Assembly: GCF_022842045.1 (NCBI RefSeq)
Contig: NZ_JALHQI010000027.1
Location: 1 to 38,369, forward strand
Source of the DNA: Arenimonas sp.
Lineage (GTDB): Bacteria; Pseudomonadota; Gammaproteobacteria; Xanthomonadales; Xanthomonadaceae
Reading direction: 5' to 3'
Length of the DNA: 38,369 nucleotides
The position numbers were made by a program, and so were the translations under genes. The notes below the pieces were generated by a model. That model ran no database searches, was not told where the DNA came from, and saw nothing but the letters and a program-made list of their open reading frames with translations. Below, piece by piece: positions 1 to 38,369 of this stretch; position 1 is the stretch's first letter, and every line of letters starts with the position of its first letter.

Positions 1-15
1 ACGCTCTTCCGATCT
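1..15. other. Residual Illumina sequencing adapter (not genomic)
   Basis: The bases ACGCTCTTCCGATCT equal the last 15 bases of the standard Illumina TruSeq read 1 adapter; on the other strand they read AGATCGGAAGAGCGT, the usual read-through signature. Genomic sequence starts at base 16. The natural continuation of glnD would run here, so its last in-window codons (reading I-G-R-A) are artefactual. This also indicates that the left edge is a true contig end. Confidence 0.95.
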
Positions 16-2338
16 CGCGGCGCACCGGGCGCACGCGCGCCGGGTCGCGCAGCGCAGCCTTGATGGCGGCCACCACGGCATCGGCCTCGGGCGCGATGCC
101 CTGCGGTGCGATCAGCTGGAAGGTGTCGAGCGCATGGCCGTCGCTGGAATTGAGCACCCGCGCCTCGAGCACGTTCAACCCGAGCCGGTCGAGCGTGGCC
201 ACCAGCGCCGCGAACAGGCCGTCGCGGTCGAGCGCGCGCACGAACACCTCCAGCCCGCCCGCCTGCAGGTGCGGCCGCACCAGCACCACGGTGTCGCCTG
301 CCTCCGACTCGGCGATGCCGCGCGTCTGCCAGGCGATCTGCTCGGGCCGGTAGCGCAGGAAGCCGACGTCGGGATACGCCGCCCAGATCCGTTCCACCGC
401 GGCCTCGTCCAGGCCTTCGCCCAGCAGGCGCTCCATCGCCTTGGCGCGGGTCTCGGCCATGATTTCGTTGGCGTGGACCGGGTTTTCCAGGCCGCGGCGC
501 AGGGCGAAGCGCGTGGCCGAGTACAGGTCGGCCAGCAGCCGGTCCTTCCAGGCGTTCCAGAGCTTGGGGCTGGTGCCGGCGATGTCGGCGCAGGTGAGCA
601 GGTACAGGTAGTCGAGGTGTTCGCGGTCGGCGACCCTGTTGGCGAAGCGCGCGACGACCTCGGGATCCGAGATGTCCTGGCGCTGCGCCGTCACCGACAT
701 CAGCAGGTGCTGTTCGACCAGCCACGCCACCAGGTCGCCGTCGGCGGCGGGCAGCGCGTGCACCGCGGCGAACTCGCGCGCGTCCACCGCGCCGAGCTCG
801 GAATGGTCGCCGCCGCGGCCCTTGGCGATGTCGTGGAACAGCCCGGCCAGCAGCAGCAGGTGCGGCTTGCGCAGGCGCGGCAGCACTTCGTGCGCGATCG
901 CGAAGCGCTCGTCGGCGCGGCGCGCGAAGCCGTCCATGTGCGCCAGCACGGTGAGCGTGTGCTGGTCGACGGTGTAGACATGGAACAGGTCGTACTGCAT
1001 GCGCCCCGAGACCTTGCCGAAGGCCGGCAGGTAGCGCGCCAGCACGCCCAGCCGGGCCATGCGCGTGAGCGTGGCCACGGCCTGCGGGGATTCCAGCAGC
1101 GCCATGAACTGCTGGCGCACTCCGGGCGGCTGCTCGTCGCAGGGCCGGATCGCGGACAGCGACTCGCCCAGCGCGCGCGCCGTCTCCGAGTGCAGGCCGC
1201 GGGCCTGCGGCGCCTGGTCCCAGGCCGCGAAAAGCTCGAGCATCGGCGCCAGGCCCTCGCGCAGCCGCTCGGGCGCGCGCATCGCCAGGTAGCCGTGGCG
1301 CAGCTCATAGCCCTCGGCCACCGGCACCGGTGATTCCTCGCCCGAAAGCTGCTCCTCGAAGCGCTGCAGCAGGCGGTCGTTGATCCGCATCACCGTGGCG
1401 GCGCTGCGGAAGAAGGCCTGCATCATCTGTTCGACCGCGAGGTTGTCGCGGTGCTCGTCCTTCAGGCCCAGCATCGCCGCCAGCGTCTTCTGGTGGTCGA
1501 AGCCCAGGCGCTCCTCGCGCCGGCCGGCCAGCAGGTGCAGGCCGAAGCGCAGGCGCGCGAGCTGGCGCCACTCCCGCTCGAGGCTGGCGCATTCGTCCTC
1601 GCCCAGCAGGCCCAGCGGCACCAGCGCGCGCAGGCCGGGCACGCCGTACAGGCGCATGCCCATCCAGGTCACGGTCTGCAGGTCGCGCAGGCCGCCCGGG
1701 CCTTCCTTGAGGTTGGGCTCGAGGTTGTGGGCGGTGTCGTGGAAGCGGGCGTGGCGGGCGCGCTGTTCCTCGCGCTTGGCGGCGAAGTAGTCGGCCGGCG
1801 GCCACAGATGGGTCGGCGCCAGCGCGGCGGCGAGGGCCGCGGGGGCACCGTCGTCGCCGGCCAGGGCGCGGCATTCCATCAGCGAGGTCAGCACGGTGAT
1901 GTCCTCGCGCGCGGCCTCGACGCACTGCGCCAGCGAGCGCACCGCCTGGCTGGTGGCCAGGCCGGCATCCCACAGCAGTGAAAAGAAGCGGCCAATGGCG
2001 GCCTCGTGCGCCTTCTGCGCGGCAGGCTCGCCCAGCACCAGCAGGTCGATGTCGGACTGCGGGTAGAGCTCGGCCCGGCCATAGCCGCCGGTGGCCAGCA
2101 GCTGCAGCGGGGCGCCGGGCGGGAGGCAGCGGGCCCAGGCCGAGGCCACCACCGTGTCGCTGGCCTCGCAGCACAGGCCAACCAGGCGGTCGATGGCTTC
2201 GCCGGCCTCGAAACGGCGGCGCAGTTCGGTGCGACGCGCGGCCAGGCCGGCCTTGGCGGCCTCGCGCCAGGCGCCGTCGTCGGCGGCCGCGGCCAGGGCG
2301 GCCGCCAGCGGGGGTTCGGGCGTGGGGACGGCGCTCAC
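16..2338 (-). CDS. glnD: Bifunctional [protein-PII] uridylyltransferase/uridylyl-removing enzyme, C-terminally truncated by contig end
   Basis: GlnD is the cytoplasmic nitrogen sensor that uridylylates PII proteins when glutamine is low and removes UMP when it is high. The frame is open from a GTG at 2338 (VSAVPTPEPPL) to the contig edge, about 774 codons; family members have about 860-890. The nucleotidyltransferase motif GGYGRAEL is at residues 84-91, followed by SDIDLLVL with its metal-binding aspartates. The HD hydrolase domain is marked by FHDIAKGRGGDHS near residue 501. A first ACT domain starts near residue 683 (VVLVRPH). The second ACT domain, about 100 residues, is missing because the contig ends in adapter. 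The frame was checked at three distant motifs and has no frameshift. The start lies 13 bases after the map stop, so map-glnD is probably one transcript, as in other gammaproteobacteria. Confidence 0.95.
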
Positions 2339-2351
2339 CGGCCGGCCCCGG

Positions 2352-3128
2352 TCACAGCTCGTTGTCGTCGCCGGGCAGGCGGGTGAGGATCTCGACGCCG
2401 TCGTCGGTGACGGCCACCGTGTGCTCCCACTGGGCCGACAGCGACTTGTCGCGGGTGACCACGGTCCAGCCATCGCCCAGCAGCTTGGTGTGGCGGCTGC
2501 CCTCGTTGATCATCGGCTCGATGGTGAAGGTCATGCCCTTCTGCAGCACCACGCCGGACATCGGCTGGCCGTAGTGCAGCACCTGCGGGTCCTCGTGGTA
2601 GATCTGGCCGATGCCGTGGCCGCAGTACTCGCGCACCACCGAGAAGCGCTCGGACTCGGCGTACTTCTGGATGGCGTGGCCGATGTCGCCCAGGGTGGCG
2701 CCCGGCTTGACCACGCGGATACCGCGGAACATGGCCTCGCGGGTGACCTCGACCAGGCGCCGGGCCTTGATGCTGGGCTCGCCCACGAAGTACATCCGGC
2801 TGGTGTCGCCGTGCCAGCCGTCCTTGATGACGGTGACGTCGATGTTGATGATGTCGCCGTCCTTGAGGACCTTGGACTCGCTCGGGATGCCGTGGCAGAT
2901 GACGTTGTTGACCGAGGTGCAGACCGTGGCCGGGAAGCCCTTGTAGCCGACGTTGGCCGGGATGGCCTTCTGGACGTCGACGATGTGGTCGTGGCAGATC
3001 CGGTCCAGCTCGGCCGTGGTCACGCCCGGCTTCACGTGGGGGGCGACGACCTGCAGCACCTCGGCGGCCAGGCGGCCGGCGACGCGCATGCGCTCGATGT
3101 CTTCGGGGCTCTTCAGGGTGATCCTCAT
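2352..3128 (-). CDS. map: Methionine aminopeptidase type I
   Basis: Removes the N-terminal methionine from nascent proteins in the cytosol. The 258-residue protein has the full set of metal ligands and catalytic residues at exactly the E. coli numbering: H79, D97, D108, H171 (GHGIG), E204 (TIEPM) and E235 (QWEHT). The start MRITLKSPEDIERM is the usual type Ia start. No Shine-Dalgarno sequence precedes the ATG (upstream bases are AATCCCGGCCC), and a GATAAT box lies at 3137-3142 on the minus strand, so a leaderless or near-leaderless mRNA is possible. The gene is divergent from rpsB with a 267-bp gap and is followed by glnD. Confidence 0.97.
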   Translation of the reverse strand: MRITLKSPEDIERMRVAGRLAAEVLQVVAPHVKPGVTTAELDRICHDHIVDVQKAIPANVGYKGFPATVCTSVNNVICHGIPSESKVLKDGDIINIDVTVIKDGWHGDTSRMYFVGEPSIKARRLVEVTREAMFRGIRVVKPGATLGDIGHAIQKYAESERFSVVREYCGHGIGQIYHEDPQVLHYGQPMSGVVLQKGMTFTIEPMINEGSRHTKLLGDGWTVVTRDKSLSAQWEHTVAVTDDGVEILTRLPGDDNEL

Positions 3129-3148
3129 GGGCCGGGATTATCCATTAC

Positions 3149-3178
3149 TTGCGGGGGGTTAGGCCAGCGGGCTATACT
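3149..3178 (+). promoter_or_regulatory. Sigma-70-type promoter for rpsB-tsf
   Basis: A TTGCGG -35 box (3149-3154) and a TATACT -10 box (3173-3178) are separated by 18 bases. It is the best promoter match in the map/rpsB divergent gap and would give a leader of about 210 bases before rpsB. Seen in sequence; not experimentally supported. Confidence 0.6.
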
Positions 3179-3184
3179 CCCGCG

Positions 3185-3395
3185 GCTCGAAACGGCCCGT
3201 TCCCCCAACGGCACGGTCCGCCTTCGAACCGCCCACGCCGGGCGTCACCGGTGAATACACACACCAGGCCATCCCCCGTCCCGGGGTGCCTCGGGACTTC
3301 CCGAGGTTCGAGACGGCCGCCTGGTGGAGGCCCAACCCCGGAGCTCCGAAGCCGCCAGCGTGCGGCCGGCTCCCTGTCGTGAAAGGAAATTCGCA
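3185..3395 (+). promoter_or_regulatory. Structured rpsB 5' leader, candidate S2 autoregulatory region
   Basis: The untranslated leader is about 210 bases. It contains an 8-bp stem (CACCAGGC at 3262-3269 with GCCTGGTG at 3319-3326) enclosing two smaller hairpins, CCCCG/CGGGG near 3274-3286 and CCTCGGG-ACTT-CCCGAGG at 3289-3306. In gammaproteobacteria S2 is known to repress rpsB-tsf through the rpsB leader; applying that here is inference from position and structure. The Shine-Dalgarno sequence AAGGA lies at about 3383-3387. Confidence 0.45.
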
Positions 3396-4232
<837 letters not shown>

Positions 4233-4333
4233 GTCACCGCGGCGTCATGCCGCGGCGCCACAGTGCGCCGCGGCCCCATCCCGGCCGAGGCGGCACTGCG
4301 CCGCCGCGACCCCCACTGATTCTGGAGAACCCC

Positions 4334-5209
<876 letters not shown>

Positions 5210-5234
5210 CAGGCATTCGCCTGTGACACCCCCA

Positions 5235-5315
5235 CGATTCGCTTCGCGAATCGCGGGCCCTGGCCTCACCACTCCCGATCCCCGCGCCTTCGGCGCGCCC
5301 CCTTACCAAGGGGGC
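5235..5315. repeat. Cluster of three consecutive perfect palindromes after tsf
   Basis: Three hairpins follow one another: CGATTCGC-TTC-GCGAATCG (5235-5253), CGCGCC-TTC-GGCGCG (5283-5297) and CCCCCTT-ACC-AAGGGGG (5298-5314, extendable by a G-C pair to 5297-5315). All have 3-base loops. They look like a dispersed intergenic palindrome of the kind scattered through Xanthomonadaceae genomes, but family membership is inference. Confidence 0.5.
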
Positions 5316-5342
5316 TATCCTCCAGGCAGGATCCGGCGCAAG

Positions 5343-5372
5343 AAAAAACCCCGCGAAAACGCGGGGTTTTTT
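5343..5372 (+). terminator. Intrinsic terminator of the rpsB-tsf operon
   Basis: The stem CCCCGCG-AAAA-CGCGGGG (5349-5366) is followed by six Ts (5367-5372) and preceded by six As (5343-5348). It is symmetrical, so it could act on both strands. It lies 134 bases after the tsf stop. Confidence 0.9.
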
Positions 5373-5434
5373 CTGCCCACCGATTGCCGCGCCGACGTTG
5401 CGAAGCGAGCATCCGATCCAAGCGTTCTCGCCCT

Positions 5435-5474
5435 ATCCGCCCTCATCCGCTTCCTTCCGCGTAAATCCGCGTTA
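5435..5474. repeat. Four-copy degenerate 10-bp tandem repeat upstream of pyrH
   Basis: The hexamer (A/T)TCCGC recurs with an exact 10-base period at 5435, 5445, 5455 and 5465 (units ATCCGCCCTC, ATCCGCTTCC, TTCCGCGTAA, ATCCGCGTTA). The period is about one helical turn. It ends about 45 bp before the proposed pyrH -10 box. Confidence 0.55.
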
Positions 5475-5496
5475 AAACAGGAAAGTTACATCCCCG

Positions 5497-5525
5497 TCAC
5501 GACAGACCCGGCGATCGGCTAGAAT
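5497..5525 (+). promoter_or_regulatory. Putative promoter of the pyrH-frr-uppS-cdsA cluster
   Basis: A TAGAAT -10 box is at 5520-5525, with a weak -35 (TCACGA, 5497-5502) at 17-base spacing. It lies between the rpsB-tsf terminator and pyrH, where a new promoter is expected. The Shine-Dalgarno sequence GGAGAG follows, 5-8 bases before the pyrH ATG. Confidence 0.45.
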
Positions 5526-5555
5526 CTGCGCGTTTGCCTGCCCCCGGAGAGACCC

Positions 5556-6278
5556 ATGAGCGCCGCCCCCCTGAAGTACCGCCGCATCCTGCTCAAGCTC
5601 TCCGGCGAGGCCCTGATGGGGAACGTGGACTACGGCATCGACCCGGTGGTGATCAGCGACCTGGCGGCCGAGATCGTCGCGGTGCAGCGCGCGGGCGCCG
5701 AAGTGGGCCTGGTGATCGGCGGCGGCAACATCTTCCGCGGCGCCGGCCTGGCCGCGGCCGGCATGGACCGCGTCACCGGCGACCACATGGGCATGCTGGC
5801 CACCGTCATCAACGCGCTGGCCATGGCCGATGCGCTCGAGAAGCAGGGCGGCTTCGCCCGCGTGATGAGCGCGATCAAGATCAACGAGGTGTGCGAGGAC
5901 TACATCCGCCGCCGCGCCATCCGGCACATGGAGAAGGGCCGCATCGCCCTGTTCGCGGCCGGCACCGGCAACCCCTTCTTCACCACCGACTCGGCCGCGG
6001 CGCTGCGCGCCAGCGAGATCGGCGCCGACCTGCTGCTCAAGGCCACCAAGGTCGACGGCATCTACGATTCGGACCCGAAGAAGAACCCGGGCGCGAAGAA
6101 GTTCGACCGCCTGAGCTACGACGAGGTGATCGCCCGCAACCTGCAGGTGATGGACACCGCCGCCTTCGCCCTGTGCCGCGACAACCAGGTGCCGCTGCGC
6201 ATCTACGACATGATGCAGCCCGGTGCGCTGATGCGGATCCTCCGGGGCGAGGACCTGGGCACCCTGGTCTGCGCCTGA
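5556..6278 (+). CDS. pyrH: UMP kinase
   Basis: Phosphorylates UMP to UDP with ATP, an essential step in pyrimidine nucleotide synthesis; hexameric cytosolic amino acid kinase family member. The 240 residues match the family length. Seen motifs are the N-terminal LKLSGEAL with K14, the phosphate loop GGGNIFRG at 55-62, the segment [20 protein letters not shown], and the substrate-binding [11 protein letters not shown]. The start [14 protein letters not shown] is preceded by GGAGAG. frr follows after 60 bases, the order found across gammaproteobacteria. Confidence 0.98.
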
Positions 6279-6305
6279 ACCACCGGCCCCCTGCCCGCCT
6301 ATAAT
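6276..6305 (+). promoter_or_regulatory. Putative internal promoter for frr
   Basis: A perfect TATAAT hexamer lies at 6300-6305 in the 60-base pyrH-frr gap. The best -35 is weak (TGAACC, 6276-6281, 18-base spacing). frr having its own promoter is known in E. coli; here it is inference. Confidence 0.4.
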
Positions 6306-6338
6306 GCCCGACTGCCCAGATCCGACGCGGAGCCCCAG

Positions 6339-6896
6339 ATGCTGAACGACATCAAGAAAGACGCCACCACCCGCATGGCCAAGAGCGTGGACGGCTTCCG
6401 CCAGGAGCTCACCAAGCTGCGCACCGGCCGCGCCACCACCGCCCTGGTCGACCACCTGAAGGTGAACTACTACGGTTCGGACATGCCGCTGTCGCAGGTC
6501 GCTACGGTGTCGGTCGCCGACGCCCGCTCGCTGCTGATCACGCCCTGGGAGAAGGGCATGGTCGCCGCGGTCGAGAAGGCCATCCTGTCCTCCGACCTGG
6601 GCCTGAACCCGAACACCGCCGGCACCGCCATCCGCATCAACCTGCCGCCGCTGACCGAGGAGCGCCGAAAGGAGCTCTCCAAGCACGTGCACGCCGAGGG
6701 CGAGAACTCCAAGGTCGCCATCCGCAACATCCGCCGCGACGCGATTCAGCACGTCAAGGAACTGCTGAAGGAAAAGCAGGTCACCGAGGACGACGCCCGC
6801 CGCGCCGAGGACGAGATCCAGAAGCTCACCGACAAGCACGTCAAGGACGTGGACGAAGTGGTGAAGGCCAAGGAACAGGAACTGATGGCGGTCTGA
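6339..6896 (+). CDS. frr: Ribosome recycling factor
   Basis: With EF-G, splits the post-termination ribosome into subunits. The 185-residue protein matches the family length exactly. The N-terminal helix MLNDIKKDATTRMAKSVD, the conserved LRTGRA segment, the domain II motif ITPWEK, and the long C-terminal helices (VAIRNIRRDA, EDEIQKLTDKHVKDVD) are all present. uppS follows after 14 bases. Confidence 0.98.
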   Translation: MLNDIKKDATTRMAKSVDGFRQELTKLRTGRATTALVDHLKVNYYGSDMPLSQVATVSVADARSLLITPWEKGMVAAVEKAILSSDLGLNPNTAGTAIRINLPPLTEERRKELSKHVHAEGENSKVAIRNIRRDAIQHVKELLKEKQVTEDDARRAEDEIQKLTDKHVKDVDEVVKAKEQELMAV

Positions 6897-6910
6897 GCCA
6901 CGCCGCCCGA

Positions 6911-7657
6911 ATGACCGCCGCCCCGCCCGCCGCGCGCCTGCCCCGCCACCTCGCCGTCATCATGGACGGCAACGGGCGCTGGGCCGAGCGCCGCCAGCGC
7001 CCGCGCACCCTCGGCCACCGCGCCGGCGCGAAGGCCGTGCAGGTCTGCGTCGACTATTGCCTGGACCGCGGCATCGAGGCGCTCACGCTGTTCGCCTTTT
7101 CCAGCGAGAACTGGAACCGGCCGCCGGAGGAAGTCGGCGCGCTGATGAAGCTGTTCCTGCGCATGCTCGACTCCGAGGTCGACGAACTGCACCGCCGCGG
7201 CGTGCGGGTGGCCTTCATCGGCGAGCGCGCGCAGTTCCCCGAAGCGATCCGCGCCCGGATGGCGCAGGCCGAGGCCACCGGCCCCGCCACGCCGCGCCTG
7301 GTGCTGACGATCGCGGCCGGCTACGGCGGCCGCTGGGACATCACCGAGGCCTGCCGCCGGCTCGCGGCCGAGGCCGCGGCGGGCCGGCTGGACCCGGCCA
7401 CCATCAACGAGGCCCTCGTCGGCCGCCACATGGGGCTGGCGGCGCTGCCCGCCCCCGATCTCTTCATCCGCACCGGCGGCGACCTGCGCATCAGCAATTT
7501 CCTGCTGTGGCAGCTGGCCTATACCGAGCTGTGGTTCACCGAAACCCTCTGGCCCGACCTCGATCGCACGGTGCTGGATGCCGCCCTCGCCGACTTCGCC
7601 GACCGCGAACGTCGCTTCGGCCTGACCAGTGCCCAGGTGGCCGGGAGCAATGCATGA
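6911..7657 (+). CDS. uppS: Ditrans,polycis-undecaprenyl-diphosphate synthase (UPP synthase)
   Basis: Cis-prenyltransferase that elongates farnesyl diphosphate with eight isopentenyl units to make the C55 lipid carrier for peptidoglycan and O-antigen. The 248 residues carry the catalytic MDGNGRWA with D19, FSSENWNRP, and the C-terminal [15 protein letters not shown] signature with ELWFT. The substrate chain starts from the product of ispA, also in this window. It overlaps cdsA by four bases (ATGA), implying translational coupling. Confidence 0.98.
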
Positions 7658-8481
7658 GCCGTCGACAGCGCGTCACCACGGCCCTGGTCCTCGCGCCGCT
7701 GCCGATCCTGGCGCTGCTGTTCCTGCCCACGCCCTGGCTGGCGGCGCTGGTCGCCGCGGTGATGCTGGCGGGCCTGTGGGAATGGACCGCCTTCGCCGGG
7801 CTCGAGGACAAGACCCCGCGCGTTCTGTTCCTGACCGCCAACGCGCTGATGATGGCGGCCCTGGTCTGGGGCGGCGGACCCAGCCTGTTCACCCTGAAGC
7901 TGGCCAGCCTGGTCGGCGTGGCCTGGTGGGCGCTGGTCTGCCTGTGGCTGGCGCGGCCGGGCTTCGGCCAGGGCGATGGCCAGGCCGCGCGCGGCATCAA
8001 GCTGCTCGCCGGCAGCCTGTGCGTGGTGCCGGCCTGGTGTGCGTTGGGCTGGCTGCATGCCGAGGGCGACTTCGGCCCGCGCTGGACCCTGTTCGCGGTG
8101 CTGCTGGTGTGGGCCGCCGACAGCGGCGCCTACTTCGCCGGCTCGCGCTGGGGCCGGCGCAAGCTGGCGCCCGCGATCAGCCCCGGCAAGACCTGGGAGG
8201 GCGTCTGGGGGGGCCTGGCCACCAGCGCGCTGCTGGCGGTCGCGGCGCTGCCCCTGCTGGGCCTGGGCTGGTCGTCGCTGCCGGCGCTGGTGCTGCTGAC
8301 CGTCCTTACCGCGGCGATCTCGGTGGTGGGCGACCTGTTCGAGAGCCTGATGAAACGGCACTCGGGCGTGAAGGACTCCGGCGCCCTCTTCCCCGGCCAC
8401 GGCGGCCTGATGGACCGGCTCGACAGCTTGCTCGCCGCGCTGCCGGTGTTCGTGGTGGGCAAGGCATGGCTGGGCCTCTGA
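7654..8481 (+). CDS. cdsA: Phosphatidate cytidylyltransferase (CDP-diacylglycerol synthase)
   Basis: Makes CDP-diacylglycerol from CTP and phosphatidate, the entry to phospholipid synthesis, in the inner membrane. The start is the ATG at 7654 overlapping the uppS stop; longer in-frame options run backwards through uppS and are discarded. The 275-residue product is strongly hydrophobic with several membrane segments from about residue 8. The C-terminal family signature is seen in pieces: [19 protein letters not shown], and [13 protein letters not shown] with the metal-binding Asp. SPGKTWEG, typical of the family, is also present. Confidence 0.97.
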
Positions 8482-9650
8482 AGACGATCGCGCTGCTGGG
8501 AGCCACCGGTTCGATCGGCGGCTCCACCCTCGACGTCGTCGCGCGGCATCCCGGGCGCTTCCGGGTCGGTGCGCTCAGCGCCCACTCCCGGGTCGATGAG
8601 CTGCTGGCGCTGTGCGCCCGGTTCCGGCCTGATTCAGCCGTGGTCACCGATCCGGAAGCCTATGCCGCGCTGCGGGACGGGCTGCGTGCCCTGGCCCTGC
8701 CCACGCGCGCGCTGGCGGGGCCGGCGGCGCTCGAAGAGATCGCGGCCGATCCGGCCAACGACGTCGTGGTGGCCGCCATCGTCGGCGCCGCCGGCGTCGC
8801 TTCCACCCTGGCCGCGGCCCGCGCCGGCAAGCGCCTGCTGCTGGCCAACAAGGAATCGGTGGTGCTGGCCGGCGACCTGCTGATGCAGGCCGTCGCCGAA
8901 GGCGGCGCCACCCTGCTGCCGGTGGACAGCGAGCACAACGCCATCTTCCAGTGCCTGCCGGCCGACGGCGGGCGCGGCGGCGTGCGCCGCCTGCTGCTGA
9001 CCGCCTCCGGCGGGCCGTTCCGCGGCCGCAAGCGCGAGTCCCTGGCGTCGGTGACCCCCGACCAGGCCTGCGCGCACCCGAACTGGGTGATGGGCCGCAA
9101 GATCTCGGTCGACTCGGCCACGCTGATGAACAAGGGACTGGAAGTGATCGAGGCCCGGCACCTGTTCGGCCTGCCGTCCGGGCGCATCGAGGTGGTGGTG
9201 CACCCGCAGAGCGTCATCCACTCGCTGGTGGACTACGTGGACGGCTCGGTGCTGGCGCAGCTGGGCAACCCGGACATGCGCACGGCCATCGCCTATGGCC
9301 TGGCCTGGCCCGAGCGCATCGATTCGGGCGTGGCGCCGCTGGACCTTGCGGCGCTGGCGCGCTTTGATTTCGAGCCGCCCGACCTCGACGCCTTCCCCTG
9401 CCTGGCCCTGGCCTTCCGCGCGCTGGAGGCCGGCGGCACCGCGCCCGCGGTGCTGAACGCGGCGAACGAAATCGCGGTTTCAGCCTTTCTTCAGGGCGAA
9501 CTCGGTTTCCTTGGCATTCCCGACCTCATCCAGGCCTGCCTAGACGCCATGCCCGCATCGCCCGCCGGCTCCCTGGACGACCTGATGGCCACCGACGCCG
9601 AAGCCCGGCGCCTGGCCCGCGACCTCGTCGCCCGCGGGGGGCCGCGATGA
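8466..9650 (+). CDS. dxr: 1-deoxy-D-xylulose-5-phosphate reductoisomerase
   Basis: Second step of the MEP pathway: isomerises and reduces DXP to methylerythritol phosphate with NADPH. The start at 8466 ([18 protein letters not shown]) overlaps the end of cdsA by 16 bases and places the NADPH-binding GATGSIG at residues 12-18, as in the family. The metal-binding [12 protein letters not shown], the SGGPF loop, [18 protein letters not shown] and [12 protein letters not shown] are all intact. The product has 394 residues. It overlaps rseP by four bases (ATGA). Confidence 0.98.
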
Positions 9651-10981
9651 CCGAATTCTTTGGCTCGATCTGGTGGCTGATCGTCAGCCTCGGCATCCTC
9701 GTCACCTTCCATGAATTCGGCCACTACTGGGTGGCGCGCCGCTGCGGCGTGCGCGTGCTGCGCTTCTCGGTCGGCTTCGGCAAGCCGCTCTGGACCCGTC
9801 GCGGCAAGGACGGCACCGAGTACGTGGTGGCCATGCTGCCGCTGGGCGGCTACGTGAAGATGCTCGACGAGCGCGAGGTCGAAGTCGCCCCGCACGAGCG
9901 CCACGAAAGCTTCAACGCCAAGTCGGTCTACCAGCGCATCGCGATCGTCGCGGCCGGCCCGGTGGCGAACCTGCTGCTGTGCATTGCCCTGCTCTGGCTG
10001 ATGTTCGTGATCGGCAAGCCCGACGCGGTGCCCGAGCTCGGGCGGGTCGAGGGCATCGCCGCGGAGGCCGGCTTCGCCCCGGGCGACCGCCTGCTGGCCG
10101 TGGGCGACCGCGAGACGCCGACCTGGACCGATGCCGGCATCGCCCTGTCGACCGCCATCATGGACCGCGCGCCGACCGCGGTGCGGGTCCGCACCGCCGA
10201 GGGCCGCGAGGCCGTCCGCCAGCTGCCGCTGGACCGCCCCGGCCAGGCCCTGCGCGAGGAACAGCCGTTCGAGGACCTGGGCTTCATGCTTCGGTTCCCC
10301 CCCGTGGTCGGCGGGCTCCAGCCTGGCGGCGCCGCCGAGGGCCGGCTCCAGGTCGGCGACCGCATCGTCTCGATCAATGGCGAACCCCTGCTCGGCTACG
10401 ACCAGATCGGCCCGACCCTGCAGCGCCTGTCGGCCCCCGGCCGCACCCTGGACCTGGTGGTCGAGCGCGGCGGCAGCCGGGTCACCGTGCCGGTGGATCC
10501 CCGCCTGGTGGGCGAGGGCGAGGCCGCCACCTGGGTCCTGGGCGTGATGGCCGCGGCCCCGGAACAGGACGCCCTGCTGCGCTACAACCCGCTCCGGGCG
10601 GTTCCCGTGGCCCTGGCCCAGACCGGCCAGATGGCCTCGGACGTGGTCGGGATGCTCTGGCGGATGGTCACCGGCAAGGCCTCGCTGCAGAACATCTCGG
10701 GGCCCATCACCATCGCCCGGGTCGCCCACGGCAGCGCCAGCCTGGGCCCGGCCTGGTTCCTGAATTTCCTCGCGATCCTGTCCCTGAGCCTGTGCATCAT
10801 GAACCTGCTGCCCATCCCGGTCTTGGATGGGGGGCACCTGCTGTATTACCTTATCGAGCTGGTCAAGGGCAGCCCGGTCGGCGAGCGTGCGCTCGTGGCG
10901 GGCCAGTACGTAGGCTTGGCCATGCTGGCCAGCCTCATGGGACTGGCCTTCTACAACGACATTCTCCGGCTCGGTTCCTGA
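9647..10981 (+). CDS. rseP: Site-2 intramembrane zinc protease RseP
   Basis: Inner-membrane metalloprotease that cuts the anti-sigma factor RseA after DegS and so releases sigma-E in response to outer membrane stress; also clears signal peptides. The HEFGH zinc motif sits in the first membrane helix (H22, E23, H26). Two PDZ domains follow (for example [20 protein letters not shown] in the second). The third zinc ligand is D394 in [11 protein letters not shown]. The 444-residue length is normal. It is directly upstream of bamA, linking stress sensing to outer membrane assembly. Confidence 0.97.
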
Positions 10982-10994
10982 CCCCACCCCTTTC

Positions 10995-11014
10995 GCGGGC
11001 GCCCTTGCGCCCGC
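10995..11014 (+). other. Stable hairpin in the rseP-bamA gap
   Basis: GCGGGCGC-CCTT-GCGCCCGC forms a perfect 8-bp stem with a 4-base loop, ending 13 bases before the bamA ATG. No T-run follows, so it is not a normal terminator. It could affect bamA translation or mRNA processing (inference). Confidence 0.5.
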
Positions 11015-11027
11015 CGCCAACGGATTG

Positions 11028-13532
11028 ATGATGACGCGACCCATTGCTCGCCGCTGCCTCCTGAGCCTCGCGCTCGCCGCCGCCCTCGCCGGGCCCGTGC
11101 AGGCACAGAACCAGCCCGCCTTCACCGTCTCCGACATCCGCGTCGAGGGACTGCAGCGCATTTCCGCCGGCACGGTGTTCACCTACCTGCCGGTCGAGAA
11201 GGGCGACACCCTCGACCGCAGCAGCTCGGCCGAGGCGATCCGCGCCCTGTTCCAGACCGGCTTCTTCAGCGACGTCCGGCTCGAGCGGCAGGGGGACATC
11301 CTGGTCGTGGTGGTCACCGAGCGGCCCGCCATCAACACCATCACCCTGACCGGCAACAAGGACATCAAGTCCGAGGACCTGCTGGCCGGCCTGCGCAACA
11401 TCGGCCTGGCCGAGGGCGAGACCTTCAACCCGCTGGCCCTGGACCGCGTGACCCAGGAACTGATCCGGCAGTACAACAACCGCGGCAAGTACAACGCCTC
11501 GATCACCCCGGCGGTGACCAACCTCGACCGCAACCGCGTGGACATCACGATCACCGTGGTCGAGGGCAAGGCCTCGCGCATCAGCGACATCAACATCGTC
11601 GGCAACGAGACCTACCCCGAGTACGAGATCCGCAAGGGCTGGGAGTCCGGCACGACCAACTGGCTGTCCTGGTACCGCCGCGACGACCAGTACTCGCGCG
11701 AGAAGCTCTCGGGCGACCTCGAGAAGCTCACCAACTACTACCTCGACCGCGGCTACGTCGACTTCAACGTCGAATCCACCCAGGTCGCGATCAGCCCCGA
11801 GAAGCGCGACATCTTCGTCACCGCGAACATCGCCGAGGGCGAGGTCTACACCATTTCCTCGACCAAGGTCTCGGGCGACACCATCCTGCCGGTCGAGGAC
11901 ATCGAGAAGCTGGTCATCCTCAAGGAGGGCGACACCTTCTCGCGCCGCCTGGTCGAACTGACCACCGACGCCGTCGTCGCCACGCTGGGCAACATCGGCT
12001 ACGCCTTCGCCCAGGTCAACCCGGTGCCCGACATCGACCGCGAGAAGCGCACGATCGGCATCAACTTCTTCGTCGACCCGGGCCCGCGCGTGCAGGTCCG
12101 CCGCATCATCTTCAAGGGCAACGTCGGCACCTCCGACGAGGTCATGCGCCGCGAGATGCGCCAGTTCGAGGGCGCGTGGTTCTCGCAGGCCGCGATCGAC
12201 CGCTCCAAGATCCGCCTGCAGCGCCTGGGCTTCTTCGAGGAAGTGGACGTCGAGACCCCCGAGGTCGCGGGCCAGCCGGACCAGGTCGACCTGGTCGTCA
12301 ACGTCAAGGAGCGCAACTCGGGCCAGTTCACCTTCGGCCTGGGCTACCAGCAGAACTTCGGCCTGGTCACCACCATCCAGCTGGTGCAGAACAACTTCCT
12401 GGGCACCGGCAACCGCGTCAGCCTGGCCGTGCAGAACAACAGCTTCTCGAACCAGTTCTCGCTCGGCTTCACCGACCCGTACTTCACCGACGACGGCGTC
12501 AGCCTGGGCTACAACCTCAGCTACAGCGATTACAGCTACTCGAACCGCGACGCCAACCTGGCGCAGTTCGACAACGCCGTGGCCGCCGGCGAAGTGATCC
12601 TGGGCATCCCGCTGACCGAAACCGACAGCATCAGCATGTCGCTCGGCATCGACCGCAACCAGATCAGCACCGACGACTTCGGCACCCCGCCGCTGCTGAT
12701 CGACTACCTCGTGGATGCGCTGGGCGACCGCGCGCGCTTCCCGCAGTTCCATGTCGACAACGACAACGATCCGCTCACCCCGATCGAGAACGACGACGCC
12801 GATCCGTCGACCACCGACCCGCTGACGCTCGGCCCGAACCGCCGCTGGAACATCAACGCCTGGCGCCTCAAGACCGGCTGGCAGCGCGACTCGCGCAACG
12901 ACTTCCTGATGCCGACCCGCGGCACGCTGCACCGCATCGGCGCCGAGATCGTGCTGCCGGGCAGCGACCTCGAGTACTACCGCCTCAGCTACGTGTTCGA
13001 GAACTACCGCCCGATCACCTCGTGGCTGGGCCTGAAGTCGGGGCTGGACGTCGGCTACGGCGACAGCTACGGCGTGACCAAGGACCGCACCTGCCGCGTC
13101 TACGACGATTTCGGCAACATCGTCACGGGCGAGACCCGCGACTGCGGCCTGCCGTTCTTCAGCAACTACTACGCCGGCGGCCCGAGCTCGATCCGCGGCT
13201 TCGAGGTCAACACGATCGGGCCGTTCTACCAGTTCAACCAGAACTTCCGGCAGCCGATCGGTGGTCCGTTCAAGACCGTGGGCACCTTCGAGCTCTACTT
13301 CCCCACGCTGTTCGACAGCCGCAGCACGCGCCTGTCGGCCTTCCTCGACTACGGCAACATCTACAACGGCGTCGGCGACTGGGAAGCCAAGACCCTGCGC
13401 ATCTCGACCGGCCTGGCGGTGCAGTGGCAGTCGCCGATGGGCCCGATCTCGATCAGCTACGCGCTGCCGCTGCAGCGCGAGCGCTCCGACCAGATCGAGC
13501 GCCTGCAGTTCACCTTCGGCGGCCAGTTCTGA
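11028..13532 (+). CDS. bamA: Outer membrane protein assembly factor BamA
   Basis: Central Omp85 component of the BAM complex, which folds beta-barrel proteins into the outer membrane. The start is ambiguous among TTG 11025, ATG 11028 and ATG 11031; ATG 11028 gives 834 residues. A signal peptide ends at VQAQ near residue 27. Five POTRA domains fill about residues 28-430 (first one begins FTVSDIRVEGLQR). The barrel contains the conserved YAGGPSSIRGF (the usual VRGF motif is IRGF here). It ends in QFTFGGQF, with the terminal Phe of the beta-signal. An acidic insert lies at about residues 577-597 in the barrel. lpxD follows directly; skp, which sits here in E. coli, is absent. Confidence 0.98.
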   Translation: MMTRPIARRCLLSLALAAALAGPVQAQNQPAFTVSDIRVEGLQRISAGTVFTYLPVEKGDTLDRSSSAEAIRALFQTGFFSDVRLERQGDILVVVVTERPAINTITLTGNKDIKSEDLLAGLRNIGLAEGETFNPLALDRVTQELIRQYNNRGKYNASITPAVTNLDRNRVDITITVVEGKASRISDINIVGNETYPEYEIRKGWESGTTNWLSWYRRDDQYSREKLSGDLEKLTNYYLDRGYVDFNVESTQVAISPEKRDIFVTANIAEGEVYTISSTKVSGDTILPVEDIEKLVILKEGDTFSRRLVELTTDAVVATLGNIGYAFAQVNPVPDIDREKRTIGINFFVDPGPRVQVRRIIFKGNVGTSDEVMRREMRQFEGAWFSQAAIDRSKIRLQRLGFFEEVDVETPEVAGQPDQVDLVVNVKERNSGQFTFGLGYQQNFGLVTTIQLVQNNFLGTGNRVSLAVQNNSFSNQFSLGFTDPYFTDDGVSLGYNLSYSDYSYSNRDANLAQFDNAVAAGEVILGIPLTETDSISMSLGIDRNQISTDDFGTPPLLIDYLVDALGDRARFPQFHVDNDNDPLTPIENDDADPSTTDPLTLGPNRRWNINAWRLKTGWQRDSRNDFLMPTRGTLHRIGAEIVLPGSDLEYYRLSYVFENYRPITSWLGLKSGLDVGYGDSYGVTKDRTCRVYDDFGNIVTGETRDCGLPFFSNYYAGGPSSIRGFEVNTIGPFYQFNQNFRQPIGGPFKTVGTFELYFPTLFDSRSTRLSAFLDYGNIYNGVGDWEAKTLRISTGLAVQWQSPMGPISISYALPLQRERSDQIERLQFTFGGQF

Positions 13533-13542
13533 GGCAGCCGAC

Positions 13543-14565
13543 CTGGCCGCGCAGCCGCCCCGCTTCGACCTGGCCGGCCTCGCCGGCCGCTTCGGGCTCG
13601 AGCTGCGCGGCGATGGCGGCCTCCTGATCGACGGCGTCGGCACCCTCGCGGGTGCCCGCGCCGGCCAGATCGCCTTCCTGGCCAACCCCCGCTACCGCAG
13701 CGAGCTGGCCAGCACCGCCGCCAGCGCCGTCATCGTGTCGGCCGCCGACGCCGCGGACTGCCCGGTGCCCTGCCTGGTCGCGAAATCCCCTTACACCGCG
13801 TTCGCCAAGGTCGCGGCGCTGTTCGAGCCGGCCGCCGCGCCCGTGCCCGGCATCCACGCGGCCGCCGTGGTCGATGCGAGCGCCGAGGTCGCCGCCGGCG
13901 CCCAGGTCGGTCCGTTCTGCAGCATCGGCGCCCGCAGCCGCATCGCCGACGGCGCCGTGCTCGGGCCTGGCTGCGTGGTCGGCGAGGACTGCGTGGTCGG
14001 TGCGGGCAGCGTGCTGGTGGCGCGCGTCACCCTGGTGGCGCGGGTGCGATTGGGCGCGCGGGTGCGCGTGCACCCCGGCGCCGTGCTCGGCGCCGACGGC
14101 TTCGGCCTGGCGATGGACGCCGGCCAGTGGATCAAGGTGCCGCAGCTGGGCGGCGTGGTGGTCGGCGACGACTGCGAGATCGGGGCCAACACCTGCATCG
14201 ACCGCGGCGCGATCGAAGACACGGTGCTGGCCGAGGACGTGCGCCTGGACAACCTGATCCAGGTTGGCCACAACGTCCGCATCGGCGCCCACACCGCGGT
14301 CGCCGGCTGCACCGCCATCGCCGGCTCGGCGCGCATCGGCCGCTACTGCCTGATCGGCGGCGCCGTGGGCATCACCGGCCACCTCGAGGTTTGCGACCGG
14401 GTCACCATCACCGCGATGAGCCTGGTGACCCAGTCGATCACCGAGCCGGGGGAATATTCCTCGGGCATGCCGGTGCAGGAAAGCCGCCTGTGGCGCCGGA
14501 ATGGCGCCCGTTTCAGGCAATTGGACCAGCTGGCGCGTAAGATAGGCGCCCTGTCCAAGGATTGA
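13543..14565 (+). CDS. lpxD: UDP-3-O-acylglucosamine N-acyltransferase, probable CTG start
   Basis: Third step of lipid A synthesis: adds a 3-hydroxyacyl chain to UDP-3-O-acyl-glucosamine. Protein similarity begins at [14 protein letters not shown], and no in-frame ATG, GTG or TTG exists between 13262 and that point; the only earlier option, GTG 13261, lies 272 bases inside bamA. CTG at 13543 is preceded by GAGG at 13531-13534 with 8-base spacing, the Shine-Dalgarno overlapping the bamA TGA. This gives 340 residues, normal for the family. The left-handed helix hexapeptide repeats are clear, the catalytic His is H243 in VGHNVRIG, and the C-terminal helix is [10 protein letters not shown]. fabZ follows after 13 bases. 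Confidence 0.93.
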
Positions 14566-14578
14566 CGCAAGGAACCCG

Positions 14579-15043
14579 ATGAGCGACGACGCCATCAAGC
14601 TGCCCGTGGATGTCTCGTGCATCCTGCACCTGCTGCCCCATCGCTACCCCTTCCTGCTGGTGGACCGGGTGGTCGAGCTGGAGCCGCACAAGCGCATCCG
14701 GGCCTACAAGAACGTCACCTTCAACGAGCCGTTCTTCCAGGGCCACTTCCCGGGCCGCCCGGTGATGCCCGGCGTGCTGGTGGTCGAGGCCATGGCCCAG
14801 GCCGGCGGCCTGCTGACCCAGCTTTCGCAGCCGCGCGACCAGATCAGCGAGGGCAAGCTGTTCTACCTGGTGAAGGTGGACAACGCCCGCTTCAACCGCA
14901 TGGTGGTGCCGGGCGACAAGCTCGACTTCGAGGTCAAGGTGAAGCGCCTGATCCGCAACATGGCGCTGTACGACTGCGCCGCCAGCGTCGACGGCCAGGT
15001 GGTCGCCAGCGCCGAGATCCTCTGCGCCGAAGGCAAGGAGTGA
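14579..15043 (+). CDS. fabZ: 3-hydroxyacyl-[acyl-carrier-protein] dehydratase FabZ
   Basis: Dehydrates 3-hydroxyacyl-ACP in fatty acid elongation, competing with LpxA and LpxD for the same hydroxyacyl-ACP pool. The 154-residue hot-dog protein has catalytic H56 in [15 protein letters not shown] and E70 in VVEAMAQ. The start ATG at 14579 follows AAGGA. The stop is one base before lpxA, so the two are translated together. Confidence 0.98.
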
Positions 15044-15044
15044 C

Positions 15045-15815
15045 ATGATCCACGCGAGCGCGCAGGTCGATCCGGGGGCGCGGCTGGGCGCGAACGTCCA
15101 GGTCGGCGCGTTTGCCGTCATCGGTCCCGACGTCGAGGTCGGCGACGACACCCGCATCGGCCCGCACTGCGTCATCACCGGCCCGACCCGCATCGGCCGC
15201 GGCAACGTCATCCACGCCCACGCCACCGTCGGCAACGACCCGCAGGACAAGAAGTTCCGCGGCGAGCGCACCGAGCTGGTGATCGGCGACCGCAACACCA
15301 TCTTCGAGTTCACCACCCTCAGCCGCGGCACCGCCGACGGCGGCGGCATCACCCGCATCGGCGACGACAACTGGATCATGGCCTACGTGCACGTCGCCCA
15401 CGACTGCATCATCGGCAACCAGTGCATCCTGGCCAACAACGCCACCCTGGCCGGCCACGCCGTGCTGGGCGACTGGGTGATCCTGGGCGGCTTCGCGGCC
15501 ATCCACCAGTTCTGCAAGATCGGCGACCACGCATTCATCGGCATGGGCAGCCTGGTCAATGCCGACGTGCCGCCGTTCGTGATGGTGGCCGACAAGTACG
15601 CCGGGCCGCGCGGCATCAACGCCGAGGGCCTCAAGCGGCGCGGTTTCGACGCCGACCGCATCGCCGCGATCAAACGCGCGTACCGGGCGCTGTACATGTC
15701 GGGCAAGCCGATGGCCGAGGTCCGCGAGCAGCTGGCCCAGGGCGCGACCGAATCGCAGGACGTGCGGCTGATGCTCGAGTTCATCGAGCGCAGCGCGCGC
15801 GGCCTGCTGCGCTGA
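15045..15815 (+). CDS. lpxA: UDP-N-acetylglucosamine acyltransferase
   Basis: First lipid A step: transfers a 3-hydroxyacyl chain from ACP to UDP-GlcNAc. The 256-residue protein is built of hexapeptide repeats from [18 protein letters not shown]. The catalytic His is H119 in HVAHDC (E. coli H125). The C-terminal segment [17 protein letters not shown] is the family signature. The E. coli TIHRGT segment reads TLSRGT here, so His99 of that enzyme is a Ser. One base separates it from fabZ and 16 from lpxB. Confidence 0.98.
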
Positions 15816-15831
15816 CCCGCGCGCACCGGCC

Positions 15832-17028
15832 GTGGCCGGCATCACCCTGACGCCCTCGCTGGAGCTGGCCCTGGCGGCCGGCAAGAAGCTGCGCATCGCG
15901 GTGGTCGCGGGCGAGGCCTCGGGCGACCTGCTGGCCTCCGGGCTGGTGCGCGAACTGCGGCTGCGCTTCCCCACCGCCGAATTCGCCGGCGTCGGCGGCG
16001 AACACCTGCGCGCGGCAGGCCTGGACACCTGGCACGACTGCTCGGAGCTCGCGGTGATGGGCCTGGCCGAGGTGCTGCGGCACCTGCCGCGCCTGCTGCG
16101 CCTGCGCCGCGCCGTGCACCGGCGCCTGCTGGCATGGCGGCCGGACGTGTTCATCGGCGTCGACGCGCCGGATTTCAACCTCGGGCTCGAACGCCGGCTC
16201 AAGCAGGCCGGCATCCGCACCGTGCACTACGTGAGCCCGTCGGTGTGGGCCTGGCGCGAGGGCCGCGCCGCGAAGATCGGCCGCAGCGCCGACCGGGTGC
16301 TCTGCCTGTTCCCGATGGAGCCGCCGATCTACGAGCGCCACGGCGTGGACGCCCGCTTCGTCGGCCACCCGCTGGCCGACGCCTTCCCGCTCGAGCCCGA
16401 TCGCGACGCGGCGCGCGAGCGGCTGGGCCTGCCGGGCAAGGCGCCGGTGCTGGCCGTGCTGCCGGGCAGCCGGCTGGGCGAGATCGATCGCCTGTTCCCG
16501 GAATTCATCGAAGCCGCGCGCCGCGTCACCGTGCAGGTGCCAGGGCTGGCGGTGGTGGTGCCGGCGGCGAATCCCGCCTGCCGCGCCGCCATCGAGCGCG
16601 GCCTGCAGGCCCGGCCCTTGGCCAATGTGATGGTCACCAACGGCAGGGCGCACGATGCCATGGTCGCCTCCGACGTGGTGCTGCTGGCGTCCGGCACCGC
16701 CGCGCTCGAAGGCCTGCTGGCCAAGCGCCCGATGGTGGTGGGCTACCGCATCTCGGCGCTCACGTACCGCATCGTGATGCTGCTGGGCATGATGCGGGTG
16801 AACCGCTACAGCCTGCCGAACGTGCTGGCCAACGAACCGATCGTGCCCGAGCTGATGCAGCAGGACTGCACGCCGGAAAACCTGTCTGAGGCGGTCATGC
16901 ACTGGTTCCGCAGCCCCGACGCGCGCGCCGCGCTGCTGCCGCGCTACCTGCACATCCACGAGAAGCTGCGCCGCGACGCTTCGTCTGCCGCCGCCGACGC
17001 CGTGGCCGAGTTGCTGGGGTCGCGGTGA
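15832..17028 (+). CDS. lpxB: Lipid A disaccharide synthase
   Basis: Joins UDP-diacylglucosamine and lipid X to make the lipid A disaccharide (GT19 glycosyltransferase, membrane-associated). The start is GTG at 15832; no ATG precedes the core. The Rossmann start [12 protein letters not shown] is at about residues 20-31. Further motifs are [28 protein letters not shown] and [11 protein letters not shown], which together define the family. The length of 398 is normal. It overlaps rnhB by four bases (GTGA). Confidence 0.97.
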
Positions 17029-17615
17029 GCGACGCGCGCGTCGCCGGCGTCGACGAAGCCGGCCGCGGGCCGCTGGCCGGGCCCGTCGCGGTGGCCGCGG
17101 TGATCCTCGACCCCGCGCGCCCGATCGCCGGCTTGGGCGACTCCAAGGCACTGAGCGAAGCGCGGCGCGAAGCCCTGGCGCCGCTGATCCGCGAGCGCGC
17201 CCTGGCCTGGCACCTCGAGCTGGTGCCGATCGAGGAGATCGACCGCCTCAACATCCTGCACGCCACCCTGGCCGGCATGTCGCGCGCGGTACGCGCGCTG
17301 GCGCCCGCGGCCACGCTGGCGCTGGTCGACGGCAACCGCCTGCCGCCCGGCTTGCCCTGCCCCGCGCAGGCGCTGGTGAAGGGCGACGCGCGCGAGCCGG
17401 CGATCATGGCGGCGTCCATCCTGGCCAAGGTTGCGCGCGACCAACTGATGCGCGAACTGGAACACGCGCACCCCGGCTACGGCTTCGCGCTGCACAAGGG
17501 CTACCCGACGCCCGAGCACCTCGAGGCGCTGCGCCGGCTGGGCCCCTGCCCGCAGCATCGACGCAGCTTCGCGCCGGTGCGGGCCTGCCTGGCGACCTCG
17601 CTGCCGGGGATTTGA
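17025..17615 (+). CDS. rnhB: Ribonuclease HII
   Basis: Removes misincorporated ribonucleotides and RNA from RNA-DNA hybrids. The 196-residue product starts at GTG 17025, overlapping the lpxB stop. Catalytic D10 and E11 lie in [15 protein letters not shown]102 is in LVDGNRL. The [12 protein letters not shown] helix and the C-terminal [13 protein letters not shown] segment are typical. In E. coli rnhB is followed directly by dnaE; here two DUF1232-like genes intervene. Confidence 0.97.
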
Positions 17616-17647
17616 CACGCGCGCCGCGCAGGCGTAGACCAAGCCTT

Positions 17648-17663
17648 GCATCCCGCCGGATGC
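17648..17663 (+). other. Hairpin in the leader of the first DUF1232-like gene
   Basis: GCATCC-CGCC-GGATGC forms a 6-bp stem, 67 bases before the ATG at 17731. The second paralogue has a hairpin with the same CATCC/GGATG core. The rest of the 115-base rnhB gap shows no promoter or terminator that I can support. Confidence 0.4.
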
Positions 17664-17730
17664 GGCTGCGCGCGGCAACCGCCGACCAGCCACGCGCAGT
17701 GCCCTCCACCGGCCGGCAGCGAGAACTGCC

Positions 17731-18363
17731 ATGCGCCATGACGCCCCCCTTCCCGCGACACCCGCCCTGCCGCTGAACGCCGCCCGCGCCGGCCTGTTGG
17801 GCGACCCCCGCGACGCCCCGGTCACGCTCGATCCGCGGGCCGTCGCCGACTTCAACGCGCTGCTGCACGAACTGCATCCGGACGCCCCGCACGTCGAGGC
17901 CGCCGCCATCGCCAGCGTCGCGCGCTGGCTGGTGGAACTGCCGCCTGCGCAGTCCGAGGCGCTGCTGCAGGCGCGCCTGGGCCGCCTGCAGGAACTGCGC
18001 GACCTCGCGGTCGACCCCGACTGGGGCCTGGAACCGGCGCTGGCGCGGCGCATCTACCGCCTGCTCGACTACGTCTCGCAGCCACGCGACCTGATCCCCG
18101 ACGACGTGCCGCGCGTGGGCCGGCTCGACGACGCCCTGCTGGTCGAACTGGCCTGGCCGATGGTGGCCGAGGAGCTCGAGGATTTCCGCGACTTCTGCCG
18201 CTTCCGCGAGGAATCCGGCGCGCACTTCGGCGGCCACCCGGGCCGCGACGACTGGCTGGCCGCGCGCATGGAGGAAGGCGCGCTCTGGGAGCAACTGCAT
18301 CGCGTGCGCAGCCAGCACTACGTCGACTACGGCCCGAGCGAAGGCGGGTTGCGCGTGGTGTGA
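17731..18363 (+). CDS. DUF1232/YkvA-like protein, first of a tandem pair
   Basis: Function unknown. The 210-residue protein is soluble-looking, with no signal peptide or clear membrane helix. Residues 107-141 match the DUF1232 (YkvA) pattern: RIYRLLDYVSQPRDLIPDDVP, then GRLDDALLVELAW. Before it is a helical region (39-95); after it are FRDFCRFRE and a C-terminal HYVDYGP. It is a diverged paralogue of the gene at 18542: both share a DLIPD core, the string LDDALLVELAWP, then DFCRFR and a late HY pair. Base composition is like its neighbours, so there is no sign of recent foreign origin. It interrupts the widely conserved lpxB-rnhB-dnaE order. Confidence 0.75.
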   Translation: MRHDAPLPATPALPLNAARAGLLGDPRDAPVTLDPRAVADFNALLHELHPDAPHVEAAAIASVARWLVELPPAQSEALLQARLGRLQELRDLAVDPDWGLEPALARRIYRLLDYVSQPRDLIPDDVPRVGRLDDALLVELAWPMVAEELEDFRDFCRFREESGAHFGGHPGRDDWLAARMEEGALWEQLHRVRSQHYVDYGPSEGGLRVV

Positions 18364-18471
18364 CGGCGAGCCGCTGCGGAACCGCGCGAAGCTGTCGCGA
18401 CGCTGAATTAGCCCGGACGTCACGCTGACTTCAGGGCGTCGTGGCGCGCGCTGCAACGGTCCATGCTGGTC

Positions 18472-18513
18472 GCGCATCCAAGAGGATGTGCGCAGGCCCC
18501 GGAATGGTTCCGG
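18472..18513 (+). other. Two hairpins in the leader of the second DUF1232-like gene
   Basis: GCGCATCC-AAGA-GGATGTGC (18472-18491, one G-T pair) and CCGGAA-TGG-TTCCGG (18499-18513) lie just before the Shine-Dalgarno GGAAG of the gene starting at 18542. The first shares its CATCC/GGATG core with the hairpin before the upstream paralogue. The 178-base gap also holds a direct repeat ACGCTGA (about 18398 and 18422). Confidence 0.45.
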
Positions 18514-18541
18514 TGGCCCGCGGCCAGACCGGAAGACCGCC

Positions 18542-19168
18542 ATGAACGCCCGCCACGACCCCGCCCCGCTCGACCTGCCGCTGCCGCCGGAATCGCGCGA
18601 TTCGCGCCGCCGACAGGTCGGTCCGATCGAACTGCGCGACGCCGCCGTGCAGCAGTTCAACCAGCTGCTCGCTCAGATCGCCCCGAACGCCCCGCGCGTC
18701 AGCGCCGACCAGCTGGTGACGCTGGCGCGCTGGCTGCAGGACCAGCCGCGCGAGCACGCCGTCGCCATCCTGTCCGAGCGGCTGGCGCGCGCCGAGCACC
18801 TGCGCCGGATGCTCAACGACAGCGACTGGGACGTTTGCGTCGATACCCGCGAGCGCGCGCGCATGCTGATCAGCTACCTGCAGCAGGTGGATGACCTGAT
18901 CCCCGACACCCAGCCGTTGCTGGGCCACCTCGACGACGCCCTGCTGGTCGAACTGGCCTGGCCGGCCTTCGCCGATGAAACGCTCGACTACGGCGACTTC
19001 TGCCGCTTCCGCGCCGAAGCGCGCCCGCGCGGCACGCCGCGCGAGCGCCGCCTGGCCTGGGAAACCGCCTGCCTGGCCGAAGTCGCGCTGATCCAGCAGC
19101 GCCGACAGGTCCGCGCCCGCCACTACATCGGCGGCGAGCCGCTGCCGGCGCTGTTCCGCGTCAGCTGA
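18542..19168 (+). CDS. DUF1232/YkvA-like protein, second of a tandem pair
   Basis: Function unknown; paralogue of the preceding gene. The start at 18542 (MNARHDPAPLDLPLPPES) is chosen because GGAAGA lies 9-14 bases upstream; an alternative start at 18488 would add 18 residues and would be translated through the leader hairpins. The 208 residues hold the DUF1232-like core at about 107-140 (MLISYLQQVDDLIPD, GHLDDALLVELAW), followed by YGDFCRFR and a C-terminal RARHYIGGEP. In typical YkvA proteins this motif spans a short hydrophobic hairpin; here charged residues (QQVDD) replace the usual SPID, so a peripheral or soluble role is possible. dnaE begins 101 bases downstream with its own likely promoter. 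Confidence 0.75.
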   Translation: MNARHDPAPLDLPLPPESRDSRRRQVGPIELRDAAVQQFNQLLAQIAPNAPRVSADQLVTLARWLQDQPREHAVAILSERLARAEHLRRMLNDSDWDVCVDTRERARMLISYLQQVDDLIPDTQPLLGHLDDALLVELAWPAFADETLDYGDFCRFRAEARPRGTPRERRLAWETACLAEVALIQQRRQVRARHYIGGEPLPALFRVS

Positions 19169-19217
19169 CGCTTCCACGGGGCGGGCGGCAAGGCCTGGCA
19201 ACAGGGACTGTCAAGCC

Positions 19218-19245
19218 TTGTCCGCCCCCACCCTCGGGGTAAACT
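19218..19245 (+). promoter_or_regulatory. Putative dnaE promoter
   Basis: TTGTCC (19218-19223) and TAAACT (19240-19245) are spaced by 16 bases and end 24 bases before the dnaE ATG. It is a moderate sigma-70 match in the only gap before dnaE. Confidence 0.4.
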
Positions 19246-19269
19246 GCCGGTCGGTCCTCGGTCCCCGGC

Positions 19270-22788
<3,519 letters not shown>

Positions 22789-22801
22789 CCCGCCCGCGCT
22801 T

Positions 22802-22824
22802 TGTAGGAGGGACTTCAGTCCCGA
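22802..22824 (+). repeat. REP-like terminal palindrome, left copy
   Basis: TGTAGGAGGGACTTCAGTCCC followed by GA is written here as GTAGGAG plus the hairpin GGGACT-TC-AGTCCC. The GTAG head followed by a short hairpin is the layout of REP sequences mobilised by RAYT (TnpA-REP) transposases, common in Xanthomonadaceae and pseudomonads. It begins 13 bases after the dnaE stop. Confidence 0.75.
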
Positions 22825-22870
22825 AGCTCTTGGGTTCCCTGCGCCGGGCCCGTTCGAGGCGACCGCCCGC

Positions 22871-22972
22871 CGCACGAGAGGTCGCTTTCCCGGACACGCC
22901 GTGAATCCGTCCATGGAGGCTCATCAGCGACGTCCGTGTCGCTGATGGTCCGGGAAAGCGACCTCTCATGCG
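22871..22972 (+). repeat. Left hairpin module of the composite element
   Basis: The outer stem is 20 bp and perfect (22876-22895 with 22948-22967; arm starts GAGAGGTCGC), extending to 22871/22972 with one mismatch. Inside are a 26-base unpaired spacer (22896-22921, containing TGAATCC, TCCATGGA and GGCT) and a 10-bp inner hairpin CATCAGCGAC-GTCCGT-GTCGCTGATG at 22922-22947. Confidence 0.9.
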
Positions 22973-23102
22973 ACGGCCTCCCGACCAAAAGGGCCGGATT
23001 CTCGATCCAGAAGGCAGGCGAGCCCTGACCTCACGGCCCAAGGGAGCGGGGCTCCAGGCTCGCGCGCTCTTCGAGCTCGACAGTCCGGCCCGGATGGCCC
23101 GC

Positions 23103-23218
23103 GGTCCGTCGTGCGCGAGGTCCCTTTCCCGGGGCTTCGAAAACAGGGACGTTTTCGAAGAGCCTCCATGGATGGATTCACGGCGTCCCCGGGAAAGGGA
23201 CCTCGCGTACGGCGGACC
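23103..23218 (-). repeat. Right hairpin module of the composite element (inverted)
   Basis: The 20-bp perfect outer stem (23115-23134 with 23187-23206; arm starts GCGAGGTCCC) extends to 23103/23218 with two G-T pairs, about 32 bp. The inner hairpin CTTCGAAAAC-AGGGAC-GTTTTCGAAG is at 23135-23160 and the 26-base spacer at 23161-23186. On the minus strand the order and all lengths equal those of the left module. Confidence 0.9.
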
Positions 23219-23257
23219 TTGGCAACGGACGATCCCGGCACAGCGAACCCAAAGGCA

Positions 23258-23280
23258 TCGGGACTGAAGTCCCTCCTACA
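23258..23280 (-). repeat. REP-like terminal palindrome, right copy
   Basis: An exact 23-of-23 inverted copy of the sequence at 22802-22824 (ends CCCTCCTACA on the plus strand). The two copies face each other and bound the composite element. Confidence 0.75.
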
Positions 23281-23328
23281 GGGACGCGGAGCCGGGGGGG
23301 GCGGGTACAGCGGCGGGCGTGGGCGGGG

Positions 23329-23334
23329 TAGAAT
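23329..23334 (+). promoter_or_regulatory. Possible accA -10 box
   Basis: TAGAAT lies 66 bases before the accA ATG, between the palindromic element and the gene. No convincing -35 box is seen at 16-18 base spacing. Confidence 0.3.
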
Positions 23335-23400
23335 CGCGGCCCTAGACCCTTTGCTCTAGACTGGCCGGCCCAAGCTGGCGCGTCTGAACCGAGTAACCGC

Positions 23401-24360
23401 ATGAACCCGAACTTCCTCGATTTCGAACAACCCATCGCCGAACTGGACGCCAAGATCCAGGAACTGCGCAAGGCCAGCACTGGCCCCGCGGTCAACATCG
23501 AAACCGAGGTCAAGGGCCTGGAGGACAAGCTGCGTGCCCGCACCGCCGAGATCTTCAAGGCGTTGACGCCCTGGCAGATCTCGCAGCTGGCGCGGCATCC
23601 GCAGCGGCCGTACACCAACGACTACATCGGCCTGATGTTCGAGGAATTCCACGAGCTGGCCGGCGACCGCGCCTTCGCCGACGACGCCGCCATCGTCGGC
23701 GGCCTGGCCCGCATGGACGGCCGCGCCGTGATGGTGATCGGCCAGCAGAAGGGCCGCGACACCAAGGCCAAGATCAAGCGCAACTTCGGCATGCCGCGGC
23801 CCGAGGGCTACCGCAAGGCCCTGCGCCTGATGAAGATGGCCGAGCGCTTCAGGCTGCCCCTGCTCACTTTCATCGACACCCCCGGCGCCTACCCGGGCGT
23901 CGGCGCGGAGGAGCGCGGCCAGTCCGAGGCCATCGCCCGCAACCTGCTGGAAATGGCCGAACTCAAGATCCCGGTCATCTGCACCGTGATCGGCGAAGGC
24001 GGCTCCGGCGGCGCGCTGGCCATCGGCGTCGGCGACCGCACCCTGATGCTCGAGTACAGCACCTACTCGGTGATCTCGCCGGAAGGCTGCGCCTCGATCC
24101 TGTGGAAGTCGGCCGACAAGGCGCGTGACGCCGCCGAGGCCCTGGGCCTGACCGCGAAGCGCCTGTTCGAGCACGGGCTGGTGGACAAGATCGTGCCCGA
24201 GCCGCTGGGCGGCGCCCACCGCGACCCGGCGGCGATGGCGGCCACGCTCAAGCAGCTGATCCAGTCCGAGCTGGCGGTGCTCGACCGCGTCGAGCTGCCG
24301 CAGCTGCTCGAGAACCGCTACCAGCGCCTGCGCAGCTACGGCGCCTACGAGGCCGCCTGA
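23401..24360 (+). CDS. accA: Acetyl-CoA carboxylase carboxyltransferase subunit alpha
   Basis: With AccD transfers the carboxyl group from carboxybiotin to acetyl-CoA, the committed step of fatty acid synthesis. The 319-residue protein has the N-terminal [20 protein letters not shown], the crotonase-fold core with [18 protein letters not shown], the oxyanion region [13 protein letters not shown], and [11 protein letters not shown]. The start MNPNFLDFE is the standard family start. dnaE-accA order is as in E. coli, apart from the intervening repeat element. Confidence 0.98.
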
Positions 24361-24395
24361 CGCCGCCGCGGCGGCCGGGCCCGACGGGACGCCGC

Positions 24396-25691
24396 ATGCC
24401 GCTGTCCGCGCCCCCGCCGCCCCCCGGCTGCCCCGTCCGCGTTGCCTTCAGCGGCGGCATGGATTCGACCGTATTGCTGCATTGGCTGGCGTCCAGCCCG
24501 GCCCTGCGCGCCGCGGGCCTACGGGCAATGCACGTGGACCATGGCCTGCAGCCCGATTCCGCCGCCTGGGCGGCCCGCTGCGCCGACGCCTGCGCCGGGC
24601 TGGGCATCGACTTCGAATCGCGCCGCGTGGCCGTACGCGACGCCGGGGACGGCCTGGAAGCCGCCGCGCGCGTGGCCCGCTACGACGCGCTCGCCGAGGG
24701 CCTGCGGCCCGGGGAGCGGGTGGCGCTGGCCCACCATCGGGACGACCAGGCCGAGACCGTGCTGCTGCGCCTGCTCCGCGGCAGCGGCGACGGCCTGGCG
24801 GCGATGCGCCCGCTGCGCCGGTTCGGCGCGGGCTGGTTGTGGCGACCGCTGCTGGACCAGCCGCGCGAGGCCCTGGCCCGCTATGCCCGCGAACACGGGC
24901 TGGCGTGGATCGAGGACCCCAGCAACGCCACCGACCACGCCGACCGCAATTTCCTGCGCCGCCAGGTGATGCCGATGCTCGCCGGCCGCTGGCCGGGGGC
25001 CGCCGCCGGCCTGGCCCGCAGCGCGTCCCTGCAGGCGGCCCAGGCCGATCTGCTCGCCGGCGAGGACGCGCGCCGGCTGGCGCAGGTTCAAGGCATCGAC
25101 CCGTCCACGCTCTCCGTGCCGGCGCTGCAGGTGCTGGCGCCGGACTGGCGCGACCGCGTGCTGCGCCGCTGGGTCAGCGACCTGGGCTTGCCGCCACTGC
25201 CGCCCGCCGGCCTGCGCGCCATCGCGGACGAACTGCTTCCGGCGCGGGAAGACGGCGAGCCGGCCTTTGCCTGGTCCGATGCCGTGATCCGGCGCTGGCG
25301 CGACCTGCTCTACGCGGGACCGTCCCTGGCGCCGCTGCCCGCCGACTATTCGCAAGCCTGGGATGGCCGATCGCCGCTGGCCCTGCCCACCGGCGACGTG
25401 CTGGCGCTTTCGCCGGCGATGGCCTTCGACGCGCCGCTGCGCGTGCATGCGCGCCAGGGCGGCGAGCGCCTGGTGCTGCCGGGCCGCGCGCATTCCAGCG
25501 AGCTCAAGCACGTGCTGCAGGACCTTGGCCTGCCGCCCTGGCTGCGCGCGCGGCTGCCCCTGCTCTCGGGCCCCGGCGGCGAGCTGCTGGCGGCCGGCGA
25601 CATCGCGATCGCGGCGCCGCTGCACGCCTGGCTGGCCGCCCGCGGCGCCTGCCTGCGCCTGCAGTCGCCGGCGCCGCCGCGGCCACGTTGA
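24396..25691 (+). CDS. tilS: tRNA(Ile)-lysidine synthetase
   Basis: Attaches lysine to C34 of tRNA-Ile(CAU), changing its codon from AUG to AUA and its charging from Met to Ile; essential. The 431-residue protein carries the ATP PP-loop SGGMDS (19-24) in [42 protein letters not shown], and [16 protein letters not shown]. The TilS C-terminal domain is seen around [16 protein letters not shown]. It lies 35 bases after accA. Confidence 0.97.
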
Positions 25692-25723
25692 CCACCCGCC
25701 GCCTCGCCCCGCAAACTCCGCGC

Positions 25724-25981
25724 ATGGCCGCCAAGACCCCCGCATCGCCGCCGTCCCCCGTCGCCCAGTTCGAGACCTCGCTCGACGAGCTCGAGCAGCT
25801 GGTGCAGAAGATGGAAAAGGGTGACCTCTCGCTCGACGATTCGCTCGCGGCATACGAGCGCGGCGTCGGTCTCTACCGCCAGTGCCAGGGCGCGCTGGAG
25901 CAGGCCGAACTGCGCGTGCGCCTGCTCAGCGACCCGGCCGACCCCGACAGCGGCCAGCCGTTCCAGCCCGATGCCGGTTGA
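25724..25981 (+). CDS. xseB: Exodeoxyribonuclease VII small subunit
   Basis: Small subunit of ExoVII, which degrades single-stranded DNA with XseA. The start at 25724 ([17 protein letters not shown]) gives 85 residues, the usual size; the same frame is open far upstream through tilS, but that part is not similar to anything. The family core [20 protein letters not shown], then [17 protein letters not shown] is present. Its end overlaps the ispA start by 11 bases, as in many gammaproteobacteria. Confidence 0.95.
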
Positions 25982-26849
25982 TCCGGCCGCGGCGCGCTGG
26001 CTCCAGCGCGTCGAAGCCCGCCTCGAAAGCGCCCTGCCCTCGGCCACCGAGTCGCCCGAACGCCTGCACGCGGCCATGCGCCACGCCGTGCTCGGCGGCG
26101 GCAAGCGCCTGCGGCCGCTGCTGGTCTACGCCGCCGGCGCCGCCACCGGCGCCGATGAATCCCTGTGCGACGCGCCCGCCGCCGCGGTCGAACTGGTGCA
26201 CGCCTACTCGCTGGTGCACGACGACCTGCCGGCCATGGACGACGACGCGCTGCGCCGCGGTCGCCCGACCGTGCACGTCGCCTTCGACGAGGCCACCGCC
26301 ATCCTCGCCGGCGATGCGCTACAGGCGCTCGCCTTCCAGGTACTCGCGGAGGCACCCGTGGATGCCGCGCTGCGGGTCGCCTGGCTGCAGTCGCTGGCGC
26401 GCGCCGCCGGCGCCCCCGGCATGTGCGGCGGCCAGGCGCTGGACATCGACGCCACCGGCCAGGTGCTGGCCGTCGCGCAACTCGAACGCCTGCATGCGCT
26501 CAAGACCGGCGCGCTGATCCGCGCGGCGGTGCGCATGGGCGGGCTGGCGGGCGGCGCCGATGCCGCCACGCTGGCGCGGCTGGACGACTACGCGGCCGCG
26601 CTCGGGCTCGCCTTCCAGATCCGCGACGACATCCTCGACGTCGAGGGCGACAGCGCCCAGCTCGGCAAGACCGCCGGCAAGGACCAGGCGCAGGCGAAAT
26701 CCACCTACCCGGCGCTGCTGGGCATGGCGCGCTCGAAGGCGCTGCTGGCGGAACTGTCGGAAAAAACAAAAGCGGCCCTGGGGCCGCTTGGCAACGAGGC
26801 CGGCGCATTGCGCCGACTCGCCGAATTCGCGGTCGCGCGGGCCAACTGA
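25971..26849 (+). CDS. ispA: Farnesyl diphosphate synthase (short-chain polyprenyl synthase)
   Basis: Condenses IPP with DMAPP and GPP to farnesyl diphosphate, the primer for UppS. The 292-residue product starts at 25971 ([18 protein letters not shown]). The first aspartate-rich motif DDLPAMDD is at 84-91 with RRGRPT; the second, DDILD, is at 219-223. GGGKRLRP near residue 42 binds IPP. A minus-strand terminator is embedded in codons near [11 protein letters not shown] at the 3' end. The usual downstream partner dxs is not in the window; the next gene is convergent. Confidence 0.97.
26761..26789 (-). terminator. Intrinsic terminator for the DUF4870 gene, inside ispA
   Basis: On the minus strand, AAGCGGCC-CCAG-GGCCGCTT is followed by TTGTTTTTT. 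The hairpin (26770-26789) lies 79 bases past the stop of the leftward DUF4870 gene and wholly within the convergent ispA coding sequence. On the plus strand no T-run follows, so it should not stop ispA transcription. Confidence 0.8.
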
Positions 26850-26868
26850 CCCGCGCGACGCGCGGGGC

Positions 26869-27204
26869 TCAGCTGACCAGGCGGATCGCGACCGGGTAGC
26901 GGTAGCTCTCGCCGTTGTTGGCCTTGATGCCGGCAAGGATGCAGAACACGATGTTGCCGATCAGGATCACCGGATAGAGCAGGAAACCGATCAGCAGGAA
27001 GCTCAGCACCACGGCCACGATCCAGGCCAGGATGACCGTGATCTGGAAGTTCAGCGCTTCCTTGGCCTGGCCGGTGAGCCAGGACTTGTCGGCCTTGTCC
27101 TTGTTGATCAGCCAGATGATCAGCGGAACGATGAAGCCGGCGATGATGCCCGACAGGTGGGTGATCAGGGCGAGGGTCTTGTCTTCGGCTTGCACGTCGT
27201 TCAT
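26869..27204 (-). CDS. DUF4870 domain membrane protein
   Basis: Small integral membrane protein of 111 residues with no known enzymatic role. The N-terminal DKTLALITHLSGIIAGFIVPLIIW and the central GQAKEALNFQIT are typical of the DUF4870 (Tic20-like) family. Three hydrophobic segments are seen at about 12-33, 53-74 and 76-93. The Shine-Dalgarno GGGGA stands 7 bases before ATG 27204. It is downstream of pmbA on the same strand but has a consensus TTGACA of its own and its own terminator, so it is probably a single-gene transcript. Confidence 0.85.
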   Translation of the reverse strand: MNDVQAEDKTLALITHLSGIIAGFIVPLIIWLINKDKADKSWLTGQAKEALNFQITVILAWIVAVVLSFLLIGFLLYPVILIGNIVFCILAGIKANNGESYRYPVAIRLVS

Positions 27205-27263
27205 TCGATTCCCCTTTCGAGTGGAGGCTGGATTGCTGGCGCCGGGGGCGCCTTGGCCCGGCT

Positions 27264-27292
27264 AATTTCCGGGCTTGTGAAGGGGCTGTCAA
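27264..27292 (-). promoter_or_regulatory. Putative promoter of the DUF4870 gene
   Basis: On the minus strand a perfect TTGACA (27287-27292) is followed after 17 bases by a poor -10, GAAATT (27264-27269). It lies just past the pmbA stop. Confidence 0.4.
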
Positions 27293-27304
27293 GGCAACGC
27301 AGGA

Positions 27305-28663
27305 TCAGGCCTCTCCGGCCACCATCATCCGCCCGACCAGGATCGAACCGACCGAGACATGGGAGCGCCGGTCTACGTCGGCGCCCACCGCCTCGATGGC
27401 CAGGAACATCTCCGGCAGCCGGCCGGCGATGGTGAGTTCGTCCACCGGGTGCGCCAGCTCGCCGCCCTCGACCCAGAAGCCCGCCGCGCCGCGCGAATAG
27501 TCGCCGGTGACGGTGTTGGCGCCCTGCCCCATCAGCTCGGTGACCAGCAGGCCGCGGCCCATGGCCCGGGCCATGTCCTCCAGGCCCGCCGCATTGGCGG
27601 CCACCTCGAGGTTGTTGACGCCGCCGGCGTTACCGGTGCTCTCCAGGCCCAGCTTGCGGGCCGAATAGCTGCCCAGCACGTAGCGCTGCAGGATGCCGTC
27701 GCGCACCAGGTCGGAGTCCACCGTGGCCACGCCTTCGGCATCGAAGGCCGAGGAACGGATGCCGCGCGGCTTGTGCGGCCGCTCCGAGATGGCGAACCAC
27801 GGCGGCAGGATCTGCTTGCCGGCCTGGTCGAGCAGGAAGCTGGCGCGCCGGTAAAGCGCACCGCCCGAAACGGCGCCAAGCAGGTGGCCGACCAGGCTGC
27901 GCGCCATCTCGGGCGCGAATAGCACCGGGTATTCGCCGGTCCGGATGGGACGCGGACCGAGGCGCCGCAGCGTGCGCTCGGCGGCGCGCCGGCCGACCTG
28001 GGCCGGGGCCTCGAGGTCGTCGGGCGAGAGCGCGCTGGTGTACCAGTAGTCGCGCTGCATCCTGTCGCCGCTGCCGGCGATCAGCGACACGCTGAGCGAA
28101 TGGCTGGTGCCGCGCTCGGCGCCGAGGAAACCGTGGCTGTTGGCATACACCGACACGCTTTCGCTGCTGTAGGCACCGGCGCCGTCGGAGTTGGAGATGC
28201 GCGGATCAGCGCCGCGGCCGGCGGCCTCGGCCTCCAGCGCCAGCGCGATGGCGCGGTCGGCGTCCAGCGGCCAGGGGTGCCAGCCGTCGAACTCGCGCAG
28301 GTCGGTGGCCATGCGGTCGGCGTCGGCCAGGCCGGCGGCCGGGTCGGCCTCGGTGTGGCGGGCGATGGCGCAGGCCTGCTCGACCGTGGCGCGCAGGCTG
28401 TCGGGCTGCAGGTCGGCGGTGCTGGCGCTGCCCTTGCGCTGGCCGAAGTAGACGGTGAGGCCGACGCCGCGGTCGCGGGTGCGCTCGACGGTCTCGACCT
28501 CGCCCATCCGGACGTTGACCGACAGGCCGGCGTCCTCGTTCATGGTCACCTCGGCCTGGCTGGCGCCCAGGCGTGCGCACTGGTCCAGGACCTCGCGCGC
28601 CAGCCCCGACAGGCGCTCCATGCGGGCCAGGGAATCATCGGAAGCTGCGGTCAGGGGCTGCAT
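27305..28663 (-). CDS. pmbA: Metalloprotease PmbA (TldE)
   Basis: Partner of TldD in the TldD/TldE protease, which processes microcin B17 and other unfolded peptides and degrades CcdA antitoxin. The 452-residue PmbA-type subunit lacks the HExxxH zinc motif, as expected. Family stretches include NEDAGLSVNVRMGEVETVE, FGQRKGSASTADL, the ISNSDGAG segment, and GDYSRGAAGFWVE near the C-terminus. The Shine-Dalgarno AAAGGA lies 9 bases before the ATG. It is divergent from darP with a 35-base gap. Confidence 0.96.
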   Translation of the reverse strand: MQPLTAASDDSLARMERLSGLAREVLDQCARLGASQAEVTMNEDAGLSVNVRMGEVETVERTRDRGVGLTVYFGQRKGSASTADLQPDSLRATVEQACAIARHTEADPAAGLADADRMATDLREFDGWHPWPLDADRAIALALEAEAAGRGADPRISNSDGAGAYSSESVSVYANSHGFLGAERGTSHSLSVSLIAGSGDRMQRDYWYTSALSPDDLEAPAQVGRRAAERTLRRLGPRPIRTGEYPVLFAPEMARSLVGHLLGAVSGGALYRRASFLLDQAGKQILPPWFAISERPHKPRGIRSSAFDAEGVATVDSDLVRDGILQRYVLGSYSARKLGLESTGNAGGVNNLEVAANAAGLEDMARAMGRGLLVTELMGQGANTVTGDYSRGAAGFWVEGGELAHPVDELTIAGRLPEMFLAIEAVGADVDRRSHVSVGSILVGRMMVAGEA

Positions 28664-28698
28664 GGGCGTATCCTTTCGCTCCAGGACGGTGGTGGACG

Positions 28699-29235
28699 AT
28701 GCACGAAGAAGATTTCGAAGACGAGGAACACGACTACGGCCCGAGCCGCAGCGAGCAGCGCCGCGAGGCGCTGGCGGTGCTGGACCTGGCCATGAAGCTG
28801 GTCGGCGAGAGCGACGCGCGGCTGCAGCAGATCCCGATGGACGAGGACCTGCTGGCGCTGGTCATCGCCTCGAAGAAGATCACCTCGCAGATCGCCCGCA
28901 AGCGGCAGATCCACTTCCTGGCCAAGCAGATGCGCCGGCAGGACGACGAGGCGCTTCAGCTGATCCGCGCGGCGCTCGAGCACGACAAGGCCGAAGGCCG
29001 CCGCGAGGCGCAGGCCCTGCACGAGGTCGAGTACTGGCGCGACAAGCTGGTGGACGACGGCGACGAGGCGCTCTCGGAGTTGCTCGAGAAACACCCGCAC
29101 GCCGACCGCCAGCACCTGCGCCAGCTGGCGCGCAACGCGCACCAGGAACGCCTGAAGAACAAGCCCCCGCACGCCTACCGCGAACTCTTCCGCGAGCTCC
29201 GCACCTTGCTCACCGCACCTGGCGATTCCAACTAA
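28699..29235 (+). CDS. darP: Ribosome-associated protein DarP (YjgA, DUF615)
   Basis: Dual-action late 50S assembly factor, formerly YjgA. The start at 28699 (MHEEDFEDEEHDYGPSRSEQ) gives 178 residues, the family length; the open frame further upstream runs into pmbA and is not used. The acidic N-terminus, RKRQIHFLAKQMR, and LRQLARNAHQERLKNKPPHA with the terminal FRELRTL are DUF615 signatures. Divergence from pmbA is also the E. coli arrangement. It converges on tldD with an 11-base gap and no terminator seen. Confidence 0.94.
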   Translation: MHEEDFEDEEHDYGPSRSEQRREALAVLDLAMKLVGESDARLQQIPMDEDLLALVIASKKITSQIARKRQIHFLAKQMRRQDDEALQLIRAALEHDKAEGRREAQALHEVEYWRDKLVDDGDEALSELLEKHPHADRQHLRQLARNAHQERLKNKPPHAYRELFRELRTLLTAPGDSN

Positions 29236-29246
29236 AAAGCGTTTGC

Positions 29247-30689
29247 TCACGCGCGCGTGCCGCCCACGGTCATGGCGTCGATCTTGAGGGTGGGCTGGCC
29301 GACGCCGACGGGGACGGACTGGCCGTCCTTGCCGCAGATGCCCACGCCCTGGTCCAGTTCCAGGTCGCGGCCGACCATGCTGACGCGGGTCATGGCTTCC
29401 GGGCCGTTGCCGATGAGCGTGGCACCCTTCACCGGGCGGGTGATCCTGCCGTCCTCGATCAGGTAGGCCTCGGTGGCCGAGAACACGAACTTGCCGCTGG
29501 TGATGTCGACCTGGCCGCCGCCGAAGTTGGGTGCGTACAGGCCCTTCTTCACCGAGGCAATGATCTCGGCCGGGTCGTAGTCGCCGGCCAGCATGTAGGT
29601 GTTGGTCATGCGCGGCATCGGCAGGTGCGCGAAGCTCTCGCGGCGGCCGTTGCCGGTGGGCGCCACGCCCATCAGGCGGGCGTTGAGCGTGTCCTGGATG
29701 TAGCCGCGCAGGATGCCGTCCTCGATGAGCGTGGTGCACTGCGTGGGCGTGCCCTCGTCGTCGACGTTGAGCGAGCCGCGGCGCGACGCCAGCGTGCCGT
29801 CGTCGACGATGGTGACGCCCGGCGCCGCGACGCGCTCGCCGATGCGGCCCGAATACACCGAAGTGCCCTTGCGATTGAAATCGCCCTCGAGGCCATGGCC
29901 GACCGCTTCATGCAGCAGCACGCCGGGCCAGCCCGGGCCCAGCACCACCGGCAGCGTGCCGGCCGGCGCATCCACGGCCTCGAGGTTGACCAGCGCCTGG
30001 CGCAGCGCTTCCTTGGCGACCGCGCGCGGGCGGCCGCCGGAGAACAGCTCGGCGTAGGAATAGCGGCCACCGGCGCCGGAATAGCCCTGCTCGCGTCGGC
30101 CTTCGTGTTCGACGATCACCTGCACGTTGAAGCGCACCAGCGGCCGCACGTCGGAGGCGAGCGTGCCGTCGCTGCGCGCCACCAGCACCGTGTCGACGCC
30201 ACCGGACAGGCTCACCACCACCTGCTTCACGCGCGGGTCCTGCGCCCGCAGCCACTGGTCGACTTCGCGCAGCGCGTTGACCTTCTCGTCGGTGGCCATG
30301 CCGTCGATCGGGTCCACCGGCGCATAGAGTTCGCGGCCGCGCACCAGCACGCGCTGGCCGCCCGCGGCCTGGCCGCCGCTGCGGCTGATCGCGCGCGCCG
30401 CCGAGGCGGACTCGAGCAGCGCATCGGCGCGGATGTCGTCGGAGTAGGCGAAGCCGGTCTTCTCGCCGCTGACCGCGCGCACGCCCACGCCCTGCTCGAT
30501 CGAATGCGAGCCGTCCTTGACGATGCCGTCCTCCAGGCTCCAGCCCTCGCGCCGGCTGTGCTGGAAATACAGGTCGCCGTAGTCCACGCCCGGACCCATC
30601 AGCCGCCCGAAGGCCGCGTCCAGGCCGTCGAGGCCGAGGCCGCCCGGCGTGAGCAGGCGCGATTGGGCGAGTTGCAGGGTGTCGGTCAT
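29247..30689 (-). CDS. tldD: Metalloprotease TldD
   Basis: Zinc-bearing catalytic subunit of the TldD/TldE protease. The 480-residue product carries the [11 protein letters not shown] motif with H260, E261 and H264, and the third ligand Cys in VGICGKDGQ near the C-terminus. GRIGERVA and PRMTNTYML are further family blocks. No Shine-Dalgarno sequence is visible before ATG 30689. In E. coli tldD follows yhdP, as here, but 303 bases of repeats separate them, so independent transcription is possible. Confidence 0.97.
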
Positions 30690-30777
30690 GGGCGGGCGGC
30701 GCGCGGGAGTGGGTGGTCAGGGTGACAGATGTGGTGGTTTGATGGCGTGATCAAGGGCTGGAAGCAAGGAAAAGCCA

Positions 30778-30808
30778 GGAAATAGTGAAGAGGAGATAGG
30801 AGATAGTG
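30778..30808 (-). repeat. Inverted 1.5-copy block of the 21-bp repeat
   Basis: On the minus strand 30808-30788 reads CACTATCTCC then TATCTCCTCTT, the 21-bp unit found at 30852-30924 with three substitutions; a 10-base half unit follows to 30778. With the direct copies it can form a cruciform with a 43-base spacer. Confidence 0.75.
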
Positions 30809-30851
30809 AAAAGCGGCCTTCGCGTGTCAAACCAGATGCCACGTCCCAATC

Positions 30852-30924
30852 CACTAGTTCCTATTTCCTCTTCACTAGTTCCTATTTCCTCTTCACTAGT
30901 TCCTATTTCCTCTTCACTAGTTCC
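30852..30924 (+). repeat. 21-bp tandem repeat, 3.5 copies
   Basis: Three identical 21-base units (30852-30872, 30873-30893, 30894-30914), each starting CACTAGTTCC and ending TATTTCCTCTT, are followed by a 10-base half unit to 30924. The block is AT-rich in a very GC-rich contig. It sits in the 303-base gap between yhdP and tldD; the remaining bases (30690-30777) show no gene. Confidence 0.95.
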
Positions 30925-30943
30925 CATGCCCCCAAAAGCCCCC

Positions 30944-30992
30944 CTAACTCCTAACTCCTAACTCCTAACCCCTAACTCCTAACCCCTAGCTC
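30944..30992 (+). repeat. 7-bp tandem repeat CTAACTC, seven copies
   Basis: Units in order are CTAACTC three times, CTAACCC, CTAACTC, CTAACCC and CTAGCTC. A degenerate eighth unit (CTACCCG, 30993-30999) contains the yhdP stop codon (TAG on the minus strand). Confidence 0.95.
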
Positions 30993-33900
30993 CTACCCGC
31001 CATCCCCCGCCGCCCCCCGCTCCACCACTTCAATCACCGGTTCCTTCCACGGTCCGGTGACGCGGTAGACCGTGCGCGCGGCCTGCTTCAGCGGCTTCTG
31101 AAGCACGGCTTGCGCAACCGCCCCCACCGCGGCGCCCACCGGGCCGCCGGCGATCGCGCCGATCGCGGGCAGCACGCCGCCAGCCTTGGGCAGCACTTCG
31201 ATGCGCTGGTCGTACTGCTGCGCGCGCAGGTCGGTCGCGCCGCTCACGCGGATCTCGGCTGCGGGGCCGTTGATCTGCAAAAGGTCGGTGCTGGCGCGGC
31301 CATTGGCGAAGACGAACTCGCCCTGCATGGTGTTGAAGCCGAAGCCCTTCGCGAAGAAGTCGCTGAAGTCCAGGCTGAGCCGGCGCGGGATCTCGGCGAG
31401 GCTGATCAGCCCCAGCACGCGCCCGCCGCCGCCGGGTTCGACCTCAAGCAGCTGGCCTTCGCCCACATCCACGCGCAGCGTGCCCTCGAAGCGCGCCAGC
31501 GCGAAGGCACCGGGCGATCCCGGCCAGCTGCCCTCGAGCCGGCCGCGGGTCTCGCCGTCCTCGATCATGCCGGCCAGCCCGAAGGCGCCGAGCATGTCGC
31601 CCAGGCTGTCGGCGCCGAAGTCGACCGCGAAGTCCGACCGGCTGCTGCCCTCGCCCGCACGCCGCCATTCGCCGCGCGCGCGCAGCTGCAGCGCGTCGGA
31701 CGTGGTGTCGAAGCGATCGATGCGCAGGCCCTCCGGCATGGGCTGGGCCTGCAGCTCGGCCACGCCCAGCGCCAGCGCGCCCAGGCGCAGGTCCTGCACG
31801 TTGAAGCGCAGGGGCGGCAGCTTGGCCGGGTCGTCGCTGCGGCCGGCCTCGAGCGTGGCCAGCTGCTCCGGCGTCGGCTCCGCCTTCTCCGGCCAGTGCA
31901 GGCGCGCGAAGCGCCCGTCGATGCCCTGCGCGAGGTCGCGCGGGATGTCGATCTCGCCCGCCACGGCCGGGCCCTCCAGCGCGAGCCGCGTACGCTCGGG
32001 CTGGCGCCGCAGCTGCAGGCGGGTGTCGGCAAAGCGCGAGCCGAGCAGGTCGAGGTTGGCGACGCGCAGGTCCACCTCGCGCAGGCCGCCGGCGCCTTCG
32101 CCGTCGGCGGCGAACGCAATCCAGCCCGCGGCATCCAGGGTTTCGGTGCGGCCGAGTGCCACCAGGCCCTGCTGCGGCAGCGGCGGCTCTTCGCCGGTCC
32201 CGAACAGCAGCAGGCCGCCCATGGCGCCGTCGCTTCCCGCGCGGCCGCGGAAGCGCAGCGTGTCGCCGAGCTGCATGCGCACCTCGCCACCGGCGAGCGG
32301 AAGCGGCGCCTGCAGCCGCAGCGGCCAGCGCGCTTCGGCCGGCTTGGCCAGCGGCGCCGGCAGCGCCACTGCGGTGCCGACCAGGTCCGAATCGATGGAC
32401 AGCCGTGACGGGGCGGCCGGCCGGCCCGGCGTCGCCTGCGGGATGTCCACCGCCACGGTCCAGGCACTGCTGCCAACCAGCCACGGGTCGAGCCAGGCCA
32501 AGGGCGGGTGGCGCGCGATCAGCTTCTGCGCCGGGAACGCTCCTACCAGCGAGGCGCGGGCAGCGAGGCGGGCGTCGCCGGTGTAGTCCTCGCCGACCAT
32601 CAGGCTGAAGCGCGCGGGCTCCCCCTCGAACTCGACCTCGAGCGCATCGGCGATGAAGCCGCGGTCGCTGAAGCGCGTGCGCCCGCGGACCGCCTGCAGG
32701 TCGATGTCCCAGCGCGGATCGACCAGGCGCGCACCCGCGAGGTCGAGGGTGCCGTCGATGCGGCGACCGCCCAGGCGCGCCGCCAGCGGCAGGTCCAGCG
32801 ACAGCCGCACTTCGGCCGGGCCGCGGATGCTGGCATTGCGCAGATGCTCGTCGAACCGCGCGCGCAGCGGGCTGGCCAGCATCAGCGCTTGCAGCGATTC
32901 GCCCTCGGCCGGCGCCTCGATGTCGAGCACCAGGCGCGGGTCGCGGAAGTCGGCGATGCCGCCCGCCACCCGTCGCACGCGATTGCCCAGGATCATGCCC
33001 TCGCCCTCGAGCGTCATGCCCGGGCCGTCGAAGGCGACGTCGAGGTCCATCGCCTCGGCGTCGGGCCACTCGGGATTGAAGGCCACGCGCGCCTGCGAGA
33101 CGCGGGCGCGAGCGTCGAAGCGCCCCTCGCCGTTGCGGAACGGCCAGTCGGCCAGGTCGCCGGCCAGCACCGCGCGCCCTTGCTCCACCGAGCCGCCCAG
33201 CAGCGCGCGGTCCAGCCACTCGATGGTCGTGGGCGGCATCTTGCCCTGCACCCAGAACTTGCCTGCCGCGGGCACCGGCGACGGATCCACGATCGCGGCC
33301 AGGTCGACCCGCGGCCGCCGCGCCTCGCCCGGGAAGCGCAGCTCGGCGCGCACGCGCGCCCCGAAATCGGCGCCCCGGATTCGAAGGTCGCTGGCACCGG
33401 CGGCCCACCGAGGGCCCTCCCGCCACCAGCCCAGCGTTCCGCCCAGCCTGAAATCCAGGGGCTGCCGGAAACGCGGCCAGTCGAAGCGTGCCGGCCCATC
33501 GGCCAGGCGCAGCACGCCGCCGTCCTGATCGTAGGCGACGCTGCCGCCCAGGCCCTGCACGCCCGGTTGGCCGCCGTAGGGCGCCCAGCCCACGGCATCG
33601 ATGCGCGCCGAGCCGGACCAGTCGCCCTCCCGGCCCTGCACCTGCACGTGGTGCAGCACGCCGTCGGGAGCGGCCTCGTGCAGCCACTGGCGAAGGCCCG
33701 CGGGCACCGCCGGGACCAGGGTCGCCAACGAGCGCGCGGGCGCCAGGTCCATGCGCGGCGCCTGCAGCGCGAAGCGTTCGCCGCCGGCCAGCCACAGGCC
33801 ATCGAAGCTGTGCGGCTCGCGCCGCCCGCTTTCGTGGAAGTGCAGCTCCGGCGCGTGCAGCTGCCAGCCGTTCGCATCCACCTGCCAGCGCGCCAGCAGG

Positions 33901-34799
33901 TCGGCGCGCTCGAACGCCACCGGCGGCGAGGCCAGCGCCTCGCCGTTGCCCTCCCGATGCCAGGGCGTGCGCGCCACCAGCGCGATCGGCGCGAGCTCGG
34001 CGCGCACGCGCACGTCCATGATCCGCTGCGTGTCGATGCGCGCCCACAGGTCGACGGCGCCCGCACCCGCCACCACCAGGCCCGTGTCGGCCAGCAGCGG
34101 CGACCACTGCTGCAGCGACATCGATTTGCCACCCGCCCAGAGCAGGCCCGACCAGCGGCCGCGCTCGAGGTCGGCCACCGCCTGCAGCGGCGTGCCCTCG
34201 CGGTCGGCCCAGGCGCGCACGCCGGCCACCAGGCGATCGCCGTCGACCCGCAGCCGCAGGTCCACGCGCGGCAACCTCAGCTCGCGCTTGAAGGCGGGTG
34301 ATCGCACCGCGAGGTTGGCGCGCTCGACCTGCAGTTCGCCCAGCGCCTCGAGCGTGTCGAGCGGATCATTAGCCGGGTCGGGCTGGAACGGCAGGCCGGC
34401 CATGCGCCAGCGACGGTCCTCGCCCTGCTCGAGCACCAGCGAGAGTTCGCGCACCTTGAGTTCGGTGAGCGGCGCGCCCGGCAGCAGGCCCGAGTACACC
34501 GCCACGAGCAGCTCGGCGCGGCCGATGTCCAGGCTGCGGCCGGCCGGGCCGATGCGCAGGCCGTCGAGCGTGAAGCGCGGACCGCGCCGGGTCCATTCGC
34601 CGCGCGCGGCGTCGAAGGCGACCGGCTGGCCCAGGCGCTCCGACAGCCAACCGGCGACCTTGTCGGGATGCCGCTCGACCAGCGGCAGCAGCTGGTTCAG
34701 GCCACCGACCAGGGTGGCCGCGAGGATCAGCAGCACCAGCAGCCCGTAGCCGGTGAAGCGGCGGGCGTGGCGGATCCGGCGGCGCAGCGGCGAACTCAT
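30993..34799 (-). CDS. yhdP: YhdP family AsmA-like envelope protein
   Basis: Large AsmA-like protein; YhdP with TamB and YdbH is implicated in moving phospholipids from the inner to the outer membrane. The 1268 residues match E. coli YhdP (1266). A basic N-terminus (SSPLRRRIRHARR) is followed by one membrane anchor at about 16-37; the rest is periplasmic, with a DUF3971 region. The C-terminal AsmA-like part includes LQINGPAAEIRVSGATDL and DQRIEVLPKAGGVLPAIGA. It starts 7 bases after the rng stop. Its TAG stop is formed by the edge of the heptamer repeat. Confidence 0.94.
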   Translation of the reverse strand: MSSPLRRRIRHARRFTGYGLLVLLILAATLVGGLNQLLPLVERHPDKVAGWLSERLGQPVAFDAARGEWTRRGPRFTLDGLRIGPAGRSLDIGRAELLVAVYSGLLPGAPLTELKVRELSLVLEQGEDRRWRMAGLPFQPDPANDPLDTLEALGELQVERANLAVRSPAFKRELRLPRVDLRLRVDGDRLVAGVRAWADREGTPLQAVADLERGRWSGLLWAGGKSMSLQQWSPLLADTGLVVAGAGAVDLWARIDTQRIMDVRVRAELAPIALVARTPWHREGNGEALASPPVAFERADLLARWQVDANGWQLHAPELHFHESGRREPHSFDGLWLAGGERFALQAPRMDLAPARSLATLVPAVPAGLRQWLHEAAPDGVLHHVQVQGREGDWSGSARIDAVGWAPYGGQPGVQGLGGSVAYDQDGGVLRLADGPARFDWPRFRQPLDFRLGGTLGWWREGPRWAAGASDLRIRGADFGARVRAELRFPGEARRPRVDLAAIVDPSPVPAAGKFWVQGKMPPTTIEWLDRALLGGSVEQGRAVLAGDLADWPFRNGEGRFDARARVSQARVAFNPEWPDAEAMDLDVAFDGPGMTLEGEGMILGNRVRRVAGGIADFRDPRLVLDIEAPAEGESLQALMLASPLRARFDEHLRNASIRGPAEVRLSLDLPLAARLGGRRIDGTLDLAGARLVDPRWDIDLQAVRGRTRFSDRGFIADALEVEFEGEPARFSLMVGEDYTGDARLAARASLVGAFPAQKLIARHPPLAWLDPWLVGSSAWTVAVDIPQATPGRPAAPSRLSIDSDLVGTAVALPAPLAKPAEARWPLRLQAPLPLAGGEVRMQLGDTLRFRGRAGSDGAMGGLLLFGTGEEPPLPQQGLVALGRTETLDAAGWIAFAADGEGAGGLREVDLRVANLDLLGSRFADTRLQLRRQPERTRLALEGPAVAGEIDIPRDLAQGIDGRFARLHWPEKAEPTPEQLATLEAGRSDDPAKLPPLRFNVQDLRLGALALGVAELQAQPMPEGLRIDRFDTTSDALQLRARGEWRRAGEGSSRSDFAVDFGADSLGDMLGAFGLAGMIEDGETRGRLEGSWPGSPGAFALARFEGTLRVDVGEGQLLEVEPGGGGRVLGLISLAEIPRRLSLDFSDFFAKGFGFNTMQGEFVFANGRASTDLLQINGPAAEIRVSGATDLRAQQYDQRIEVLPKAGGVLPAIGAIAGGPVGAAVGAVAQAVLQKPLKQAARTVYRVTGPWKEPVIEVVERGAAGDGG

Positions 34800-34806
34800 C
34801 CGCGGA

Positions 34807-36285
34807 TCAGAGCAGGACCACGTCGTACTGTTCCTGAGCGTACTGGTCGTCGGCCTGGAAGCGGATGGACTTGCCCAGGAATTCCTCCAGCTCCGCCACG
34901 GCCGCCGACTCTTCCTCGGTGATCTTGGCGACGACCCGCGGCGAGGCGATCACCAGCAGCTGCGAGGCCTCGAACTGGCGCACGGCGCGGGTGATCTCGC
35001 GGAAGATCTCGTAGGTGAGCGTCTCGGGCGTCTTCAACGTGCCGCGGCCGCCGCATTCGTGGCAGGGCTCGCACAGCTGGCGCTCCAGGCTCTCGGTGGT
35101 GCGCTTGCGGGTCATCTCCACCAGGCCCAGCGGCGAGAACTCGTGCACGGAAGTGCGGGCGTGGTCGTGCAGCAGCCCCTTCTCGAGCGTGCGCAGCACC
35201 TGGCGCCGGTGCTCGTCGTCGGTCATGTCGATGAAGTCGATGATGATGATTCCGCCGAGGTTGCGCAGGCGCAGCTGGCGCGCCACGGCCTGCGCGGCCT
35301 CGAGGTTGGTGCGGTACACGGTTTCCTCGAGGTTGCGCTGGCCGAGGAAGGAACCGGTGTTGACGTCCACCGTGGTCATCGCCTCGGTCTGGTCGATGAT
35401 GAGATGGCCGCCGGACTTGAGCGGCACTTCCTTCTGCATCGCGCGCAGGATCTCGTCCTCGACGCCATACAGGTCGAAGATGGGGCGCTCGCCGGCGTAG
35501 TGCTCGATGCGCTCGGCCAGGTCGGGCATGAACTGGTTGGCGAAGGCCGTGAGCTTCTCGAAGGCCTCGCGCGAATCGACCCGCACCTTGTCCACCTCCT
35601 TGCGCATCAGGTCGCGCACCGCGCGCAGCGGCAGCGCCAGGTCCTCGTAGATGCGCTGGCCAACCTTGGTGCTGGCGCTGGCGGCGCGGATCACGCCCCA
35701 GGCGCGCTGCAGGTAGGCCACGTCCTCGGCCAGGGCCTCGTCGGGCTGGCCCTCGGCATTGGTGCGGACGATGTAGCCCTGGCCCGAGCCGTTCGCCAGC
35801 GCCGCCATCAGCGTCTTCAGGCGCGCGCGCTGGGCTTCGTCCTCGATCCGCGCCGACACGCCCAGCACGCGCGAATGCGGCAGGAACACCAGGTAACGCG
35901 ACGGGATAGAGAGCTGGGTGGTGAGCCGCGCGCCCTTGCTGCCGATCGGATCCTTGACCACCTGCACCACGATCTCCTGGCCCTCGTGCACCAGCGAGTT
36001 GATGGTGGGCGGCGGGCCGGGCGGCGGCGCGGCCTCGTCGCCCTCGCCGGCCAGCGCCGGGCGCAGGATGTCGGAGGCGTGCAGGAACGCGGCGCGGTCC
36101 AGCCCGATCTCGACGAAGGCCGCCTGCATGCCGGGCATCACCCGCTGCACCCGGCCCTTGTAGATGTTGCCGACCACGCCGCGGCGCGAGGCGCGCTCGA
36201 TGTGCAGTTCCTGCAGCATGCCGTTCTCGACCACCGCGACGCGGGTTTCGCGCGGGGTGACGTTGATCAGGATTTCCTCGGACAC
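34807..36285 (-). CDS. rng: Ribonuclease G
   Basis: Endoribonuclease of the RNase E/G family; matures the 5' end of 16S rRNA and takes part in mRNA decay. The 492-residue protein has an S1 domain at about 36-125 (NIYKGRVQRVMPGMQAAFV). The catalytic Asp residues are D307 in TTVDVNTG and D350 in IIIIDFIDM. The zinc-link is CEPCHECGG (C405, C408, C411). It lacks the long C-terminal scaffold of RNase E. The maf-rng-yhdP order equals that of E. coli. Confidence 0.97.
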   Translation of the reverse strand: MSEEILINVTPRETRVAVVENGMLQELHIERASRRGVVGNIYKGRVQRVMPGMQAAFVEIGLDRAAFLHASDILRPALAGEGDEAAPPPGPPPTINSLVHEGQEIVVQVVKDPIGSKGARLTTQLSIPSRYLVFLPHSRVLGVSARIEDEAQRARLKTLMAALANGSGQGYIVRTNAEGQPDEALAEDVAYLQRAWGVIRAASASTKVGQRIYEDLALPLRAVRDLMRKEVDKVRVDSREAFEKLTAFANQFMPDLAERIEHYAGERPIFDLYGVEDEILRAMQKEVPLKSGGHLIIDQTEAMTTVDVNTGSFLGQRNLEETVYRTNLEAAQAVARQLRLRNLGGIIIIDFIDMTDDEHRRQVLRTLEKGLLHDHARTSVHEFSPLGLVEMTRKRTTESLERQLCEPCHECGGRGTLKTPETLTYEIFREITRAVRQFEASQLLVIASPRVVAKITEEESAAVAELEEFLGKSIRFQADDQYAQEQYDVVLL

Positions 36286-36298
36286 GCGTATCCCCGGT

Positions 36299-36868
36299 TC
36301 AGTGCAGCAGTCCGAAGCCGCGCAGCAGGCGCGCGGTCTCGTGCAAGGGCAGGCCCATCACGCCGGTGTAGCTGCCGGCGAGGTGGGCGACGTGGGCGCC
36401 GAAGCGGCCCTGGATGGCGTAGGCGCCGGCCTTGCCGAAGCATTCGCCGGTGGCGACGTAGGCGGCCACCATGGCGTCGTCGAGCGGCTCGACGCGGACT
36501 TCCGAGACGCAGGTGGCGTGCGCCTCGCGGCCGGCGCTGACCAGCCAGACGCTGGACACCACGCGGTGGCTGCGGCCCGAGAGGTCGCGCAGCATGCGCG
36601 CGGCGTCGTCGGCATCGGCCGGCTTGCCGAAAACGCGGTCGCCCAGCACGACTTCGGTGTCGGCGCCCAGGACCACCGCACCCGGGTTGGCGACCACGGC
36701 AAGCAGTCCGGCGCCGGCCTTTTCGCGGGCGACGCGGCTGACGTAGTCGTCGGGCGGTTCGCCGGGCAGGCGTTGCTCGGGAACGTCCACGTCGAGCAGG
36801 CCAAAGTCGAGGCCCAGCTGGGCCAGGAGATCGCGGCGGCGCGGGGATTGCGAGGCAAGATAGAGCAT
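36299..36868 (-). CDS. maf: Maf family nucleoside triphosphate pyrophosphatase (YhdE type)
   Basis: Hydrolyses dTTP, UTP and modified nucleotides; linked to septum control. The 189 residues start MLYLASQSPRRRDLL, the Maf signature, with the catalytic Asp D70 in GADTEVVLG and the following GKP. The C-terminal GRFGAHVAHLAGSYTGVMGL is the conserved nucleotide-binding end. The neighbour rng supports the YhdE rather than the YceF subtype. It is 13 bases upstream of rng. Confidence 0.94.
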   Translation of the reverse strand: MLYLASQSPRRRDLLAQLGLDFGLLDVDVPEQRLPGEPPDDYVSRVAREKAGAGLLAVVANPGAVVLGADTEVVLGDRVFGKPADADDAARMLRDLSGRSHRVVSSVWLVSAGREAHATCVSEVRVEPLDDAMVAAYVATGECFGKAGAYAIQGRFGAHVAHLAGSYTGVMGLPLHETARLLRGFGLLH

Positions 36869-36941
36869 CGCCCAAGCATAGCCGCTGGCACCGCCCGCGG
36901 GCAGTTCCCCGGGCCGCCGCTTCAGCGGGCAGCCGGTTGCG

Positions 36942-37412
36942 TCAGGCGCGGTGGTAGGGGTGGTTGGCGAGCAGGCTGGCGGCCCGGTAGAGCTGCTCGG
37001 CCAGCACCAGCCGCACCAGCATGTGCGGCAGCGTCAGCGGCCCCAGCGACCAGCTTTCGCCGGCCGCGGCAATCACCTCGGCGGAATGACCCTCGGGCCC
37101 GCCGACCAGGAAGGCCAGGTCGCGCCCCTGCTGGCGCCAGTGCTCGAGGCGCTGGCCCAGCTGTTTGGATGAATACGGCTTGCCGCGCCCATCAAGGGTG
37201 ACGACGTGCGCGCCGCGCGGCACCGCCGCCAGCACGCGCTCGCCTTCCTCGGCCATCGCGCGGGCGGCATCGCGCCCTTTGCCGCGCAGACCCGGCGCCA
37301 CTTCCACCAGCTCCAGCGGCAACCAGTGCGACAAGCGCTTCTGGTACTCACCAAACCCCGCGGCCACCCACTCCGGCGCCCGCTCCCCCACCGCGACCAG
37401 CCTGGCTTTCAT
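36942..37412 (-). CDS. rlmH: 23S rRNA (pseudouridine1915-N3)-methyltransferase
   Basis: SPOUT methyltransferase that methylates pseudouridine 1915 in helix 69 of 23S rRNA in the 70S ribosome. The 156-residue protein has FLVGGPEGH as the SAM-knot element, then LTLPHMLVRLVLAEQLYRA and the terminal NHPYHR that is diagnostic. It lies between rsfS (16 bases upstream) and maf (73 bases downstream), the common nadD-rsfS-rlmH order. Confidence 0.97.
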   Translation of the reverse strand: MKARLVAVGERAPEWVAAGFGEYQKRLSHWLPLELVEVAPGLRGKGRDAARAMAEEGERVLAAVPRGAHVVTLDGRGKPYSSKQLGQRLEHWRQQGRDLAFLVGGPEGHSAEVIAAAGESWSLGPLTLPHMLVRLVLAEQLYRAASLLANHPYHRA

Positions 37413-37428
37413 CGCGTGGAAAAACGCG

Positions 37429-37830
37429 TTACCCGTGTCCCGGGTCTTCGGGGGGCTGGTCGCCGACGGTCCAGAGGCGCTCGAGGGCGTAGAACTCGCG
37501 GACGCGGGGCAGCATGACGTGGACGATGACGTCGCCCAGGTCGACCAGCACCCACTCGGCCTCGCGCTCGCCTTCCACGCCCAGCGGCATCACGCCGCAC
37601 TTCTTGGCGAAGCGGACGACTTCGTCGGCCACGGATTTGACGTGGCGGGTCGAGGTGCCCGAGACCACCACGAGGTAGTCGGCGATGCTGGTCTTGCCGC
37701 GCACGTCGATCTCGACGGCATCCTTCGCCTTCATTTCCTCCAGCGCCAGGTGAACCTGCTTGAGGATGGCTTCCGGCGACGGGGCCGGGTCGGGCATCTG
37801 GGTCTTGATGACGTGGGCTTGGGTGGTCAA
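37429..37830 (-). CDS. rsfS: Ribosome silencing factor RsfS
   Basis: Binds L14 (uL14) of the 50S subunit and blocks subunit joining in starvation. Start TTG at 37830 gives 133 residues ([13 protein letters not shown]); an ATG at 37797 would give 122. The TTG is preferred because the first residues resemble related proteins as I recall them, but no strong Shine-Dalgarno decides it. Family motifs are [19 protein letters not shown], then [26 protein letters not shown] and [10 protein letters not shown]. Confidence 0.95.
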
Positions 37831-37860
37831 CGTGGCGCTCGAATCGGAAAGACGGGCCGC

Positions 37861-37866
37861 ATTATA
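37861..37866 (-). promoter_or_regulatory. Perfect -10 box for rsfS overlapping the nadD stop
   Basis: On the minus strand TATAAT ends 30 bases before the rsfS TTG and contains the nadD TAA stop. No -35 match is seen at 17-base spacing, so this is a weak call. Confidence 0.3.
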
Positions 37867-38369
37867 CGCCCGCCGGGCCCGACCCGCCCCGGTACAGCCC
37901 TTCCCGGGCGATGTAGGCCGCCACGGCCGGATCCAGCCAGCCCGCCGGGCCCTCGCCCCCGGCCAGCCCGCGCCGCACTTCCGTGGCCGAGGCGGGATGC
38001 AGCGCCATGTCCAGCCTGAACAGCCGGCCTGCCGGCGCGGCGGCCAGGTCGGCCGGATCTTCGCGCCAGCGGCCGGCGCAGGCGGCGGCCAGCACCGGAG
38101 GCAGTGGGTCGAGCGCGTGGCCCGGGCGCACCGCGACCACGAAATGGGCCAGCCCTGGCAGCGCCTCCCACGCGTGCCAGCCGGGCAAGCCCCGGAAGGA
38201 ATCCGCGCCCAGCACCCAGGCCAGCGGTGCCTCCGGCCCCAGCTCGGCGCGCAGTTCGCGCAGGGTCGCGACGGTCCAGGACGGGCCGCGGCGCCGCAGC
38301 TCGCGGGTGTCGACCCGGAACCCGGGCTCGGCGGCCAGGGCGAGCTCCAGCATCCGGGTGCGCTGGGCG
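37862..38369 (-). CDS. nadD: Nicotinate-nucleotide adenylyltransferase, N-terminally truncated by window end
   Basis: Makes deamido-NAD from nicotinate mononucleotide and ATP. About 169 C-terminal codons are in the window; the first 50 or so, with the GGTFDPxH nucleotide-binding motif, lie beyond 38369. Seen are [14 protein letters not shown], the substrate motif [19 protein letters not shown], the SATEVRRGL form of the conserved SxTxxR loop, and the terminal [11 protein letters not shown]. An in-frame ATG at 38353 is internal, since the frame stays open upstream with family-like residues. It is followed by rsfS after 31 bases. Confidence 0.93.

Follow-up and report, generated by a model that had tools for sequence, protein, structure and literature searches.

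A REP-capped mobile composite of two inverted YPAL/RU-2-type modules with candidate CsrA-binding hairpins between dnaE and accA

Introduction

Repeats of the YPAL/RU-2 kind are, in the passages that describe them, about 168 bp long and found in Yersinia and Erwinia carotovora, and a target-site duplication of 3–26 bp is reported for YPAL (PMC2229807). RU-2, as printed in Table 1b of PMC2759123, consists of a hairpin with the loop AAGGAT (hp2 in our notation), GAGCC, a second hairpin of the form TAC-ATGGAT-GTA (hp1), TTTACGGCG and a closing stem. CsrA is absent from the YPAL/RU-2 passages, with 0 occurrences in those of PMC2229807.

A second group of repeats is formed by GTAG REPs, hairpins preceded by GTAG that occur in many copies and often as inverted pairs, which in REPINs are joined by a short linker. 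The associated TnpAREP proteins cut the folded, single-stranded REP in a strand-specific manner (PMC8266576). In the double inverted repeats of Pseudomonas TIRtrons, a degenerate GTAG-1 is joined to unrelated stem-loops in hundreds of copies, and the TIRtron passages of PMC3733652 state no link to YPAL or CsrA.

Binding sites of CsrA have been characterized separately. An ANGGAX hexaloop placed directly on a stem is described as a high-affinity CsrA/RsmE site on the basis of NMR and calorimetry, and the closing pair in RsmZ stem-loops is C-G (PMC4005645). The SELEX consensus of CsrA is given as RUACARGGAUGU, most of the SELEX winners having at most four pairs, and one CsrA dimer is stated to bridge sites 10–63 nt apart (PMC7652899). 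TwoAYGGAY (RF01731) is an Rfam family for which CsrA binding was proposed earlier, as mentioned in PMC4333381.

Here we describe an element that combines these features. The window, the whole stretch of DNA analysed, comprises 38,369 nucleotides of an Arenimonas sp. genome (G000 below; 3.08 Mb in 126 contigs, 94.9% complete). Like YPAL/RU-2, the modules of the element are repeated, intergenic and mobile; the element differs in having two inverted modules in a core of 397 bp, or 479 bp with its REPs. With the GTAG REP/REPIN/BIME systems and their RAYTs it shares inverted GTAG REP ends, an abundant REP family and matching Y1 genes in congeners, but 433 nt with a conserved, structured cargo separate its two 23-nt REPs, in place of the short linker of a REPIN. 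The junction of a REP with another stem-loop is also seen in TIRtrons (PMC3733652). None of these components, whether REPs, RAYTs, YPAL or CsrA sites, is new by itself. We assign a probability of about 0.58 to the reading that the element is a REP-capped mobile composite of two inverted YPAL/RU-2-type modules, for which we infer mobilisation by a RAYT and binding of CsrA.

Results

The palindrome between dnaE and accA

The element and its surroundings comprise the following features (gene names are those of the sequence-only reading of the window that preceded this analysis).

22802–23280, no strand: complete composite palindrome from REP to REP, 479 bp, in the dnaE-accA spacer
19270–22788, plus strand: dnaE, upstream neighbour, an ORF of 1172 aa
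23401–24360, plus strand: accA, downstream neighbour, an ORF of 319 aa
22802–22824, plus strand: left GTAG REP, TGTAGGAGGGACTTCAGTCCCGA, with 75 other REP matches in the genome
23258–23280, minus strand: right GTAG REP, exact inverse of the left REP over 23 nt
22843–23239, no strand: core palindrome, 397 bp, between its two end motifs
22843–22855: end motif GCCGGGCCCGTTC of the core palindrome
23227–23239: inverse of GCCGGGATCGTCC, the other end motif of the core palindrome

The sequence-only reading had taken the whole dnaE-accA spacer for one large imperfect palindrome. The palindrome itself is borne out, with two ungapped arms of 212 nt each (22802–23013 and 23069–23280) that are 76% complementary and separated by 55 nt, but it occupies 479 of the 612 nt of the spacer (22789–23400). 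Also correct were the exact inverted 23-base GTAG REPs as bounds and the like order and spacing of sub-blocks in both halves, and the idea of a structured, RNA-like element is supported. A 521-nt region folds at −367.8 kcal/mol, compared to −241.4 kcal/mol (sd 8.3) for shuffled sequences (z −15.2), and 0 of 100 shuffles were as good. Rfam at gathering scores gave no match in the window, and low-scoring microRNA families were set aside as hairpin look-alikes. The element is a composite non-autonomous mobile element, with no gene of its own.

Anatomy of the two modules

Each half of the palindrome contains one module, and the two modules lie on opposite strands.

22882–22961, minus strand: module B (95.7 bits with covariance model R1, being among the 42 copies used to build R1), outer stem 22867–22895 with 22948–22976
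22922–22947, minus strand: hairpin hp2 of module B, 10-bp stem, loop ACGGAC on the minus strand (22932–22937)
22898–22921, minus strand: conserved block of module B, AGCC-TCC-ATGGAC-GGA-TTCACGGC, with hairpin hp1
23121–23200, plus strand: module A (93.9 bits with R1, likewise among its 42 copies), outer stem 23103–23134 with 23187–23218
23135–23160, plus strand: hairpin hp2 of module A, 10-bp stem, loop AGGGAC (23145–23150)
23161–23184, plus strand: conserved block of module A, AGCC-TCC-ATGGAT-GGA-TTCACGGC, with hairpin hp1

On the strand that carries the core block AGCC-nnC-ANGGAN-Gnn-TTCACGGC, the outer stem encloses hp2, GAGCC, hp1 and TTCACGGC. Hairpin hp2 has a variable stem and hp1 has three pairs, each with a loop of six bases. 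In module A, 20 nt separate the two GGAs. Compared by eye with the printed RU-2, the layout hp2 - GAGCC - hp1 - TTYACGGC - closing stem is the same. The Rfam family Ysr224 (RF02770), which represents the opposite strand of the YPAL/RU-2 element and reaches 100.1 bits on a Yersinia massiliensis copy, matches both halves here at 26.7 and 17.1 bits, well below its gathering score of 70. Judged by sequence and layout, the modules are relatives of YPAL; the complete element is something other than a YPAL. The long unit that the sequence-only reading could not name can now be described as two inverted YPAL/RU-2-type modules with CsrA/RsmE-type hexaloops.

The modules have distinct hp2 stems, CTTCGAAAAC in module A and CATCAGCGAC or CTTCAGCGAC in module B. 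The same distinct partners recur in G000, in copies of the congener G003 and in the dnaE-accA copy of the congener G004; therefore, the two modules are inherited as a pair. Inverted arrangements are frequent elsewhere as well: among 113 neighbouring module pairs that are 30–450 nt apart, 78 face outward, 22 inward and 13 the same way.

Covariation identifies the folded strand

Covariation was measured in 42 modules that have the commonest spacing, are at most 80% identical to one another and were chosen with an outer-stem condition. The outer stem is favoured by this choice; hp1 and hp2 were not chosen by pairing, and the loop letters of hp1 are part of the search pattern. Over 27 pairs, 93.3% of the cells are paired, compared to 58.3% after shuffling, two-sided changes are present in 25 of the 27 pairs, and the covariation score is 0.881, compared to 0.209 for shuffled and at most 0.180 for slid alignments. 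The closing C-G pair of both hairpins is found in all 42 modules. In the wider set of 316 distinct modules, all three pairs of hp1 are standard in 302, with the stem forms TCC/GGA, TAC/GTA, CCC/GGG, GAC/GTC, ACC/GGT and, once, TGC/GCA.

Mismatches in the outer stem distinguish the two strands. With stems aligned without credit for wobble pairs, the 316 modules contain 282 G.T (in RNA G.U) versus 75 A.C mismatches (p 2e-29 over distinct contexts, which within a group are not independent), and eight of nine groups point in the same direction. The excess is weaker when counted per genome (class survey, n=16), with more G.U in 9, more A.C in 4 and equality in 3. Random hairpins have no consistent excess (G.T:A.C of 19:17, 18:18, 11:18, 5:16 and 3:6), and a control on REPs (9:5) contains too few mismatches to help. 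From the covariation and the excess of G.T over A.C, the ANGGAN-bearing strand is, as read from these alignments, the strand whose fold has been kept.

Both hairpins carry CsrA-type hexaloops

Hairpin hp2 lies outside the search pattern, but a DNA search whose query contained hp2 supplied part of the loci from the genus and the order. In the 316 modules, 245 ungapped hexaloop hairpins of score at least 5 were recognised at hp2 (71 modules have none), of which 233 have the loop ANGGAN and 243 a closing C-G pair. With the loci from the genus and order searches removed, ANGGAN is present in 175 of 187 hexaloops. A smaller count, of 219 modules, excludes 55, some with a GGA loop of other length or on a bulged stem and some with none. 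Many tetraloops in an initial tally of hp2 came from allowing A-T as loop closer, and that tally was replaced by the hexaloop count. Position 2 of the hp2 loop can be any of the four letters and position 6 is C, T or G. In two separate hairpins, A1, G3, G4, A5 and the closing C-G are nearly fixed, and positions 2 and 6 vary.

The motif CANGGANG is located at most 40 nt 5' of the block in 268 of the 316 modules. In 182 single modules it occurs in the hp2 zone 148 times on the ANGGA strand versus 4 times on the opposite one; the corresponding numbers in the hp1 zone are 180 and 60, the latter because TCC/GGA forms read CATGGAGG on that strand. The modules have paired ANGGAN hexaloops directly on C-G-closed stems, as in the high-affinity sites described in PMC4005645, and the TAC-ANGGAN-GTA form of hp1 fits the SELEX consensus. 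The hp2 stem, of up to 10 bp, is longer than those of most SELEX winners (PMC7652899). A csrA gene is present in G000 and in 22 of 24 further module-bearing genomes (the two without are 75% and 88% complete), which proves little, csrA being common. Because two separate loops follow the CsrA code position by position, we favour the reading that the modules bind CsrA, and we put it at somewhat better than even odds.

The Rfam family TwoAYGGAY and the CsrB/RsmZ-type sponges likewise have two hairpins with ANGGAY loops. To our knowledge, the CsrA sponges described so far are dedicated sRNA genes and not dispersed mobile repeats. TwoAYGGAY differs from the modules in that the overlaps seen are all below its cut-off: it matches the ANGGA strand of one module (L234) at 35.2 bits, with a cut-off of 43, there are further, weaker overlaps with modules, two in G141 and at least one in G040, and G000 has no match even at an E value of 1. 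The family has 8 matches in G030 and 15 in G040, both genomes from another family of the order, some of the matches being above the cut-off. Most of these are away from the module positions listed, and TwoAYGGAY may itself be a multicopy repeat in G030 and G040.

The loops also bear on the explanation that the element is simply a hairpin for RNA stability or termination in the dnaE-accA spacer, with loops of no specific meaning. A long and stable palindrome downstream of dnaE would suit such a role, as would the location of single modules in 20 convergent versus 8 divergent spacers, and YPAL is described as expressed together with the genes upstream of it, whose RNA stability it may influence (PMC2229807). 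However, the loops are among the most conserved parts of the modules, and the stems change in compensated pairs. We consider this explanation improbable.

Modules are scattered across Gammaproteobacteria

In G000 itself, a search with the left half of the element gave 78 matches, of which 3 are inside the element and 75 are short and confined to the REP part of the query. Therefore, the REP is an abundant family in this genome and the interior is not; many of the REP matches form close inverted pairs (L372 is an ordinary example). The block GCCGTGAATCCRTCCATGGAGGCTC is present in the two halves of the element only, and DNA search, pattern and covariance model detected no half unit elsewhere in G000. 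A search for further half units, proposed in the sequence-only reading, thus succeeded in other genomes and failed in the rest of this one.

A set of 41 genomes was searched, consisting of G000, 24 genomes of its genus and 16 of its order. When the interior served as a DNA query, 13 of the 41 gave matches, with 33 each in the congeners G003 and G004. Model R1 found copies in 15 of the 41, among them 31 in G003, 35 in G004, 39 in G030, 45 in G040 and 2 in G000. In an even sample of the class (185 Gammaproteobacteria, G000 included), the core pattern with at most one mismatch was present in 20 genomes, with a maximum of 94 in G123, and a reversed control pattern occurred once in all 185; at least one of the 20 (G180, L155) looks like a fortuitous hit within a coding region. 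In named genomes, modules were placed in at least 120 stretches, with Xanthomonas, Stenotrophomonas, Lysobacter, Luteimonas, Haliea, Sodalis, Yersinia massiliensis, Methylomicrobium and Saccharospirillum among the matches listed. Single queries of phage and plasmid collections did not find the module.

In G004, most of 15 aligned copies of module A (L055-L069) share another, longer right-hand part, and many carry the hairpin sequence GCTTGC..GCGCAAGC near their ends, a third kind of cap. With at most two mismatches, GCGCAAGYAGRTCAMNTGCTCG occurs 25 times in G004, 6 times in G003 and 3 times in G019, and was absent from five other genomes searched.

Occupied and empty sites indicate movement

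Thirty accA loci were fetched, and in 17 of them the spacer was read and measured from the last aligned dnaE residue to the accA start. The 17 spacers range from 29 to 689 nt. The two-module palindrome is present in the spacers of G000, G003 and G004 (597–689 nt), and ten of the 17 spacers are short, empty sites of the kind for which the sequence-only reading had suggested looking (29–117 nt; G002, G005, G008, G009, G010, G013, G018, G019, G020 and G022). In G012, G016, G021 and G023 the spacers are 146–204 nt long, with other palindromes or REPs in at least three. The half unit is thus not unique to one genome, and both the length and the sequence of the spacer vary, which is not the outcome that the sequence-only reading had named as contrary to a mobile origin; the non-autonomous mobile element proposed there is supported. 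In G000 and G003 the half next to dnaE is B and the one next to accA is A, whereas G004 (L083) has the reverse order, which suggests a separate insertion and more than one hit on the same spacer.

The spacer of G021 (L082) contains a different palindrome, also with GGGGTCAGGTTC letters, as if the dnaE-accA spacer attracts several kinds of palindromic elements. Inverted repeats starting with GGGGTCAGGTTC, around positions 1570 and 2319, frame a Y1 gene of G000 (L355, on contig C25).

Movement of the entire REP-to-REP unit is best documented in G021. Four composites of this genome (L070, L071, L073 and L077) have inverted GTAG REPs at both ends, and one (L076) has a single recognised REP; G019 contains one two-REP composite (L074) with a single recognised module. 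The best pairwise matches among the four G021 composites are 78–86% identical, and the flanks are unrelated. Three of the six pairs match end to end, stopping 1–19 nt from the outer ends of the REPs. In the other three, all involving L073, the match misses one REP because a longer stretch separates the left REP of L073 from its palindrome. When the flanks of L071 are joined, they match in a single piece of 564–639 nt in 7 of 24 relatives of G021 (G002, G003, G004, G005, G012, G013 and G014), and G021 itself is interrupted there by 418 bases, the REP-to-REP unit. In G006 and G008 the flanks are 0.7–1.1 kb apart, and the remaining relatives contain one flank, in part or in full, or neither.

The role of the REPs differs between genomes. 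In G003, eight copies of the core palindrome end at GCCGGGATCGTTC and its inverse and have no GTAG REPs; they are often located beside another hairpin sequence, into which some of the matches continue. Dispersal of this form shows that REPs are unnecessary for some of the movement. These copies, together with the REP missed in the three L073 pairs, are consistent with a nested insertion, in which a self-sufficient YPAL-type palindrome landed in or beside existing REPs that are bystanders. Yet homology runs through both REPs in the other three G021 pairs, so that at least in those the REPs travelled with the unit; the empty L071 site is a between-species gain of the REP-to-REP unit at a site without REPs; and, in the window, the 18 nt that separate each REP from the end of the palindrome agree by eye at 13 positions on the two sides. 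Nested insertion is, in our view, unlikely. We favour an element of two layers, the core palindrome and the REP caps, in which the caps travel with the core in G021 and probably also in G000, where the window copy itself is seen as occupied and unoccupied states of the spacer.

Candidate transposases are encoded by Y1 genes (PF01797). The sequence-only reading had placed the element in the RAYT/REP layout and suggested looking for a RAYT gene. The REP layout is as described; G000 has three Y1 matches, and in stretches of 3.8 kb none of these genes is beside the REP of the element, in a genome that is itself incomplete. In G021, a Y1 gene (L357) has a REPIN on either side, made of the very REP found at the ends of the G021 composites, and a Y1 gene of G020 (L129) adjoins GTGGGAGGGACTTCAGTCCCGA, one mismatch from the REP of G000. 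Given these neighbours and the cleavage of folded single-stranded REPs by TnpAREP, the REP-capped form is likely mobilised by a RAYT. The G003 form without GTAG REPs must move by another route.

Orientation relative to host genes shows no overall bias

Single modules between tandem genes (called by a simple codon-usage script) are read in the sense orientation 27 times and in the antisense orientation 25 times, without overall bias; this count excludes modules within called ORFs (35), at the edges of stretches (36) or distant from any gene (8). The sense:antisense ratio varies among subsets, being 12:5 in named genomes and 4:12 in G123. The excess of G.U over A.C is the same whichever orientation a copy has, with 74:16 in sense and 86:20 in antisense. 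Selection acting through host transcripts only would predict a difference, antisense copies decaying, and the equal excess speaks against it. The fold may serve the element rather than the neighbouring genes. Since the orientations show no overall bias in number and are equal in G.U excess, the fold has been kept in the lineage that spreads, either by element RNA that acts in trans, by a transposase that reads the folded DNA strand, or by both.

The second of these options leads to the main rival of the CsrA reading, in which it is single-stranded DNA that folds, a strand-specific transposase of the Y1/HUH kind recognises the ANGGAN hairpins, and the likeness to CsrA sites is coincidental. The lack of orientation bias and the equal G.U excess fit selection during transposition, as does the strand-specific action of TnpAREP on folded single strands (PMC8266576, as cited above). 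On the other side, a scan of 48 loci with Y1 genes, covering part of the Y1 matches (30, and 18 re-fetched, some genes twice), found no module, and the varying and fixed loop positions match the CsrA code in two separate hairpins. G.T pairs are tolerated in DNA hairpins as well, and the REP control on the G.T bias is too small to help. Recognition as DNA is doubtful but a serious contender, and we retain CsrA binding as the preferred reading.

Discussion

On the preferred reading, a REP-specific Y1 transposase (RAYT) would act on the single-stranded REPs and carry the intervening unit as an oversized REPIN. The folded ANGGA strand would work as RNA and bind a CsrA/RsmA dimer, with one subunit on each hairpin. 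As the modules are inverted, read-through from either side would expose one complete module with two sites, so that a copy, whichever way it is inserted, could serve as a sponge for CsrA or put its host transcript under CsrA. The single copy in G000 would be read from dnaE as module A.

More broadly, we speculate, at a little less than even odds, that the YPAL-type repeats of Gammaproteobacteria form one family of transposable CsrA/RsmA-binding RNA modules, with up to about 100 paired high-affinity sites per genome, arranged here as an inverted pair between REPs so that transcription from either side would expose one working module. Should the loops bind CsrA, the mobile repeats known from Yersinia would belong to a dispersed system that acts as a sponge for a global regulator or spreads its regulon. 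Many bacterial genomes would then carry jumping CsrA binding sites, in plant-associated, environmental and enteric hosts. Whether dozens of genomic copies titrate CsrA can be tested directly.

As far as our searches show, what is new is that YPAL-type modules occur across the class, that their fold is assigned to one strand and has paired loops of the CsrA type, and that an inverted pair of them is packed into a mobile unit running from REP to REP. In the titles and the beginnings of abstracts of the matches listed, we found no paper that joins CsrA to REP- or YPAL-type repeats, and a literature search on the letters of the core matched only a fungal gene.

The enterobacterial ERIC repeat has a similar order of GTGAA, a short TCC/GGA hairpin and a second hairpin. 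A distant relation to ERIC is possible in view of the conserved TTCAC 3' of hp1.

The data also assign a strand and a structure to the YPAL-type repeats. Their Rfam entry, Ysr224, represents the strand opposite to that marked as folded by the G.U bias, and the entry may be on the wrong strand.
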